NCBI RefSeq assembly: GCF_000058485.1
Contig: NC_008278.1
Location: forward strand, 862,962-926,961
Reading direction: 5' to 3'
Length of the DNA stretch: 64,000 nt
Source: Frankia alni ACN14a
Lineage (GTDB): Bacteria; Actinomycetota; Actinomycetes; Frankiales; Frankiaceae
A model generated the notes under the pieces. It did not search any database. It had not been told where the DNA came from and saw nothing but the letters and a program-made list of their open reading frames with translations. Positions 1 through 64,000 of the stretch are shown one piece after another. The stretch's first letter is position 1. Each line of letters opens with the position of its first letter. Position numbers and translations under genes: made by a program.

Positions 1-754
1 GCGCGCACGCAGCCGCCTGGAACACGACGATGATGGCGTCCGGGTTGCCGGCGGCGGCCTGGGTGAGTGCCGGCGCGAAGTCCGCCGCGTCCGATTTCTC
101 AGCGATCAGCCGGACGTCGGTGACACCTTTCTTGCGCAGGATGTTCTGGGATCCCTTGATGGCGGCGGTGAGCAGCCCGGGGAGATCGACATACAACGCG
201 TGTGCGCTGCGGATGTGTCGGGTCGCGGTGAGGTAGTCGGTGATGCCGAGCAGCTCGGCCACGCTGCCACCGGAAAGCGCGAACGCGTTCTTGGAGTCGA
301 GTTCCCCGCTGAGCTGCGGAGAGCCGGTGACATAGGGGATGCGGGCCGCCTCGTATATCGGCATGGCGGCCTGCGTACCGAAATCGATGCCGCCGACCAC
401 CGCGATCGGCTTTTCGGCGACCAGTCGGTTGGCGCAGTTCTGGGAGGATTCTGGGGAACCGTCGGTCACACAGGTCGCCAGCCGCAGGGGTCGCCCGCCG
501 ACGCCGCCGAGCGCGGCATTCGCATGGTCCACGGCAGCCTGCGCCGCGCGCCGGGTCTCCGGGTATGACCCGAGAGTGCTGTTCTCGACGGTGACGAAGC
601 CCAGGGTCACCGGTGGCCCGCTCAGGGGGGTCGACGAGGCGCCGGCTGCTGCGCCACCCGACGAGCCACCGCGTTGGCTCGTGCATCCGGCGCCGGCGAC
701 GGCGACGGTCAGGGCGACGGAGAACGCGAACAGGACGCGGGAAGCTTGTCTCAC
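1..754 (-). CDS. ABC transporter substrate-binding lipoprotein, LivJ-type (partial)
   Basis: Extracellular solute-binding protein of the branched-chain amino-acid/amide family (periplasmic-binding fold type I). It reads leftward and runs off the window edge, so only about the first 251 residues are seen. The GTG at 754 opens a lipoprotein signal peptide: MRQ, a hydrophobic stretch, then a lipobox ending AGAGC near residue 24, followed by a Gly/Ser-rich spacer. The mature part begins VTLGFVTVENS and contains AVVGGIDFGTQAAMPIY and PYVTGSPQLSG, typical of this fold. It diverges from the fused permease across about 150 bp, which suggests a shared promoter region for one importer. The actual ligand cannot be read from the sequence; amino acids, urea and amides are all possible. 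Confidence 0.85.
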   Translation of the reverse strand, partial: MRQASRVLFAFSVALTVAVAGAGCTSQRGGSSGGAAAGASSTPLSGPPVTLGFVTVENSTLGSYPETRRAAQAAVDHANAALGGVGGRPLRLATCVTDGSPESSQNCANRLVAEKPIAVVGGIDFGTQAAMPIYEAARIPYVTGSPQLSGELDSKNAFALSGGSVAELLGITDYLTATRHIRSAHALYVDLPGLLTAAIKGSQNILRKKGVTDVRLIAEKSDAADFAPALTQAAAGNPDAIIVVFQAAACA

Positions 755-901
755 GGGCGCTCAAGCTACACTCCATCTCACCCGGTTCCTGGGTGAGACC
801 GCCGGCCGGCGGGACGGGAGTGATTCGGTGACCGCGCGCCCACACTTCCGAGCCACCGCCCGGCCGTCGGCTTCGATGCTGGACATGTGCTCGGGAGCCC
901 C

Positions 902-3058
902 GTGACCACCTATGTAGCCGCAATGCTGCTGGGCCTTGGCCCGGGCGCGGTGTACGCGGCGCTCGGACTCGGCCTGGTGCTCACCTACCGAGCGTCCGGT
1001 GTCGTCAACATCGCGCACGGTGCCTTCGCCATGTACGCCACCTATCAGTATGCCGAGCTGCGCGAGGTCGGTGATCTCGTCCTGCCCGTCGTCGGCCTGC
1101 CACCGCGAATTCACCTTACCGACACCCCCACGTTCGGGTTGGCATTGTCGGTATCCCTCGCGATGGCCGCCCTGCTGGCATTGGCGTCCTATCTGCTGGT
1201 CTTCCGGCCGTTGCGGCGCGCCCAGCCGATGATGACCGTCGTCGCGGCCGTCGGCCTCACCATCGCGTTGCAGGCCGTCGCCGTCGTCCAGTTCGGTTCG
1301 GACAACCGCTTCCTCGCCCCCGTACTGGCCCAGTCGCCGCTGCACCTGCTGGGCGTCACCGTGCCGAGTGACCGGCTGCTGCTGGCGGGCCTCGTCGTCG
1401 TGGCCGCGGCCGGCCTGTGGGCGATGTCGCGCTGGACCATGTTCGGCCTCGCGACCCGGGCCGTGGCGGACGATGCGGAGACCACCGCGCTGCTCGGCCG
1501 CCGGCCGGGCTGGATCGCCGCAACGAACTGGATGCTGGCGGCGGTGCTCGCCGCCCTGGCGGGCATCCTGGTCGCCCCGATCAGCGCGTTGAACCCGACG
1601 AGCTACTCGCTGTTCGTCGTGCCCGCGATCGCCGCGGCCCTGCTCGGCGGGCTGTCCTCGTTCGGCCTGACCGTCGCCGGTGCGCTCGGCCTCGGCGTCG
1701 CGCAGGGGTTCCTGCTTCCGTTGCAGCAGGACGTGGGCTGGCTCAACCAGCCGGGGCTGCGGGCGCTGCTGCCGATGATCCTCGTGCTCGCCGTGGCGGG
1801 TCGGCGCGGGACGCTGATCCCCGGCCGCGCGGCCGCGGCGGTCGTGTCGGTGCCGCTGCCCGTGGTCGAGCCCGCGCGGCGTCCGCTGGGCGGGCTGCTG
1901 CTCGGCGTGCCCGTCGGGGTCGTCGCGCTGCTTCTGCTCACCGGCTCGTGGCGGCTCGGGCTCGAGCGCAGCCTCGCCGGCGCCGTGGTGTGCCTGTCCT
2001 TCGTGGTGCTGACCGGCTACGTCGGCCAGCTCTCGCTGGCGCAGATGTCGCTGGCCGGCGTCGCCGGCTTCCTGCTGGCCCGGCTGGAGGGTGAGCTCGG
2101 CGTGCCCTTCCCGATCGCTCCCCTGATCGCCACGTTCGCGGCCGCGGTCGCCGGACTGTTCCTCGGGGTGGTGTCGCGCCGGCTGCGCGGCGTGGACCTG
2201 GCCCTGATCACGCTCGTCGCCGGGGTCGCGATCCAGGAGGCGGTATTCGGCAACCCGCTGGTCACGGGCGGGCTCGCCGGCTCGTCCGTGCCCAATCCGA
2301 AGATCTTCGGTCTTGACCTCGGGCTGTCCGGGGCCGGCTTCCCCCGGGTCCAGTTCGGCCTGCTGGCGCTGTCCGTGCTCGCCGCCGGCGGCTACGGCGT
2401 CGCCCGCCTGCGCACCGCCGATCTCGGGCGGCGGATGCTCGCGGTGCGGGCCAACGAGCGCTCGGCGGCCGCGGCCGGGATCGACGTGCGCCGGACGAAG
2501 GTGCTGGCGTTCACGTTGTCCGCGGCGCTCGCCGGTCTCGGTGGCTGCCTCATCGGGTACGGCCAGGGCCGGTTGTCCTTCGACTCGTTCGGGGTCACCG
2601 CCTCGCTGTTCTTCCTCGCCATCGCGGCCGTCGGAGGGGTGACCAGCGTCGGCGGGGCCCTGGTCGGCGGCCTGCTCGCCCCGGGCGGGCTGGCCTTCAC
2701 GGCGCTGGACCGCGTCGCCGGCCTCGGCGAGTACCAGCAGTTGCTGTGCGGTCTGGCGGTGGTGGTGCTGGCCGTCCTGCGGCCGGCCGGGCTCGTCTAC
2801 CGGCCCGGCCGCGCCGGCCGCCCGGCGCGGCCGGGCCAGCCCCGACGCAGCACCGGCCGGACCGGCGGGAGCCTTCGGAGACCGCGCAGGCTGGCGCCCG
2901 GCGGGGGTCGGCGGCCCGGCGGGGACGGGGGGCCTGGTGGGGACGGGGGGCCTGGTGGGGACGAGGCCGAGGGCGTCGACGGCAGGCCGCCGCGTCCCGC
3001 GGAGGGGAACCGGCCGGGCCTGACCGCGTTCCCGGTCAACCCCGGCGGTGTGCCGTGA
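902..3058 (+). CDS. Branched-chain amino-acid ABC permease, LivH-LivM fusion
   Basis: A single polypeptide of about 718 residues carries both membrane subunits of a Liv-type importer. The N-terminal half is LivH-like (YRASGVVNIAHGAFAMYATY and a GLATRAVADDAETTALLG loop). The C-terminal half is LivM-like (LTGYVGQLSLAQMSLAGVAGF and a second cytoplasmic loop, MLAVRANERSAAAAGID). The GTG at 902 is preferred over an in-frame GTG at 887 because GGGAG lies just before it and the protein then starts at the usual LivH position. The last about 80 residues are a low-complexity Gly/Pro/Asp tail with a repeated GGDGGP unit. The stop overlaps the next start as GTGA, so the ATPase fusion is translationally coupled. 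Confidence 0.9.
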   Translation: MTTYVAAMLLGLGPGAVYAALGLGLVLTYRASGVVNIAHGAFAMYATYQYAELREVGDLVLPVVGLPPRIHLTDTPTFGLALSVSLAMAALLALASYLLVFRPLRRAQPMMTVVAAVGLTIALQAVAVVQFGSDNRFLAPVLAQSPLHLLGVTVPSDRLLLAGLVVVAAAGLWAMSRWTMFGLATRAVADDAETTALLGRRPGWIAATNWMLAAVLAALAGILVAPISALNPTSYSLFVVPAIAAALLGGLSSFGLTVAGALGLGVAQGFLLPLQQDVGWLNQPGLRALLPMILVLAVAGRRGTLIPGRAAAAVVSVPLPVVEPARRPLGGLLLGVPVGVVALLLLTGSWRLGLERSLAGAVVCLSFVVLTGYVGQLSLAQMSLAGVAGFLLARLEGELGVPFPIAPLIATFAAAVAGLFLGVVSRRLRGVDLALITLVAGVAIQEAVFGNPLVTGGLAGSSVPNPKIFGLDLGLSGAGFPRVQFGLLALSVLAAGGYGVARLRTADLGRRMLAVRANERSAAAAGIDVRRTKVLAFTLSAALAGLGGCLIGYGQGRLSFDSFGVTASLFFLAIAAVGGVTSVGGALVGGLLAPGGLAFTALDRVAGLGEYQQLLCGLAVVVLAVLRPAGLVYRPGRAGRPARPGQPRRSTGRTGGSLRRPRRLAPGGGRRPGGDGGPGGDGGPGGDEAEGVDGRPPRPAEGNRPGLTAFPVNPGGVP

Positions 3059-4725
3059 CCGCAAGGCTGTCCGTCGACATGCTCGCCGCCGGGCAGGGCG
3101 GCACCCGGATCGTCGAGGACGTCTCCTTCGGCCTTGCGGCGGGCAGCGTCACCGGCCTCATCGGGCCGAACGGGGCCGGCAAGACGACGCTGATCGACGC
3201 GCTCACCGGCTTCGCGACGATCTTCGCCGGCAGCGTGAACCTGGACGGCACCGCGCTGACCGGCCTGCCGGCGCACGAGCGGCAGCGGCTCGGGCTCGCC
3301 CGTACCTTCCAGGCCCTGGAGCTGTTCGACAGCCTGGCGGTGGCGGAGAACATCGCCGTGGTGGCGCGTCCGACGTCCGGGTCGATGGATGCCGATCGGC
3401 TGGGACTCGCGGCGATCGCCGACCGTCTGCCCGCGACGCTCAGCCATGACGAGCGAGCCGCGGTGGCCCTCGGCCGCGCAATGGCGGCCACGCCGAAGGT
3501 CCTGCTGCTCGACGAGCCGGCCGCGGGGCTCGATCCCGGGGACCGGCGCGAGCTCGCCGCGCGCATCCGGCGCATCGCCGGCCACGGCGTGGCCGTCCTG
3601 CTCGTCGATCACGATGTCCAGCTCGTCTTCGACGTCTGCGACCAGGTTCTCGTCCTGGACGGCGGTCGGATCGTCGCCCGCGGGCTCCCCGCACAGGTCC
3701 GGGCGGATCCGGCCGTTCGCGCGGCCTACCTGGGCGGCTCCGACGGCCCCGAGCCTGCCGCGCCGGTCGAGCCTGCCGCGTCGTCCGAGCCTGCCGCGTC
3801 GTCCGAGCCTGCCGCGTCGTCCGAGCCTGCCGCGTCGTCCGAGCCTGCCGCGTCGTCCGAGCCTGCCGCGCCGATCGAGCCTGCCGCGCCGCCCGAGCCG
3901 ACCGCCTTGGCCGCGCCGGGCGCGGTGACCTCCCCGGCCACCTCCTGGATGCCCGCAGGGCCGCCGGGGGCGGCCACGGCGCCGGCGGCAGGCCCCGAAC
4001 TGCTCGTGTTCGAGCGGGTGAGCAGCGGCTACAACGAGGGACCGGTGCTGCGGGAGGTGTCGCTGGTCGTCCGGGCTGGCGAGATCGTGGCGCTGCTGGG
4101 GGCGAACGGCGCCGGCAAGACGACCCTGATCCGCACGGCCGCCGGCCTGGTGCCGGCGAGTGCGGGCCGGGTCGGGATGTTCGGCGAGTGGTTCCGGCGT
4201 CCCGCGCCGAGCACGCTGGCCCGGCGGGGGCTGGCCGTCGTTCCGCAGGGGCGGGGGGCGCTGGGCCGGCTGACCGTCCGGGAGAACCTGCGCCTGGCGG
4301 CCGGCCGCAGCCACCGCGGCGAGATCGAGCGGGTCCTGGGCTGGTTCCCGGCGCTCGGCGGCCTGCTCGACCGGCCGGCCGGGGAGCTTTCCGGCGGCGA
4401 GCGCCAGCGGCTCGCACTGGCCGTCGCCCTCGTGCGCCGGCCGCGGTTGCTGCTGGTGGACGAGCTGTCGTTCGGCCTGGCGCCCGGCGTCGCGCCGCGG
4501 CTGCTCGAGCTGCTGCGCGAGATCGCGGCCGAGACGTCGACCGGTGTGCTGCTCGTCGAGCAGTTCGCCGCTCTCGCGCTGCGGGTGGCCGACCGCGGCT
4601 ACGTGCTCGACCGCGGTCGGGTCGCGCTTGCCGCGCCCGCCGCGCAGCTCGCCGCCCGCCCCGACCTCATCGAGGCGAGCTATCTCGGCGAGGCACCGGC
4701 CGCGCCCTGCGAGTCGCCCTCGTAG
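3055..4725 (+). CDS. Branched-chain amino-acid ABC ATPase, LivG-LivF fusion
   Basis: Two ABC ATPase domains lie in one chain of about 556 residues. Domain 1 is LivG-like, with Walker A GPNGAGKTT at Lys43, a degenerate signature (LSHDERAAVALGRAMA instead of LSGGQ) and Walker B LLLDEPAAGLDP. Domain 2 is LivF-like, with Walker A GANGAGKTT at Lys355, an intact LSGGERQRLALA signature and LLLVDELSFGLAP. A Pro/Ala/Ser/Glu linker made of tandem hexapeptides separates them. The GTG at 3055 overlaps the permease stop. With the fused permease and the divergent binding protein this forms a complete importer made of three polypeptides instead of five. The weak signature in domain 1 suggests that the two nucleotide sites are not equivalent, which is inference. 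Confidence 0.9.
   Translation: MTARLSVDMLAAGQGGTRIVEDVSFGLAAGSVTGLIGPNGAGKTTLIDALTGFATIFAGSVNLDGTALTGLPAHERQRLGLARTFQALELFDSLAVAENIAVVARPTSGSMDADRLGLAAIADRLPATLSHDERAAVALGRAMAATPKVLLLDEPAAGLDPGDRRELAARIRRIAGHGVAVLLVDHDVQLVFDVCDQVLVLDGGRIVARGLPAQVRADPAVRAAYLGGSDGPEPAAPVEPAASSEPAASSEPAASSEPAASSEPAASSEPAAPIEPAAPPEPTALAAPGAVTSPATSWMPAGPPGAATAPAAGPELLVFERVSSGYNEGPVLREVSLVVRAGEIVALLGANGAGKTTLIRTAAGLVPASAGRVGMFGEWFRRPAPSTLARRGLAVVPQGRGALGRLTVRENLRLAAGRSHRGEIERVLGWFPALGGLLDRPAGELSGGERQRLALAVALVRRPRLLLVDELSFGLAPGVAPRLLELLREIAAETSTGVLLVEQFAALALRVADRGYVLDRGRVALAAPAAQLAARPDLIEASYLGEAPAAPCESPS
3751..3894 (+). repeat. 18-nt coding tandem repeat in the LivG-LivF linker
   Basis: Eight in-frame 18-nt units encode the hexapeptides EPAAPV, EPAASS (five times), EPAAPI and EPAAPP, which form the interdomain linker. 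The central five are almost identical at DNA level, so slippage could change linker length without breaking the frame. Confidence 0.9.
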
Positions 4726-5364
4726 GACGTGTCCTTACCGGTGCTCAGGGGCTGGTGTGTGGGCGCCGCGTGGTGGCCGGTTTCTGTCGTGGTTGCGTCG
4801 GCACGTGCAGGACGGCTGCCCCCTGACGGCCTGCGCCTGCCGCCGGCCATGACCGGTCGGCCGCAGTCGTCCTACCATGCCTGGGCCGCGGCCGTCAGCG
4901 ACAACCGTATCAGAATCAGTACCCTGATCAATCCGTCATACCTGCCCAGTTCGTGGACGGCCTAACGTTCATCCAGAGTGACGACGGCCATATGAAATAT
5001 CTGGGTGCCGGCCTCGGCGGCCTCGTAACGACATGGGAACCGCGGGCAGTAGACGCGTCCGTCCCGGTCGGCACGAGGAAGGTGCTCGGAACGAATATCT
5101 GACGAAAAGCAAAGGATTCTCGCCGGGGTGCCCGGCTGGTTCCTCCCTTCTTTCTGCATGGCAGCGATCGCCGAGATCATCCGGGGCCGCCGGAAACGTG
5201 CGCGGACTCCCGCCGGGGTGCGCTGTCGTCGACCTCATCACCTGCGTCGAGCCACATCACCTGCGTCGAGCCACATCACCTGCGTCGAGCCACATCGTCC
5301 ATGTCGACCTCGCCAACTGGTCGACAAGGGTTCGACACCGGCGTCCCTAGCGAAGGTCAGATCG
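4726..5364. other. Intergenic region with a 19-nt triple repeat
   Basis: About 640 bases without a convincing gene. Positions 5237-5293 hold three exact tandem copies of atcacctgcgtcgagccac. AAGG about 10 bases before 5365 serves as ribosome binding site for the glycosyltransferase. No clear terminator or promoter was identified. Confidence 0.7.
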
Positions 5365-7560
5365 ATGGCTGTCAATTTTGCCAACCTGTTCACAAGAAAG
5401 TCCACCCCGGCTGACGACAGATCCTCGGAGGCGCGTCACCCGCCGTTCGCGGAGCAAACCCGGAGGCGAACGTCGGGCGCCGCCGAAGAAAGCCGGGACG
5501 GCGCGTACGGACCAGATCAGGCGGTCCGCCCGCCCGGCTTCCGCCGGGATCGCGTGGACCCCGATGACGCGGCGGTCGAGACGCTGCGGGAGGGCCGCCG
5601 CCGGCTGCGGCCGCTCGGTGGCGACTGCATCGTGGGTCTGTTCTACCTGCCCGAACTCGACCCGCCCGACGGCGACCCGCCCGACGGCGACCCGCCCGAC
5701 GGCGAGCTGCCGGACAGCGACAGGACGAGCGGCGACCGGGCGCGCAGTGACGTCCCGCGGGCGGCGCCGACCTCGGCCGGGCAGCGGGCGCTGCTCGACC
5801 AGGTCATCGCCCTGGTGGGCGCCCGCCACCGGCGGCGCGGCGCGACGGTCGGCCGAGGCGGCCCCGGCGAGGTGATCGTGGTCCGGCCCGCCCGGGCGGG
5901 CCGGTCGGCCGAGGGGGCGCTGGACCAGATCGTGCGGACGATCGCCGGCCACGAGTTCGCCGTCGAAGGCCGGCGGCTGCGCGTCACCCCGGCCCCGGGC
6001 TACGTCCAGGTCGACGAGGCCGCGGACGACGTGATGGTGATCCGCCGGGCCCGGCTGGCGGCCCAGCACGCCGCCCGGCAGCTCGACCTGGTCCCCGTCG
6101 GCTACCACCCGGCGATGGAGGCACGGGCAGGGCGGTTGCGACGCCCGCTGCGGGATCGGCTTCGGCCCGGCGAGGGCCTGCAGATCCTCCTGTCGACCGC
6201 GCTGTGCGTCGGCGTGCCGTTCCTCGTCTACAGTGCGCTGTTCGCCCACGGCATCGACCCCACCGCGGTGGTCTTCGGCTTTCTCGTCGTCGCCCTGGTC
6301 GGCACCGCCCTGACGATCTACCTGGAGCAGTTGGCCGCGCTCGAGGCCGAGCGGTGCCCGGCCGCGCCGGCTGCGCCCTTCCCGCCGGCCAGCGCCGTCA
6401 TCGCCGCCTACCTGCCCAACGAGTCGGCCACGATCGTCGACACCGTCCGAGCGTTCCTCCGGCTCGACTACCCGGGGCCCCTGCGGGTGATCCTCGCCTA
6501 CAACACCCCTCGGCGGCTGCCGGTCGAGGACGTCCTGCACCGCATCGCCGCCGCCGATCCCCGCCTCCTGCTCGTGCACGTCGCCGACAGCACATCCAAG
6601 GCGCAGAACGTCAACGCGGCCGTTCCCCTGGTCACCGGCGAGTTTGTCGGGATCTTCGACGCCGACCACCATCCCGCGCCGGACTCGTTCGAGCGGGCCT
6701 GGCGCTGGCTGTCGAACGGCGCCGCCGTCGTCCAGGGCCACTGCGTCATCCGCAACGGCTCGGACTCCCGGGTCAGCCGCACCGTCGCCGTCGAATTCGA
6801 GTCGATCTACGCGGTCAGCCATCCCGGCCGGGCGCGCATGCACGGCTTCGGCATCTTCGGCGGTTCCAACGGATACTGGCGTACCGACCTGCTGCACCAG
6901 ATCCGCATGCGTGGCTCGATGCTCACCGAGGACATCGACGCCAGTCTGCGCACGGTCCTGCGCGGTGGGCGAATCGTCTCGGACCCGGAGCTGGTCTCCT
7001 ACGAGCTTGCCCCGACGACGGTACCGGCGCTGTGGCGCCAGCGAATGCGCTGGGCGCAGGGCTGGTATCAGGCGTCGCGGCGGCATCTGCACCGGGCACT
7101 CGGTTCGGGCGACCTCAACGCCCGCCAGAAAGTCGGCCTGTTCTGGCTGCTCGGCTGGCGGGAGATCTACCCCTGGCTGTCGCTGCAGATCTATCCGCTC
7201 ATCGTCTTCAGCCTCCTGCACCCGAAGGCCGGGCAGGGCTTCCGGCTGAATATTTCCCTGTATGTCGTGGCCGCCTTCTTCTCCACCCTGGTAGGCCCGA
7301 TCCAGGCGGTGTTCGCGTTCGCCCTCGCCGATCCGTCGATCCGGCGCCATCCGGGCTGGTTCGTCAGGTTCGCCATGGCGAACATCGTGTACAGCGAGTT
7401 CAAGAACGTGATCGCCCGGCTCGCCCCGATCAAGGAGTTGCTGCGAGATCGGGAATGGCATGTCACACCCCGTACCGAAGCGGCGCCGCACGGGGCCGGC
7501 GAGGGCGCCGGGTTCCCGTACGCCGACGAGGCCGAGCGGTACGCGCAGGCCCCGTCGTGA
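5365..7560 (+). CDS. Membrane glycosyltransferase family 2 (processive, cellulose/hyaluronan synthase-like)
   Basis: About 731 residues. A Pro/Asp-rich N-terminal cytoplasmic region with repeated DGDPP precedes two membrane helices near residues 275-320, a GT-A catalytic domain, and several C-terminal helices. Catalytic motifs are present: DAD at 432-434 (nucleotide-sugar and metal binding), TED ending at Asp523 (catalytic base) and QRMRW at 559-563, the signature of processive synthases. It probably polymerises and extrudes a surface polysaccharide from a UDP-sugar; the sugar is not predictable. The ATG at 5365 follows an AAGG site; the frame is open further upstream but only through the repeat-rich intergenic DNA. 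The stop overlaps the acyltransferase start as GTGA, which places it first in a polysaccharide operon. Confidence 0.88.
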   Translation: MAVNFANLFTRKSTPADDRSSEARHPPFAEQTRRRTSGAAEESRDGAYGPDQAVRPPGFRRDRVDPDDAAVETLREGRRRLRPLGGDCIVGLFYLPELDPPDGDPPDGDPPDGELPDSDRTSGDRARSDVPRAAPTSAGQRALLDQVIALVGARHRRRGATVGRGGPGEVIVVRPARAGRSAEGALDQIVRTIAGHEFAVEGRRLRVTPAPGYVQVDEAADDVMVIRRARLAAQHAARQLDLVPVGYHPAMEARAGRLRRPLRDRLRPGEGLQILLSTALCVGVPFLVYSALFAHGIDPTAVVFGFLVVALVGTALTIYLEQLAALEAERCPAAPAAPFPPASAVIAAYLPNESATIVDTVRAFLRLDYPGPLRVILAYNTPRRLPVEDVLHRIAAADPRLLLVHVADSTSKAQNVNAAVPLVTGEFVGIFDADHHPAPDSFERAWRWLSNGAAVVQGHCVIRNGSDSRVSRTVAVEFESIYAVSHPGRARMHGFGIFGGSNGYWRTDLLHQIRMRGSMLTEDIDASLRTVLRGGRIVSDPELVSYELAPTTVPALWRQRMRWAQGWYQASRRHLHRALGSGDLNARQKVGLFWLLGWREIYPWLSLQIYPLIVFSLLHPKAGQGFRLNISLYVVAAFFSTLVGPIQAVFAFALADPSIRRHPGWFVRFAMANIVYSEFKNVIARLAPIKELLRDREWHVTPRTEAAPHGAGEGAGFPYADEAERYAQAPS

Positions 7561-9092
7561 CCGCCTCGTGGCCGCCGCCACCCCCACCGCCGCCACCGCC
7601 GGGGCCGGGGCCGGCTGCCCGCGGCGAGACGGAGCGGGCCACGGTGGCGACGGCGCACGGCGATCGGATCCCGCCGCGACCGCGCACGCCGCCTCCCTCG
7701 GAACGCCCGTCCACGCCGGACGCGGCGCACGGCGATCGGATCCCGCCGCGACCGCGCACGCCGCCTCCCTCGGAACGCCCGTCCACGCCGGACGCGGAGG
7801 TCACCGGCGGGGACGGCGCGGCGCCGAGCACGCGGGTCGCCGCCGGAGACGGCGCGCAGCCGGGCAACGCCGCGGCGGAGCTGGCGGACCTGGGCGGCTT
7901 CCGTGGAGTCGCCGCCGTGTCCGTGATCGTCTTTCACGCGTACCAGTTCTGCCGGGGAGGCGGCCGGACCCCGTACCAGGGCACGTTCTTCGGCCACGTC
8001 CTGGGCGCCTTCGACGGGATGATCAGCTGGTTCTTCCTGGTCTCCGGCTTCCTGCTGTTCCTGCCGATGGCCACCCGCGTCCGGGACGGGCGCACCCAGC
8101 GCTCCGCCCGGCAGACGCTGCTGCGCCGGGGCCTGCGGATCCTGCCCCTCTACTACACGGCGCTGATCGTCGTGTGGGCCGCGCGGAACCCGGGTCTGCC
8201 GGGCGACTGGCTCGACCTGCTCGAACATCTCACCTTCACCCAGGTGTTCGACAGCAGGCGGGTGTTCTACACGATCGGCCCGGCCTGGTCGCTCGCCGTG
8301 GAGGTCTTCTTCTACCTCTACCTGGCCCTGGTCGCCGCCTGGCTGCGCCGCCGGCGGACCCACCGGGTGCCGCTCGAACACCGCTGGCGCCTGCTCCGCC
8401 GGCCGGCGTACGTGCTGATCGCGGTGTCCGCGGTCTGGCTCGGCTACGCGGCCTGGATCGTGCACGCGCAGCACGATCAGTGGGCGTACTGGTTCTGCCC
8501 GCAGAACTATGCCGACAACTTCGGGTTCGGGATGCTCACGGCGATCGCCTACGTCCGGTGGGGCCGGGAGCGGCCGCTGCCGGCGGACCTGGCGTGCGCC
8601 CTGCGGTTCGCCGCCGGCGGGATCATCATCGTGGCGGCGTTGGTGCGGGGGAACGACGCGGCGTCGTCGGCGGCGTTCTCGACGCTGAACTCGGTCGGCT
8701 TCGCCCTCCTGTTCGCCGCGTCGGTGCTGGCGCCGCGCGAGTCGCGGTGGCGCCGGTTCTTCGCCACCCCGGTCTTCGTCTGGCTGGGCATGATCAGTTA
8801 CAGCGTGTACCTGTGGCACGAGCCGATCCTGTTGCTCGTGCTCGACCGGTACGGCCTGGTCAGCCACGCGCCGTCCGCGTTTCCCTGGGTGGCGGCGGTC
8901 CTGGTGGCGGCGGGCGTCCTCGGCGGCTGGCTGAGCTACATCGTCCTCGAACAGCCGGGACGGCGACTGGCCATCCTGGTGAGCAGGCTGCGCTGGGGCC
9001 CGCCGAGCGGCAGGTCCGGCCCGCCGAGCGGCAGGTCCGGCGCGGCGGTCGGTGGGGCAGGCGGCGCGAGACCCGTCCAGCCCGTCTCCTGA
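7557..9092 (+). CDS. Acyltransferase family 3 (OafA-like) membrane protein
   Basis: About 511 residues. A disordered Pro-rich N-terminus of about 110 residues precedes the acyltransferase 3 domain, which opens with LADLGGFRGVAAVSVIVFHA, including the conserved His of the family. Roughly ten membrane helices follow (for example SWFFLVSGFLLFLPM, GPAWSLAVEVFFYLYLAL, ISYSVYLWHEPILLLVL). The family transfers acetyl or succinyl groups to extracytoplasmic polysaccharides. Position in the operon between a synthase and a glycosidase suggests that it modifies the polymer made by the upstream enzyme. The GTG at 7557 overlaps the previous stop. Confidence 0.88.
   Translation: MTASWPPPPPPPPPPGPGPAARGETERATVATAHGDRIPPRPRTPPPSERPSTPDAAHGDRIPPRPRTPPPSERPSTPDAEVTGGDGAAPSTRVAAGDGAQPGNAAAELADLGGFRGVAAVSVIVFHAYQFCRGGGRTPYQGTFFGHVLGAFDGMISWFFLVSGFLLFLPMATRVRDGRTQRSARQTLLRRGLRILPLYYTALIVVWAARNPGLPGDWLDLLEHLTFTQVFDSRRVFYTIGPAWSLAVEVFFYLYLALVAAWLRRRRTHRVPLEHRWRLLRRPAYVLIAVSAVWLGYAAWIVHAQHDQWAYWFCPQNYADNFGFGMLTAIAYVRWGRERPLPADLACALRFAAGGIIIVAALVRGNDAASSAAFSTLNSVGFALLFAASVLAPRESRWRRFFATPVFVWLGMISYSVYLWHEPILLLVLDRYGLVSHAPSAFPWVAAVLVAAGVLGGWLSYIVLEQPGRRLAILVSRLRWGPPSGRSGPPSGRSGAAVGGAGGARPVQPVS
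7651..7797 (+). repeat. 72-nt exact coding duplication
   Basis: Two exact copies with a 72-base period encode the same 24-residue Pro/Arg-rich segment (containing HGDRIPPRPRTPPP) twice in the N-terminus of the acyltransferase. The perfect DNA identity indicates a recent in-frame duplication in a disordered region. Confidence 0.95.
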
Positions 9093-9093
9093 C

Positions 9094-10815
9094 GTGCGCC
9101 GTCCTGGTGGGCCTCGTGCCGGTGGGCCTCGTGCCGATGGGCTTCGTGCCGGTGGGCGTCGTGCCGGTGGACGTCGTAGTGGTGGACGTCGTGGTGGTGC
9201 GCGTCGTCGCCTCGTCCTCGCCGTCGTGCCGATGGTGCTGTTCGCGGTCGCGCTGACGGTCACCGTGGTCGTCCGCCGTGGGGGAAGCTCGGTCGGCCCG
9301 ACGCCCCCGCCGCGGCCACTCGGCGCCGCCGATGCCGGCGGACCGGCGTTTCCCGCGGCCCGGCCGATCGCGGCGGTACGCGGCCTGGCCGGCTGGTCGA
9401 CAGCGCCGGACGGCAGGCGGCTGGCCATCCTGGACGCTGCCCAGGTCACCGCCGACGGGGTTGCCGCCGGCCCGGGCACTGCCGGCCCGGGCACTGCCGG
9501 CCCGGGTGCTGCAGGAACGGGCACCAGTGTCGGCGCCGGCGGGGCGGGCGGCGGGTCGGGGGTGCGGCTGGCCGTCGATCCCGCCGCCCGGGGGCAGCGC
9601 ATCGACGGCTTCGGTGCCGCACTGACCGAGTCCTCGGCGCGGCTGCTGTGGGGGCTACCCCCCGACCAGCGGGCCGCGGTGCTGCGCAGCCTGTTCGACC
9701 CGGTCGCGGGTGCCGGCCTGAGTGTGGTGCGGGTGCCGATGGGCGCCAGCGACTTCGCCACCGGCCAGTACACCTACGACGACGTGGCCGCCGGCACCGC
9801 CGACCCGCGCCTGGCCCGGTTCTCGGTCGCCCGCGACGACCGGGTCGTGGTGCCCGTGCTGCGGGAGATTCTCGCGGTCGACAGCCGGGTCCGCATCGTG
9901 GCGAGCCCCTGGAGCGCACCCGCCTGGATGAAGTCCTCTAGTCGGCTCGGCGGCGGTTCGCTGCGGCCGCGCTGGTACAGAGCCTGGGCCGAGTACTTCG
10001 TGCGGTTCGTCCGGGCCTACGCCGCCCGCGGGATCACGGTGTCCGCGGTGACGGTCCAGAACGAGCCCGGCCACGGCGACCCGTCCTACCCGACGATGAC
10101 CATGTCCGCGGCCGAGCAGGCGCGGTTCGTGGCCACCGCGCTCGGGCCGGCGTTCGCCGCCGCCGGGCTGACCACCGACATCGTCGGCTACGACCACAAC
10201 TGGGACACCCCGGCCGTCCCGACGCAGGTGCTCGGCGACGCCGCGGCCGGGCGTTACCTCAGCGGCATCGGCTGGCACTGCTATCGGGGTGACCCGTCCG
10301 CGCAGTCCCAGGTGCACGCGGATTTTCCCGGGAAGGCGACCTGGCTGACGGAGTGTTCCGCGGGGGACTGGCACGGCCGCCCGGCGGACGGGTTCGGCTG
10401 GTTGGCGGACGTCGTGGTGGACGCGCTGCGCAACTGGGCGTCGACGGCCCTGCTGTGGAATCTCGCGCTGGATCCCGCGGGCGGCCCGCACCTGGGGGGC
10501 TGCGGCGGCTGCCGCGGGGTGGTCACGATCGCGCCCCGGGCGGGGACGGACCTGCGCGAGGTCGATCGGTCGCCGGAGTTCGACCTGCTCGGTCTCGCGG
10601 CCCGGGCGGCGCCGCGCGGGGCGGTGCGGATCGGCGCGCGGGCATCCTCCGGGGCGGTCGGTGCGGTCGCCTTCAGCCTGCCCGACGGCCACCGGTCGGT
10701 GCTGGCGCACAACCGGACCGACGACGAGGCCGTGCTGACGGTGGACGACGGCGGCGGCGCGTTCACGGTGCGGCTGGCCCCGCACGCGCTTGCCGCGTTC
10801 CGCTGGCGGCGCTGA
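9094..10815 (+). CDS. Membrane-anchored glycoside hydrolase family 30
   Basis: About 573 residues. An Arg/Gly-rich N-terminus built from short repeats is followed by one membrane helix (LVLAVVPMVLFAVALTVTVVV), giving an extracytoplasmic enzyme anchored by its N-terminus. The catalytic domain shows the GH30 landmarks QRIDGFGAALTES, VVRVPMGASDF, SPWSAPAWMKSS, the acid/base Glu324 in QNEPGHGDPS and the nucleophile Glu420 in WLTECSAGDW. GH30 members cleave beta-glucosyl, beta-xylosyl or related bonds. The gene lies one base after the acyltransferase stop, so it probably trims or releases the polymer of this operon. The GTG at 9094 is chosen for this spacing; an earlier in-frame GTG exists at 9052. 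Confidence 0.87.
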   Translation: MRRPGGPRAGGPRADGLRAGGRRAGGRRSGGRRGGARRRLVLAVVPMVLFAVALTVTVVVRRGGSSVGPTPPPRPLGAADAGGPAFPAARPIAAVRGLAGWSTAPDGRRLAILDAAQVTADGVAAGPGTAGPGTAGPGAAGTGTSVGAGGAGGGSGVRLAVDPAARGQRIDGFGAALTESSARLLWGLPPDQRAAVLRSLFDPVAGAGLSVVRVPMGASDFATGQYTYDDVAAGTADPRLARFSVARDDRVVVPVLREILAVDSRVRIVASPWSAPAWMKSSSRLGGGSLRPRWYRAWAEYFVRFVRAYAARGITVSAVTVQNEPGHGDPSYPTMTMSAAEQARFVATALGPAFAAAGLTTDIVGYDHNWDTPAVPTQVLGDAAAGRYLSGIGWHCYRGDPSAQSQVHADFPGKATWLTECSAGDWHGRPADGFGWLADVVVDALRNWASTALLWNLALDPAGGPHLGGCGGCRGVVTIAPRAGTDLREVDRSPEFDLLGLAARAAPRGAVRIGARASSGAVGAVAFSLPDGHRSVLAHNRTDDEAVLTVDDGGGAFTVRLAPHALAAFRWRR

Positions 10816-10967
10816 CCGGCGCACCGGCGCACGGGCGCACGGGCCACGCCCACCGGCCCTCGGCCCTCGGCGCATGGCGCATGGCGCATGGCCGCGGCGC
10901 GATGGGCGCAATCGACTGACGGCCGATAGTCGGGTGGTTTATGGTGACCATGCGCGAATTGATCGCG

Positions 10968-13024
<2,057 letters not shown>

Positions 13025-13156
13025 GCGTCGCGGCGGCAAGCCGGGCGAGCGACCGTCGCTCTGGGTCGTCGCCGCGGGTCGTCGCCGCGGGTCGTCGCCG
13101 TTGGCGGTCGCCATCGGGCGGTCGCCATCGGGCGGTCGCCACTGAGTCGCCGGGGG

Positions 13157-14791
13157 TCAGGTCCGCGCGGGCGAGCCGGGGAAGGGCGGCGGCGTGGTCG
13201 GCCGGTAGCTGCCCTGGATCGCCCGCTTGATCTGCTCGACGAAGGTGCGTCGCGCCGTCTCGTCGTCCAGGTTGACGAGGTCGATGTAGCTGATGCCGCG
13301 CAGCAGCCCCTGCGTTTCCGGGGGGCACACGGCGACCCGCACCGGAATCAGGCGCCGCTTCATTCCGGTCGGGTCCGCCCACCATGCCGCGTGCCACTCG
13401 GCCTGGACCTTCGCCGAGGCCAGGTAGTTCTCGGAGAGGACCACGAGGGTCCGTTTCGAGTGGGACACGGCCTCGTTGAGGCGCGCCACCAGATGATCCC
13501 CGGCGACGACGTCCCAGGTGTCGAGATGCACCTGGAAGCCCTGCTGTTCGAGCAGCCAGGCACACCACTCACCCCAGGCGCCGTCCTCCTCCGCGGCCGA
13601 GACGAGAAAGTCCCATCCGGCCGTGGTGCGCGGCTCCTCGGCGACGATCGGCGCCGCCGTCGGCGGAACCGACTGCTGCTCCGCCTCGGGCACCCGAGGG
13701 TCGCCGGCCGCCCCGTCGCCCGCTGCCCGGTTGTCCGCCGGGGGCAGCTGGACCCAGGCGGGGCCGGTAAGGCCGGGAACGTCGGTCTCGACCCGCCGGA
13801 ACGAGTCGGGATCCAGCTCGCGCTGCCGCTGCTGCCGCCGCCGATCGACGGCGGTCGCGAACAGTGCGCCCGAGATGATGACCCCCATCTCCGCGGTGGG
13901 GAACTCCCCGAGCAGGCGGCTGAGGGCGGGCGTGTCGACGAGGCGCGAGGCCGCCTGAGCGGCGTCACGCAGGGCGGCGTCACGCAGGGCGGTGGTACCT
14001 CGGGCGGTGTCACCTCGGGCGGCGCCGGAAGCGGCGGGAGCGGCGGCGGTGTCGTCGGCGACGGCCCGCCCCTGGTGCAGCGCGACCCGCAACCGCACGC
14101 GACCGCTGTCGTTGCGCGGCCGGTTGTAGGCGTGCAGCATGCCCCCCAGCTCCCGCACGAGATCCGCGACGACCCGTTCCGCCGGCACGTCGTCGCGGAC
14201 CACCCCGAGCAGCCCGCCGCCCCGGTCCTGGACGCGGACCGCGTCGGCCGGCAGGTCGCAGCGCTGCGCGGCGAGGCCCACGAGCTGGCGCAGGCCATCC
14301 CGCCAGGCCACGGGCACCCCCACCCCCGCCGGGCCGAACCGAACCGGATCGATGGCGAACAGGACACTGCCCGCCGGCGCCCGGACCCCCTCGGAACCCG
14401 TCCCGGACGGGCCCGCCGCCGGCGCTGCCTCGACGCTCGGGGAGCCCGCGCCGGCCGCCGATCCGCCCGCCGCCGTTCCAGCCGTCGCCGACCCGGCCGC
14501 CGCCGTTTCGCCCTCTGCCGTTCCGGTCGGCTTGGTGGCCGCGGTGAAGACCTTGTTGGCGGGGTAGGCCGCCGCCGCCGCGGCCAGGATGTTGACCCGA
14601 CCATCCGCCAATATGCCCAGGTGAAGGTAGTGGTTGATCTCGTCCCAGAACTCCAGCGGGGTCTGCGTCGTCCAGGACGGCTGCCGCCCACGTTCCAGAC
14701 CGGCCCGTTCGAGTATCGCCATGGCGTTGGATGGACGGTAGAAGGCTCGCGCGAGCATCTCCACCTCGATGTCGGTCAGCCGCTCCGTCAC
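13157..14791 (-). CDS. EAD1-like / cyclase-like / TIR-domain protein
   Basis: About 544 residues with three parts. The N-terminal about 85 residues (LARAFYRPSNAMAILERAG, then PLEFWDEINHYLHLGIL and a YPANKVF end) fit an effector-associated domain of EAD1 type, a death-like adaptor of bacterial conflict systems. The middle (FAIDPVRFGPAGVG, VRLRVALHQGRAV, AASRLVDTPAL, GVIISGALF) resembles a nucleotide-cyclase-like fold without a clear metal-binding aspartate pair. The C-terminal about 150 residues are a TIR domain (WDFLVSAAEEDGAWGEWCAWLL, RTLVVLSENYLASAKVQAEW). TIR domains commonly cleave NAD or make cyclic ADP-ribose signals. Start is GTG at 14791; an in-frame GTG at 14818 is also possible. Domain calls are from motif reading only. 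Confidence 0.75.
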   Translation of the reverse strand: MTERLTDIEVEMLARAFYRPSNAMAILERAGLERGRQPSWTTQTPLEFWDEINHYLHLGILADGRVNILAAAAAAYPANKVFTAATKPTGTAEGETAAAGSATAGTAAGGSAAGAGSPSVEAAPAAGPSGTGSEGVRAPAGSVLFAIDPVRFGPAGVGVPVAWRDGLRQLVGLAAQRCDLPADAVRVQDRGGGLLGVVRDDVPAERVVADLVRELGGMLHAYNRPRNDSGRVRLRVALHQGRAVADDTAAAPAASGAARGDTARGTTALRDAALRDAAQAASRLVDTPALSRLLGEFPTAEMGVIISGALFATAVDRRRQQRQRELDPDSFRRVETDVPGLTGPAWVQLPPADNRAAGDGAAGDPRVPEAEQQSVPPTAAPIVAEEPRTTAGWDFLVSAAEEDGAWGEWCAWLLEQQGFQVHLDTWDVVAGDHLVARLNEAVSHSKRTLVVLSENYLASAKVQAEWHAAWWADPTGMKRRLIPVRVAVCPPETQGLLRGISYIDLVNLDDETARRTFVEQIKRAIQGSYRPTTPPPFPGSPART

Positions 14792-14951
14792 CGCTCCCCC
14801 AGAACCGTCCCGCCGCACCGGCAGCCAGACCTGACGAGCGCCGCGCCGCCGCCGTCCGCACCGGGTTCCGCGACTCCCGCCGGATGCTGCTGGCCGATCT
14901 TACGTTGCGACCGACTCGGGCGCGCATAGCGTGCGTTCACCGGCACAATCG

Positions 14952-15013
14952 GTCAGGCGTCAGGCGTCAGGCGTCAGGCGTCAGGCGTCAGGCGTCAGGC
15001 GTCAGGCGTCAGG
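14952..15013. repeat. Heptanucleotide tandem repeat (GTCAGGC, about 8.9 copies)
   Basis: Uninterrupted exact 7-nt repeats lie between the TIR gene start and the tRNA-Arg gene, about 160 bases upstream of the TIR gene. Copy number is likely to vary by slippage. Because it lies where the TIR promoter could be, it might affect expression; that is inference. Confidence 0.95.
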
Positions 15014-15273
15014 TGGCGGTCGGCGCGGTCCTCGCGTGCGCGGGTTCCGCAGAGGGGACCCACCGATGCCACGCCGGCGTCGTGCCGTGCGCCGCAGGAA
15101 CAGCGCGAAGCGACCCGCGGCTGCGTCCCGGCACCGGCCAGGCAGGGATGCCCCACGACCGCCACTCACCACGAGCATCAGACGAACTACAGATGGTCCC
15201 ACCTCGACGCGGCCCGTGAGTCGCTCCGGCGGTGCTGTAAGCTGGCACCGCCGGCCACCACGGTGGCGGGCGC

Positions 15274-15346
15274 GCGCTCGTAGCTCAACGGACAGAGCAT
15301 CTGACTACGGATCAGAAGGTTGGGGGTTCGATTCCCTCCGAGCGCA
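15274..15346 (+). tRNA. tRNA-Arg (anticodon ACG)
   Basis: A 73-nt cloverleaf with acceptor stem GCGCTCG/CGAGCGC, D-arm GCTCAACGGACAGAGC, anticodon stem TCTGA/TCAGA with loop CTACGGA (anticodon ACG) and T-arm GGGGG-TTCGATT-CCCTC. Discriminator base is A and CCA is not encoded. Its 3' part from 15305 is repeated at 24803, which marks it as the insertion site of an island. Confidence 0.96.
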
Positions 15347-15525
15347 CGCAAGGTTGAGACAGGCCGGAGCCCCGCACCCCCATCCAAGGTGCGGGGCTCT
15401 GCCGCTTCAGGAGCCAGAACGACCGGCCATGCGCCCGAGCGCGACCAGCGCCAGGCCGCCGAGCAGCAGGCCCAGGCCGAGCAGGCCGAACCAATCCACG
15501 AACAGCAGCACGCCGATGGTCGCGG
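15305..15525 (+). repeat. Left copy of 221-bp direct repeat (putative attL)
   Basis: Matches 24803-25023 with three substitutions (15332, 15410, 15493). It starts inside the tRNA anticodon loop and covers the tRNA 3' part, the tRNA terminator and the 3' end of a short membrane ORF. The layout is that of an element integrated in a tRNA gene, although the repeat is longer than the usual tRNA-limited core. Confidence 0.9.
15367..15399 (+). terminator. Terminator hairpin after tRNA-Arg
   Basis: A perfect 12-bp stem (GAGCCCCGCACC with GGTGCGGGGCTC) and a 9-nt loop lie 20 bases after the tRNA. It is also duplicated at 24865-24897, and a close variant is at 30929-30959. Confidence 0.85.
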
Positions 15526-15676
15526 CGACCACGCCCCGATGCCGCCAGCAGCCCCGCACCGCCAGCCACAACCCCTTTCCGGCCACCGCCGCCACCAGCA
15601 TCCACACCGGCACGTGTATCTCCTCGGCCCGTGTCGGCATCCGCTGGAAACGCTGGTCACCGTCGATTCTGGACAT
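15407..15676 (-). CDS. Small membrane protein, possibly a truncated FtsK/TraB-like N-terminus
   Basis: An 89-residue ORF starting ATG at 15676 converges on the tRNA. After about 30 polar residues it has hydrophobic segments (PVWMLVAAVAGKGLWLAVRG; GVVAATIGVLLFVDWFGLLG; LLLGGLALVALG) and then stops. A polar start followed by VPVWMLVAA and two or three helices resembles the N-terminal membrane part of the FtsK/TraB-like translocases of actinobacterial integrative elements, which are normally several hundred residues long. If so, this is a remnant. Its last about 40 codons lie inside the direct repeat; the right-hand copy has lost the stop (TGA changed to TTG). Function is unproven. Confidence 0.5.
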   Translation of the reverse strand: MSRIDGDQRFQRMPTRAEEIHVPVWMLVAAVAGKGLWLAVRGCWRHRGVVAATIGVLLFVDWFGLLGLGLLLGGLALVALGRMAGRSGS

Positions 15677-16090
15677 GGCAACACCACCCGCTTTTCGGAC
15701 GTGCGAAATCAAGGGCAGGAGAGGTAGGGAAATCTCGGGCGGCCCGGATCCCGGAGAAACGATCCGGCTCCCCCGATTGGACCGGCGGGGTCGAGCTACG
15801 ACGCCCGCGGACCCGTCACGCCGGCGGCATCCTCAGCGGCGAAACGGATTTGCTCCGCCACGGATCCCCCTTCCTGAGATCGTCCCCACCGGCCGGACCA
15901 GCCCCACCGGTTGGGTACGGATCGAGAATGCTCCGCCAGAAGAGCGCTTTTCAAGCGGTATATCGGCGGTGCATGAGCAGTCGGGATCGAAAAAGGCCGT
16001 GACGGCATGAAGCTATGCACGCCATGCCGGGTCGATATGGCCATTGACCAGGTCAGCTACGGGCAATGCGAATTCGCTAGCATGCCGTGC
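15677..16090. other. Island DNA without a clear gene
   Basis: About 410 bases between the small membrane ORF and the XRE regulator. No convincing coding frame or RNA was seen; it probably holds divergent promoters. Confidence 0.5.
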
Positions 16091-16498
16091 ATGACTGATC
16101 GTTCCGGTCCCGTCCGTGTTCCCGATTCCGGTCGGGACTCCGACGGCGAGGATTGGACGGCCGTAGCGCAGGCCATCAACACCAGGATGACCACCCGCCG
16201 TATCGGGCAACAGGAGCTCGCCGACCGGGCCGGCATCGCTGTGTCCACGCTGCGGCTGGTGCAGCACGGCGCGACCCGCCGCGTGCGTACCAAGACCCTG
16301 TCGGCCATCTCCCGGGCTCTCGACTGGCCCGACGATCACCTTGTGCGTGTTCTGACCGGTGACCACGTGGCAGCGCCCGCGGCAGTGGACGAGACCGCGG
16401 CGCTGGGGCGGCAGATCCTCGAAGGCGTCCGCGACATCCGCGACGACCTACGGGCACTCGTTCGCCGCCTGGACGACCTCGACGGGCTCCAACGCTGA
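16091..16498 (+). CDS. XRE-family helix-turn-helix regulator
   Basis: A DNA-binding protein of about 135 residues. The region INTRMTTRRIGQQELADRAG continuing into VSTLRLVQHGATRRVR and TLSAISRALDWPDDHLVRVL has the five-helix Cro/CI-type HTH layout. The C-terminus (GRQILEGVRDIRDDLRALVR) looks like a short coiled coil for dimerisation. The ATG at 16091 is chosen because the HTH region then lies about 20 residues in; an in-frame ATG at 16082 is nearby. Small XRE proteins of this kind are typical accessory regulators of integrated elements. A strong hairpin follows at 16577. Confidence 0.75.
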   Translation: MTDRSGPVRVPDSGRDSDGEDWTAVAQAINTRMTTRRIGQQELADRAGIAVSTLRLVQHGATRRVRTKTLSAISRALDWPDDHLVRVLTGDHVAAPAAVDETAALGRQILEGVRDIRDDLRALVRRLDDLDGLQR

Positions 16499-16576
16499 CG
16501 TGCCGCCGCGGCGCTCACTCCCGTGGACTTGTTGCCCGCCGGAGTCCTGGCGCACCGCGGACGTCCGCGCACAGGC

Positions 16577-16620
16577 GAAGACCCCGGACCTCGGTCGGAG
16601 GGGAGAGGCCCGGGGTCTTC
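16577..16620. terminator. Bidirectional terminator hairpin
   Basis: An 11-bp perfect stem, GAAGACCCCGG (16577-16587) with CCGGGGTCTTC (16610-16620), lies between the rightward XRE gene and the leftward small-gene cluster, so it can serve both. Confidence 0.8.
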
Positions 16621-16762
16621 CTGTGGCCGGCGGTGTGCGACCCGTCGGATCACCGGCCACGTTCAGGGTGGGAGGACCCCACCGCCCCCGGATGGGAGGA
16701 GGTGGAAGGGCAGGGCCCTCCCGGGTGACAGGTCGGACGGTCGATTCCGGCCGGTTACCGGC

Positions 16763-17181
16763 TCAGGTGGGGAGTGTCAGCTCCCACACGGTGTGTTCGG
16801 TCCAGGACCCGGCGGCGCTCACCCGCACCTCATGCGGTCGGCCTCGATACCCACGCTGAAACCGGGACGCGGCGACGACGGGAGCGCGTTGGCCGATCGG
16901 ACCGCGTCGGATCGATGGCAGATCCTGGGCGTAACACAGCGCCACGGTCGTGCTGGCGAACGGGGTGCCCTTCCGGTGGATCGTCACGGTCGCGGCGGTC
17001 CCCAGGACCGCGGCCGCACCGCGGCATCTTCCAGGAACGGCGCTATGACGGGCTGGAACTCGGCCACGAGAGCCACCAACGGCCCGCCCCGCGTGGACTC
17101 CACGGCCTCTGACGGCTCCGCGATCAGCAGCCCGTCCACGTCCGGCACGCCCAGCGGGGGTAGAGGGCTCCCCAAAATCAT
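16763..17181 (-). pseudogene. Frameshifted small gene, paralogue of the gene at 17186
   Basis: The ATG at 17181 begins MILGSPLPPLGVPDVDGLLI and reads well to EFQPVIAPFLEDAA, after which the frame runs into a stop near 16985. A second frame resumes with AAVLGTAATVTIHRKG and ends at 16763 with WTEHTVWELTLPT. The joined product of about 138 residues parallels the product of the upstream gene (same order of segments, similar ending TAWELLPGA). One indel near 16990-17025 is enough to explain the break; a sequencing error is possible. Function unknown. Confidence 0.55.
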
Positions 17182-17185
17182 GATC

Positions 17186-17644
17186 TTAGGCACCGGGCAG
17201 CAGCTCCCACGCCGTGTAGTCCACGGTCCGACCGCCGGTCTCCATCCGCATCCGGTGCGGCACCGGTGTGACGGCAACATCGAGATCCTCCGGCCCGGGG
17301 GCCACGCCGACCGTCACCACGGTCAGATCCCGATCACCGGCCCACTCCCGCTCCCCGCGGATGTACCGGCCGATCAGGAACGCCACCCCGGTCTCCATCA
17401 CCGTCGCCCCCGACGGCCACACCGTCACCGTCCCCCCGCCGGTATCGGCCACGGTGCTCAGCGCCCAGCCGACCAACCGCCTCCCACCACGCGCCGGCAG
17501 GAAGTCGGTGTGCACGCGACCGCCGCTGTCACGGGCCACCAACGGCCCGGCGACGAGCAGCCCGGCGCGGCCGGGATGGAGCAACCGGGGGATGTCCTCG
17601 GCCGGCACCTCCCACGTCCGCGGCCCCACCCGAGCTCCACTCAC
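17186..17644 (-). CDS. Hypothetical protein of the island
   Basis: About 152 residues. The GTG at 17644 overlaps the stop of the upstream small ORF as GTGA. The sequence (EVPAEDIPRLLHPGRAGLLV, HTDFLPARGGRRLVGWAL, TVTVWPSGATVMETGVAFLI, ending TVDYTAWELLPGA) looks like a compact mixed alpha/beta domain with no recognisable catalytic motif. The product of the next gene downstream is a frameshifted relative, so the two arose by duplication. No family is recognised. Confidence 0.6.
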   Translation of the reverse strand: MSGARVGPRTWEVPAEDIPRLLHPGRAGLLVAGPLVARDSGGRVHTDFLPARGGRRLVGWALSTVADTGGGTVTVWPSGATVMETGVAFLIGRYIRGEREWAGDRDLTVVTVGVAPGPEDLDVAVTPVPHRMRMETGGRTVDYTAWELLPGA

Positions 17645-18037
17645 CGTGCCGTCCCCGCGGCAACAGACAGGCCCGGCAGCACGAGCGCGTTCGCATAGCC
17701 CTGTTCCCGCGCGTAGTCTCTCGCCTCTGTTCCGGACAGAAACCAGCCGATCACGCCCGCCAGGGTTCCGCGGGGACTGCGCACCACCAGCGCCCACCGG
17801 ATCCGGTGCACCCTGGACGCCGCGTCGGCGGTGTTTTCCCGGCCCCGCCGTCCTCCCTGTGGCCGGCTTCCGCGGCAGGAACAGGTCCCGCCTGGAACAC
17901 GTCGAGCTCACCCGGACGGGCGTAGGCGCGGCATCCGCAGCCGCATCGCTGACGCTGCCCGCCTCGCCACACAGATCAAGACGCGGCAGCGCGGCAATCG
18001 GCGTGCCCGTCCCGCGTGCCCGTTGCCTGCCGTTCAT
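17641..18037 (-). pseudogene. Small island ORF, probably frameshifted
   Basis: The ATG at 18037 has a strong ribosome site (AAGGGGA, 5-nt spacing) and begins MNGRQRARGTGTPIAALPRL. That frame loses protein-like character around 17850. Another frame then reads convincingly (RWALVVRSPRGTLAGVIGWF, ARDYAREQGYANALVLPG) and ends in the TGA that overlaps the GTG of the next gene. Either this is one broken gene, or only the short 3' ORF (from a GTG at 17811) is translated. Function unknown. Confidence 0.4.
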
Positions 18038-18430
18038 CGCTGTCCCCTTCGTCGTCTCCTCGCCCACGCCACCCACCCCGACGGGTCGGACGCCCGCAGG
18101 GTCGCCCGGCGACCAACCACGGATCGGCGCGGATGTCGTGACCGGCACTGGTGTCGACGCCGCCCGCGGAGGAACACTCGGCACGGACGGCGCCGACTGC
18201 GGACAAGACTCACCGGAACCGGGCAGCCACGGAATGTCGAGACGGCATGGAGCGACGGCATTCCAGCGCCGCCGTCTCCGCAGCACTATGGGCAGCTCAG
18301 CGCCGGTCCGGCGCCCTTTGACCGCTCGAGCCGGACTTGTGATGCCGAGACGACATCGGCCCAGCTATGCTCACCGTGCTGATCTGCTTACGCGGCTTGC
18401 CCTGATCTGCCACCGACCGAAGAGCGATGC
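18038..18430. other. Divergent intergenic region in the island
   Basis: About 390 bases between the leftward small-gene cluster and the rightward kinase operon. No gene is supported; promoters for both directions are expected here but were not identified. Confidence 0.5.
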
Positions 18431-19573
18431 ATGACCGCCGATCCCGAATCCGCCTGGCAGCGCTACACCGTCTCCGCGGAGCTGCTGCACCGCGACGACA
18501 TGGCCGACGCCCTGCGCGGCCGGGACTTCGGCGCCGCGTTCCTGCTCATGCGCAAATGGGATCACGTCAGCCAGGACCGCATAGCCTCCTCGATCGAGGG
18601 CTTCAGCCAGTCCAGGATCAGCCGCATCGCCGGGGGCAAGGCGAAGGTCGAGGAAGTCGAGGTCGTCGAGCGCATCGCCGACGGCCTACGCATCCCCGGT
18701 GCCATGGTCGGCCTGGCGCCTCGCCCCTGGGAAGTCCCCGGCGCCGCAGGCGTCGCACCGCGACCGCCGCGGGAGACGCTGCGGGTGCCCACCCACCTTC
18801 GGGAACAGGCGGGTGGGGCGTTCGGGGCGCCGCCGGTGATGCCCCGGCGCGACGAGGTCACTGACTCCATCCGCCAGCTTCTCGCTTGCATCGAACCCCC
18901 CGCTGCCAGCCGAGGCCGCCGGGTCGAGCTTCCCCCGATCGACCTCGAAGCGAAGATCCTCAATGCGTGGAGTTCGGGTCGGCCGCGGGAGGGCTCCCCG
19001 GTCCTGGTGATGGTGGCGGGGTTTCCTGGGTCGGGGAAGACGGAGTTCGCCCGGTTCATCTGCGAGATCACCGGCTGGTCGCTGCTCGACAAGGACACGA
19101 TGAGCCGCCCGCTGACCGAGTCCCTGTTGCTGTCGATGGACACCGACCCGAACGACCGCCAGGGCGAGGTCTACACGGGCCGGATCCGCCCGTTGGAGTA
19201 CCGGGCGATGTTCGACACCGCGTTCGACAATCTGCGCTTGGGCCTGCCCACGGTCGTGACCGCCCCGTTCGTGCGTGAGCTGACGGACGCGGCGTGGATG
19301 GAGCGGATGAAGAAGCGGTGCGCGAAGGCCGGCGCGGCGATCGCCGTGGTCTGGCTACGCTGCGACATCGACTCCCAGCGCGACTACCTCGAATCCCGCG
19401 ACGCCGCCCGCGACACGTGGAAGCTGTCCTACTGGGACGAGTACGTGGCCACCATCGACCCCGACCAGCGTCCCGTGTGCACCCACTATGTGGTCGACAA
19501 CAGCCGCCACGCCCGCAGCAACCTTGCCGAACACGCCCGCCGCCTGGCCAGCCGGATCCGCGATGCGTCCTGA
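18431..19573 (+). CDS. XRE-like domain fused to P-loop kinase (AAA_33/zeta-type)
   Basis: About 380 residues. Residues 1-95 look like an XRE-type helical DNA-binding domain (MRKWDHVSQDRIASSIEGFS, SRISRIAGGKAKV, IADGLRIPGAMVGL). After a linker, residues about 170-380 form a P-loop kinase with Walker A GFPGSGKT at 197-204, a kinase-like LLDKDTMSRPLTES segment and an R-rich lid region, as in chloramphenicol phosphotransferase, zeta-toxin or polynucleotide-kinase relatives. The substrate is unknown. The stop overlaps the next kinase gene by 11 bases, so the two are coupled. It could combine self-regulation with small-molecule or nucleotide phosphorylation. Confidence 0.7.
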   Translation: MTADPESAWQRYTVSAELLHRDDMADALRGRDFGAAFLLMRKWDHVSQDRIASSIEGFSQSRISRIAGGKAKVEEVEVVERIADGLRIPGAMVGLAPRPWEVPGAAGVAPRPPRETLRVPTHLREQAGGAFGAPPVMPRRDEVTDSIRQLLACIEPPAASRGRRVELPPIDLEAKILNAWSSGRPREGSPVLVMVAGFPGSGKTEFARFICEITGWSLLDKDTMSRPLTESLLLSMDTDPNDRQGEVYTGRIRPLEYRAMFDTAFDNLRLGLPTVVTAPFVRELTDAAWMERMKKRCAKAGAAIAVVWLRCDIDSQRDYLESRDAARDTWKLSYWDEYVATIDPDQRPVCTHYVVDNSRHARSNLAEHARRLASRIRDAS

Positions 19574-20150
19574 CGCCGTCATCCTTTACGGCCCCCCCGC
19601 CGCAGGGAAGGACACCGTCACCGCCGCCCTCACCGCGCTGGACGATCGGTATGTGCACTTCGACCGGCTGAAAGTCGGTGCCAACGCCGGTGCCCCCTAC
19701 CGGGCGGCATCCGCCGACGAACTTGACCGCCTCCAGGCCGAGGGGGCGATTCTCTATGCGAACGAGCGGTACGGGAACGTCTACGCCATCGACCGGCCCC
19801 GCCTCGACGACCTCACCACCGCCGGCCGCGTGCCAGTCGTGCACCTCGGCCAGGTCGCCGGCATCCACACCCTGCATGCCGAATATCCAGCCCGGTGGGT
19901 GACGGTCCTGCTTTGGTGCCCCCGCGAGGTTACCGCCACCCGAGCCCGCCAGCGCGGGAGCACCGACGTTGCCGAAAGACTGACCGTCTGGGACGAGACG
20001 AAAACCGATCTCGCCGCCGCGGACATGGACGTGTTCGACGTGGTGCTACGCACCGACCAGCGACCGCCCGACGAGGCTGCCGTTCACATCCACCGCGCTC
20101 TGACGGACCGGGCCCGAGCCGTCCCGCCGGTATGGGACAAGGTGGACTGA
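19563..20150 (+). CDS. Small P-loop nucleotide kinase-like protein
   Basis: About 195 residues starting at the ATG at 19563, inside the end of the previous gene. The N-terminus AVILYGPPAAGKDTVTAAL contains Walker A GPPAAGKD (10-17). FDRLKVGANAGAPYRAAS, RPRLDDLTTAGRVPVVHLG and VLLWCPREVTATRARQRG follow the layout of guanylate-kinase-like and AAA_33 phosphotransferases, with basic lid residues. Size fits a stand-alone cytosolic nucleotide or metabolite kinase. Context between another kinase and an aldolase-like gene hints at a short modification pathway. Confidence 0.65.
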   Translation: MRPDAVILYGPPAAGKDTVTAALTALDDRYVHFDRLKVGANAGAPYRAASADELDRLQAEGAILYANERYGNVYAIDRPRLDDLTTAGRVPVVHLGQVAGIHTLHAEYPARWVTVLLWCPREVTATRARQRGSTDVAERLTVWDETKTDLAAADMDVFDVVLRTDQRPPDEAAVHIHRALTDRARAVPPVWDKVD

Positions 20151-20155
20151 CCGCG

Positions 20156-20890
20156 ATGCAGCTTGTCCTTCCCGCCCTCACCTTCCGCACCCCCGACGGC
20201 GCCATCGACACCGCCGCCACCGTCGCCTACGCCCGGCGTGCCGCGGGAACATGGGCGCACCGCTTCATCCTGTCCGGCACCACCACCGGCGGACACCAGG
20301 CCAGCGAAGCCGACCGCGCCGCGGTCGTCGACCTGTGGGCGGACACGATCGGAGTGGACCGGCTCACCGCATGCTGCTGGACTCCCGCCGACATCACCCA
20401 CGCCACCCACGCCGGTGTCGTCCCGATGGTCGTCCTGCGAGACCTCGCCAACGACGCCGAGGCCCTGAGCCTGTTCGCCGCTTTGCCGAGGCCGAGCTAC
20501 CTGTTCAGCCACCCGGAGTTCAGCCCGACCACCCTGACACCCGAGCTTGCCGCCGCCGCCCGCGCCGCCGGTGTCCTGCCCGCAGCCGCGAAGGTCTCCA
20601 AGGTCCCACCAAGCGGCATCGCTGCTCTCCGCACCGCGACCGGCCCGGACTTCACCCTGTGGGACGGCACCGCCCGCCACATCAGCGCCAGCCTCGACGC
20701 CGGAGCCGACGGCATCGTGACCGCACCCCTCAGCCACCTACCCGACCCGTTCCCCGCCACCCAGGCCGACCAGCTCCAAGCCGCCATCGACGCCGCCCAA
20801 CACCACCTCGACACCCAGACTGGCCGAGACGCTCGGACCGCCGCCCTGTTCGTGATGGCCACGGCTGGACACCCGAGCATCGGCACCTGA
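20156..20890 (+). CDS. DapA/NanA-like class I aldolase family protein
   Basis: About 244 residues, shorter than typical dihydrodipicolinate synthases (about 290). The N-terminus LVLPALTFRTPDGAIDTAAT followed by HRFILSGTTTGGHQASEADR corresponds to the family's pyruvate-binding GTTGE-type segment. PRPSYLFSHPEFSPTTLTPE lies where YNxP would be, and VLPAAAKVSKVPPSGIAAL is the probable Schiff-base lysine region (Lys146 or Lys149). It starts 5 bases after the kinase stop and ends the operon. A bond-forming or bond-breaking reaction on a 2-oxoacid is plausible, but the substitutions around the active site make a true DapA role unlikely. Confidence 0.6.
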   Translation: MQLVLPALTFRTPDGAIDTAATVAYARRAAGTWAHRFILSGTTTGGHQASEADRAAVVDLWADTIGVDRLTACCWTPADITHATHAGVVPMVVLRDLANDAEALSLFAALPRPSYLFSHPEFSPTTLTPELAAAARAAGVLPAAAKVSKVPPSGIAALRTATGPDFTLWDGTARHISASLDAGADGIVTAPLSHLPDPFPATQADQLQAAIDAAQHHLDTQTGRDARTAALFVMATAGHPSIGT

Positions 20891-21028
20891 CGTCGTGTCT
20901 GCCGAATTGCTCGTTTTAGGATCAAGTCGCGGTGCGGGCCCGCGCCGCGCGGCCGCCTGCGCGCGGCCGTGAACGGCCGTGCTCGCCGGGCGCGTCGCGG
21001 CCCCCCCAAAAATCTCCCTAAGCCAAGT

Positions 21029-23260
21029 TCACGTACGAACAGAGATCTCCACAACAGGCTGGAGCACCTCAAGCCTTCCAGCATATGCGCGAATTACGGC
21101 ATCATAAATGTCGGTCTTAGTGCTGCGAACTGCAACAACAAGTGCATACCTAATCTTATTAGCCGAGTTAGTGATTCCACCACCCATGCGCGCATTATAG
21201 TGAATATCGAACATGGGGCGATACAGGGTGTTCCCGCGAAATCTCTGCTTTGCGTTGAGGACCGTGTCCCACTTCTGCGCATCCCGGCGCAGAGTTTGCT
21301 CCGAATCATAATTAGTACGTTTAAAGAAGGACTTACTCTGAGGATCGGTACTTTCGTCCTTCGCGAAGCGACGAGCATCGGGCCGGAACGTCACCTCGAG
21401 CCCACTCCGGGTGTAGCTTCCTGGATCTTGTGGATCTACAGCTGTCGCATAGCAGAAAGTTGCGCTAATTTCTACCATTCCATCCAGCTGCTCATCGGGC
21501 ATCGGAATCAGCGCGCGAAGATACTGGCTCGGCTCCAGCTCGCCCTGATAGATCACGCGTACAGTGTTCTCTGGGCAGGTGACAAGGCTTTCCAAATCGC
21601 CTCTTAGTCGGCCCCAACCGACCTCAGACCTATCGTTCATAGCCCCGTCTGCACCATGGATAAGGAGGGCCTTCAGCGCAAGAGGATTCAAACGACTACC
21701 AAAGTGTGCGCGAATTCCGGAGGCCAGACGTAGCGCCGCAGGTGCTGCGAACGACGTGCCGCATGTCGACGCTATTTGCGGAGAACGATCCGTGGCGTAG
21801 ACCATGAAAGGCTCACGATCTTCGCCCCCAAAATGTAGGAGATCCGGCTTCACTCTACCGGGGCTGCGACCAGGACCAAACGCGCTGTAGCTGGCGCGCT
21901 GCCAACCCTCTCGCACACTATCCGCAGCGCCTACACCAAGGGCATTGACGCAATCAGAGGGTACTTGGATCTGCGCCTCACCAAGGTCGGAGTCGCCCTC
22001 CCCATTGTTTCCGACCGCTACCGCTGCTAGTGCGCGACCGTCGGCGAGATACTCATCCAAAAGCGCCGTCCATGCATGAACTTCGTCGTCCTCAACGGGG
22101 AGAGCTGGACCGATGCTGAGGCTGAAAAGTTCATAGCACTCCTGCTTCAGCACACTCTCAATCCGTTTCAATACATCGTAAAGCTCGTAGGGGTCACTAT
22201 CAGTCTTCTCGTCAAGGACCCGATAATGATCAATTCGACTGTACGGCCGCGGCGCCGGTTTACCGACCACAAGACAGCCGAAGAGAGCAGCTGAAGTGAC
22301 ATCATGGCCGTGTTGTAGAAGCATAGGTCGGGAGGTAGACACCCCTTGAGTGTCTAGAGCGGTTACCCATCTACCAAGCTCACTCGTTTCGTCAAATCCT
22401 CCATCGAAGATCGCCATTCGGAGATCGGGGTCAACCGGTCCCTCGGACGGCAAGGGGGAAATCGGTGAGTTCGGGAGTGGGACCGATCGTTCTATGGGCA
22501 TCAGCCTGCGCAGTCGAGGCATAGCGCGTACAACCCGGAGAAACGAAAATCGTGCAAGATCGGAAACCGCATGAATCGGGGCCTCGACAGGCATGAAGCA
22601 CAGACCACCTGCGTACACTCTACGATCTAGATCGGGCTGTACACCAAGCGACAACGCGTATTCTTCGAATGCCAAAATAATGTACTGTGCCGCAGGAGAG
22701 TTACTTGCATGTAGGCCGACTTCGAGTACAATTGCTTCGGCCGAATTTATCTGGGGAGCTCCAGAAGTGTTGCGTATCTTCTCAACACTGGTGGGCGCAC
22801 GGAAGTCTTCCAATCGTTGGATCTGTTCACTAATTCGATGTGGGGAATGACCAAGATCGATGGCCCAACGCTCGAATGATTCACGTTTCCCTGCGACAAA
22901 TATATCCGTGCTTGGCAGCGGCTGAGGATTCCCCTCTCTAGTCCATCTTTCCGGCTGGACAGTGACAGGACGGCTTCCTACTTGTCTGAGATTAAACTCG
23001 TCGAATAGCTGCTGCGGATGATACGATTTTGCGATAGACTGAGGATGGAGTGTTACTATTCCGATAGCTTCATTCTCCGGACATGCCGAGCGTGGCAATG
23101 CATCCAAGATCGCTGCAGCTTCCCTAACCCTCGGGTGCAAACGCTCTATTGCCTCCTGGTAAGAGTAAGCGGGTTGCGGACCCCCGCCGCCACCAGGCGG
23201 AGGGATACGTTCCGTCAGGCGCTCACCGTAACCGAGGAGAAAGCGCGGCTCATCCGGCAT
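21029..23260 (-). CDS. ietS: Subtilisin-like serine protease of an IetAS-type defence system
   Basis: About 743 residues. The subtilase catalytic residues are visible: Asp286 in AIFDGGFD, His317 in QHGHDVTS, the oxyanion Asn in AVAVGNNGEG and Ser503 in CGTSFAAPAALRLA. A long N-terminal region of about 270 residues and a beta-rich C-terminus flank the protease. There is no signal peptide, so it acts in the cytoplasm. Start is the ATG at 23260 (GAGG upstream, overlapping the AAA gene by 11 bases); a TTG at 23266 is possible. AAA ATPase plus cytosolic subtilase is the composition of the anti-phage system IetAS. GC content is clearly below that of the flanks. Confidence 0.82.
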   Translation of the reverse strand: MPDEPRFLLGYGERLTERIPPPGGGGGPQPAYSYQEAIERLHPRVREAAAILDALPRSACPENEAIGIVTLHPQSIAKSYHPQQLFDEFNLRQVGSRPVTVQPERWTREGNPQPLPSTDIFVAGKRESFERWAIDLGHSPHRISEQIQRLEDFRAPTSVEKIRNTSGAPQINSAEAIVLEVGLHASNSPAAQYIILAFEEYALSLGVQPDLDRRVYAGGLCFMPVEAPIHAVSDLARFSFLRVVRAMPRLRRLMPIERSVPLPNSPISPLPSEGPVDPDLRMAIFDGGFDETSELGRWVTALDTQGVSTSRPMLLQHGHDVTSAALFGCLVVGKPAPRPYSRIDHYRVLDEKTDSDPYELYDVLKRIESVLKQECYELFSLSIGPALPVEDDEVHAWTALLDEYLADGRALAAVAVGNNGEGDSDLGEAQIQVPSDCVNALGVGAADSVREGWQRASYSAFGPGRSPGRVKPDLLHFGGEDREPFMVYATDRSPQIASTCGTSFAAPAALRLASGIRAHFGSRLNPLALKALLIHGADGAMNDRSEVGWGRLRGDLESLVTCPENTVRVIYQGELEPSQYLRALIPMPDEQLDGMVEISATFCYATAVDPQDPGSYTRSGLEVTFRPDARRFAKDESTDPQSKSFFKRTNYDSEQTLRRDAQKWDTVLNAKQRFRGNTLYRPMFDIHYNARMGGGITNSANKIRYALVVAVRSTKTDIYDAVIRAYAGRLEVLQPVVEISVRT

Positions 23261-24416
23261 CCCCAATTTCCTCTCTTTTAGCGCTGCTACTTGACTGATT
23301 TGCCATATATTTACGAATCGTATCCCTACTTACGCCAGTCATTTCACTTGCTCGCCTTTGAGACATTCCTGTACTTCTGATTATTTCGGCTACAAAGCGT
23401 CCGCGCTGGGCGGCTGGCAGCGTTCGGATGCGAATCTGGGCTATCTGGAAAAGCGCCTGCTCGATGGAGGTCCCGTCCAAGACGGCCGCTCGACGGGCTC
23501 GCATGACCTCACGTTCTACGTCATTGAATGACGATCCCACATAAAGTTGTGCAAGCATGGAAAGTGTTTCGTTCCCGATTTCATTTCCGTCAAGATAGCG
23601 CTGAATCGCCGCTGCAAGTTTCTCTGGCTCAGGTAGAGGGAATTCGACGAGAAGCTCAAATCTTCGCCACACTGCCGGGTCGAGTAGTTCGGGGTGGTTA
23701 GTCGCGGCTAGAAGAAGAGATCCCCCCGGCCAGGAATCAACTTCCTGCAGAAGTACCGTAACCAACCTCTTTAGCTCACCGACATCCGTTACGTCATCAC
23801 GCTTCTTTGCAATAGCATCAAGCTCATCGAGAAGTAGAATACTCTTCGTGCTCTTGGCGTAATCAAGAACCTTGCGAAGATTATTTCCTGTCCGACCCAG
23901 CAAACTACTAATAACGGTCGAAAGATCGAGCACTATCAAGGGGACGCCAAGTTCCCTGGCTAGCCAACGCGCAGCGAGAGTTTTTCCAACACCAGGAGGA
24001 CCCGTAAAAAGTGCAGTTCGGGTAGGAGCTATACCCGCCTCGAGTAGAGGTTCGGGCATTCGATATTCCCGAAGAAGTTGTTGCAGCGAGGCATTTGTTT
24101 CCGTATCAAGTACTGGCTCAACCGAGAGTACTACATGCTCCTCTTCGCGAACGAGAGGAAGGCGTGACTCCGTGTCGATCGGCTCCGCCATTACCGTTGC
24201 GCGACCAGCACTACTTCTAAGGGGGCTTTCGCGAAGGAGCATGACGAGGTCCGATGCCAGCGCCGGCCTTCTGTCCCTGTATCGCCGAGCAAGGCGCCGG
24301 AGCGTGACCTGCGCGTGGGAGGAGTTCGAGGCGAGGGCAAGTCGCGCCACATGGACTAGATCTGTCTCTACCTCCGAGAGCTCGTCCGTCTGAGGGTTGG
24401 ATGGGTTCGAGGGCAT
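23250..24416 (-). CDS. ietA: AAA ATPase of an IetAS-type defence system
   Basis: About 388 residues. After an N-terminal helical region the AAA module has Walker A GPPGVGKT (139-146), Walker B ILLLDELDA (DELD at 197-200), sensor-type LLLAATNHPELLD and an arginine-finger region DPAVWRRFE. The C-terminus carries a recruited helix-turn-helix (MSQRRASEMTGVSRDTIRKYM). It is the upstream partner of the protease and overlaps it, so both are made together. In IetAS systems the ATPase is thought to control or present targets to the protease. Lower GC and A/T-rich codon choice set this pair apart from its neighbours and indicate recent transfer. Confidence 0.82.
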   Translation of the reverse strand: MPSNPSNPQTDELSEVETDLVHVARLALASNSSHAQVTLRRLARRYRDRRPALASDLVMLLRESPLRSSAGRATVMAEPIDTESRLPLVREEEHVVLSVEPVLDTETNASLQQLLREYRMPEPLLEAGIAPTRTALFTGPPGVGKTLAARWLARELGVPLIVLDLSTVISSLLGRTGNNLRKVLDYAKSTKSILLLDELDAIAKKRDDVTDVGELKRLVTVLLQEVDSWPGGSLLLAATNHPELLDPAVWRRFELLVEFPLPEPEKLAAAIQRYLDGNEIGNETLSMLAQLYVGSSFNDVEREVMRARRAAVLDGTSIEQALFQIAQIRIRTLPAAQRGRFVAEIIRSTGMSQRRASEMTGVSRDTIRKYMANQSSSSAKREEIGDAG

Positions 24417-24802
24417 GGCATCAGCCTACCGGGCTGGTGGACTAGCAAACAGGGTCAGGACAACAACTAGTCCACATCGTAGCAGTCTCCTTGTGATCCG
24501 GTGACGATCACCTGACCCTGCCGATACGGCGGGCACTCACTGCACGGCAAGGATCAAGACCTTCCTGATCTTTGGCGCGAACGAGACGCCCCCGGCGCTG
24601 TGGCGTGACAGTCGGGCAGCCAACACTTAATGATCTTCAGGTGATCGCGTCAGCGAACGCTCGGTGACTGCAACAGGCAGACGATCCGTACTGCAGTCGT
24701 ACTGCAACCGGGACAGACACCCGCAGACGTCCGTGGACATCACGCAGCCTCTGACCTGCTCCGATGGACACCTGTGGACGTCCGTGGACGGTGCGCCGAG
24801 GG
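24417..24802. other. Right end of the island, no gene
   Basis: About 390 bases upstream of ietA up to the right repeat. It holds the ietA promoter region and, near the repeat, short direct repeats: GACGTCCGTGGAC-like units at about 24725-24792 and GTACTGCA twice at about 24688-24705. Such repeats near an att site could be recombinase arm sites, but no integrase is present. Confidence 0.5.
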
Positions 24803-25023
24803 CTACGGATCAGAAGGTTGGGGGTTCGAGTCCCTCCGAGCGCACGCAAGGTTGAGACAGGCCGGAGCCCCGCACCCCCATCCAAGGTGCGGGGCTCTGC
24901 CGCTTCAAGAGCCAGAACGACCGGCCATGCGCCCGAGCGCGACCAGCGCCAGGCCGCCGAGCAGCAGGCCCAGGCCGAGCAGGCCGAACCGATCCACGAA
25001 CAGCAGCACGCCGATGGTCGCGG
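24803..25023 (+). repeat. Right copy of 221-bp direct repeat (putative attR)
   Basis: Copy of 15305-15525 with three substitutions. It contains only the tRNA 3' fragment (anticodon loop to discriminator), the terminator hairpin and the 3' end of the small membrane ORF without its stop. The absence of the tRNA 5' half shows that this is the displaced end. Confidence 0.9.
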
Positions 25024-25091
25024 TATCAGAAGCGGCCCGAGCGCCAAGAAAACCGCCGGTACGTTAGGGTTCGCGGAAAACGAAGGAGCGG

Positions 25092-25481
25092 CTAGGACTG
25101 CGCTGCCATCCCGAACTTCTCCACGGCCAGACGGCGGGATTCATACTCGTCGAGCCACCGCAGGTGGTAGATTTCGCCGACGAACCTGAGGCGCCCCAGA
25201 TCCCAGTCGTCGAGCTCCTCAGGGAGGTCGTCGGGTATCACGATCGTGTCCGTGAACGAGATCTCGCTTCCCGGCAGCACCAGGTACAGCATGGCTGCAT
25301 GGCGGCCCGCTGACCACCGACGCCACCATAGGGCGCCGCCGGTCTGCTCCGAATAGACCTCCGGCACGACAAGCAGGAGTCCGATCTCGACCGGGCCATC
25401 GCAGATCCGCGCCACGCGGTGGCTGTACCGTTCCAGCCGCGGGTCAGCCACAAGGGACTCACGCGGCGGGCGCCAAGGCAC
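25092..25481 (-). CDS. Hypothetical protein
   Basis: About 129 residues, GTG at 25481. The sequence (RYSHRVARICDGPVEIGLLL, SAGRHAAMLYLVLPGSEISF, TIVIPDDLPEELDDWDLGRL, RFVGEIYHLRWLDEYESRRL) looks like a folded acidic alpha/beta protein with no known motif. It sits just outside the right repeat and reads toward it. A spurious frame is unlikely given the amino-acid composition, but no family is recognised. Confidence 0.55.
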   Translation of the reverse strand: MPWRPPRESLVADPRLERYSHRVARICDGPVEIGLLLVVPEVYSEQTGGALWWRRWSAGRHAAMLYLVLPGSEISFTDTIVIPDDLPEELDDWDLGRLRFVGEIYHLRWLDEYESRRLAVEKFGMAAQS

Positions 25482-25652
25482 CGGCTGACCTTCCTTCCGG
25501 ATCGGATGAGAGACAGGCCGTGGACAATCCTCGGACGAACCGGTGACTGCCGCCAGCAGGCCGAGCGGCGGGAGCGTACGCCCCGAGACATCCGACTTCC
25601 GGACGGCTGGAAATGGAGAGGTTCCAGTGGGGCCTCATCAGGACGACCGACG

Positions 25653-26432
25653 TCACGGGTGGGCTCGCAGGTAGGCGAGGACCGCAAGGACCCGGCGGTG
25701 ATCGTCAGCTTCCAGGTGCAGGCCCAGCCGGGTGAAGATGCTGCGCACATGGGAGTCGACCGTCTTCTCCGCGAGGTGAAGCCGCCGGCAGATTCCCTGG
25801 TTGGATCGACCCTCGGCCATCAGGGCAAGGACCTCGCGTTCCCGCCGGCTCAGACTGCCGAGCTCGCGGCGCCGGGCCCGCATCAGCAGGTCGACGATCG
25901 CGGGGTCGACGACATGGCCGCCCCGGGCGACGCGGCGCACTGCGCCCACGAAACCCATGCTGCTGACCCGCTCTTTGAGCAGGTAGCCCACGGACCGCGG
26001 GTCGTCGCCGAACACCGCGTCGAGATAGTCCGACTCCAGGTACTGGGAGAGCATGAGCACGGCAGTGCCGGGATGGGTCCGGCGGATCTCGACCGCCGCC
26101 TGCAGCCCTTCCGTCGTGCCGGTCGGCGGCATGCGGACGTCGACGACGGCGATGTCCGGCCGAACCGAACCGACCGCTGCCAGCAGGCTGACCGCATCGC
26201 CGACCTGCGCCGCCACGTCGAAGCCGTGGTCGCGCAGCAGGACAGCCACCGACGCGCGGATCAGCTCCGCATCGTCGGCGAGCAGCACTCGGATCGGCCC
26301 GTCCGGCGGTGTGGGCGGCATCAGGTCATCATCGGGTGTCACCGTGACGGACGCCGTCGGGTTGCGGGGCGCCGTCGGGTTGCGGGGCGCCGTCGGGTTG
26401 TGGGACGCCATCGGGGCCGGGTACGTCGTCAT
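25653..26432 (-). CDS. NarL/LuxR-family response regulator
   Basis: About 259 residues. A receiver domain ([20 protein letters not shown], phosphoacceptor Asp in [11 protein letters not shown], switch residues in [10 protein letters not shown] and YLLKERV) is followed by a LuxR-type HTH ([37 protein letters not shown]). A disordered N-terminal extension carries NPTAPR-type repeats. The ATG at 26432 overlaps the histidine-kinase stop as ATGA, so this is the kinase's partner. Targets are unknown. Confidence 0.93.
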
Positions 26433-28261
26433 GTCGCGCGTCCCCTCTGTCGTGGCTCGGATTCCCGGCGTGCCGGCTGGACTTGGGCGCAGGGGATGAC
26501 CGCAGCGATGCGGGTGCCGGCGCCAGGTTCGCTGCGGACGGTCAACGTCCCGTCCAGGGCAGCGACGCGATCGCGCAGGCCGAGCAGGCCGGAACCGGAG
26601 CCGGAACCGGAACCGGAACCGGCGCCGCCGACCCCGTCGTCGGCAATCTCGACCCGCAGAGCACCGCAGCTGTAACCAACGGTAATCCACACACCGGTCG
26701 CCTGGGCGTGCTTCAACGTGTTGGCCAGCGCCTCGGCGACCACGAAGTAGGCAGCCGCCTCCGCCGACGGGTCCAGCCGTCCGAGCACCGGTGGAGGCGC
26801 GGGACGCAGGTGGACGTCCAACGGGCATCGCTCCGCCAGGCCGCGCAGCGCGGGTAGCAGGCCCGCGTCGGTGAGGATGGCGGGGTGCAGGCCGCGGGCG
26901 AGTTCCCGCAGCTCGCCGATCGCCGCGTCGAGTCCGTCGGCGCAGTCGGCGAGAAGCTGTGCGGCGCCCGGGTCGGTGGTGCCACCGAGGCGGTGCCGTG
27001 CCCGCATCAACGTCAGCGCGACCACCACCAACCGCTGTTGCGCGCCGTCGTGCAGGTCGCGTTCCAGTTCGCGGCGGGCGGCGTCGGCGGCCGCGACGAT
27101 CCGCCCGCGAGACGCCCGCACCTCCACCAGCTGGGCGCGCGCCTCGGCGGTCAGCCGCTGGTTCTCCAACGCCAGGCCCGCGACCGACGTCACCGCGTCC
27201 AGCAGGGCGGTGTCCTCCCGCAGCGCCGGGTCGTGCAGCAGCACGGCGACCCGTCGGCCGCCGCGCTCCACCATCCGGGTGCAGCGCTCGGCGTCCGCCG
27301 CGGGCAGCGTCATCGGCTGGCCGTCGCCGTCGACGAATGTCCCCGTCTCGGTCTGGGCGTACCCGACCTGCAACGACAGGTCGCCCAACGCCTGGGCCAG
27401 CTCGGTGCGCAGCTGCGCGGCGCTGACCGGCTCCCGCAGCCGGACGAGCAGCCTGTCGACCGGGCTGCGCCCCATCCGCAGCCGCAGCACCCCGACGACG
27501 AACCCCAGCGGCAACAGCCACAGAGCCACCAGGGAGATCCACATCGACTGTCCCCGCCACGGGTGGCCAGGGCCGAGCAGGCCACCGGCGGCCGTCGCCG
27601 CGCCGCCCAGCGCGGTGGCCAGGTAGACCGGCGCCAGCACTCGCCGCAGCGGCCGGCCGGCCCCCGCCCATTGACGGGCCAGCATCACCAGCACGGCGAC
27701 GGCCACGGCGGCGGTGAGCAGGCTAGCGGCCCGGTCGAGCTGCCCGCTGAGCTGCTCGCTGTCGACGACGAGCAGAAGGTTGCGCCGTGGGATCGGCAGC
27801 CCCTCGTTGTTGGTGAACAGTGCCCGGATCGGCGTGAGCCCGAAGGCCACGGCGTAGGCCGTCGCGGCCAGTCCGCGCCGCGTCCGGGTGGTGAGCCTTC
27901 CGGTGGGGAACGCCAGCACCAGGTGGGTCAGCACCGCACTGGACGCCCGGGGGAACAGCAGGCCGGCGGTGTGCACCCACGGGGTGGTCGACAACTGCAG
28001 GTCCTCCGCGGGCAGCGCGACGCCGACGAGCACCATGAGCAGTCCCATTCGGGTTTCCGGCCGGCGCAGATGCGCGACCACGCCGGCGCAGAGGAAAAGC
28101 ATTCCGCCGGCGCCGCTCGCCACCGTGTCAGCCGCCGAATGATAGTGCTGGTCGACCTTGAACGTCAGCGCGGCAGCGGTGAGCGGCAGACCGACACCGG
28201 CCGCCAACCACAGCGGCGCAACGCCCCACCACTGCGATTGCCCCCGCGACTGCACCTGCAT
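26429..28261 (-). CDS. Sensor histidine kinase (HisKA_3 type)
   Basis: About 610 residues with an N-terminal membrane domain of roughly eight helices, a poorly conserved GAF-like linker, the dimerisation/phosphoacceptor segment [20 protein letters not shown] with the phosphorylated His, and an HATPase with N box [18 protein letters not shown] and G1 box [11 protein letters not shown]. The ATP lid contains an unusual run of Gly-Ser repeats encoded by a hexanucleotide repeat near 26590. The ATG at 28261 is used; the frame stays open upstream but is Arg/Gln-rich. It pairs with the downstream NarL-type regulator. Confidence 0.92.
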
Positions 28262-28480
28262 TCCCGCACATTCACACCGGGCCGGACGCGGTGTCAACGG
28301 GCCCTGCCCGGTCTGGTTGGTCTGGTCAGACTGATGGGTCTGGCCGGGAAACGGCCGCGGAAGACCGCGACCGCGCGGACGTTTTTCAGGGCCAGCCCTG
28401 ATGCCGGGCGCCGTCTCCGCCGGCACGCTGAATCCGCATCCCAGCCGTCCTCCGCATCCCGTGTTCCCGGAAGGTGACAG

Positions 28481-29515
28481 ATGGAGCTTTCCCGCAGGCA
28501 GTTACTGACCGCCGCATCCGTGGCGACGGCAGGCGCGTTCGTCTCGACGGCCGGACTCACCCCGGCAGCGGCGGCAGCGGCGACGGCGACGCTCATCGGG
28601 ACGACCGTCGCCGCTCCCGCCATCGTCGGCCCCGGGCCGTCCGGGCAGCCGTTCCAGATCGCCTTCGCGGGCGGCGGCGGCTATGGCGCAGGCGCCCCCA
28701 ACCATCTGATCAACATTGCTCACGGCAACGACCTGGCGCATCCACGGGTGCTGCCCTACCGGACCGGCGACGCCCTCGGCCTCGCCTGGGACGGCAGTGG
28801 CATGAGTACCAGCCTCACCCTCGCCTGGACGCACTACTACGACCGCACCCGGCGGCTCAACCTCGGCCGGTCGGCCAACGGCGCGACCTTCGACCTGTTC
28901 CCCGCGAGCAGTCACACGTGCCTCGGTGGGGTTGCCCTCACCCGGCACGACAACGCCGTCATCGTCGGGTGGGCCGGCGGCGGTGGTCCCGGTGGCGGCG
29001 CGCCCGACGGCCGGGTCAACGTCGCCGCCCTGGGCGGACGTCCGGTGACCCTGCCCTGGCGCACCCCGTCGGCGCCCGCCCTGGCGGGCGACCCGGGCGT
29101 CTTCTGGCCGGACGGACGGCCACGGCTCTACGTCTGCTGGAGGGACGCCGAAGGCTACCTGTACTTCACCTACTGTGGCTATCGCGATTTCGGCGAGTTG
29201 CTGGACCGCAGGCGCGTTCAGCGGGTGGAGACCCGCGGGAAAGCCGAACGGAGCTCCCAGAGCCCCGCCCTGGCATTCAGCGGTGACCGCCTGTATCTCG
29301 CCTGGCCAGCCGTCGACCGTGCACATCACATCAATGTCAAGATTATCGCCGGTGCCGGCGCCGGGCAGAAGATGACCGGATCGGAGACCGCCTCCTCCGC
29401 CATCGCTGTGCAGTCCCACTACCGAGGGTCGGCGAGGGGATGGACAGGACGATACGTCTACCGCGGCACCGACCGGATCGGCGGCGTCTACCTGACTGAC
29501 GCGATGCCCCTGTGA
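28481..29515 (+). CDS. Tat-type secreted protein, probable beta-propeller fold
   Basis: About 344 residues. The N-terminus MELSRRQLLTAASVATAGAF with an Ala-rich cleavage region is a twin-arginine signal. The mature protein has repeated short motifs rich in Gly, Trp and aromatic residues (GDALGLAWDGSGMSTSLTLA, NAVIVGWAGGGGPGG, RPRLYVCWRDAEGYLYFTY, GDRLYLAWPAVDRAHHIN), suggesting a beta-propeller. Spacing of AAGG to the ATG is good. It diverges from the two-component genes; it could be a sensed or regulated surface protein. No enzyme motif is visible. Confidence 0.75.
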   Translation: MELSRRQLLTAASVATAGAFVSTAGLTPAAAAAATATLIGTTVAAPAIVGPGPSGQPFQIAFAGGGGYGAGAPNHLINIAHGNDLAHPRVLPYRTGDALGLAWDGSGMSTSLTLAWTHYYDRTRRLNLGRSANGATFDLFPASSHTCLGGVALTRHDNAVIVGWAGGGGPGGGAPDGRVNVAALGGRPVTLPWRTPSAPALAGDPGVFWPDGRPRLYVCWRDAEGYLYFTYCGYRDFGELLDRRRVQRVETRGKAERSSQSPALAFSGDRLYLAWPAVDRAHHINVKIIAGAGAGQKMTGSETASSAIAVQSHYRGSARGWTGRYVYRGTDRIGGVYLTDAMPL

Positions 29516-29590
29516 TCCACCGACCGGCCAGAACGGGCACGGACGTTGCCGAAGCCGCGGTCGGGGGTGAACACGACCACCCAGGCGGCG
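29516..29590 (-). pseudogene. Remnant of a DUF5615 PIN-like toxin gene
   Basis: The minus strand reads VVVFTPDRGFGNVRA, the metal-binding core motif of DUF5615 PIN-like ribonucleases, but the frame is not continued on either side. The DNA (about 29539-29573) is nearly identical to the same motif in the longer remnant near 31130-31166. Confidence 0.45.
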
Positions 29591-29661
29591 GCACCAGGTG
29601 AGGGAGGCGTTGTCGCCACCTCGGGTGCCTACGGCGGTTCGCGACCCCTGACGATGAGGCC

Positions 29662-29947
29662 GTGGCCGCCCGCGTCCGTCTGGACCACTACCTTCAGCTC
29701 GTCCGCGCGGAACTCCACCAGGCCATCAACGTCGGGAGGTCCATCGCCGACTGCGTGGCCCACGCCCGGGGTCGCGTCCCGTTCTGGTCCGACGACACGA
29801 TCGCCGACGCCCTCACCGACCGCGGAGCCGACCCCCTGTTGCGCTGTCACCGCCGTCCTGCGCACCGCCTACCACCAGCCCCTCACCCTCGCCGACCTCG
29901 CCGAACTCTGGCCGGGTGGCCCGGTCCCGGGCAGCTCAGGCCCATGA
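29662..29947 (+). pseudogene. Frameshifted small gene
   Basis: The GTG at 29662 begins MAARVRLDHYLQLVRAELHQ and reads naturally through FWSDDTIADALTDRGADPLL. The frame then becomes Arg/Pro-rich, while another frame continues with AVTAVLRTAYHQPLTLADLA and ends ELWPGGPVPGSSGP at 29947. One indel near 29840 restores a product of about 95 residues. Function unknown; the setting suggests a decayed accessory gene. Confidence 0.45.
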
Positions 29948-30016
29948 ACCGAATGACCGGGCGACGAAGCCGAAGACGTGCCAGCGGCAAGATTTTCCAT
30001 GCCTACTCCGCGGAAG

Positions 30017-30049
30017 CAGCGACTATCCACAGCCTGTGGATAGTCGCTG
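30017..30049. repeat. Near-perfect palindrome with DnaA-box-like arms
   Basis: Arms CAGCGACTATCCACAG and CTGTGGATAGTCGCTG are exact inverted repeats of 16 bp around one central base. Each arm contains CTATCCACA, one mismatch from the DnaA box TTATCCACA. It lies in noncoding DNA about 230 bases before the CsbD-like gene. A dyad operator, a terminator or a recombination site are alternatives. Confidence 0.85.
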
Positions 30050-30279
30050 TGCGTAATGAAAATCGATGGGATTGGGCGGGATGGTGCAGCGAACCGCCTA
30101 TACAACGGTTGGCGGAGAGTGGCGCCGGTACTCGGAATTTCCGATTTAGAAAAAGTGCCGCGTGTGGTCAGTATCCACGCCGACTCGATGGCCTGACCTG
30201 CGTTCCGTGAACCCACTGGCTAGGGTTGCCCTCGCGCCATCACCGCACGAATAGCAATCATGACGAAAGGGTTCACGAG

Positions 30280-30582
30280 ATGACTCAGCAGGAGCAGCAG
30301 CAGCAGCGTCAGCAGGTTGAGCAGCAGCTCCGCCAGAACTGGCGGCAGCTTCGCTACCGTCTGCTCGACCAGTTCGGTCAGGTCAGCAGCTCCGACCTGG
30401 ACGCAGCGAGCGGCATCAACGACCTCATTGCGCGGATCTCCGACAAGACGAACCACAGCGAGCGGTACGTCGAGAACCGTCTCCGGGAACTGGTTGGCGT
30501 TGGCGCTGGCCAGGGCGGGCAGTTCGGTGAGCGTCTCGGCGGGCAGCAGGCCGGTCAGGGCCAGCCTTTCGGCGCCCAGTAA
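30280..30582 (+). CDS. CsbD-like small stress protein
   Basis: A 100-residue hydrophilic protein: a Gln-rich N-terminus (QQEQQQQRQQVEQQLRQ), a central segment NWRQLRYRLLDQFGQVSSSD then LIARISDKTNHSERYVENRL, and a Gly/Gln tail. The W-x-x-L ... DLD ... LI..I pattern follows the short helical CsbD family, which is induced by general stress in many bacteria. The ATG at 30280 is preceded by GAAAGG. The gene stands alone among decayed accessory DNA. Identity as CsbD rests on pattern only. Confidence 0.6.
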   Translation: MTQQEQQQQRQQVEQQLRQNWRQLRYRLLDQFGQVSSSDLDAASGINDLIARISDKTNHSERYVENRLRELVGVGAGQGGQFGERLGGQQAGQGQPFGAQ

Positions 30583-30907
30583 CAGCCACTCTCCACCGGG
30601 CAGGCGCAAGCAGGGAAACCACGGCCCCCACCCGGCGCGCCTGCCCGGCCTTCGCCCGTTGAGAGCAGCCGGGTGCTGACCCGTCCCGAGTCGGCGGCGG
30701 GTCGGAACCGATGCTGACGGATGGCAGCCACAACGGCAGTCAAGGCCACGCCCGGCGGTGGACGGGCGACGGCACTCGGCGGACGAGGCTGAGCGTGCGA
30801 CCGCAGCGGCGGACGCTGGCGGACGAACCTCCGACGATGAGCTGGCTCACGAAATGACGGGGCAGCCCAACCGGATGTCTCGCTCGAAAGCCGCTCCAGG
30901 AGGGACG

Positions 30908-30970
30908 CGCACGGTTGAGAAAGGCCAGAGCCCCGCACCCCGATCCAAGGTGCGGGGCTTTGCCGCTTTG
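30908..30970 (+). repeat. Third, diverged copy of the tRNA-Arg downstream segment
   Basis: This matches the stretch that begins at the tRNA 3' end (GCGCACG..GGTTGAGA..AGGCC) and includes the hairpin (AGCCCCGCACC with GGTGCGGGGCT, 30929-30959) and TGCCGCTT. No tRNA precedes it. It may act as a terminator, and it may be a scar of another insertion at the same kind of site. Confidence 0.7.
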
Positions 30971-30984
30971 GGATCTTCGGTACT

Positions 30985-31310
30985 GCAATCAGGGCTGCAA
31001 TGGCGGCACGGTAGTCAGCCGTCCTCGCGGCGGATGCGGAGCAGACCGCCTCGATCGCCGAGATCACCGTGCGGGCTGCCTGGTCGTCAACGCGGAATAC
31101 CACGATCCCACGATGGGACCCGGGCGGATAGGCACGGACGTTGCCGAAGCCGCGGTCGGGGGTGAAACAATCCGGCCATCGTCGCCTGCAGCGGCGAGCA
31201 TCTCAGGGTTCGTCCGTCCCGCACGCTGCTCGCTGAACACGGTGTCGGCGTCGATTTTGAACGTGGCGAGCCGTTCGGCCAGCGAGACCGGTAGGGCGAG
31301 CAGGCCGCCC
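30985..31310 (-). pseudogene. Broken DUF5615 PIN-like toxin gene
   Basis: In one minus frame LPVSLAERLATFKIDADTVF, GRTNPEMLAAAGDDGRIV is readable. A shift near 31165 moves to the frame FTPDRGFGNVRAYPPGSHRG then IVVFRVDDQAARTVISAIEA. Together these match DUF5615 (PIN-like, Mut7-C type RNase) toxins, but the first catalytic Asp expected just before LPVSLA is missing, the frame is broken, and the natural stop is lost so that the frame runs on through the hairpin copy. No intact DUF433-type antitoxin is seen. Confidence 0.6.
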
Positions 31311-31321
31311 CGGCGGCCGAC

Positions 31322-31588
31322 GTGCTTGTCTGGCATCCCTCCGAGGCAACAGCCCTGGCCACCGCGGCGGCAATGGGCGCACGGGGCCGGGTCGAGATCC
31401 GTGACAACGGCACACCCATCGACCTGACCGACCGCAGCGCAGGCATCGACTACCTGACCTTCCGCCGTCTCGCCGAGGCACTGAACGTCAGCCCCGGCAA
31501 GCTGGACCAGCTACGCGCCGAGCTCCACCAGGGCCAGCCCGCCGACGAACGCTTCCCCCTCTGGCCAGTCCAACCCCGAATATGCTGA
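31322..31588 (+). CDS. Small hypothetical protein
   Basis: An 88-residue reading frame with reasonable composition (ALATAAAMGARGRVEIRDNG, GIDYLTFRRLAEALNVSPGK, LDQLRAELHQGQPADERFPL). The middle could be a small helical domain. It overlaps no other credible gene. The LRAELHQ string also occurs in the broken gene at 29662. It may be a fragment of a larger lost gene. Confidence 0.35.
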   Translation: MLVWHPSEATALATAAAMGARGRVEIRDNGTPIDLTDRSAGIDYLTFRRLAEALNVSPGKLDQLRAELHQGQPADERFPLWPVQPRIC

Positions 31589-31973
31589 GAGCGGGCTGGA
31601 GCCGGTGGAAAGACCGCGGCCGAACAGAAGGCCACTGTCATCGCAACGCCGCTACCAGGCCCCCTCAAAACAGGCGGCCGGCAGGTCACAATCGGCCGGC
31701 AGGTCACAATCGGCCGGACGTCTTCCGGTCATCGCGTGAAACGCCGGCGGGGGACCTGGAGACGTACCGCCGTAGCCTTTCCGGCCCGCGAAGGACAGGG
31801 CTCCCGGAGCCCAACCGCCAGGACTCTGGACCTGAGCAGGGCCGCCGACGACCCTACAACGGGTCACCAGTCATGACGGCGAGCTACCTTGCCGAGGCCC
31901 TGGTTTGTACTACCTTCGGTGGGCGCCGTCGTGCCCAGGTCGGGGTTGGTGCAGTTGAGACGAGAGGCGCAGA
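31589..31973. other. Noncoding region
   Basis: About 385 bases without a supported gene. A short tandem repeat (CGGCCGGCAGGTCACAAT, almost two copies, about 31676-31711) is the only structure noticed. Confidence 0.5.
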
Positions 31974-32174
31974 GTGAGAACTCGTGTCGGTACCCTCGCG
32001 GCGAGCGCACTTCTGGTGTGGTCGGAGCCGACTTCCTGGCCGGTCAGGACATGGCGCTGGAGGCGCCCGGTGTTCTCCTGGCAGCGATGGGGCCTCAGTG
32101 TCGTCGTCGGATGCGCTCTCCTCGGTGGGGCCATGGCGCCGGCGGGCGCCCGTTCGAGCCGGCAGGCGACGTGA
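31974..32174 (+). CDS. Possible small membrane protein
   Basis: A 66-residue frame from GTG at 31974 with GAGAGG upstream. Trp/Arg-rich N-terminal half, then a hydrophobic segment (WGLSVVVGCALLGGAMAPAG). The ORF ends 7 bases before the next small ORF. Support is limited to start signal and hydrophobicity. Confidence 0.3.
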   Translation: MRTRVGTLAASALLVWSEPTSWPVRTWRWRRPVFSWQRWGLSVVVGCALLGGAMAPAGARSSRQAT

Positions 32175-32181
32175 TCAAGCG

Positions 32182-32391
32182 ATGAGGAGTGCGGGTACGC
32201 AGCAGGAACCGGATCCCGAGCGGGGACTGACCGAGCACCAGCGCGAGTTGTTCCAAACCCTGGTCGACAGGTGCATGGATTTCGGCATGCCGACCGACGA
32301 GACCTTCCAGGCGCTCCGAGCCTGCGTGCTCAGCATCAGGACCGACATTCAGGGAATGACTCGCTACCAAGTCACGAAAAGTGACCGGTAG
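32182..32391 (+). CDS. Small hypothetical protein
   Basis: A 69-residue frame with natural composition (LTEHQRELFQTLVDRCMDFG, MPTDETFQALRACVLSIRTD), predicted helical. The ATG at 32182 follows the preceding small ORF closely. No family recognised. Confidence 0.4.
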   Translation: MRSAGTQQEPDPERGLTEHQRELFQTLVDRCMDFGMPTDETFQALRACVLSIRTDIQGMTRYQVTKSDR

Positions 32392-32496
32392 CGGGAAATG
32401 CCACGGCTGCCACCCGAGGGGTGGATAGGGGACGACTCGAACTCAACGCCGGCGACGAGTCTCGGAGCCGGAACGACCCAGCACCGGGGGTAGAAC

Positions 32497-32934
32497 GTGG
32501 ATCCGACGCCTGCAGTCGATGGCACCGGCGACTCCGGCGATGCTCGAGGTGGCGGCCTACGCGACGTCGTGCGGCTCACCATCCCCGCCGCCGGCGCCTA
32601 CCTGGTCGTCCTGCGCACGGCGACCGCGTCTCTGGCCGCGCGGGCGGACTTCACCCTCGACGACATTGAGGACCTGCGGATCGCGGTGGACGAGGCCTGC
32701 GCCCTGCTGCTGGTCTCCGCGGTCCCGGGATCGGCCCTGGAGTGCGTCTTCACGCTGTCGCCAGGCCTCCTGCGGGTGACCGTCTCGGTCGACAGCTTCG
32801 ACGGCGAGCCGCCGTCGAAGGACACGTTCGCCTGGACCGTGCTGAGCGCGCTGGCCGGCGAGGTCGCCAGCTCCACCGGGCCGGGCCGGCGAGTCACGAT
32901 CGCGCTGGCGAAACGGCGCGGCGACCGTGGCTAA
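32497..32934 (+). CDS. Anti-sigma factor type HATPase (RsbW/SpoIIAB-like)
   Basis: About 145 residues. A GHKL-type ATPase: the N box lies in FTLDDIEDLRIAVDEACALLL, and a degenerate G2-like segment (STGPGRRVTIALAK) ends the fold. Proteins of this size bind stress sigma factors of the SigB/SigF group and phosphorylate or sequester partners. No sigma-factor or antagonist gene is adjacent, so it acts in trans or in a larger network. GTG at 32497 is the first good start before the RLTIPAAGAYLVVLR strand. Confidence 0.8.
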   Translation: MDPTPAVDGTGDSGDARGGGLRDVVRLTIPAAGAYLVVLRTATASLAARADFTLDDIEDLRIAVDEACALLLVSAVPGSALECVFTLSPGLLRVTVSVDSFDGEPPSKDTFAWTVLSALAGEVASSTGPGRRVTIALAKRRGDRG

Positions 32935-33059
32935 TAGCTGATCCCGCGGCTGCCGTCCAGCTTCCCGGTCGCCGTCGCGGCCTCGCTCGCTCGCGCGAGC
33001 CGGCGACCTGACGGCGTTGAGCTGCGAAGGCGGCAGCGCCGTCCGATTATTGTGGCGGC

Positions 33060-33722
33060 ATGGGATTGCTGGGGGATCTGGTCAGGATCGTGTCCGACCT
33101 GGTGACGGGCGGCCGGCGCCAGGGTGAGGCACCCCCGCGGGAGGCGGGACGGGAAGGCCGGCGGCGGTCGGTACCCACATCGAAGGCCCCTTCCCCCGCC
33201 CCTTCCTCCGCTTCGCCCTCCCCTTCGTCCTCGGGGGCGGCCGCGCGCAGTCACCCGGCCCGGGAGCGGGCGCGGTCGTCTCGCGCGAACGAGGAGGGCT
33301 CGCCGGGTGAGTTCGGGCCGGATGCGACCGTGGAGGTCGATCCGGGGCGCATCGGGTCGGTACGGATGAGCTACGCGCCGCAGTCGGACGGGGCCCCGGA
33401 TCCCGGTGAGATCGTCTGGACGTGGGTGCCGTTCGAGGAGAACGACGGGCGGGGCAAGGATCGGCCGGTGCTCGTGGTGGCCGTCGAATCCGCGGGCACC
33501 TACCTGGCCGTGCAGCTCACCAGCAAGGAGCATGACGGCGAGGGCGACTTCGTGCCCGTCGGCGCGGGCGGGTGGGACAGCGAGCGCCGACCGTCCTGGG
33601 TCAACCTGGACCGGGTGATCCGGGTGCACGAGGGCGGGATGCGCCGAGAGTCGTCGGCCCTGCCGCGCGAGCCGTTCGAGCGGGTCACGGACCGGCTGCG
33701 TCAGCGCTACGGCTGGCGCTAG
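33060..33722 (+). CDS. PemK/MazF-like protein with disordered N-terminus
   Basis: About 220 residues. An N-terminal helix and a Ser/Pro/Arg-rich disordered stretch of about 90 residues precede a PemK/MazF-like domain of about 120 residues (PGEIVWTWVPFEENDGRGKD, RPVLVVAVES, QLTSKEHDGEGDFVPVGAGG, WVNLDRVIRVHEGG). The fold is that of type II toxin endoribonucleases, but the family also includes long actinobacterial proteins without a partner. No antitoxin gene is adjacent, so a toxin role is not assumed. Confidence 0.75.
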   Translation: MGLLGDLVRIVSDLVTGGRRQGEAPPREAGREGRRRSVPTSKAPSPAPSSASPSPSSSGAAARSHPARERARSSRANEEGSPGEFGPDATVEVDPGRIGSVRMSYAPQSDGAPDPGEIVWTWVPFEENDGRGKDRPVLVVAVESAGTYLAVQLTSKEHDGEGDFVPVGAGGWDSERRPSWVNLDRVIRVHEGGMRRESSALPREPFERVTDRLRQRYGWR

Positions 33723-34476
33723 GCGCTGTCGGGTTCTCGGCCGCCAGGTCACCCTGACAGCCTTACCCCCGAGTCATTTTCGACTCAGTATTAAGGATTG
33801 TCTCCCTTTGTCCAGAAGACCTGAGGTGTTATCGGCGCCGGTCGACTTACGACGATGCCACTGACATAGTTCAAGCAGCCTTCCTGTCGGATGCCGACGT
33901 GCAGACTCGCCACCATGAGGTAGCTGCCCGCCGAGGGGTGCCTGGCGTGGAGTCATTATGGCCGAAGTGGCCGCGAGCTGGCACAGCGGCTGAATCCCCG
34001 GGCCGCATCGTGATCTCCTCGCCGAGCGCGAAGAAGCCGCCGGCGCCGGCCACCACGCAATCACCGCCGACGGAGAGCAGCGTCACGGTGGCATCGCGGG
34101 CACGAACGACGCCCATTGCCCTCGAATTCCGGCGAGGTCGTCGGAACATCGCGAGCACCTCCGTCGGCCATCGTCACTCTCGGAGTTCGACTGATCGCTC
34201 CTGTGGTGTGCCGTACGTCTGCGGCGTATCTGAGATCACGAAAAGGTACAGGGGTGCAGCGAACAAGGCGTGCCGTCCCTTCACGCCAGACCCTGAGCGG
34301 GGACGTGGAGAGACGCACCACGAGGACTCCCTCGCTCGGGCCCGGACAGCACTTGCGACACAACTCGGTCGCAGTCAGTTTGACCCTGCCTTGGACGCCG
34401 CTACCCGCTTTGACAAGCCATACGATCCGGCGCAGGCAACAGTGCGTCCTGGACTGCCTGCACCGACCGGCCCGGA
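33723..34476. other. Intergenic region
   Basis: About 750 bases. A weak leftward frame at 33871-34158 (containing RARDATVTLLSVGGDCVVAG) is the only coding hint and is too uncertain to call. No RNA gene or mobile element was recognised. Confidence 0.45.
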
Positions 34477-34977
34477 TCAGTCGCGCTGGTGGACGACCAG
34501 GACCGCGCCGGGGGCGTGGGCGACGACGGAGGTGGCCACGCTGCCGAGCAGGTGGCCGGCCAGCCGGGAGTGCCGATGGGCGCCGAGAACGATGAGGTCC
34601 GCCTGGCGCTCGGCGGCGGTGGCGATGATGCCCTTCCAGGTCGGTGCCGCCTGGACGGTCGCGCTCTGGGCGCGGAGTCCGGCGGCGTTCGCGAGGTGAG
34701 CACCGTGCGCGGCGATCTCGGCCGCGGCCTTCTCGACCTCGGCGGCGCTGTTCGCGTCGAAATGCTGCGAGCCGACCGGGGTGAAGCCGACGTCGGCCGG
34801 CTGCCAGGCGCACACGATGAGCGCCTCGCGTCCGGGCGGAAGCTGCGTCGCGGCGAACTGGATGGCGTGGCCGGCGACGTCACTGCCGTCATAGGCGAAC
34901 AGCACCGGACCGGGGCGGCCGGCTCGAGCACCGGGCTGCACGGCGTCGGCGTTGGAGTCGGCGTGGGGTGAGGACAT
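34477..34977 (-). CDS. Universal stress protein (UspA family)
   Basis: A 166-residue single-domain UspA protein. It has the strand-1 start GPVLFAYDGSDVAGHAIQFA and the nucleotide-binding signature LIVLGAHRHSRLAGHLLGSV continuing to VLVVH (the G-x2-G-x9-G-S/T pattern). Such proteins bind ATP and help in stress survival. The ATG at 34977 follows the MFS stop after one base, so the two are co-transcribed. Confidence 0.92.
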   Translation of the reverse strand: MSSPHADSNADAVQPGARAGRPGPVLFAYDGSDVAGHAIQFAATQLPPGREALIVCAWQPADVGFTPVGSQHFDANSAAEVEKAAAEIAAHGAHLANAAGLRAQSATVQAAPTWKGIIATAAERQADLIVLGAHRHSRLAGHLLGSVATSVVAHAPGAVLVVHQRD

Positions 34978-34978
34978 G

Positions 34979-36481
34979 TCAGTCGACGCTTTCCGGGACG
35001 GGGAGGGCGATGTCCAGATCATCGAGATGGGGGGTTCGGCGGACTCTGGCCAGCAGCGGGGGAGAGTACCAGGCCGGACGCAGGGCCCCCAGGAACGTGT
35101 CGACGTCGGGAGTCTGCGGGCGGGCACCGCTCAGGGCGTAGATTGCCACGCCGATGGCGGCGCCGGCGAGGGCCAGGCCAAGGCCGATCCACAGGGCGAT
35201 GTTCGTTCCCTCGTTGAGGTCGCCGGTCACCGTGGCCGCGAAATGGGCGAAGATCGGCGCAATCATGAAGGCGGCGACCGCACGTAGCAGTTCGACCAGG
35301 GCGAACACGCGCTGAAGGTTGGCGGACGGCAGGGAGAAACCGGCCACGAACAATGCCGGGGCGACCGTGGCGCCGAGGGCGAGCCCGGTCAGTCCCGAAG
35401 CGACGAGCGCCAAGGGCTGGCTCGCCGGCATCGCGAACCAGAAGACCAGGATTCCGGCGGCGAGCAGGACCATGCCCACGAGCGGCATGTAGTGCACGGA
35501 ACGCCGGGTGACGACGAAGCCGAACGTGACCGCGGCAATGACCGCGCCGCCGAGTTCGGGCAGGTAGAGCAGCCCGACGCGCACCGGGCCGTAGGTCTCC
35601 GCGAGCACCGAGGCGGTCAGTCCCGTCGCGGACACCGACGCCGCCGCGGCGAACAGCGCGATCACCACGCCCGCGACCGGAATCGAGCTGGTGAGCATCT
35701 CCCGGACCATCAGCAGCGGCTGCGTGGCCCGGTACTGGTAGACGACGAGGACGACGATCAGTGCCAGACCGCCGAGCAGCGGTGCGATCACCTCGACGTC
35801 CAGGAAGCTGTGGCTGGTCAGTTCGGACGCGCCCAGGAAGGCCGCCAGGCTGCCGACCGCGGACAGCGCGATCGCCGGCAGGTCGCGCGGGGCGTCGGGG
35901 TTCGCCGGCGGTGCGTCCTCGAAGGTGAGCACGACCAGCAGCAGCGCCAGCACCGAGACCCCGGTGACGATCCAGAACAGCGGTCGCCAGGCGTTGGCGT
36001 CGGCCTGCAGACCACCGATGAACGGGCCGAGTGCGACCGCACCGAAGATACCCATATTCATGATCATGACGGTGGTACGCAGCTTCTCGCGCGGGTAGCC
36101 GATTGCCAGCGCGGGGGCCGCGGCGATCAGCAGCATGCTGGTGGCCAGGCCCTGCAACAGGTGGCCGATGATGAACATGGCCGCGTCCTGCGCCGCCGCC
36201 GTCAGCACGGATCCGACGACGAGCACGACCGCGTAGACGAGCAGCATCCGCCGTTGCGGCAGGTGCAGACCCAGCTGGACGGCGAGCACCGTCCCCAGCG
36301 CGTAGGCCGCGTTGCCCAGGCCCGAGCTGATGCTCATCGTCTGCGCGCTCATGTGCAGTTGTTTGGCGACGATCGGCGCCAACGGCTCCAGCGCGGCCGA
36401 CAGCGCCAGGTAGGGAATAAGCGCGAATATAACCATGGCTGCGGACGCCGCGTATCTGCCAGCAAGAGGACCTTGACGCAT
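34979..36481 (-). CDS. MFS transporter (drug/proton antiporter DHA2-like)
   Basis: About 500 residues with 12-14 predicted membrane helices. Motif A-like loops (RRMLLVYAVVLVVGS, REKLRTTVMIMNMG) and GPFIGGLQADANAWRPLFWI, typical of the 14-helix DHA2 exporters, are visible. The ATG at 36481 is preceded by AGAAGG with 5-nt spacing. It is followed directly by a UspA gene, so export and stress response are linked. Substrate unknown. Confidence 0.9.
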   Translation of the reverse strand: MRQGPLAGRYAASAAMVIFALIPYLALSAALEPLAPIVAKQLHMSAQTMSISSGLGNAAYALGTVLAVQLGLHLPQRRMLLVYAVVLVVGSVLTAAAQDAAMFIIGHLLQGLATSMLLIAAAPALAIGYPREKLRTTVMIMNMGIFGAVALGPFIGGLQADANAWRPLFWIVTGVSVLALLLVVLTFEDAPPANPDAPRDLPAIALSAVGSLAAFLGASELTSHSFLDVEVIAPLLGGLALIVVLVVYQYRATQPLLMVREMLTSSIPVAGVVIALFAAAASVSATGLTASVLAETYGPVRVGLLYLPELGGAVIAAVTFGFVVTRRSVHYMPLVGMVLLAAGILVFWFAMPASQPLALVASGLTGLALGATVAPALFVAGFSLPSANLQRVFALVELLRAVAAFMIAPIFAHFAATVTGDLNEGTNIALWIGLGLALAGAAIGVAIYALSGARPQTPDVDTFLGALRPAWYSPPLLARVRRTPHLDDLDIALPVPESVD

Positions 36482-37175
36482 CAATACCTTCTGATTTAGG
36501 CGTGCGGAATCCGGGGGAAGGATCGGGGCGTGGGACTACGGACTTTCCCTCCGATACCTTTACTCGTTCCCCGCCGGACGAACAGAGGGGCAGACGGACT
36601 GTGAGAATCGTTACCATCGGCTAAATACTGGCTTTGCCAGGAATACCGAACGCGCCGCCGGTGTCGCCTCCGGCCCGGGGCTCGGCTTCGGTCCTCGCTC
36701 TGGTCGGTCCGGACCTCGGTCCATGTCCCGGCTCTGGCCTTGGCGCTGGATCCGGCTGCCGCGCTGGATCCGGCTCTGACCTCGGCTTCCGTTCGGCCGT
36801 GCCGTCGCCTCGGCGGGACGGGAGTCGTACGACTGGGCGGCCGGTGGACGGACTGGGTGCCGTCTGCGTCCGCCGGCGTGGTGTCGGCGGACCGCCGGGT
36901 GGTCCCGGCCGACCGGGCCGATGTCGCCCGGAGTGTGGTCCCGCGCGTGACGTACGGCCAGCGGTGATCGAGCGTTACGGCACGTTCACCCAGTGATGGG
37001 GAAGGTCGCCCAGGGGTCTTGATGATCTTTAGATCGTCGTCGCCTGGCGGTGAGAATCCGGTCCGGGTAGCACGGCGGGGTTGGACGCCCCTGCGCGCGC
37101 CGGCGCGCACCGCCTACTGATGCCGCTGCAGAGCCGGCCACCACGTCCGGCGATCGTCACCGCCTGACCGCCCGA
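36482..37175. other. Intergenic region with Ser/Gly-type degenerate repeats
   Basis: About 690 bases upstream of the MFS gene. It holds degenerate short repeats such as GCTGGATCCGGCT and CTGGCTCTGGCC near 36730-36780. Long open frames here are Arg/Ser-rich and not convincing. Confidence 0.5.
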
Positions 37176-37213
37176 CCGCCTGACCGCGTGCCGCAGGACG
37201 CGCGGTCAGGCGG
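37176..37213 (-). terminator. Terminator hairpin
   Basis: A perfect 13-bp stem, CCGCCTGACCGCG (37176-37188) with CGCGGTCAGGCGG (37201-37213), and a 12-nt loop lie directly after the stop of the leftward secreted-protein gene. Confidence 0.85.
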
Positions 37214-37221
37214 CTCAGGCA

Positions 37222-38385
37222 TCAGGCGATGTTGCAGTTGGTTCCGGCTGCCGCCGCGGTGTAGACGGCGGGAATGAACACCAGTCCCCCGCCGGCAGGT
37301 GCCGGGGCAGGCAGCGCAGGCAGGGGCAGTATGCCCAGGTCGGGAGCCGGGGCGGGAGCGGGAATGATCCCCCGGTTGCCCTGGCGGTCACACTCGTCCG
37401 ACTCGTAGTGATGGATGATCACATCGATGCCCTGGTCGGTGAGGTAATCTCGCAGTGGCTTCGAGGGACCCAGCGTGTCCTTCTGGCCGGGGAAGAAGTG
37501 CCATTCGACGTGGAATCCGTAGGCTGCCACCAGCTTCCCGTCGGCGGTTGCCTGCGGTTCGACCTCCTGTGACTTCGAGACCTTCCCGCTCTTGACCTCG
37601 TAGGCGATGCGCTGTGCCGTGTTCGCGAAGTCCAGGATTCGCGCCTCGTTCGCACCGCAGGTCTGGCCGCTGTTGCGGGGCAGCGACGTGTCGACGTGGC
37701 ACTGCCGGGTGAAAGTGGGGGAGGCGTGCAGCACGGTCGCCCAGAAATAGTCCTCCGCCCAGGTCCCGCGGTTTACCGCAAAGGCCTCGTAGGCGTTCCG
37801 GCTCACGTCGGTGACGTCGTGCACCGCTCCCTCGATTGCACCCAGGTAGACCTCGTCGATCTGGAGCCACACATCGGTGCCGGGAGCCCAGAATCCGCTG
37901 TAGACGGTGACCGACGTGTTGTCCTCTGAATTGAACTTGACGACAAGATCGATATATCTGCCGCCGGTCGGCCCGAACTGCGTCTCGGCGATCGTGGCTC
38001 CCGACTTCGTTCGGACACCGAAGACGCCGGTAGCAAAGTTGTCGGAGGTGCGTACCTTGACGGAGATCGCGTAGGCGTGGTGGCGGTCGACGGAGGCGCT
38101 CTGGGTGATGGCGTTCCAGTCCTTGCTGGCGGCCCGGATCCAGGCGTTGTTGTCGCCGGCTGCGGAAAATCCCTTACCGCGGTCAATACCCTTGCTGTCC
38201 GGCCCTTCGGACCCCCAGGGCCTGGATACGGATCCGCTGTGCTGGCTTTCGAACCCACCGTCCTTCAACAGCTGCTTCGATGCCGCCGAAGCGGCGGGGA
38301 CGGCGACGAATGTCGCGGACAGTAGAAATCCGAGGACGGCGACCAGGATGACGGCCGGGCGTGCCCTCGGTAGTTTTTGGAACAA
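37222..38385 (-). CDS. Secreted protein: carbohydrate-binding module plus REase-fold nuclease-like domain
   Basis: About 387 residues. The TTG at 38385 has a near-ideal site (GGAGG, 5-nt gap) and opens a Sec signal peptide (AVILVAVLGFLLSATFVAVP, cleavage near ASAA). A jelly-roll CBM-like domain follows (LLKDGGFESQHSG, NNAWIRAASKDWNAITQSAS, DVWLQIDEVYLG). The C-terminal third contains Asp252 in RILDFANTAQ and Glu263-x-Lys265 in AYEVKSGK, the D...ExK pattern of PD-(D/E)XK nuclease folds seen in secreted polymorphic-type toxins. A final Pro/Ala-rich tail ends with two Cys-containing turns. No immunity gene is adjacent, so a nuclease or toxin role is inference. Confidence 0.7.
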   Translation of the reverse strand: MFQKLPRARPAVILVAVLGFLLSATFVAVPAASAASKQLLKDGGFESQHSGSVSRPWGSEGPDSKGIDRGKGFSAAGDNNAWIRAASKDWNAITQSASVDRHHAYAISVKVRTSDNFATGVFGVRTKSGATIAETQFGPTGGRYIDLVVKFNSEDNTSVTVYSGFWAPGTDVWLQIDEVYLGAIEGAVHDVTDVSRNAYEAFAVNRGTWAEDYFWATVLHASPTFTRQCHVDTSLPRNSGQTCGANEARILDFANTAQRIAYEVKSGKVSKSQEVEPQATADGKLVAAYGFHVEWHFFPGQKDTLGPSKPLRDYLTDQGIDVIIHHYESDECDRQGNRGIIPAPAPAPDLGILPLPALPAPAPAGGGLVFIPAVYTAAAAGTNCNIA

Positions 38386-38520
38386 TCTTCCCTCCGTAGT
38401 AATCTCGCTGCGAACAGTAGTGGATTTGACAGAATGCCGACATCCTGGTCGCGAACGGCTAACCCGGCGCGATCGGGGGCAGACCACGACCCGGCCGGTG
38501 TGTCGCCGACGCCGGTGCGG

Positions 38521-39186
38521 TCATGACGCTGTCCGACGGGCGCTGCCGTACCGCACGGTCGCCGCGGTCGCGGAACCCAGGCGCAGCTGGGCGCCGTCCG
38601 GCAGGTTCGACCAGGTCGTGCCGAGCCGCCGGCCGTCGACGAAGGTGCCGTTGGCGGTCGGGTTCTCCTCTCGTCCCTGGGCGGTACCGTCCGCCGCCAC
38701 CCGGATCAGGACGTGCCGGCGCGAGACGTAGACCCGGCCGTGCAGCACCCGGCCGCTGTCGTGGGTGCCGTGCCGACCGATCACGGCGGTCTCCCCGGCC
38801 GGGATGACGACCGTGCCCCGGTCGAACCGCAGCTCGACGCCGCCGGGACCGCCACCCCCACCGGCCGCACGGCGCAGATCGGAGGCGCAGAACGGGCAGA
38901 CCAGCTCGCCGGGCCGGATCGGCGAGCGTTGGCAGGTCGGACAGGCTGCCTGCGGCCCTGGCTCGGCCGACGTCGCGACCTCGAGTCGAGTTGCCGGGGG
39001 AGCGTCGGCCGCCGGGGGGCCGCCGGATCCCGGCGAAGCGTCGGGCGGTCCGGGACTGTCCGCCGGCGGTGGGTCGTCGCGGATCCGGGACTGGTCGGTG
39101 AGAACCGTGCCGCACCCGCCGCACACCACGGCCGTCCGCGACACGGGCGACCGGCAGACCACGCAGACCCAGCCGGGGGTGCTCAC
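38521..39186 (-). CDS. Zinc-ribbon FHA-domain protein
   Basis: About 221 residues. The N-terminus has two CxxC pairs (CVVCRSP and CGGC), a Pro-rich linker, a second zinc ribbon (CPTCQRS and CPFC) and then a forkhead-associated domain with the conserved GRHG, SRRHVLI and NPTANGTFVDG motifs that bind phosphothreonine. The GTG at 39186 overlaps the radical SAM stop as GTGA, so it is the last gene of the AAA/radical SAM operon. It is the natural reader of the Thr phosphorylation made by the kinase at 47277, whose tail carries five TRxE/D motifs. Confidence 0.88.
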   Translation of the reverse strand: MSTPGWVCVVCRSPVSRTAVVCGGCGTVLTDQSRIRDDPPPADSPGPPDASPGSGGPPAADAPPATRLEVATSAEPGPQAACPTCQRSPIRPGELVCPFCASDLRRAAGGGGGPGGVELRFDRGTVVIPAGETAVIGRHGTHDSGRVLHGRVYVSRRHVLIRVAADGTAQGREENPTANGTFVDGRRLGTTWSNLPDGAQLRLGSATAATVRYGSARRTAS

Positions 39187-39938
39187 GGCCGCGGCCGCCA
39201 CGACACGTCGGCCAGCTCGACGCCGCGGCGGGCCAGCGCCTGCTCGATGCGGTTCAGGTCACCGGGGGCGGGGACGCCGATCAGCCACCAGCGTCCGTCG
39301 TCCAGCCCGACCTGTAACGGACGCGCGGCGCCGGCGCCTTCGCCGACGGCGCCGAAGCGCTCGCGGCCCAGCGGGGTGAGGATCTCCAGCCGCTGGTTGG
39401 CGGAGCCGCGCCACGCCCCGCCGGGAGCGCGCCGGGCAACATACGGGCCGGTGACGACGACGTCGCACCACTGCATCGCCGCCGCCCGGCGTGGGCTGCG
39501 GCGCAGCGCGGCGGTGGTGTAGCCGGAGTAGACCAGCACATCGACCGCGGGCAGCTGCGCCCGCAGTCCGCGCAGCAGCGCGCCGAGCGGCTCCGGCTGC
39601 TGGAACGGTTCGCCGCCGGAGATGGTCACGCCGGTCAGCCCGGGCCGCTCGCACAGCCACGCGAGCAGCTCCGCGATCGGCGTCGTGCTGCCGCCGGCGG
39701 GATCCCAGGTGTCCAGGGACATGCAGCCGGGGCAGCCGATGGTGCAGCCCTGCACCCACAGGCCGGCGCGGATGCCCGGCCCGAGCGACGTCACCGGGAA
39801 GTGCCGCCGGCTCATCCGCAGCGTCGCCCCCGACGGGCCGAGCCCCGGCTCCGCGCCGGACACTCCGGGGCCGGACGGTCCAGGGCCGGACGGTCCAGGG
39901 TCGGACGGCGCAGGGCTGGGCGGTTCAGGACTGATCAC
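39183..39938 (-). CDS. Radical SAM protein (NrdG/activase-like)
   Basis: About 251 residues. The CxxxCxxC cluster motif appears as CTIGCPGC, followed by the SAM-binding TISGGEPFQQP and DVLVYSGYT. The order and size resemble 4Fe-4S activases such as NrdG, with N- and C-terminal extras. The N-terminal 40 residues are a Pro/Gly-rich repeat. It begins inside the end of the AAA gene (14-base overlap) and overlaps the FHA gene. It probably installs or activates a modification on a partner of this locus. No glycyl-radical enzyme is present nearby. Confidence 0.85.
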   Translation of the reverse strand: MISPEPPSPAPSDPGPSGPGPSGPGVSGAEPGLGPSGATLRMSRRHFPVTSLGPGIRAGLWVQGCTIGCPGCMSLDTWDPAGGSTTPIAELLAWLCERPGLTGVTISGGEPFQQPEPLGALLRGLRAQLPAVDVLVYSGYTTAALRRSPRRAAAMQWCDVVVTGPYVARRAPGGAWRGSANQRLEILTPLGRERFGAVGEGAGAARPLQVGLDDGRWWLIGVPAPGDLNRIEQALARRGVELADVSWRPRP

Positions 39939-41997
39939 GGTGGCGCACCTTCACCAGGCCGGCACGGAGGGGGCCGCCGCCCTGGGATCCCGTCGGGCCG
40001 GCGTCCGGTTGCGGCGGAGGCCCGGACCGGCGCAGGGTCAGCGTGCGCCGGCCCGAGCTGCCGCCGAGCTCGGTGACCTCGACGACGGTGCCCCGCGGGA
40101 ACCCCTCCCGGAACAGCGCGTGGGCCAGGGGGTTGACGAACGCCGACTCCAGGAACGACCCGATGCCCCGCCCGCCATAGGCCAGCACCGTGTCCGAGGT
40201 CGCCTCCCGCACGAGCGCGGCGCGCACCGCGGCGGACGGCCGCACGTCGACGGCGTGCTGCTGGCGCACGCGCGCCAGCACCCGGGCCAGCTGTTGCTCG
40301 AAGATCCGCGCCCCGGTCGGCTCGTCGATGAAGCCGAACACGACGATGTTGTCGCCGAGGCGGTTGAGCAGTTCCGGACGTCGCAGCGTCTCGACGAAGT
40401 GCCGGCGGATCTCCGCCTCGACCCGCCGCTCCAGCTCCGCGCGGTCGGTCTGCGGGGTCAACGGCGGCCCGTCGGACGCCTGCATCCCGAGATTCGAGGT
40501 GAAGACGATGATGCTCTCGCTGAAATGGACGGTTGACCCCGTGCCGTCCGTCAGTCTGCCGTCATCGAGAACCTGGAGGAACTTGTCCAGGATGCGGGGA
40601 GCGGCCTTCTCGATCTCGTCGAACAGCAGCAGGCTGAAGGGGCTCTGGCGTACCGCGTTCGTCAGCTCGCCGCCGGCGTCGTAGCCGACGTAGCCGGGCG
40701 GCGCGCCGGTCAGCCGGTCGGCGGAGTGCTCGGCGGCGAACTCGCTCATGTCGAAGCGGATGTAGGCGTCCGCCTCGCCGAAGACGAGCTGGCTGATGGC
40801 CTTGGCGAGCTCCGTCTTGCCGACGCCGGTCGGCCCGGCGAGGAACAGCACCCCCCGCGGGCGCACGACACTACTCGCCTGCGCCCCGGACAGGCCCATC
40901 ACCGACCGGACGAGGATGTCCACCGCCCGTCCGACGGCCTGCTGCTGCCCGAGCACCGCGGCGTTGAGGGTTTCCTCGGCGTCGCGCAGCCGGCCGCGCA
41001 GCTCGTGCTGGCCCCACGGGTTCTCCCGGACACCGAGGCGGTAGCTGCGGGCCGCCGCCTCCATCGAGGACACCTCGGGGATGCCGGAGCGGCTCAGCTC
41101 GACGATCGCCGGCAGGCTGTTCAGCGGCAGTCCCTGAACGCTGTCGGCGAAGCGCCGGGCCAGCGCCGCACGCTGCTCACCGGTGAGCCCGGCCGACTCC
41201 GGTAGCAGCGGCAGCAGCGCGGTGGTGGCCGTCAGCCGGTCGTCGAGCTGCGGGACCGGCACCGCGATGCGGCGCAGCGGAACCGACGGCGACATGAACG
41301 ACGCAGGCAGCTCCTGTTCGTTGTGCACCAGCCAGATCAGCGGGTTGTACCGGGCCCGCTCGTCCGGCCAGACGAAACGCATCGCCTGGTGCGCGAGCTT
41401 CTCGGCGGCGGTGAAGAACGCCTGCTCGTTCTCCATCAGGTTCGCGGGATTCGTCACCAGCCGGCCGGCGTAGTCGATGATGAGCGCGACCGGGGTGTCG
41501 ACGATGCCGGGCGGACGGATGTCCGGCCCGTCCTGCGCCTCGGCGCCCTCGGCGCCCTCGGCGCGGTCGGGATCCGGGCCGTGGACGACGTGGCGCATCC
41601 GGTCCGCGAGGGCGGCCAGGTCGAGTTCGCGCTGCGGGGCGCGGATGCCGTACCGGGCGCGCAGCACCTCCTGCTGGGCGCGCAGCCGCTCCTCCCGCTC
41701 GGGCCGCGGCATGGCCCGTGGCAGGTGCAGGCGCAGCCCGTCCACCGGGTCGGCGACCAGGACGTGGTGGTAGCCGCTGGCGTCGAGGGTGTACCAGAGT
41801 CGGTCGAGCAGCGACAGGAACTGCATCGGCCCCCGCGGCGGTGTCCACAGATGCTGGTCCCGGACATTGCCGTGCAGGACGAACTGCGGGTGCGTGAACA
41901 CCGAGGACTGCAGGTCGCGCAGCCAGCCGGGGACCCGTGGCCCGTCGACGTCCGTCCCGGCGTTCCTCGGTTCGGCCGCCTCGGCGCGTTCGCTCAT
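39925..41997 (-). CDS. Clp-type AAA+ ATPase with degenerate N-terminal ATPase-like region
   Basis: About 690 residues. The C-terminal half is a ClpA/ClpB D2-type module: Walker A LAGPTGVGKTELAKAI, pore-type GAPPGYVGYDAGGEL, Walker B LLLFDEIEKA, sensor 1 IIVFTSNLG and arginine finger region RRPELLNRLGDNIVVF. The N-terminal half (FVLHGNVRDQHLW, ALIIDYAGRLVTNP, IWLVHNEQELPASF) looks like a second AAA domain without Walker A. ATG at 41997 with AAGG upstream. In this setting it is a candidate unfoldase or remodeller of the conjugation locus. Confidence 0.87.
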   Translation of the reverse strand: MSERAEAAEPRNAGTDVDGPRVPGWLRDLQSSVFTHPQFVLHGNVRDQHLWTPPRGPMQFLSLLDRLWYTLDASGYHHVLVADPVDGLRLHLPRAMPRPEREERLRAQQEVLRARYGIRAPQRELDLAALADRMRHVVHGPDPDRAEGAEGAEAQDGPDIRPPGIVDTPVALIIDYAGRLVTNPANLMENEQAFFTAAEKLAHQAMRFVWPDERARYNPLIWLVHNEQELPASFMSPSVPLRRIAVPVPQLDDRLTATTALLPLLPESAGLTGEQRAALARRFADSVQGLPLNSLPAIVELSRSGIPEVSSMEAAARSYRLGVRENPWGQHELRGRLRDAEETLNAAVLGQQQAVGRAVDILVRSVMGLSGAQASSVVRPRGVLFLAGPTGVGKTELAKAISQLVFGEADAYIRFDMSEFAAEHSADRLTGAPPGYVGYDAGGELTNAVRQSPFSLLLFDEIEKAAPRILDKFLQVLDDGRLTDGTGSTVHFSESIIVFTSNLGMQASDGPPLTPQTDRAELERRVEAEIRRHFVETLRRPELLNRLGDNIVVFGFIDEPTGARIFEQQLARVLARVRQQHAVDVRPSAAVRAALVREATSDTVLAYGGRGIGSFLESAFVNPLAHALFREGFPRGTVVEVTELGGSSGRRTLTLRRSGPPPQPDAGPTGSQGGGPLRAGLVKVRHRDQS

Positions 41998-42283
41998 GTG
42001 CCTTGCAGCGTGCTCGCCGCGTGGGTGTGACACGCGCGTACCTCCTGCCCGTACGACCCGGCCGGCCGGGTCGTGTCCGTCAGTGCTTCAAGGGACGGCC
42101 GGTGCGTCCCGGGGATGTCCGGTGCTTCCGAGGGGAGGCCGGTGGGCTCCCAGGGATGACCGGTGGGGTCACAGGGACGGCTGCGCGTCCGGGAATGGAA
42201 CCGGCGCAGACAGACCGGATCCGGGGTCGGAGGAGGGGCGCTCGATGGCGAGCGAGCACGATGCGCCGCGGCCGGCACGCCGG

Positions 42284-43813
42284 TCACCTGGTCGGGACCG
42301 GGGTTGGCGTCGGCGCTGGTGCTGGTGCCGGCGTCGGCGCTGCGGCCGGGCAGTCGAGCAGGCCCTGCCGCTGCTTGCTTGCGAGGACGGCCGTCGCGGC
42401 GTCCGCCAACCGGCGGGCGAACACCGGCGAGCGGTGGGCTTCGGCGGCGAGCGCCGCAGTCATCGGTGCGGCGTCCGCGCCGCGGACGGACAGCACGAGG
42501 TCGCCCCCGGCGGCGACGAACCGGACGGCCCGTTCGCCCACCGGCACCGACTGCACCGCGACGGCCGAGCCGAGGTCGTCCGACACGATGACGCCGCGGA
42601 ACCCGAGCTGGTCGTGCAGCAGCCCGGTGACGACCGGCGCGGAGAACGCCGCGGGCGTGGCCGGATCCAGCTTCGGGTAGCGGGCCAGCGAGACCATCAC
42701 CGCGGCCGTTCCGGTGGACACCGCGACCCGGAACGGCTCCAGGTTCGGGTCGGTCGTGGTCGCCGCATCGTCGACGGCGGCGGCCGACGTGTCGGTGTTC
42801 TGATGCACCCGGCCGAGGCCGGGGAAGTGCTTGGCCGTGGCGAGCAGGCCGCTGTCCTGCATCGCCGGGACGACGACGCCGATGTCGCCCGCGACCGCGC
42901 TCGCGGCGGTGCCGAAGTTGCGGCCGTAGGCGCCGATCGGCGGGTTGGACCGCGCGGTGCCGGCGGCGACGGTGTCGGCGACCGGGGCGAGGTCCAGGGT
43001 CACCCCGGCGCCGGCGAGGACGCCGGCCCAGGCGGCGGTGCGCGAGCGCAGGGTCGCCGCGTCCCACCGGCCCTGCTCGACGGCGCTCGGGATCGTCCCG
43101 AAGCCGGGGCCCTGCAGCGTCTGGACCTGCCCGCCCTCCTGGTCGACGGCGATGTGCGCGCCGACGCCGACGTCGCGGCGCGCCGCGTCCTGCACAGCCC
43201 GCAGGTCGTCGCGCAGGCCGGCGGCCGACTGGGTCGAACGGCCGGCGAGGAACACCCCGCCGAGGCGCGACTGGCGGATGAGCGCGATGGCGGAGCGCAC
43301 GTTGGTGACCGGGACGCCGATCATCATCACCTGGCCGGCCTGCTGCTCGATGCTCATCGCGGCGGCCCGGGCCGGGGCGCAGGACGCCGTCGGGCCCGGT
43401 CTCGCCCCGGACGCGGCGAACCGGTCGGCGACCGTCGCCGCCGGCGCGGTCGGGCCCGGGCGGCCGCCGGTCCCGTCGCTCGCGCTGCTCCCGCCGGACT
43501 CGCCGGACAGGGCACCCAGGGCGTCGAGGTCGGCGTCGAGGCCGGTGGGGAGGCCGGCGGGGAGACCGGAGCCGGACGGGTCCGGCGCGAGGGTCGGCCT
43601 GGTCGCCGTGGCCCGGGTGGCATCGCCGTCGCCGGGCGAGCCGTGTGCCCTGGCGACCACGACGACGAGGCCGAGCACCGTCGCGAGCAGCGCCGGCAGC
43701 AGCAGCCGGAACGGCACCACCTCGCCCAGCCCGTACAGCCAGTCCGGGATCGGCAGGTACCACCGCCGATGCCGGATCCCGGGCGCGCTGGCGCGCCGGC
43801 TCAGTCCGAACAC
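42284..43813 (-). CDS. Glycoside hydrolase family 3, membrane-anchored (beta-N-acetylhexosaminidase-like)
   Basis: About 509 residues. One N-terminal membrane helix (FRLLLPALLATVLGLVVVVA), a Gly/Ser linker, then a single GH3 N-domain of NagZ type: SIEQQAGQVMMIGVPV, IAVDQEGGQVQTLQG, TAKHFPGLGRVHQNTDTS and VIVSDDLGS with the nucleophile Asp. Lacking the second GH3 domain is normal for NagZ-type enzymes. Probably acts on peptidoglycan outside the membrane. The GTG at 43813 is preceded by GGAGG at a 5-base distance; the sequence upstream is an 18-nt repeat with further in-frame GTGs. Confidence 0.88.
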   Translation of the reverse strand: MFGLSRRASAPGIRHRRWYLPIPDWLYGLGEVVPFRLLLPALLATVLGLVVVVARAHGSPGDGDATRATATRPTLAPDPSGSGLPAGLPTGLDADLDALGALSGESGGSSASDGTGGRPGPTAPAATVADRFAASGARPGPTASCAPARAAAMSIEQQAGQVMMIGVPVTNVRSAIALIRQSRLGGVFLAGRSTQSAAGLRDDLRAVQDAARRDVGVGAHIAVDQEGGQVQTLQGPGFGTIPSAVEQGRWDAATLRSRTAAWAGVLAGAGVTLDLAPVADTVAAGTARSNPPIGAYGRNFGTAASAVAGDIGVVVPAMQDSGLLATAKHFPGLGRVHQNTDTSAAAVDDAATTTDPNLEPFRVAVSTGTAAVMVSLARYPKLDPATPAAFSAPVVTGLLHDQLGFRGVIVSDDLGSAVAVQSVPVGERAVRFVAAGGDLVLSVRGADAAPMTAALAAEAHRSPVFARRLADAATAVLASKQRQGLLDCPAAAPTPAPAPAPTPTPVPTR

Positions 43814-43814
43814 C

Positions 43815-43940
43815 GCGACCTCCACCTCGCTGGCGACCTCCACCTCGCTGGCGACCTCCACCTCGCTGGCGACCTCCCCCTCGCGGGCGACCGCCACCTC
43901 GCTGGCGACCGCCACTTCGCGGGCGACCTCGGACGCGCGG
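43815..43940 (-). repeat. 18-nt tandem repeat upstream of the GH3 gene
   Basis: Seven units of GCGACCTCCACCTCGCTG (plus strand), the first three exact. On the minus strand most units carry a GGAGG- or GAGG-like element and a GTG in the same frame as the GH3 gene, so the array is a row of potential start sites, or codes an EVASEV-type N-terminal extension. Confidence 0.9.
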
Positions 43941-44001
43941 ATGCACCCCCTGAGCCCAAGGGAGTTGATCGTGAAGGACGTGACGACGAAGGAGGCACAG
44001 C

Positions 44002-44778
44002 GTGACCGAGGGCAAGCCGTATCCCGGGTACCCCGCCGGGCCGAGGCCGCAGCTCGCGCCGGGTGTCGCGGCGCTCCTCGCCGCGGCCCTGTTCCTGCTG
44101 GTCGTCGGCGGTGGCTACCTCGTGGCCCGGACGACCGGCGTGATCGGCGGCGGCTCCGGCCGGACCGCCACGCCGAGCGCGGCGCCCGTCGCCGCGGTGC
44201 CGTCCGGGGCATCCGGCTCCGGTGGTCGGGGTGGGTCGTCCGCCGTCCCCGCCCTGCCCGGCTTCGCCACCCCGGCCCCGCTCACCCGGACCCCCGTCCC
44301 CCCGGCCACCAGCACGCCGGACGAGATCGCCCTGCTTTCCGAGACGCGGGCCGACGCGGTGCTCACCCAGCAGGCGGCGCTGGACCGGCCCCGGGTGGAG
44401 GCACTGCGCGGCTGGTGGGTTCCGCAGGTCTCCAGCAAGTGCGTCGGCCTGCAGGTCGACATCGAGCCGGACTGGACCCCGGACGGCACCCCCGACGTCC
44501 CGAGCGTGACCGAGGCTCAGATCGCGGCCTTCCACGTCGCGCTGCAGCAGCGCTACCGCACGCTGACGACGAGGCAGACCACGCTCGGCATCGACGGCGA
44601 CTTCGCCACGAAGGGCCCGTGCAGCGGCCGGATGGTGTGGATCAGCATCGTGCCGCAGGGCTTCAGCAGCGCGGCGGGAGCCAACCAGTGGTGCACCGAC
44701 AGGAACATCCCGCTCGTGGAGTGTGATGCGCGGCTGGTGGCACCGGGTGGCGACAGCTACCAGGTGCCCCGCGGCTGA
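44002..44778 (+). CDS. Membrane-anchored hypothetical protein
   Basis: About 258 residues. Short cytoplasmic start, one helix (GVAALLAAALFLLVVGGGYL), a Ser/Pro-rich stalk and an outer domain of about 140 residues (EIALLSETRADAVLTQQAAL, RPRVEALRGWWVPQVSSKCV, EAQIAAFHVALQQRYRTLTT, GRMVWISIVPQGFSSAAG) with three Cys. The ribosome site is strong (AAGGAGG, 8 bases before GTG). It is transcribed against its neighbours. The outer domain is not recognised; a peptidoglycan or sugar-binding role next to the GH3 is only a guess. Confidence 0.75.
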   Translation: MTEGKPYPGYPAGPRPQLAPGVAALLAAALFLLVVGGGYLVARTTGVIGGGSGRTATPSAAPVAAVPSGASGSGGRGGSSAVPALPGFATPAPLTRTPVPPATSTPDEIALLSETRADAVLTQQAALDRPRVEALRGWWVPQVSSKCVGLQVDIEPDWTPDGTPDVPSVTEAQIAAFHVALQQRYRTLTTRQTTLGIDGDFATKGPCSGRMVWISIVPQGFSSAAGANQWCTDRNIPLVECDARLVAPGGDSYQVPRG

Positions 44779-44816
44779 CCCGGCCCGGCCAGCCGCGGAC
44801 GGCCGCCCCGGCAGGG

Positions 44817-46475
44817 TCACGAGCCGGGCAGCCGGCGCCGCAGCGGCTGCGGCGCCTCGTTGCGCCGGCGCCGCTGCGCGCGGCGGCGGGCCGCGGCCTG
44901 CTCGCTGGTCTCCGTGCCCCGGGTCTGCTCGGCGTCGACGGGCAGTTCGGCGCCCGGCGCCCGGCGCGTCTCCTCCTCGTGCTCGACGCCGACGACGGCA
45001 AGGCGTTCGGCGACCCGGTCCACCTCGTCCGCCGCCGCCGCGCACGCCACGCTGTCCGCCGCCAGGACGGACGGCTGCCGCCCGCCCGGCGACCCGATCT
45101 CGCCGGGAACGACGGTCTCGCCGGGAACGACGGCCTCGCCGGCCACCACCGTGCGCACCGTCGTCCAGGCCAGCGTCGCCTGGTGCGGCCGGCCGTCCCG
45201 GCGCAGGGCCATCCGCAGCTCGTGCTGGCCGCCGAGCTCGGCGCGGACCTCGACCGTCCCGTCCTCGGCCGTGACGACCTCCAGATGCTCGGGGTCGTCC
45301 GCGAGTTCGCGGATCGCCTCCCGCAGCGCCTGCGCCTGATGGCGCCGGGCGACCTCGGCGAGCATCGCGTCGACGGCGGCGATCGCCCGGCCGCGCAGCG
45401 GACCGTCCAGCGCCCGGCGGCCGGCCAGCACCGCCAGCAGCTCCGTGCGCACCTCGGCGCCGGCCGAGTCGACGGCGCTGGCCCCCGGACCGTCCGGCAG
45501 CAGCGGCTGGATGAGCACCGCGGCGTCGGCGGCTGCCGCCTGACGCCGCCGGACCGCGTCCCACACGTCCTGCGCGGTGGCGTGCAGCCCGGCCAGGCGG
45601 GCGTCGACATCACCGGGCAGCCGCCCCCGCGCAACGGCCGCCGCGGCAGGGGCGGCCGCGGCGGGGTTGGCTGCGGCGTCGAGCGCTCGGCGCAGTGCAC
45701 GGTCGGCGGCGGAGGCGGCGTCGGCCAGGGCCGCCCGCTCGTCCACCGAGGCGAACGCGATGCGCGCGTCGGTCAGGACGGAGCGCATCTCGGCCTGGAC
45801 CGAGGCTGCGAAGTCCGGCACCCCGGCGGGGGCCGCCGGGGGAACTCCGGCGCCGCCGGCACCGCCGGTGGCGCCCCTGCCGCCGGCCGGCTGGGGGAGC
45901 AGCCGCACCCGGCTGCCGCCTGTCACGGTCCCGCCTGTCACGGTCCCGGCCGCCACGGTTCCGGCCGTCGAGGGGGCGGCCAGGGGGCTCACGGCGGGGG
46001 CGTGCAGCCGGGACAGCAGCGCCGCGCCGCGACGGCGGGCGAGCTCTCCTTCCAGGTCGGCCAGACGCCGGTCCAGCTCACCGCAGCGGCCGAGCACCGC
46101 GTCGGGCTGGTCGCTGCGGCCGAGGGCGACCAGCGCCAGGTCGACCGGGATACCCTCGGCCACCGCCGCGGCGGTGAGCTGGCCGATGCGCGCGTTGCGT
46201 TCGGCGACGGCGTGCACCGTCGACTCCCAGCGGCGGGCATCGGCGACGGCGGCCTCGCAGGCCGCCGCGGTTCGCGCCGCCCGGTCGGCGCCGAACCGCA
46301 GGCTCTGCGCGACGGCCCAGCTCATCCCCGCGCCGGCGGCACCGGCGACGGCGACTCCGGCGGCGACGACCACCACCGTGCCGGCCGCCGCCACCGCCGC
46401 GGTCTGCGCGGCGCCGAGCGCCGCGTGCGCCGATATCGTTGGGGCGACGCTGACAACGCCGATTCCAGCACTCAT
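44817..46475 (-). CDS. Large coiled-coil protein with N-terminal membrane helix
   Basis: About 552 residues, rich in Ala, Arg and Glu. The N-terminal 60 residues contain a long hydrophobic stretch (AAGTVVVVAAGVAVAGAAGA). The rest is mostly predicted helical/coiled coil (RWESTVHAVAERNARIGQLT, LGRCGELDRRLADLEGELAR, VDAMLAEVARRHQAQALREA) with a small beta-rich segment (HLEVVTAEDGTVEVRAELGG) and a basic C-terminus. The ATG overlaps the preceding gene as ATGA. No enzymatic motif; likely a scaffold of the kinase operon. Confidence 0.75.
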   Translation of the reverse strand: MSAGIGVVSVAPTISAHAALGAAQTAAVAAAGTVVVVAAGVAVAGAAGAGMSWAVAQSLRFGADRAARTAAACEAAVADARRWESTVHAVAERNARIGQLTAAAVAEGIPVDLALVALGRSDQPDAVLGRCGELDRRLADLEGELARRRGAALLSRLHAPAVSPLAAPSTAGTVAAGTVTGGTVTGGSRVRLLPQPAGGRGATGGAGGAGVPPAAPAGVPDFAASVQAEMRSVLTDARIAFASVDERAALADAASAADRALRRALDAAANPAAAAPAAAAVARGRLPGDVDARLAGLHATAQDVWDAVRRRQAAAADAAVLIQPLLPDGPGASAVDSAGAEVRTELLAVLAGRRALDGPLRGRAIAAVDAMLAEVARRHQAQALREAIRELADDPEHLEVVTAEDGTVEVRAELGGQHELRMALRRDGRPHQATLAWTTVRTVVAGEAVVPGETVVPGEIGSPGGRQPSVLAADSVACAAAADEVDRVAERLAVVGVEHEEETRRAPGAELPVDAEQTRGTETSEQAAARRRAQRRRRNEAPQPLRRRLPGS

Positions 46476-47290
46476 GATCCTTCTCCTGTGGACCGTCGGA
46501 CGGTGGATTGCGTGCCGCCGGGGCGCGGGCCGCCGGAGGGGACGCTGCCGGTCGGGATGCCGCCGGTTGGGATGCCGCCGGTTGCGATCCGGACGACGCG
46601 GGGCCGCATCCGGCCGGGCTGGTCGCCCTGGGCGTTGCGCCGACGCTCGCGGTAGTCGCGGGACCAGTCCGCGCGCCGGACGGCGACCCCGCGGGTGGCG
46701 ACGACGAGCTCGACCGCCTGCCACAGCGGCGGCACCGCGACGACCAGGACGATCACCACGGCCAGCGCCGCCAGCATCGCCAGCCCCGCGAGGACACGCG
46801 GACCCGTGTCCATGTCCTGCAGCCGGCGGGAGGCGTTCGCCCGCCGCACCTGCTGGGCGCGGGCCCGGGCGGCCCCGGCATCGCCGCCGGAGCCCGGCCG
46901 CCGGTAGTCGCCGGCGAGTTCCGCGGCCAACCCCAGCTCCCGGTAGACGTGGACCGCGAGCACCCCGGCCGCGACCGTGGCGAACAGCAGGAACCACGGC
47001 AGTGACCAGGGTCCGCCGCCGCGGGCGGCGCCGGCCCACAGATGCAGGCCGAGCAGGACGAACGCGCCGAGTGCCCACGGCACCATCCGCCCCGCCGCAC
47101 GCCGGCGCGCCGCGGGACCGCCGGCCTGTCGCCGCGCGTCCTGGCGCTCCCACTGCTCGCGGCGCGCCCGAGCCGCCGCCGCGTCGCGTTCGTACTGGTC
47201 CCGGGCGGCGTCGGCGGCCAGTCCGGCGGTGAGTGCGTGCAGCAGCGCGGCCGCCAGGTCCACCGCGCGGCGCAGCTCACCCCCGGACAC
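46472..47290 (-). CDS. Membrane protein of the kinase operon
   Basis: About 272 residues with a helical basic N-terminus, two membrane helices (VPWALGAFVLLGLHLWAG; PWFLLFATVAAGVLAVHVY), a charged cytoplasmic segment, another hydrophobic region (VLAGLAMLAALAVVIVLVVA) and a basic tail with GGIPT repeats. The GTG at 47290 has an ideal GGAGGTGA site and lies within the end of the kinase gene. Overlaps on both sides show tight coupling with the kinase and the coiled-coil protein. Function unknown. Confidence 0.75.
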   Translation of the reverse strand: MSGGELRRAVDLAAALLHALTAGLAADAARDQYERDAAAARARREQWERQDARRQAGGPAARRRAAGRMVPWALGAFVLLGLHLWAGAARGGGPWSLPWFLLFATVAAGVLAVHVYRELGLAAELAGDYRRPGSGGDAGAARARAQQVRRANASRRLQDMDTGPRVLAGLAMLAALAVVIVLVVAVPPLWQAVELVVATRGVAVRRADWSRDYRERRRNAQGDQPGRMRPRVVRIATGGIPTGGIPTGSVPSGGPRPGGTQSTVRRSTGEGS

Positions 47291-49241
47291 CGGACTCACC
47301 TCCGGTGGCGGTTCCGCGCACGCGGACCCGCGACGACGTCCCGGTGGCGCGCACCCGGCGCTGCGGGCCGGTGGATGCGGCCGGCGAGGCGGAACCACCG
47401 GGCGGCATCACCCCCACCGCCCGCATCAGACCTGACCATGCGCGCGGCGCCCACGGGCCGAAGCGGGCGGTCTCGGCACCCAGCACGTCGGACAGCTCCG
47501 CGGCGGCGGCCGTCGGGTCGGCGGCAAGCCACAGCCCGGTCGCGTTCGCCCATTCGGGCAGCCAGGTCGGCAGCGGCCAGCCGGAGGGCGCCGGGGCCAG
47601 GTCGTGGGCCCGGCGGGGCAGCGTGCGGGCGGCGAGGTCCCAGCCCTCGGCCACCGCCGCGAGCCGCCGCCGCGCGGCGGCGACCGCGGGCCCGGGATCG
47701 ACGACCCGCCCGTCCGCCGCGGTGAGGACGGGCTGCGCCAGCAGCGGCAGGACGCGCTCCCGGCGCAGCTGGTCGACGAGCTGGCGTTCCTGGCCCTGCC
47801 GACCCCTGGCGATCATCCCGCGGGCGTCGTAGGCGATCGACCGCAGGGACTCCGGAGTGATCGCGATGCCGCGGAAGCTCGGCGGTGCCGCCGGGTCCAA
47901 CCAGCGCACCAGGTGCAGCAGCCGCACGTCCGCGGAGATGCCGGTCCGGCGCAGGCGATGGTCGAGCAGCTCCGCGAGGTCCTCGTCGCTCCAGCCGGCG
48001 GCGGTCCGCGGCCGCACCGCGCGCAGCCACTCGACCAGCTGGCGCCAGCCCTCGCCGCTGTCGTGGCCGCCGTCCACCGGCAGGAAGCGGCGCCGGGCCG
48101 TCGCCCAGGTGACCGGATCGGCGCTGATCGCGGCGGCGAGGCCGGCCGGCTCCTGGAAGCGGCGGGCGCGCAGGCTCAGCGTGACCTGCTCGGCGTCCGC
48201 GGGACCGGCCGCGGGCGTCCCGCCGGCCAGCCACCGCGAGATCTCCTCGTGGCCCCAACGGTCGGCCTGGTCGCGGGTGAGCAGGCCCTGGCAGAGCAGC
48301 CGGACGCGGTCGTCGACCACCATGGACACGTCGACGCCGCTGCCCGCGAGCTGCCGCGTCCAGGCCGCGTCGTGCACGCGGCGGTAGCCGCGCACCCCCG
48401 TCGTCAGTTCCAGCACGACCATGCCCAACGCCCAGTAGTCGCGGGCCGGGGAGTCCCACACCAGGCCGGCGACATGTGCCTCCGGCGGCATGAACCGCGG
48501 CGTGCCGAGCCGGCTGGTGAACCGACCGGCGCCGTCGATCAGCAGGGCGATCCCGTAGTCCCCGAGCACGACGTGCAGGGGGTCGCGGCACCGCACCAGG
48601 ATGTTGCCCGGCTTGACGTCACGGTGGACCAGGCGCGCGGCATGTAGGGCCGCCAGGGCCGAGTCGAGCTGGCGGACCAGCTCGCGGATCGCCGCCGGCT
48701 GCCACGGTTCGAAGGTCTCGCCGTGGGAGTCCACCGTGGCCCGCACGGCATCCTCCAGGGAGCCGTCCGGCCAGTACGGGGAGATCTCGTAGTCGTGCCG
48801 TCCGGCGGTGCCGGTCTCCCCGAGCGTCTGGACGTGATCGTGGCGCACGCTGCTCACGGCGGCCCACACGGCCCGCCGGTCCTGTTGCTGCTCCGGGTCG
48901 TCCGGCCGGCGTTCGGGGTCGTAGAGCTTGAGCACCCAGCGGCGGCCCGCGTCACCGACGAGACGGATCCGGCCGCCCGGCGCCTGCGCACGCGGGCGGA
49001 CCAGCAGCAGGCTGGCCTCGCCGCCGGCGGGAAGCCGGCCGCAGAGCTGCCAGCTCACACCGAGGTCGCCCGGCAGCCCGTCGGTCAGGGTGATGCGAGG
49101 CCTGCCGCCGGCCCGGCCGAGCAGCGCGGCGGCCTCGGCGCTGCTCGGCTCGATCCGGGTCACGTCCTGCTGCTGCGCCGCGGCGGACTCGACCCGCGTC
49201 AGGTCCTCGCCCGCCGGCGCGGCCGGGTCCAGCCGGGTCAC
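47277..49241 (-). CDS. Serine/threonine protein kinase with TRxE/D-repeat tail
   Basis: About 654 residues from the GTG at 49241. The kinase domain has the ATP-binding lysine in RWVLKLYDPE, the catalytic loop LVHRDVKPGNILV, DYG in GDYGIALLID instead of DFG, and an APE-like MPPEAHVAG. The C-terminal about 350 residues are a helical domain of unknown type. Upstream of the GTG the same frame stays open and clearly coding back to a CTG at 49373 with GAGGAGG before it; this adds two more TR[LF]EP motifs to the three in the called protein. The true start is probably upstream and non-standard. Three membrane or scaffold genes follow in overlap. Confidence 0.88.
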   Translation of the reverse strand: MTRLDPAAPAGEDLTRVESAAAQQQDVTRIEPSSAEAAALLGRAGGRPRITLTDGLPGDLGVSWQLCGRLPAGGEASLLLVRPRAQAPGGRIRLVGDAGRRWVLKLYDPERRPDDPEQQQDRRAVWAAVSSVRHDHVQTLGETGTAGRHDYEISPYWPDGSLEDAVRATVDSHGETFEPWQPAAIRELVRQLDSALAALHAARLVHRDVKPGNILVRCRDPLHVVLGDYGIALLIDGAGRFTSRLGTPRFMPPEAHVAGLVWDSPARDYWALGMVVLELTTGVRGYRRVHDAAWTRQLAGSGVDVSMVVDDRVRLLCQGLLTRDQADRWGHEEISRWLAGGTPAAGPADAEQVTLSLRARRFQEPAGLAAAISADPVTWATARRRFLPVDGGHDSGEGWRQLVEWLRAVRPRTAAGWSDEDLAELLDHRLRRTGISADVRLLHLVRWLDPAAPPSFRGIAITPESLRSIAYDARGMIARGRQGQERQLVDQLRRERVLPLLAQPVLTAADGRVVDPGPAVAAARRRLAAVAEGWDLAARTLPRRAHDLAPAPSGWPLPTWLPEWANATGLWLAADPTAAAAELSDVLGAETARFGPWAPRAWSGLMRAVGVMPPGGSASPAASTGPQRRVRATGTSSRVRVRGTATGGESGVRG

Positions 49242-49595
49242 GCCGGAACCCGGCGGCGCGGAAGGCTCGAACCGGGTGGCCTCGGACGCCGGCCCGCGCG
49301 GCTCGAGGCGGGTGACCTCGTCGTCTGCCGCCGGTTCGGCAGGGGCGTCGTCGGGTTCACCGGAGCTGGTCAGCGCGCACCTCCTCGGCCTTGGGCGCCA
49401 CGGTCACGGTGCGAGCGCCGCATACGGGACAGACGGACCAGAGCCGTCACCGGGGCGCGTCCGTCCGTCCGTATCCAGCGGCGGGGGAAAGCGGGCCCGC
49501 GGAGGCATCCGGACGGGGAGGGATGCGTCATGGTGTTGGCACCGTGCGGGCGGCGGCGCGGCCGCGCCGGCGACGGGTCGTCCCGGCGGCGATGT

Positions 49596-50582
49596 TCACG
49601 CGAACGGGCCTTGCGGCGGTTGCGCGGAACCGTCCGGGTCGTCGGGCTCCTCCGGACCGGCGTCGGGTTCGCCGTCGGGTTCGGCGTCGGGATCGTCGTC
49701 GAGGTCCGGGAGATCCTGCACATCCCGCGGCGGGCGGTAGCGGCGCCGCCCCACGTCCTCGTTGTAGAGCTGGCGGGCGATCACCTCCCGGAGGAACCAC
49801 TCCCCGGTGACGGGGTCCGCCAGCATGTCCTTGATCAGTGCCTCCAGGGTCGCCCGGTCCCCCGGCGTGGATCGGGCGTCCGCCAGCACCTGGGAGTAGG
49901 GGTCGACGGAGCCGCGATCGAGGTGCCGCAGCACCTCGAGCAGCAGCTGGATGCCGCGCGGGTGGCGCTCCCGCAGTCCGTGGAACAGGACCCGCTGAGC
50001 CAGATCGCGTCCGGGCTTGACGGCCCAGCCGTGCCGCTGCGCGAGCACCGAACGGCGCGCGTCCCCGACGAAGTCGCAGGTCCGCCGCATGGCGTGGACG
50101 TCGCCCGCGGACGGCAACAGCTGCGTGGCGACCGCGTGCACCAGCGGCAGCAGCGGATCGTCCCCGGGAAGGTGCCGGAACAGCGCGGTCCGGACCGCCA
50201 CCACGGGCGTGTCGTCGTGCGGCGGGCTCTGGACCCAGGCGAGAATGCGGACCCAGTCCCGCACCGGCTCGCCGCGGGTGGTCGGCGGCCCCGTGCGCAG
50301 GCACCGGTGCAGCTTGTTCGCCGCCCACGCCGCGTGGTGCAGCGCGATGTCCCAGCACAGGTCGCAGGACCGCCGGCAGTGCGGGCCCAGGTGCAGCTGT
50401 CGGGCCCGCTCCGCCCGGGTGAGCGCGAGGAAGCGGCGCGACAGCAGCTCCACCATCGCGTGGTAGGCCTGGTCGGACGGTCGGTCCGGACGGGCCGGGT
50501 CCGATTCGGCGAGGTGCCGCAGCCGCCAGTCCGCCGTCGGCCCGCGCGCCGTCCGGTCGTCCCCCGCCGACCGATCGTCCAT
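49596..50582 (-). CDS. Hypothetical helical protein of the conjugation locus
   Basis: About 328 residues, ATG at 50582. Mostly helical (RPSDQAYHAMVELLSRRFLA, IALHHAAWAANKLHRCLRTG, RGIQLLLEVLRHLDRGSVDP, TLEALIKDMLADPVTGEWFL) with a Cys-rich patch CRRSCDLCWD that could bind metal, and an acidic C-terminal tail rich in Asp/Glu/Pro. No known domain recognised. Gene order places it between the kinase operon and the E2/E1 operon. Confidence 0.7.
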   Translation of the reverse strand: MDDRSAGDDRTARGPTADWRLRHLAESDPARPDRPSDQAYHAMVELLSRRFLALTRAERARQLHLGPHCRRSCDLCWDIALHHAAWAANKLHRCLRTGPPTTRGEPVRDWVRILAWVQSPPHDDTPVVAVRTALFRHLPGDDPLLPLVHAVATQLLPSAGDVHAMRRTCDFVGDARRSVLAQRHGWAVKPGRDLAQRVLFHGLRERHPRGIQLLLEVLRHLDRGSVDPYSQVLADARSTPGDRATLEALIKDMLADPVTGEWFLREVIARQLYNEDVGRRRYRPPRDVQDLPDLDDDPDAEPDGEPDAGPEEPDDPDGSAQPPQGPFA

Positions 50583-50870
50583 GGTCGAGCTCCTCTCCCA
50601 GCCCTGCCCCTGCCGGTGCCACCGTTGTGTGTGCGATGCCGTCGGGTGGCTCCGCTGTCAGGTGAGCGTCGTCGGGGGGACAGTTGTGACTTCTAGGGAC
50701 AGGCCTACCGGCCGAAATGGGAACCGACGATGACGGTGCACAAGATGTCGCTCATCTGTCCTGTTCGCGGGTGCTGGCCGGCCACCGGAGCGGCGCCGGC
50801 CCGGGTAAGTAACAGTTCTGCAGGCGACAGGCGACACGCCATCGGGCGCTGCCGACCGGCGCTCCACGGA

Positions 50871-50977
50871 CACCCCGGCGCGCAGCGCCACCCGCGCCAC
50901 CCCGGCGCGCAGCGCCACCCGCGCCACCCCGGCGCGCAGCGCCACCCGCGCCACCCGGCGCGCAGCGCCATCCCGGC
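50871..50977. repeat. 27-nt tandem repeat (about 3.9 copies)
   Basis: Three exact 27-nt units beginning CACCCCGGCGCGCAGC followed by a partial, diverged fourth one, in the region before the small rightward gene at 50993. Each unit contains the palindrome GGCGCGCAGCGCC-like core, which can form hairpins. Confidence 0.9.
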
Positions 50978-50992
50978 CACAGGGAGCGGACG

Positions 50993-51514
50993 ATGGATCG
51001 GAACGAGTCGCGCCACGCGTCACCGGCTGGAGCAGAGCCGCCCGGCCCGGCGGAACCATCGGGACCGTCCGGCGCCGCGGAGCCGCCCGGTTCCGCGGAA
51101 CCGCCCGGCTCGGCGGTGCAGGAGGACCTCGCCGCGGTCGTCTGGCGGCTTGCGTGGACCAGCCGGCCAAGCCTGCGGGTGGACGTCAGAGCGGAGGCCG
51201 ACCGGCTGCTGGTGACCGGCCAGCCCGGGCCGCCCGACGTCGAGGTGGAGGTGGGCGACCGGCTGTCGGCGGGTTTCCGCGCCTCGGTGCTGACCTCGCT
51301 CGGTTTCGCCGGCCTCGCCGACTGGCACCAGCACACGGCTGAGGTACTGCTGGCCCACCGGCTCGTCGGACCGCGGGCCGCGCGGACCATCGGCGAGCTG
51401 CTGCCGGGCGGCGGGGGCGCGCGGGTGGACCTCGACACCGCCGAGGGCGCGGACCTGGTCGCCGTCTGGACGGGCTACGTGCACGACGTCGAAGCCGGCC
51501 ACGGCCCGGACTGA
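50993..51514 (+). CDS. Hypothetical protein
   Basis: About 173 residues, ATG at 50993 with GGGAG upstream. A disordered Pro/Gly/Ala N-terminus with EPPGSA repeats is followed by a compact helical domain (DLAAVVWRLAWTSRPSLRVD, RASVLTSLGFAGLADWHQHT, AEVLLAHRLVGPRAARTIGE). It is transcribed opposite to the neighbouring locus genes. No motif is recognised. Confidence 0.65.
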   Translation: MDRNESRHASPAGAEPPGPAEPSGPSGAAEPPGSAEPPGSAVQEDLAAVVWRLAWTSRPSLRVDVRAEADRLLVTGQPGPPDVEVEVGDRLSAGFRASVLTSLGFAGLADWHQHTAEVLLAHRLVGPRAARTIGELLPGGGGARVDLDTAEGADLVAVWTGYVHDVEAGHGPD

Positions 51515-51548
51515 CCCGGGCACGGCGGCCGGTTCCAGCACTCGCGGG

Positions 51549-53036
51549 TCACCAACGGTCGTCGGCGTCGAGGAGTTCTGCGTCGAACTCCATCGGTTCC
51601 GGTTCAAGCCGGCCGAGATGCTCGAAGATCCACGGCTTCTCCAGTCGTTCGGCCTGCTCGTAGGCGGAGCGGTCGGTGGCGGCGGCGACGGCGTGCTCGC
51701 CGAGCGTCCGCCAGCAGGCCGCCGCCCGGCGCCGGGCGAGCGCCGCCATGTCGGGTCGGTCGGCGTCCATCCAGCCGTCGTCGCAACGCATCCACGCCTT
51801 CGCGGCCAGCTCCCACTCCCGGCGCCGCTCGTGGGAGCCCGCCCGCCGGCCCGCCGCCAGCGCCTCGAAGCGCGCCTGGGACGTCGAGGACACCACCCGT
51901 TGCAGCGGCCGGTCGGTGACGTCGAGGCGCAGCCGGTGGGCCGGCACCGCCGGCGGCACGAGCAGCCGGGCCACGCCACCGGCAGCCGCCGTGTCCGGCT
52001 CGGGCGCGAAGGCGCCCAGGTGTCGCACCCGTGGCAGCGCGTTCGGCACGTCCTCGTGCGCGCGAGCCCAGTGGCCGGTGACGTCCGCACCGGTGACGAC
52101 GCGTACCCGCACCTCCAGGATGCCGCGCTGGCGCGACCAGGCGATCTTCGCCCCCTGGCGCCACTGCACCACGTCCGGGTCGACGAGGCGTTGGTCCAGA
52201 TCCACCAGGTAGCGTTCGACCGGGTCTGCCATGCCGAGCCTCCCGTTGCTCGCGGCCGCCGGGCCGGGCGCCCGCAAGCCGGAGGGCCCGTCGCCGTCCT
52301 CGCCGTCGCCCCGGTCGCTCGCAACCCGCGTGCTCGCGCCATGAACCTCGCCCGCGCGCTTGCGTTCGGCGTCCAGCAGGTCGGCGAGCTGGGCCAGCCG
52401 GCGGACGGCACGCGGGCGGGAGCGGTGCGGCACCCCGTCGAGGAGATCGCCCTCACCCCACGCACGGACGGACGACCTCGCCTGCGCCCCAAGTCCCGCG
52501 GAACACTCGCCCAGTCCGACCGACGCGGCGAGCAACGCGGCCTCCAGGGGCCGCCAGGGGGCGTCCACCATCACCGGCATGGACGACAGCAACAGGCACA
52601 GCCGGCCGGCCCGCCACTGCGCGGCGAGCACCGAGCTCACCGCGCAGACCACTGCGGACGGCTCGGCGCCGGCGGGCGGCCGCCGGCAGATCAGCCGGGC
52701 CGTCTGGGCGCCGAACAGCCGCCCGACCAGCCGGAGCGCACCATGGCTTGGCGCTGCGTCGGGATCCCCGCCGGGCAGCTCGACGGAGATCCACAGCAGC
52801 CTGGGCGAGGTCCCCGCGTCGGCGCTCGCGACGACATCCGGCAGGAGCCGCGCGGCCGCGAGTCCCGCGGGACCGGCCCGGCCGTCGCCGACGACGAGGT
52901 CCCAGGCGGCGCGTTCCTCGTCGAACTCCAGGGTCAGGTCCAGCCGACGCACCGGGACGTGCACCGTCTGCTTCTTGGGTTCGGCGCCGACGGCGGCCCG
53001 GCGGGGACGCAGGCGGGGGAGCAGGCGGGGGAGCAT
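51549..53036 (-). CDS. Hypothetical protein coupled to the sigma-like gene
   Basis: About 495 residues, ATG at 53036 overlapping the previous stop as ATGA. The N-terminal half (LDLTLEFDEERAAWDLVVGD, LLWISVELPGG, SVLAAQWRAGRLCLLLSSMP) looks alpha/beta; the middle is an acidic/basic linker with a coiled-coil stretch. The C-terminal half (VERYLVDLDQRLVDPDVVQW, ILEVRVRVVTGADVTGHW, SQARFEALAAGRRAGSHERR) carries helices ending in an acidic tail. No recognised catalytic motif. Coupling suggests that it acts with the sigma-like protein. Confidence 0.7.
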   Translation of the reverse strand: MLPRLLPRLRPRRAAVGAEPKKQTVHVPVRRLDLTLEFDEERAAWDLVVGDGRAGPAGLAAARLLPDVVASADAGTSPRLLWISVELPGGDPDAAPSHGALRLVGRLFGAQTARLICRRPPAGAEPSAVVCAVSSVLAAQWRAGRLCLLLSSMPVMVDAPWRPLEAALLAASVGLGECSAGLGAQARSSVRAWGEGDLLDGVPHRSRPRAVRRLAQLADLLDAERKRAGEVHGASTRVASDRGDGEDGDGPSGLRAPGPAAASNGRLGMADPVERYLVDLDQRLVDPDVVQWRQGAKIAWSRQRGILEVRVRVVTGADVTGHWARAHEDVPNALPRVRHLGAFAPEPDTAAAGGVARLLVPPAVPAHRLRLDVTDRPLQRVVSSTSQARFEALAAGRRAGSHERRREWELAAKAWMRCDDGWMDADRPDMAALARRRAAACWRTLGEHAVAAATDRSAYEQAERLEKPWIFEHLGRLEPEPMEFDAELLDADDRW

Positions 53037-53821
53037 CACGCCGCCCCCAGCACGCTCGCGTGCACCTGGTGCAGCAGATGGCGGCTGCAGTCCCGCAGCC
53101 GTTTGCCGGCCTGGCGCGCCGCGGCGCTCTGCGGGGCGGCGTCGAGGGGGAAACTGGTCGGCGCGGCCACCGCGGCGACCAGCCGCCTGGCTGTCCGGGG
53201 CGGGTACTCGTCGGCCAGGCCCGCCGCGGTGACGGTGCCGAACGCGATCGAGAACACCTGCTCGGGATGCGGGCAGCCGCCGGCGTGACGCGGGCACCGC
53301 GGCCCGGCGGCGGTGAACATCAGGCGGGTGAGCTCGTCGAGGCAGGCCGCGTCGAGCGCCGGGTCGTTCCCGCGGGCCTGGTCGGCCGGGTCGGGCACGG
53401 TTCCGCGGCCGGCCGCGTCCTCGGGCAGCTCGTCCGGGAGGACCTCCCGGTCCTCGACGTTCCACGTGCGCCGGCGGGCGCGAAACTCGTCGACGACGGC
53501 GTGGCGCAGGGCCCGCAGGCCGAAGGCGCGCAGGTTGGCCTCGTGCCGCGCCGGGCCGTTCTGGAACGTCCGCTCCAGCCGCGGGTAGAGCTCGCCGATG
53601 GCCTCTGCGGCGACCTCCCGGTCGCCGTCGGCGAGCCGCACGGCCACGCCCCAGGTGCGTCGATACCGTTCGGCCGCGTGCGGGTGCTCGCACATGCCGA
53701 GCTCACAGCAGACGATGCGCAGGTGCTCCCGTCCGTCGAGTTCGGCGGTGGGTGCGGCGCTGTCGGCCGACGCCGCGGTGGTCGCGCACGAGGCGGTTCC
53801 GGCGGTGTGATGGGTCGTCAC
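53036..53821 (-). CDS. Sigma-70-like (ECF-type) protein
   Basis: About 261 residues, GTG at 53821 with GGAGG eight bases upstream. The segment AAEAIGELYPRLERTFQN followed by FGLRALRHAVVDEFRARRRT resembles sigma region 2 of ECF factors (the helix ending with R-x-x-VVDE-x-R-x-R). TAAGLADEYPPRTARRLVAA could be a region 4 HTH. A Cys/His cluster (CCELGMCEHPH, CPRHAGGCPHPE) is an unusual insertion that could bind zinc. It lies between the JAMM protease gene and an unknown partner and could regulate the locus. Assignment is tentative. Confidence 0.5.
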   Translation of the reverse strand: MTTHHTAGTASCATTAASADSAAPTAELDGREHLRIVCCELGMCEHPHAAERYRRTWGVAVRLADGDREVAAEAIGELYPRLERTFQNGPARHEANLRAFGLRALRHAVVDEFRARRRTWNVEDREVLPDELPEDAAGRGTVPDPADQARGNDPALDAACLDELTRLMFTAAGPRCPRHAGGCPHPEQVFSIAFGTVTAAGLADEYPPRTARRLVAAVAAPTSFPLDAAPQSAAARQAGKRLRDCSRHLLHQVHASVLGAA

Positions 53822-53907
53822 GACGGGACCTCCGACGGCGGGGCGGGCGCCGCGCGGGCGCCGGGCTGCCGGGCCTCGGCCCGGTGGTCGAGCCGGCGTG
53901 CACAGGG

Positions 53908-55647
53908 TCAGTACAGGGAGCAGGCGTCCGACGGGGTCCCGGCCTGGTCCTCGAACGGGTGCGCGCGCGACGGGTGGCAGGCGGCGGGCGGCGGCGTGGG
54001 GGACCGGGGCGAGAACGAGTCGTCCGCGCCGTCCCCGAATCGGGAGTAGGCCCGGTAGGTGACGTAGGCGAGCAGCAGGAGGGTGAGGACGGCGGCTGCC
54101 AGCACCGTCCACTCCCAGCGCCAGCGGCGGGAGCGCGCGCCGACGAGCCGATCCGGACCGGCCGGTGCCGCGGAACCGGGCGCACCACGGTCGGCTTCGT
54201 CGGGGTAGGGCGCGACGGGCCGGGCGGACCGGGTAGGCAGGCCGAGCCGGCGTCGCCCGGCCGGTGCGTTTCGGCGGCGTAGCCGAGGCCGTCGTCGGAC
54301 ACCCCGCGGACGCCCCTGCTCGGCGGCGATCTCTGCGGAACCGTGGGCCGCGGAGCCGTGGGCCGCGGAACCATGGGTCGCGGAACCGTGGGTCGCGGGG
54401 CCGTGTGCCGCGGGGCCGGGCGTGTCCGACCTGGCCGGGCCGGATGGGTCCGCCGGGACCAGCGGGTCGAGGGATGCGGGGTGCACCCGGGCCGGGTGCG
54501 GCTCGGGCGGTTCGGCGGTGCCGTCGGGCGACGTCGGGTGACGTTGCGACCCTGCGTCGCGGACGCCCCGCGCGTGGCTGCCGCCCCCGTACGGCCGGCC
54601 GCCCCCGTACGACGGGCCGCCGCCGGGCTGCGGGCGTCGGACCTGGCCGAGGCGGACGGGTGCCCGGTCATCCGTCGACGGTCGCAGCGCGATCTGAACA
54701 TCGGGCTGGTACGGCCGGGTCGGTGCGCCGCCGCGCGGGCCGGAGGTGAACACGCCCAGCTGGCCCGCGTTCGGATCGGCCACGAGCGCGACCTGCCCGG
54801 GCAGCCCGAAGAAGCTCCCGTGCAGGAACGTGTCGTATGCGGACAGGAAGATCCCCAGCCCGGGGTGCGTGTGGTACCAGCCGACCAGGCACTGGTCGGG
54901 GCGGTCCTCCAGCCAGTGCTGCAGGTCCACGAAGGATTCGGGCGGGATCTCCAGCCGCGCGCGGTTGCCACGGGCCTGCAGCGCTGGATGCGCCTGGCGC
55001 ACCGACGTCCAGGGCCCGTCGACGTCCTCGCCGATCTGGCCGGTGAGGAAGCCGCCCACCTCGTCCGTGGTGGTGAAGGCGTGATCGCTGATCGTGACCA
55101 GCGGTCCGGCCGTCAGGTAGAGCGCGCCGCGCCCGGCCGGGAGGCTCCAGACGGGCGAACTGGTGTCGGCCGCCGGCCGGACCGGGGCCGGGGCTGCGGG
55201 GACGGCGGGACTGCGGCGCGCCTGCACCCGCACCCGCCGCCGTGCCGGATCCGGCGGTCGGTCCGCGGACGGCGGCCGGTAGGCGCGCCCGAGCAGCTCG
55301 GATGCGCCCTGCTGTGAGATCGGCCCGATGTCCCGCGCTGACCCACCACCGCGCGCGCCGCCGGTGTCGCGCGTCGTCGCGGCGCGAGGAGGCGGCTCGG
55401 CGTCGGGAGGCAGGCCGGTGAGCGCAGGCAGGTCGGTGCGAGGGGGCGGGTCGGTGCGAGGGGGCGGGTCGGTGTGAGCAGGCGGGTCGGTGCCAGGAGG
55501 CGGGTCGGCGTCGGGCGTCCACCCGTCGTCGCCCGCCGCGCCGGTGCCGAGGGGTGGGCCCGCGGGGCGCGCGGGGCCGGCCTTCTCGTCCGGCCAGGGG
55601 CCGCTGACGGTCATCTCGTCGCGTTCCGGGGGGCCAGGACGGGTCAT
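53908..55647 (-). CDS. Membrane-anchored JAMM/JAB metalloprotease (deubiquitinase-like)
   Basis: About 579 residues. A long Pro/Asp-rich N-terminus with TDPP repeats precedes a JAB domain of about 170 residues with the complete JAMM zinc motif: Glu196 in TTDEVGG, then HTHPGLGIFLSAYD (His259, His261, Ser269, Asp272). After a disordered region with HGSA repeats there is one membrane helix (WTVLAAAVLTLLLLAYVTY) near the C-terminus. The JAB domain therefore faces the cytoplasm if the N-terminus is inside. It overlaps the E2 gene as ATGA. In Ubl pathways JAMM enzymes mature the Ubl or remove it from targets. Confidence 0.92.
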   Translation of the reverse strand: MTRPGPPERDEMTVSGPWPDEKAGPARPAGPPLGTGAAGDDGWTPDADPPPGTDPPAHTDPPPRTDPPPRTDLPALTGLPPDAEPPPRAATTRDTGGARGGGSARDIGPISQQGASELLGRAYRPPSADRPPDPARRRVRVQARRSPAVPAAPAPVRPAADTSSPVWSLPAGRGALYLTAGPLVTISDHAFTTTDEVGGFLTGQIGEDVDGPWTSVRQAHPALQARGNRARLEIPPESFVDLQHWLEDRPDQCLVGWYHTHPGLGIFLSAYDTFLHGSFFGLPGQVALVADPNAGQLGVFTSGPRGGAPTRPYQPDVQIALRPSTDDRAPVRLGQVRRPQPGGGPSYGGGRPYGGGSHARGVRDAGSQRHPTSPDGTAEPPEPHPARVHPASLDPLVPADPSGPARSDTPGPAAHGPATHGSATHGSAAHGSAAHGSAEIAAEQGRPRGVRRRPRLRRRNAPAGRRRLGLPTRSARPVAPYPDEADRGAPGSAAPAGPDRLVGARSRRWRWEWTVLAAAVLTLLLLAYVTYRAYSRFGDGADDSFSPRSPTPPPAACHPSRAHPFEDQAGTPSDACSLY

Positions 55648-56294
55648 GGCTGGCTCCGGGAGATGCGGATGCGCGGGGTGGTCGGCGGGATCGGCGGCGT
55701 GGTCGCGGAGCGGACGCGGACCCGCGGCGCGGTCGTCGTCGGAGACTGGCCGGCGCTGTGGTCGGGGCGCAGCAGCGGGCGCGGATCGACGGGCCGGGAC
55801 CTGGAGAAGTAGCCGGCGCGCTCCGCCTTCAGCGCCCACTTCGCCGCCTTGTTGTCCAGCGGGTACGGCGGCACCATCTCGGCGTGGTAGTTCTTGTACT
55901 GGACCATCTCGCCGAGCATCAGCACGACCGTTTCGAGGGTCCGGCCCACGTGCCACTGGGCGATGCAGACGCGCTGGGCGCCGTGGCCCTCGATGTTGGG
56001 ATGCAGGATCGGGGTCAGCCAGCGCAGTCCCGGCGCCTGCCGCGGATACTCCCGGCCGAGTTCGATGCGCACCCGGTGGTAGTCGCCGTACACGGGGCGC
56101 CCGTCCCGCTCGGCGCCCACGATGCCGCGGCAGCGGAAGGTCACCTCCCAGATCTCCGGCGGCCGCCCGGTGCCGGCGTCCACGATCCGGGCCTCGATGA
56201 GGTCGCTGTTCTCGCTGAGCTCGAGCACCTTGCGGGCGTCTGCCGCGAGACGCCGGTCGCGGGGGCTCAGCTGTCCCCCGGCGGTCAGCTCCAC
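55644..56294 (-). CDS. E2 ubiquitin-conjugating enzyme-like protein
   Basis: About 216 residues. A UBC fold is visible: EIWEVTFRCRGIVGAE, then HRVRIELGREYPRQAPGLRW, the HPN motif at 98-100 (TPILHPNIEG) and the catalytic Cys110 in RVCIAQWHVG, followed by helix TLETVVLMLGEMVQY and a PLDNKAAKWA segment like the E2 C-terminal helix. A basic, Pro-rich tail of about 55 residues is extra. GTG at 56294 with GGAG upstream. Presence of both HPN and Cys predicts an active thioester-forming E2. It lies between the RING-like gene and the JAMM gene, which it overlaps. Confidence 0.92.
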   Translation of the reverse strand: MELTAGGQLSPRDRRLAADARKVLELSENSDLIEARIVDAGTGRPPEIWEVTFRCRGIVGAERDGRPVYGDYHRVRIELGREYPRQAPGLRWLTPILHPNIEGHGAQRVCIAQWHVGRTLETVVLMLGEMVQYKNYHAEMVPPYPLDNKAAKWALKAERAGYFSRSRPVDPRPLLRPDHSAGQSPTTTAPRVRVRSATTPPIPPTTPRIRISRSQP

Positions 56295-56364
56295 TGTCTG
56301 CTCCGTTCGATCAGTCCGTGCTGTTGCGTCGATGTGGTGACCGCCGACCGCGCCCGGCCGCTGG

Positions 56365-56919
56365 TCAGCGGATCTCCGCCCCGCAGTGCGGCACCGCGCA
56401 CTCGCGGGCGTACTGCCCGCAGGCGCGGTGATGGGTGTGTCCCGCGGCGCACCGGACGTAGGCCTCGCCGGACGTGATCGGGTCGGCGCAGACCGGACAG
56501 CCCGGCGTGCCGTGCTGCACCTGGATGTGCGTGCCGGTGCCGCCGGCGGCGCTGCTGCTGGCGGTGGGTGTGGTGCTGACGTTGGGGGTGGTGCTGGCGG
56601 TGTTCGGCCGGGGCGGCCGGGTGCCGGGCGGGGAGGCCGGGTCGATGATCCGGATCCGGCTGCCCGGGCGGGACCCCGCCCGCCGCCCCGTCGGTCGTTC
56701 GCGCCGTGCCGGCGGCGGTTCGGGCCGTCCCGGTGGTGGCAGGGGCCGTCCCGGTGGTGGTGTGGGCCGTGCCGGTGGTGGTGCGTACGGGGCAGGTGGC
56801 GGAACGCGGCCGCCCGGCCGCTGCGCGCCGCGTCCCGCCCGGGAGCGCTGGTAGCCGAAGACGGAGATGCCCACCAGGACCGTCAGGATGGCGATGACGA
56901 CGGCGGCGGTGGCGTCCAT
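56365..56919 (-). CDS. Membrane RING-finger-like protein (E3 candidate)
   Basis: About 184 residues: an N-terminal membrane helix (AAVVIAILTVLVGISVFGY), about 115 residues of Pro/Arg/Ser-rich linker and a C-terminal zinc module with Cys141, Cys144, Cys157, His161, His163/164, Cys167, Cys174 and Cys179 (CPVCADPITSGEAYVRC, HTHHRAC, CAVPHC). The spacing C-x2-C ... C-x3-H ... H-x2-C ... C-x4-C is RING/treble-clef like. The gene lies between E1 and E2 and overlaps the E1 stop as TGATG. It is the best candidate for an E3 or for an anchor that brings E2 to the membrane. Confidence 0.85.
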   Translation of the reverse strand: MDATAAVVIAILTVLVGISVFGYQRSRAGRGAQRPGGRVPPPAPYAPPPARPTPPPGRPLPPPGRPEPPPARRERPTGRRAGSRPGSRIRIIDPASPPGTRPPRPNTASTTPNVSTTPTASSSAAGGTGTHIQVQHGTPGCPVCADPITSGEAYVRCAAGHTHHRACGQYARECAVPHCGAEIR

Positions 56920-58115
56920 CAGGGGTGGCTGTCCCTGTCGGTACCGGTGGGCACCGCCTCGGCACGGTCACCGGCGAGCTCCAGCCACGCCGAGCCGGCG
57001 GGCCCGCGGACCTCGACGACATCCAGGGGCGGGATGCCGACGGCGGCGAGCGACAGGCCGGCGTCCTCGGCGCCGAGCCGGTGGCGGAACACCGGGCGGC
57101 GTTCGGCGCCGCAGTCCGGGCAGGTCGCCGTCGAGTGCGGGACCAGCCCGCGGGCCCGCCGGACCGGGCTCGTCCGTCCGCAGCCGGCACAGTCGAACTC
57201 CCACACGCTGTCCCAGCGCAGCTCCACCGTGGCGGGCTCGCCGACCGTCGGGGCGGCGGCGGCGAGCAGATCGCCGACCGTCGCCGTGCGCGCCGACAGT
57301 GCGGTGTCGAGCACCGGTTCGAAGCGGGTGTGGGCCTCGCAGGCGGGGTTCTCCGGTCGACCGCTGACCATGAGGTCCGGGGCCTCCAGGTTCACCAGCA
57401 GCGATCGGCCGCCGACCACCGGGCGGCCGTGGAGCAGGTCCATGGCCAGGTGCACCTGGGCGGCGGCGACGATGGACGCCGCTGTCGGCGAGGTGGCCAC
57501 CCGGCCGCGCACCGCCGCGTCCAACGCCAGCTGACGGCAGGAGGCCACGTCGTCCAGGGCACGCCAGTCCTGGTCGGTGAAAGTGCACTCGTAGCAGGGG
57601 CCGGCGCCCGGCAGGAACGCCATGGCGTGACCGTGCGGACCCTGGGTGGCGCCCTCGACCCAGGGCACCCCGAGGGCGCGCGCGGTGCGGTTGAGCCACC
57701 AGCGCACCCGGCGGCTGTCCAGCCCGGCGAGGATGACGTCCTGCCCGCGCAGGTGGCCGAGCCCCGTCTCGTGCACGACGTCGGCGTGCAGGGCGTCCAC
57801 CCGCAGCGCGGGATTGAGATCGGCGAGGGTGTCGGCGGCGGCGGTCACCTTCGGTTGGCCCTCGTGCCGCGGCCGGAACAGCACCGAGCGACTCAGGTTG
57901 GACCGCTCGACCGTGTCCCGGTCGATGATGGTCACCTGCCGGAAGTCCAGCAGCGCCAGGTTCTTGAGGATCTCGTTCCCGAGCGCCCCGACGCCGACCA
58001 CGGCGACGCGGGCGAGGTGCACCGTCGACCGGTCCCACCACCCGTCCAGCCAGGCGAGCCGGGCGTTGCGGTCGCGGGGGTCGGGGATCCGGCGGCGCGG
58101 CTGGGCCAGCGTCAT
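56919..58115 (-). CDS. E1-like ThiF/UBA adenylating enzyme
   Basis: 398 residues. The ThiF fold has the nucleotide loop GVGALGNEIL (Gly41, 43, 46), the acidic residue of IIDRDTVERSNLSRS, Lys89 in RHEGQPKV, and a CYEC pair (174, 177) with a following Cys193 in ASCRQL as candidate catalytic Cys. C-terminal to this is a zinc ribbon (CAGC at 309-312 and CPDC at 332-335) and a short beta-rich end that could contact E2. It starts within the Ubl stop (ATGA). It should adenylate the Ubl C-terminus and pass it to the E2. Confidence 0.93.
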   Translation of the reverse strand: MTLAQPRRRIPDPRDRNARLAWLDGWWDRSTVHLARVAVVGVGALGNEILKNLALLDFRQVTIIDRDTVERSNLSRSVLFRPRHEGQPKVTAAADTLADLNPALRVDALHADVVHETGLGHLRGQDVILAGLDSRRVRWWLNRTARALGVPWVEGATQGPHGHAMAFLPGAGPCYECTFTDQDWRALDDVASCRQLALDAAVRGRVATSPTAASIVAAAQVHLAMDLLHGRPVVGGRSLLVNLEAPDLMVSGRPENPACEAHTRFEPVLDTALSARTATVGDLLAAAAPTVGEPATVELRWDSVWEFDCAGCGRTSPVRRARGLVPHSTATCPDCGAERRPVFRHRLGAEDAGLSLAAVGIPPLDVVEVRGPAGSAWLELAGDRAEAVPTGTDRDSHP

Positions 58116-58387
58116 GCCCGCGCACCGGCCAGCGCGAACGGGGCGATCAGCAGCGGGCTGCCCTGCGGAACCCCCGCGCTGGCCAGCGTGTCCGTGCCGG
58201 TGAGCTCCCGGCCCAGCGACTTGGCGTGAATCCGGTAGACCACCGCGGAACCGTCGCTGCCCGTCGTCGGCAGACCCAGCTCGGTCACGAACTCGGGGAT
58301 GAGCTCGCCGATGGGCACGTCGTCGGGCATTTCCACATCGGTGCGCGCGCCGGACGGCTGGATGAGCGTCATCGGGACGTCGGCCAT
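58112..58387 (-). CDS. Ubiquitin-like protein (YukD-like beta-grasp)
   Basis: 91 residues. The sequence MTLIQPSGARTDVEMPDDVP, then IGELIPEFVTELGLP, the VVYRIHAKSLGRELTGTDTL segment and GVPQGSPLLIAPF follows the beta-grasp order of YukD-like Ubls: beta hairpin, central helix, then YRL..LG..L....TL...G...G..L.L.P. The ATG at 58387 has AAGGG upstream. The protein ends ALAGARA with no Gly-Gly, so conjugation by the usual route would need processing or an unusual C-terminus. Directly upstream of E1 with stop-start overlap. Confidence 0.85.
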   Translation of the reverse strand: MADVPMTLIQPSGARTDVEMPDDVPIGELIPEFVTELGLPTTGSDGSAVVYRIHAKSLGRELTGTDTLASAGVPQGSPLLIAPFALAGARA

Positions 58388-58493
58388 GTCGGTTCCCTTC
58401 GGTCCGGTGTTGCGTCGCACGGTCAGCGACGTGCGCCGACCGCCGTGACATCCGGAACTGACGGACCGGGTCCGGTGCTCGCCGGACGTCGGG

Positions 58494-59852
58494 TCAGCCG
58501 GTCCAGCGCAGGCCGTACCCGCGCCCCTGGCGCAGGTCGCGAAACAGCATGCGGACCTCGACGGCCCGGTGCGGCGCCAGCCGCGGCTGGCGGGGCGGAT
58601 AGTCGTCGACGACCCGTGGCGGCACCCCGTCCAGCACGAAGACCTCGACGCCGGCCGCGACCTGCCGCCGGGAGAACCGCACCCGGATCTGGAACTCGGC
58701 CAGCCGGGACAGCGGCACGCACATGTAGTGCGGTGCCATCGGAGCGCCGTCCACGAGGCGCAGGACGATGTCGAGGTCGTGGCGCTCGCCGGCCTGCAGC
58801 GGGCGGGGCAGGGCGACCTGCAGCCGGTAGTAGCTGGGGCTCGGCTGGTCCCAGCTGAGCAGGGTGCCGCCGTAGAGAACCTCGGCGCCGAGCTCCCGGC
58901 CGCGCCCGCGGTGGTCGTCGCCGGGCGGGACGCTGAGCTCCAGCGTCACCGTCTCGACGCCGTCGGCCGTGGCGACGATGGTGCGCCGTTCGGTCACCTC
59001 GGGCAGATCGCGGTCGAGCAGCACCAGGGCGGACAGCCGCTCGGTGTACCAGGAGGCGTCGGCGGCGAAGGGCGGGATTTCTTCTCGGTTGTCGAAGGGC
59101 GTGCCGGTGTCGAAGGGCGCGCGGGCGGGCGGGATCGCGTCGGGGGCGGAGGTGAAGGTGGCGGGTGCGCGGACCGCCGCCTCGGCGATCAACACCAGTG
59201 CCTCGTCGGCCCGCCGGCGCACGGTGCGCCGGTCGCAGCGCCACTCATGTCCGAGTCGGTCCAGCCGCTCGCCGAGAAAGCGGTCCTGCGCCTCGCGATG
59301 CACCCCGAAGAAGACCTTCGCGGCCTCGGCGAGGTCGACCGGCAGAAGGGGGAGGCGCTGGCGCAGCCAGCGGATCACCATGGCCCGATCGACCCCCGAG
59401 CCGTTCGGGCCGGCCCCGTTGTTCGGGTTGGCCGCGGACCGGGATGACCCGTTCGGGCTGGGGTTCGTGCTGAGGCTGGGAGGCTGCGTGGAGCCGAGGC
59501 CCTCGTCGCGGCGGATCACCAGCGTGAGCATCGGGCCGATCCGGCCGTCCAGGTTGACCGCGTTCAGCCCCCGGCCCCGACCCAGCCGGCGCAGTTCCGC
59601 CAGCAGCGCGTCCTGGGTGAGCTCCCCCTGCCCGTCCGGGCCAGGTCTCTGCCCGTCCGGGCCAGGTCTCTGCCCGTCCGGGCCAGGTCTCTGCCCGTCC
59701 GGGCCAGGTCTCTGCCCGTCCGGGCCAGGGCCCGGTCCGCTCGGGCCGGCCCGCGACCCGTCCTTGCCGGACGTTCCGCGCCCTGCGGAGCCGTCAGTCG
59801 GCACGCTGCCTCCTCCACCGTCCTGCCGCGGCTGTCGTCGCGATCCGGACAT
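58494..59852 (-). CDS. Hypothetical protein at the head of the Ubl operon
   Basis: About 452 residues, ATG at 59852. N-terminus of tandem GPDGQRP repeats; then a helical part (VDLAEAAKVFFGVHREAQDR, FLGERLDRLGHEWRCDRRTV, RRADEALVLIAEAAVRAP) with an HTH-like look; then a beta-rich C-terminal half (ERLSALVLLDRDLPEVTERR, YRLQVALPRPLQAGERHDLD, EFQIRVRFSRRQVAAGVEVF). It might be a sensor or target-binding protein. It lies 106 bases upstream of the Ubl gene in the same direction. Family unknown. Confidence 0.7.
   Translation of the reverse strand: MSGSRRQPRQDGGGGSVPTDGSAGRGTSGKDGSRAGPSGPGPGPDGQRPGPDGQRPGPDGQRPGPDGQRPGPDGQGELTQDALLAELRRLGRGRGLNAVNLDGRIGPMLTLVIRRDEGLGSTQPPSLSTNPSPNGSSRSAANPNNGAGPNGSGVDRAMVIRWLRQRLPLLPVDLAEAAKVFFGVHREAQDRFLGERLDRLGHEWRCDRRTVRRRADEALVLIAEAAVRAPATFTSAPDAIPPARAPFDTGTPFDNREEIPPFAADASWYTERLSALVLLDRDLPEVTERRTIVATADGVETVTLELSVPPGDDHRGRGRELGAEVLYGGTLLSWDQPSPSYYRLQVALPRPLQAGERHDLDIVLRLVDGAPMAPHYMCVPLSRLAEFQIRVRFSRRQVAAGVEVFVLDGVPPRVVDDYPPRQPRLAPHRAVEVRMLFRDLRQGRGYGLRWTG
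59630..59730. repeat. 21-nt coding tandem repeat (about 4.8 copies)
   Basis: Exact 21-nt units encode PGPDGQR-type heptapeptides in the N-terminus of the gene at 58494. In-frame slippage would only change tail length. Confidence 0.95.
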
Positions 59853-60589
59853 CGCGACGACGCCTGTAGCACGCGCAACAGGCCGGGTGTCCATGATCCG
59901 GTCGCATCCGAAAGGCCGGCGCGGGCGCGAAGAATGAAGATGATGTCGTCGTCTGCCGGTGGCGGCGGTCCGGGCTGACCGCCAGCCGACCATCTCCGGA
60001 CGGTCGACCACGTCGCCGTTCGGTGCACGCGCCCCGCCCGCGTCGCGCGTCGGCTGCGTCAGCGGTGGCCGACGAGGTTCTGATTCCCCACGATGTTTCC
60101 CCCGATTGTCAGTTCTCGTGTTCCTGCCCTGGCACAGGCCGGCCGGGCCGTGTTCGTTTCCTGTCCGAATCGGGCGGAGCCGAAACCCGGCCTGGATGCT
60201 CGAAGCCCTGCCCGTAGTATGCCGCCGGCCGTGGCCCATGTCCGCAGGTCCGGCGCGACATTCCAGCGCGACGTTTCTGGTGCGCAACCGCGGTGCGCCA
60301 GGGGATGTCGTCGGCCCGGGGGCGCCGCCCGAGCGACGTCCGAGTGACCGCGGGCCCCGGGGGAAACAGGACAGAAAGTGAAGGATTCGTGGACAGCATG
60401 CCGTGCGCCGTCGCGGCCCGACGCCCGGTGGCCTACCGTCCGTCCGTCAACGGTGTGTCCAGCGTCGGAGCAGCGCACTGCTCGCGGCGGAGGCTCTGGC
60501 AGCGGAAGGCCAAGGCGCATGACCCGGCGGCGAGGACATCGAGCGGAAAATAATTCTGTCCAGCGCGGATCGGAAAAAAGAATTTCGCG
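59853..60589. other. Divergent intergenic region between the Ubl operon and the RES module
   Basis: About 740 bases. It should hold the promoter of the leftward conjugation operon and that of the rightward toxin-antitoxin pair. No motif could be assigned and no gene is supported. Confidence 0.5.
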
Positions 60590-61489
60590 ATGAGTGGCTC
60601 GGGGGTGGATCCGCCGGAACCGTCGGATCCATTGCTGCGCGTACTGGCCAGGTACTGGGACGACGTGCTGGCGCTCGCCGACCCCGAACAGCGCGCGAAG
60701 CTGCAGGGCCTCGTCGACGGCACGCTGGAGCCCGACCCGATCGACGCCCGTGCCGCGCTGGCCGAGGAGCTGCTGGACCTGCTCCCGCCGGGCCATGAGG
60801 TGGTCGACGTCCTGCTCGCCGGCTCCATGCTGGCCGGGAGCTCCGAGAGGTCCGTCCGTGACCTGTGGGAATCCGGCCTCCGACTGCTGCGGGCCAGTGA
60901 CCCCGCCGCTGGCGACAAAGCCGGCGGTCCGGCCGGCGACGCGGCCGGTGGCGGTCCGGCCGGCGACGCGGCCAGTGGTGGTCCGGCCGGCGACACAACC
61001 GGGGGAACTGGTGACACCGCCGGTTCTCCCGGTGGAGCGTCCGTCGGCGGCGGCCCGCGGCCGGTGGACGCTCCGGCGCCGGCGGACGAACGGCCGGCGG
61101 ACGAACGGCCGCTGGACGAGCGACCGGCAGAGGAGCGGCCGCTGGACGAGTTCGACCGGCTGGTGCGGTCCAGATTGCTGGCGATGCCGTCGCTGGCCCC
61201 GGAGGAGCTGCGGGGCTGGGGCGGCGACCCGGACGACACCCACCTGATCCGACTACGCGACCCGCGCAGAGGAGACCAGTTGCCCGCCTTCCAGTTCACT
61301 CCGGCCGGCCGGCCCTGGCCGATCGTGCGGCAGGTGAACGCGCGCCTCGGCGCCGCGGCCGACCCGTGGGGGGTGACCTGCTGGTGGGTCGACCCGCACG
61401 CCCGGCTCGACACCTCGCCGGCCGCGCTGCTGGGCCAGGGGCAGGACGCCCTGCTGCTGCGTGCCGCCGCGGCCCTGGCGGAGGACTGA
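60590..61489 (+). CDS. Antitoxin-like protein with Xre/MbcA/ParS toxin-binding domain
   Basis: About 299 residues. N-terminal helical region (PLLRVLARYWDDVLALADPE, ALAEELLDLLPPGHEVVDVL), a long low-complexity middle (GGPAGDA repeats and DERPxDERP repeats), then a C-terminal domain (LPAFQFTPAGRPWPIVRQVN, GVTCWWVDPHARLDTSPAAL, LLGQGQDALLLRAA) that matches the toxin-binding domain of RES-Xre antitoxins. No HTH is evident. TGA overlaps the RES gene ATG as TGATG. It is much longer than usual antitoxins (about 150 residues). Confidence 0.75.
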   Translation: MSGSGVDPPEPSDPLLRVLARYWDDVLALADPEQRAKLQGLVDGTLEPDPIDARAALAEELLDLLPPGHEVVDVLLAGSMLAGSSERSVRDLWESGLRLLRASDPAAGDKAGGPAGDAAGGGPAGDAASGGPAGDTTGGTGDTAGSPGGASVGGGPRPVDAPAPADERPADERPLDERPAEERPLDEFDRLVRSRLLAMPSLAPEELRGWGGDPDDTHLIRLRDPRRGDQLPAFQFTPAGRPWPIVRQVNARLGAAADPWGVTCWWVDPHARLDTSPAALLGQGQDALLLRAAAALAED

Positions 61490-62196
61490 TGCCCACCGGC
61501 GTGCCGCCCAAGGGCGACCGGGCCGCCCCGCGGTTCCACGAGGTTCCCCCGGGGACGCTGCTGTGGCGGGTCACCGCTCCCGCGAAACCGGCCACCCCGG
61601 AGGCCGAGCAGCCGCTGTTCCGCGCGCCCGCCCGCGAGGTGGAGTCCCATGGTGGGCGGTGGGGCGGCCGCTTCGACGCGACCCCGGACTGCCCCTATCC
61701 GTTCTGCTACGCCGCCTTCGACGATCTGACCGCGCTGTGCGAGGTGCTGCTGCGCGACATCCCGTTCGGGGCGGAGGAACGCTACCTTCCCCACGCCGTG
61801 GCGGCCGGGCGGCGGCTGGTGCTGCTGGAGACGCTGCGTCCACTGTGGCTGGTCAGCCTGCTGGCCGCCGCCGACCTCGCCGCGGCCCGGCAGGACACCT
61901 GGCTGGTCCACACCGACGACGTCAACTATCCGATCACCCGGCTGTGGGCGCACTGGCTGCGCGACGGTGACGGACCGGCCGGCCAGGGGCCGCCCGCGGG
62001 GTTGGTGTGGCCGTCGAAACGACAGCCGACGGGCCGGGCGGTGCTGCTGTTCGGCGACCGGTGTGGCGACGCGGTGCGCTATTCGCCGCTGGGATCACTC
62101 CGGCTCGACCAGCCGCCCGGCCTGGACTGGCTGAACCGTCGCCTGGCACTCGTGCGGACCCGGATCGGACCACCCTGGCCCGGCCCGTCCGTCTGA
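61489..62196 (+). CDS. RES-domain toxin (NAD-degrading family)
   Basis: About 235 residues. RES motif elements occur in order: Arg in TLLWRVTAPA, the GGRWGGRFDATPDCPYPFCY segment, Glu in DLTALCEVLLRDIPFG, and Ser in WPSKRQPTGRAVLLFG. Proteins of this family deplete NAD and form type II modules with Xre/ParS-type partners, as here. Length matches the family. Pairing with a coupled antitoxin-like gene supports the call. Confidence 0.8.
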   Translation: MPTGVPPKGDRAAPRFHEVPPGTLLWRVTAPAKPATPEAEQPLFRAPAREVESHGGRWGGRFDATPDCPYPFCYAAFDDLTALCEVLLRDIPFGAEERYLPHAVAAGRRLVLLETLRPLWLVSLLAAADLAAARQDTWLVHTDDVNYPITRLWAHWLRDGDGPAGQGPPAGLVWPSKRQPTGRAVLLFGDRCGDAVRYSPLGSLRLDQPPGLDWLNRRLALVRTRIGPPWPGPSV

Positions 62197-62269
62197 GCTT
62201 CAACGGGCACGCCTTGCCGCCGACCGGGAAGCCGGCCGGCGCAGGTCCTGTCGACAGAAGGGATGGCCG

Positions 62270-64000
62270 GTGGCACTCGGACCCGAGGAGTTCTTCGCGT
62301 CGGACCCGGACCAGTTGCGGTCGATGATGGCGGCCATGGAGGGGCTGCGGCGGACCCTGCCGACGCTCACGGCGCATCTCCCGCCGCATGACCCGACCCG
62401 TCGGCGGTTCGCGGTGCTGACGGCGTCCGCCACCCTGTCCGACGCGATGGTGCAGGGCCGGTGGTCGGAGGAGGAGGACGAGCTCCTCGCCGAGTTGGAG
62501 CGGTTGGCGCCCGAGGGCCTGCGGACGGACTCCGGTGAGGACGACACCGTCACGCTGCGCTTTCTGATCGCGATGACACGGGCGTATCGCTGCCAGGTCC
62601 TCACCGCCCGCCCCGGGCAGCAGCCCACGGTCGCGGAGATCGAACGGGCCGTCGAGGAGCTGGAGGCTGCGTTCGCCGAGATTTCCGCCGGTCCGTTGCC
62701 GGCCACGGCCGCCAGTCTCGTCGCCGTCGTGCCGGTGGGGCACTGGCTCGTCGCGATGCTGCTGCTGGAGCTTGTTCGCCGGGGGCCTGTCGGCGCCGGC
62801 AGCCGGGAGCCGCAGGACCGGGCGGCGGCCGAGCATCTGCTGGACCGGGCGCGCCAGCACTGGTCGACGGGTTCGGTGGCGGGGCTGCCGTTGAGTCAGG
62901 ACAACAAGGACATGATCGACCTGCTGTCGCGGCGGTTGTCGAGCGCCACCGTCGATTCCATTCCCGTCGATCCGGTCCGAGCGGCGCAGCGCGGTTCCAC
63001 CCCCGTCCCGGACCCATCATCGGCCGCGCCCCCCGGCTCGGACCCGCCGGCTGCGCCGTCGCCCTCCGGCGAGCAGGCGTCGCCCGCGGACCCGGCTGCC
63101 TCCGCCGAGGCGTCGAGGCTGGCCGCGCTGGAGGAGGGCGTCCGCCGGCTGCGTGAGATGTACGCCGAGGCGGGCGAGGCCGACCGCGGTCGGGCCGCGC
63201 TGTCGCTGGGGTTGGCGATCGCGGACTTCGTCGATCACCTGCCCGCCGGTGACACGCGGCTGCCCGAGCTCGCCCGCGAGGGTGTCGGGCGGCTCACCGA
63301 GGCCGAGGCGGACGAGCACTCCGCGGAACTGGCGTCCGCCCGGGCCCGGGCACTGTCGCGACTCGGCCATCGGCTGCGCGTTGCTCCGCCCACTGCGACG
63401 GTCCAGCCATCGGCCGATCGGCTGCCCGGCGCACCCTTCGACTTCGGGCCTGGCGTGGATGTGAACTGGCCCGCCTGGCGCGAGGCCGAGCAGTGGACGC
63501 GCAGCGGGTTCGACGTCCTGCGTTTTCTGTCCGCGATCGCTCCCGGCGAGTACGAACCGGTGGTGCAGGCCGCCGAGCGGCTGGCGAAGGTCTCCGATGC
63601 GTCCGGTCTGGGCAGTGAGGCGACGCGACAGGCCGGTACGGCCTACCTGAACGAGGTCCTCGCTCATGCGGACACGGTCGGGCTGGACGACGGGCAGTCC
63701 GTTCTCATCCGGGCGTTCCTGCTGATGTTCCGGATCGTGCGGGCCACGGAGGTCGACGGCGGCGGCCAGCCGGTGGACTGGCCCAGCGCCGCCGAGCTCG
63801 ACACCGCCATCGCCGATCTGGAGGGTGTGGACCATCAGTCGCTGATGGCGGTGCCCGCGCCGATGGCCGGGATGACGAACGTGCTGCTCGCCGGGCTCAT
63901 CGTCAGCCGGGTGCAGATCGACATCCGGGACGGTGTCGATGGTCGTCCGGTGTCCTGGTACGACGACACGATCCGGCGACTCGAGCAGGTGCGCGGCCAT
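62270..64000 (+). CDS. Large helical-repeat protein (partial, runs off the right edge)
   Basis: An open frame of 577 codons from GTG at 62270 (AAGGG seven bases upstream) to the window end without a stop. The protein is almost fully helical and Ala/Leu-rich, with TPR-like periodicity (LRFLIAMTRAYRCQVLTARP, LEEGVRRLREMYAEAGEADR, SLGLAIADFVDHLPAGDTRL, TRQAGTAYLNEVLAHADTVG) and a Pro-rich break near residues 245-280. Similar actinobacterial proteins often end in an effector domain such as CHAT, but nothing of that is visible here. No opposite-strand frame is more credible. Confidence 0.7.
   Translation, partial: MALGPEEFFASDPDQLRSMMAAMEGLRRTLPTLTAHLPPHDPTRRRFAVLTASATLSDAMVQGRWSEEEDELLAELERLAPEGLRTDSGEDDTVTLRFLIAMTRAYRCQVLTARPGQQPTVAEIERAVEELEAAFAEISAGPLPATAASLVAVVPVGHWLVAMLLLELVRRGPVGAGSREPQDRAAAEHLLDRARQHWSTGSVAGLPLSQDNKDMIDLLSRRLSSATVDSIPVDPVRAAQRGSTPVPDPSSAAPPGSDPPAAPSPSGEQASPADPAASAEASRLAALEEGVRRLREMYAEAGEADRGRAALSLGLAIADFVDHLPAGDTRLPELAREGVGRLTEAEADEHSAELASARARALSRLGHRLRVAPPTATVQPSADRLPGAPFDFGPGVDVNWPAWREAEQWTRSGFDVLRFLSAIAPGEYEPVVQAAERLAKVSDASGLGSEATRQAGTAYLNEVLAHADTVGLDDGQSVLIRAFLLMFRIVRATEVDGGGQPVDWPSAAELDTAIADLEGVDHQSLMAVPAPMAGMTNVLLAGLIVSRVQIDIRDGVDGRPVSWYDDTIRRLEQVRGH

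Follow-up and report, generated by a model that had tools for sequence, protein, structure and literature searches.

A probable self-contained YukD-type ubiquitin-like conjugation system in Frankia alni

YukD-type ubiquitin-like proteins (Ubls) are best known as non-conjugated parts of secretion systems. At positions 53908-58387 of the 64,000-nucleotide stretch of Frankia alni ACN14a DNA analysed here (the window), such a Ubl is encoded in a run of five leftward genes together with a ThiF-type E1, a RING-like protein, an E2 and a JAMM metalloprotease, which raises the question of whether a YukD-type Ubl could be conjugated by an apparatus of its own. This compact gene set, with two membrane-anchored parts, has the appearance of a full ubiquitin-type apparatus for tagging proteins. 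We consider it likely that it constitutes a self-contained YukD-type Ubl conjugation system, probably from a Chloroflexi-like source, for which we propose an order of trimming, activation, conjugation and removal. The host is a soil bacterium.

All five reading frames are open, and the five-gene arrangement given in the initial annotation, with three stop-start overlaps among four junctions, was reproduced in its coordinates and junctions: ATGA between Ubl and E1, TGATG between E1 and RING, and ATGA between E2 and JAMM, with a gap of 70 bases from RING to E2. The YukD, ThiF, UQ_con and JAB matches exceeded the curated Pfam cut-offs (Table 1), upholding four of the five identities originally assigned, whereas the RING call is weak in the window copy. 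The 345-aa product at 58494-59531 was considered as an upstream partner and left out of the system, because only one (G255) of the 10 other genomes of the order with a homologue also has an E2 match. The product at 51549-53039 had no match in 34 other genomes of the order.

Table 1 Features of the five-gene set, in window positions.
Feature	Position	Strand	Basis
Ubl, YukD-type ubiquitin-like protein, 91 aa	58112..58387	-	Pfam YukD 1.5e-14; alignment A2
Ubl C-terminal LAG-ARA: conserved Ala87-Gly88 and three-residue extension; the following TGA overlaps the E1 ATG	58115..58132	-	A87 and G88 invariant, A2
E1, 398 aa: adenylating enzyme of the ThiF type, UFD-like domain at the C-terminus	56919..58115	-	ThiF 2.8e-46; structure model
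E1 candidate catalytic Cys193	57537..57539	-	17/17 and 14/14 rows
E1 UFD-like domain, residues about 265-388, with four Cys (309, 312, 332, 335) that may form a zinc ribbon	56952..57323	-	VIA alignment; Zn_ribbon_8 0.0074, below cut-off
RING-like protein, 184 aa	56365..56919	-	Prok-RING_1 0.0028, below cut-off; TM-like 1-24
Candidate basic SIM-like motif RIRI, RING-protein linker	56647..56658	-	motif scan
E2, ubiquitin-conjugating enzyme, 216 aa, GTG start	55644..56294	-	UQ_con 8.3e-9; alignment A1
ELTAG at the E2 N-terminus; homologues that are Ubl-E2 fusions have their junction, DITAG, at the aligned place	56277..56291	-	sequence alignment
E2 C-terminal tail, with RVRV and RIRI as candidate basic SIM-like motifs	55662..55724	-	motif scan
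JAMM metalloprotease, 579 aa	53908..55647	-	Pfam JAB 3.8e-5; metal-site residues
RVRV, candidate basic SIM-like motif preceding the JAMM domain	55225..55236	-	motif scan

The gene set recurred, complete or truncated where a contig ended, in 18 related loci of Chloroflexi and Armatimonadetes MAGs, which came from the E2 pattern search and are not independent of one another. Found by their E2 alone, all 18 carry Ubl and JAMM homologues and 17 an E1 homologue, the E1-less locus (L026) beginning about 580 bases before its E2. The co-occurrence of the E2 with Ubl, JAMM, E1 and the RING array exceeds chance. HPN98-100 and Cys110, which had been named as the key residues of the E2, were present in all 20 rows of the E2 alignment (A1, without L020, which is near-identical to L019); the loci were drawn by six search patterns, of which one includes HPN and none Cys110. 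PDB profile matches of the E2 started from 9.7e-14, and structure prediction for the E2 of a close homologue yielded the anticipated UBC fold.

Within Actinomycetota, the gene set appeared in one of 396 sampled genomes, the window's own, a count that rests on the eight best candidates scored per genome and may miss distant E2s. A class-wide sample queried with a single E2 protein gave matches in 3 of 393 genomes: the window's, G029 with a divergent type, and G320, whose match (E 3.9e-10, locus L012) lay in 3.4 kb showing only the E2. Among 13 genomes of the genus, a strong-scoring E2 was confined to the window's, with two weak matches in G004; the surrounding 17.5 kb gave short DNA matches to the 12 others among those listed, the best being 360 bases inside the E1 of G004. 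Given 18 loci in Chloroflexi and Armatimonadetes against one of 396 actinomycetotal genomes, the window copy was probably acquired. In the E1 tree it groups with L029 (0.92) on a long branch next to the L014 type, and sequence identities (E2 44-50% and Ubl 48-51% to the L014 type; 30-41% and 32-40% to the rest) favour the L014 type as the nearer relative.

The window Ubl has no Gly-Gly and ends instead in Ala-Gly followed by ARA; neither the three-residue extension nor the missing Gly-Gly featured in the initial annotation. Ala87-Gly88 is invariant in all 18 rows of the Ubl alignment (A2, drawn from 24 Ubls of the type and omitting the free Ubls L020, L021 and L022 and the fused Ubls L015, L016 and L017). 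An Ala-Gly also stands at the same place in all 28 related Ubls, of which 18 end there, nine continue into an E2 and one carries five more residues. The free Ubls of L014-L031 (n = 18) end at TAG in 17 cases and at TAG-QGRRA in L018, and five Ubl-E2 fusions pass from ITAG directly into the E2; in a second, divergent type from Frankiaceae, the L038 Ubl ends in ATAG and four others run on into an E2 after ATAG or ARAG. At residue 86 the window Ubl has Leu, where all 17 remaining rows of A2 have Thr, and across the 24 Ubls of the type (the window's, 18 free and five fused) the departure from Thr86 occurs once, in the window. The three residues after Gly88 imply trimming, as use of the conserved Gly88 means that the window Ubl must shed them, most likely through cleavage by the JAMM protease. 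The ELTAG sequence at the E2 N-terminus is a possible relic of a Ubl-E2 fusion.

That the Ubl would adopt a ubiquitin-like fold is in keeping with its YukD Pfam profile and with the strand-strand-helix-strand-helix-strand order predicted for the Ubl part of a homologous fusion. When the Ubl profile was searched against the PDB, the best-ranked entries were sums of tiny polyubiquitin matches, and single-domain matches were weak (6fj7 0.0041, EccD1 0.11). A stronger YukD match elsewhere in the genome falls in a 557-aa open frame (G000:C1:3201924), which we guess to be EccD.

The E1 comprises one adenylation domain, with a single ThiF match. Its Cys193, singled out at the outset as a key residue, is kept in every row of both alignments, the smaller of which (A3) omits L016, L017, L030 and L031 as well as L026, which is without E1. 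In 3 of the 14 E1s, C174, C177, C259, C309, C312, C332 and C335 are lost together; Cys193 stays in all 14 and is therefore not tied to these presumed metal ligands. The E1 model (pLDDT 84.1; low confidence around Cys193, with block means of 62-71) resembles UBA3, ThiF, MoeB and SUMO E1, and its best Foldseek match is the NEDD8 E1 chain 2nvu_B (1.2e-20; 429 columns, rmsd 11.1). By VIA, the model aligned from residue 21 to 383 with SUMO E1 9dqb_B over 301 residues (Z 28.5), the range giving first and last residues only; UFD-bearing E1s (9dqb_B, 4ii3_A, 8sea_A and others) aligned over about 300 residues and ended at 380-383, again as range end points. With the UFD borders that we presume for the compared structures, the model indicates a UFD at the C-terminus of the E1, such that eukaryotic E1s align through their E2-recruiting domain. 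The expected ThiF fold was thus recovered by prediction, together with a C-terminal domain shared with UFD-bearing E1s.

The RING-like protein consists of an N-terminal TM-like helix, a Pro-rich linker and a C-terminal C/H array; hydropathy detected this single TM-like stretch and another in JAMM (513-531). The RING-like array that had been read from the sequence is present at residues 141-179 and its homologues mostly pass Pfam, but the window copy itself falls below the Prok-RING_1 cut-off. Of four homologues scanned, three scored above it (2.7e-10, 1.2e-8 and 2.3e-10) and the fourth, L014 of the subgroup nearest the window, below (9.4e-6; 25.9 vs 29.1 bits). A RING-type C/H array was found in 15 of the 18 loci by an exact expression that the window protein does not match. 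The window copy has CAAGH where many homologues show C-x2-C, although the second RING-type proteins of L019, L020, L022, L023 and L028 likewise lack that Cys. In the array-less loci (L024, L025 and L027), the sequence stops no more than about 2.2 kb past the E2. JAMM contains Glu196, HTHP, Ser and Asp, with long stretches of low complexity on either side and a TM-like helix in its C-terminal part, and its HxHPx6Sx2D motif, as first described, recurs as E..HxHP-x6-S-x2-D in all 18 loci and in the window.

The conservation of E1 Cys193, E2 Cys110 and the JAMM metal site, together with the E1 model, supports a cycle of conjugation and deconjugation. JAMM would first cut ARA off the pro-Ubl and expose Gly88, which the E1, judging from its fold and the invariant residues, would adenylate and carry on Cys193. 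Going by the model, the UFD-like domain would then pass the Ubl to Cys110 of the E2; the membrane-anchored RING-like protein may recruit the charged E2 to the cytoplasmic side of the membrane, the Ubl would be attached to proteins there, and the membrane-anchored JAMM would finally remove it. The trimming step is supported by a precedent in Caldiarchaeum, where, in the available part of the published account, a JAMM protease beside an E1/E2/RING operon both trims pro-ubiquitin and deconjugates (PMC5654768). Counting against the conjugation reading are the lack of Gly-Gly, the Leu at residue 86, the report that classical YukD is not conjugated (PMC1779556), the sub-threshold RING array of the window copy and the low model confidence around Cys193.

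As to role, patchy occurrence would suit a Bil-like anti-phage system that puts the Ubl on phage proteins, and PADLOC models do match the E1 (E1-E2, 4.4e-16; BilD, 2.7e-7) and the L018 JAMM homologue (JAB models, 1.6e-7); however, these matches reflect widely shared domains, at E 0.01 the window Ubl, RING, E2 and JAMM give no PADLOC match, and of 10 products encoded nearby, 9 give none. Searched with the E2, 50,697 phage records yielded no match and 72,556 plasmid records a single weak one, and two pattern scans of viral contigs gave no match. Carriage as phage or plasmid cargo was set aside on the same searches. The membrane anchors, and the FHA and vWA partners included in homologous operons, fit a membrane role better, so that we regard phage defence as rather doubtful beside a resident system of membrane modification. 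A RING-like protein and a deconjugating enzyme that are both membrane-anchored point to such a membrane role, which would differ from the phage defence of Bil and Bub.

The gene set might alternatively be a decaying or altered transplant, in which E1, E2 and JAMM are intact but conjugation of the Ubl, which has LAG-ARA and lacks both Thr86 and a free Gly, has been lost from this strain. The unique departure at Thr86, the isolation of the strong E2 within the genus and the short DNA matches of the surrounding 17.5 kb would agree with decay, but we judge it unlikely, as all five frames are open with three of four junctions overlapping, the active-site residues of E1, E2 and JAMM are intact, and the L018 Ubl also has an extended tail. 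Least probable is a non-conjugated structural or regulatory Ubl like EsaB/YukD of type VII secretion, with E1 and E2 serving otherwise: YukD membership, secretion YukD-type proteins without Gly-Gly (available text of PMC11217815) and a report, likewise consulted as an extract, that YukD is not conjugated (PMC1779556) are outweighed by the absence of any FtsK/EssC or WXG100 model among 20 products scanned (38.5-64 kb), by the presence of E2 and JAMM with the Ubl at all 18 loci, and of E1 at 17 of them, and by the terminal Ala-Gly (28/28) and exact Ubl-E2 fusions. A type VII secretion locus was dismissed on the same scan for an FtsK/EssC-type ATPase or WXG100.

The conjugation system that we favour may also bind its Ubl non-covalently. 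In SIM recognition, short hydrophobic motifs with a charged flank bind the beta2-alpha1 groove of a Ubl. Unrelated proteins encoded by these operons share recurring short SIM-like peptides whose charge is opposite to that of the Ubl helix start, a post hoc observation in that the motif expressions were written after the sequences had been seen, the loci are related and operon borders were set by distance. Acidic motifs (e.g. LKITPEDL, DDLGINLL) pair with Ubls whose first helix starts RR, and basic motifs (RIRI, RVRL, KIKL; in the window, those of the RING protein, E2 and JAMM) with a Ubl helix starting with Glu or Asp. The 85 operon proteins of the L018 type contained 18 occurrences of motif A and 11 of motif B, against 0.44 and 0.04 in shuffles, and the 60 flanking proteins 0 and 1; for the L014 type, the 36 operon proteins held 24 basic motifs, where shuffles gave 5.3, and the 51 flanking proteins held 10, where shuffles gave 6.1. 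At L029/L030, the operon window was too short, so that part of the operon was counted within the flank (motif A, 2 in the flank and 0 in the operon; motif B, 4 in each).

Counted by families, the acidic motif occurred in 4/16 operon versus 0/57 flanking families (Fisher 0.0017) and the basic motif in 4/9 versus 3/28 (0.045), with cross controls of 0/9 and 0/28, and 2/16 and 3/57. One of the four basic-motif families is a lone protein (L014:5844-7091), a probable transporter as judged by eye, which likely lies outside the operon. The acidic motif is present in the E2 tails of the ten L018-type rows of A1; E2s are absent from the four acidic-motif families presumably because fusions cluster them with Ubls. 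In the window, 5 basic motifs were counted in the five proteins, where shuffles gave 0.44 (P 0.0005), namely one in the RING protein, three in the E2 (one inside the UBC core), one in JAMM and none in E1 or Ubl, and the 42 other genes carry 9, a density of 0.64 per 1000 aa versus 3.4 in the five-gene set. The fusion model was discarded as a view of the E2 tail on the Ubl, since the tail has a pLDDT under 50 and is uninformative on docking. From these sequence patterns we tentatively raise the possibility of a prokaryotic SUMO/SIM counterpart, in which short motifs of operon components would dock non-covalently on the YukD-type Ubl, both sides having co-evolved by charge swap, while the same systems would mature the Ubl at a single Ala-Gly and some operons make it as an N-terminal fusion to their own E2. 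The recurring motifs are concrete candidates for non-covalent Ubl recognition.

Operons of YukD-Ubl, E1, E2, RING and JAB were reportedly predicted by Burroughs, Iyer and Aravind in 2011 (Mol Biosyst), who are also said to have described prokaryotic RING E3s working with E1, E2, JAB and Ubls, and the E1 UFD, and to have suggested that YukD-like Ubls are possibly conjugated. With that kind of operon the window shares a stand-alone YukD-like Ubl, a ThiF-type E1 with a conserved active-site Cys, the UFD, an E2 with HPN and catalytic Cys, and JAB. A demonstration of a covalent YukD pathway was not found in the literature searched; the terminal Ala-Gly, the pro-form with its extension and the precisely joined Ubl-E2 fusions bring the suggestion to residue level, with a cut after Gly88 and charging of Cys193 and Cys110. 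Related operons are placed in Actinobacteria, Planctomycetes and Acidobacteria in the accessible portion of a review that cites the 2011 work for them (PMC4197634).

EsaB/YukD of type VII secretion shares the YukD family with the window Ubl, but the available text of PMC11217815 does not mention E1, E2, RING or JAMM partners, and the neighbours scanned (38.5-64 kb) hold no secretion gene models. Bub is likewise a bacterial Ubl/E1/E2/protease operon (PMC12687455, in part); the E1 model resembles BubCD chain 9eav_A (Z 25.1 over 235 residues), a match ranking 48th of 50 VIA rows, below ThiF, MoeB and eukaryotic E1s. Bil (BilABCD) also unites Ubl, E1, E2 and JAMM in one operon, with JAMM processing the Ubl. 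In the portion of PMC11354881 available, however, BilA has two Ubl domains and BilD an inactive and an active adenylation domain plus a Cys domain, whereas in the window the Ubl has one YukD match, the E1 has a single ThiF match, and a membrane RING-like protein is present in addition; the earlier statement that this is not a four-gene Bil system accordingly holds in architecture. Caldiarchaeum subterraneum likewise combines ubiquitin, E1, E2, a small RING and an adjoining Rpn11/JAMM that trims pro-ubiquitin and also cuts an N-terminal ubiquitin fusion; its ubiquitin carries Gly-Gly and nine further residues, in contrast to the single Gly and three-residue extension of the YukD-type Ubl, and the available text leaves membrane anchors unmentioned, whereas the window RING and JAMM carry TM-like helices (PMC5654768). 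The gene set offers a concrete way to ask how ubiquitin-type tagging and its recognition motifs began.

The initial annotation had described five leftward genes as a conjugation cassette encoding a Ubl, an E1, a RING-like protein, an E2 and a JAMM protein; this minus-strand series was recovered in the window, whose genome comprises a single contig of 7,497,934 bases. Gene coordinates reproduced the overlaps at three of the four junctions (ATGA, TGATG and ATGA), with a gap of 70 bases between the RING and E2 genes. Four of the five products exceeded curated Pfam cut-offs (YukD, ThiF, UQ_con and JAB), and the RING-like product matched Prok-RING_1 below its cut-off (E 0.0028). When four RING homologues of related loci were scanned, three exceeded that cut-off, and the one that fell under it came from the subgroup nearest the window. 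Hydropathy located a single transmembrane-like stretch in each of the two proteins said to be membrane-bound, at the N terminus of the RING protein and close to the C terminus of the JAMM protein.

The residues and folds proposed for the E1 and E2 were likewise supported. HPN and Cys110 were present in all 20 rows of the E2 family, which matched PDB structures of eukaryotic E2s at about 1e-13, and the E2 part of the homologous Ubl-E2 fusion from L014, a locus of the type nearest the window, was modelled as a UBC fold (best Z 13.2 over 134 residues). Cys193 of the E1 was found in 17/17 rows and in 14/14 of another alignment, and Cys 174, 177, 259, 309, 312, 332 and 335 were jointly absent in three of these 14 (L021, L022 and L023). 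Such joint loss would be expected of metal ligands, and the retention of Cys193 despite it would be expected of a catalytic residue. The AlphaFold2 model of the E1 (mean pLDDT 84.1, 62-71 near Cys193; pTM 0.83) matched the NEDD8 E1 chain 2nvu_B first in Foldseek (1.2e-20), and VIA-align returned practically tied Z values for 1tt5_D (UBA3; 28.9, 230 residues, 2.1 Å), ThiF (28.9), MoeB (28.8) and, over model residues 21..383, 9dqb_B from a SUMO E1-E2-SUMO complex (28.5, 301 residues, 3.6 Å). The 9dqb_B alignment extended through the C-terminal domain, which in such E1s forms the E2-recruiting UFD. Longer E1 frames were also seen in L015, L016, L017 and L031, where a GntR-type domain was assigned by length and likeness only.

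The window's Ubl lacks a C-terminal Gly-Gly and ends in LAG-ARA-stop, a terminus on which the initial annotation made no remark. Thr-Ala-Gly is the exact end of 17 of the 18 free Ubls among its relatives, and the remaining one (L018) carries QGRRA after it. Five Chloroflexi loci contain a further Ubl copy that is joined in frame to the E2 via the same ITAG, and in a divergent Frankiaceae type one Ubl ends at ATAG and four run from ATAG or ARAG directly into the E2. Ala-Gly thus stands at the same place in 28/28 homologous Ubls, free, Chloroflexi-fused or Frankiaceae, with or without a stop after it. This divergent second Ubl system of the Frankiaceae (L038, L039, L041, L042 and L043) comprises an E1, also found in L040, and four of its loci encode a large protein whose Ubl-E2 part passes through ATAG or ARAG. 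Because the N terminus of the window's E2, ELTAGGQLSPRDRRL, aligns with the homologues' fusion junction, DITAGSVTIGESPRMRRL, this E2 may derive from an ancestor fused to a Ubl, although five residues are too few for certainty. Read most simply, these sequences would make Gly88 the functional terminus of the Ubl, exposed once ARA has been cut off. The JAMM protein of the same operon would be the obvious candidate for this removal, since the Caldiarchaeum JAMM trims a nine-residue extension off pro-ubiquitin and also cleaves a ubiquitin-GFP fusion (PMC5654768).

Similar short peptides recur in tails and linkers of unrelated proteins within one operon: hydrophobic with acidic residues in the L018 type and Armatimonadetes (for example LKITPEDL, IEITDDDI, LIITSDDLL, DDLGINLL and DDLEIELK), and basic in the L014 type and the window (for example RVRLK, KIKLK, RIRI and RVRV). 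They resemble SUMO-interacting motifs. The Ubl changes in step with motif type: in an 18-row alignment, its first helix starts with RR where the motifs are acidic, whereas a pair containing Glu or Asp (GE, KE, RE, KD or GD) takes that position in the basic-motif group, and its net charge is +1 to -4 versus -6 to -10, respectively. In the window, the basic motif is present in the RING protein, E2 and JAMM protein; the motif scan did not find it in the E1. With expressions written post hoc, after inspection of the sequences, and across related loci, the acidic motif occurred in 4/16 operon versus 0/57 flanking families (P 0.0017) and the basic motif in 4/9 versus 3/28 (P 0.045); we therefore only hypothesize that these peptides are candidate recognition motifs.

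With the E2 as query, a scan in which each species was represented by a single genome retrieved 18 loci (L014-L031), from 16 Chloroflexi MAGs (labelled Chloroflexi, Anaerolineae, Ardenticatenia and similar) and two Armatimonadetes. Drawn by E2 alone, these loci contained Ubl and JAMM homologues in 18/18 and an E1 in 17/18; a RING-type C/H array was present in 15, and the other three end soon after the E2. When the best eight candidates per genome were scored, the E2 profile found one of 396 sampled Actinomycetota genomes, the window's own. The single E2 protein as query found 3/393 genomes of the class, the two others being distant. Applied to 35 genomes from the order, the profile matched the window strongly and picked out a divergent version in four. 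Comparison of the surrounding 17.5 kb with 12 other genomes of the genus gave short DNA matches among those listed, the best being 360 bases within an E1 gene. Given this near-absence from the Actinomycetota sampled and the short matches listed, acquisition is the simplest explanation for the window's copy, although a G+C of 0.76 puts it in line with its surroundings.

Homologous operons encode FHA and vWA proteins; together with the membrane anchors of the RING and JAMM proteins, these partners suggest tagging at the membrane. A role in defence in the manner of Bil would fit the patchy distribution and the match of a homologous JAMM to JAB defence models, but defence models matched only one of the five window proteins, the E1, through its common adenylation domain, and one of ten neighbouring products, an AAA protein at 39925-41997.

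Locations of the cassette and of further features in the window, related loci and other replicons
Feature	Location	Observation
Ubl, E1, RING-like, E2 and JAMM genes	window 58387-53908, minus strand	
FHA-domain, 4Fe-4S/radical SAM-like and Cdc48-type AAA proteins	window 38521-41997	adjoining
Cdc48-type AAA protein	window 39925-41997	PADLOC PDC-M37B, 2.2e-29
RES-domain protein	window 61489-62196	7.8e-19; toxin-antitoxin-like pair with next
Gene immediately upstream	window 60590-61489	
Third YukD-like match (L046)	G000:C1:968090-968278, window's genome	weak, 23.2 bits, below cut-off; in 1607-aa open frame ~47 kb from cassette
E1 with N-terminal GntR-type DNA-binding domain	L014:7169-8854	Pfam 2.4e-18; unusual E1 fusion
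Dynamin-like GTPase, few kb upstream of E1	L018:3647-6409	Pfam Dynamin_N, 5.3e-13
Same	L019:3804-6470	by likeness
Same	L023:128-2797	by likeness
Armatimonadetes operon	L029:10010-18630	two E2s, two JAMMs, three RING proteins; trypsin-like membrane protease and FHA-like membrane protein (both by eye); L030 similar
Lone distant E2 (36%)	L012 (G320:C293)	other family of same class
Distant E2 (27%)	Crinalium epipsammum plasmid NC_019754.1, 40575-41012	plasmid predicted mobilizable

In 2011, Burroughs and colleagues reportedly predicted the combination of a bacterial YukD-like Ubl with E1, E2, RING and JAB proteins. Related operons of Actinobacteria, Planctomycetes and Acidobacteria are credited to that work in a 2014 review (PMC4197634). 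Title and abstract matches listed, from a literature whose subscription part was mostly out of reach, contained no experiment on such a YukD-type system. The literature passages contained no description of the Ala-Gly end with its pro-form, of Ubl-E2 fusions of this type or of the shared motifs. We therefore regard the cassette as a variant of the predicted kind.
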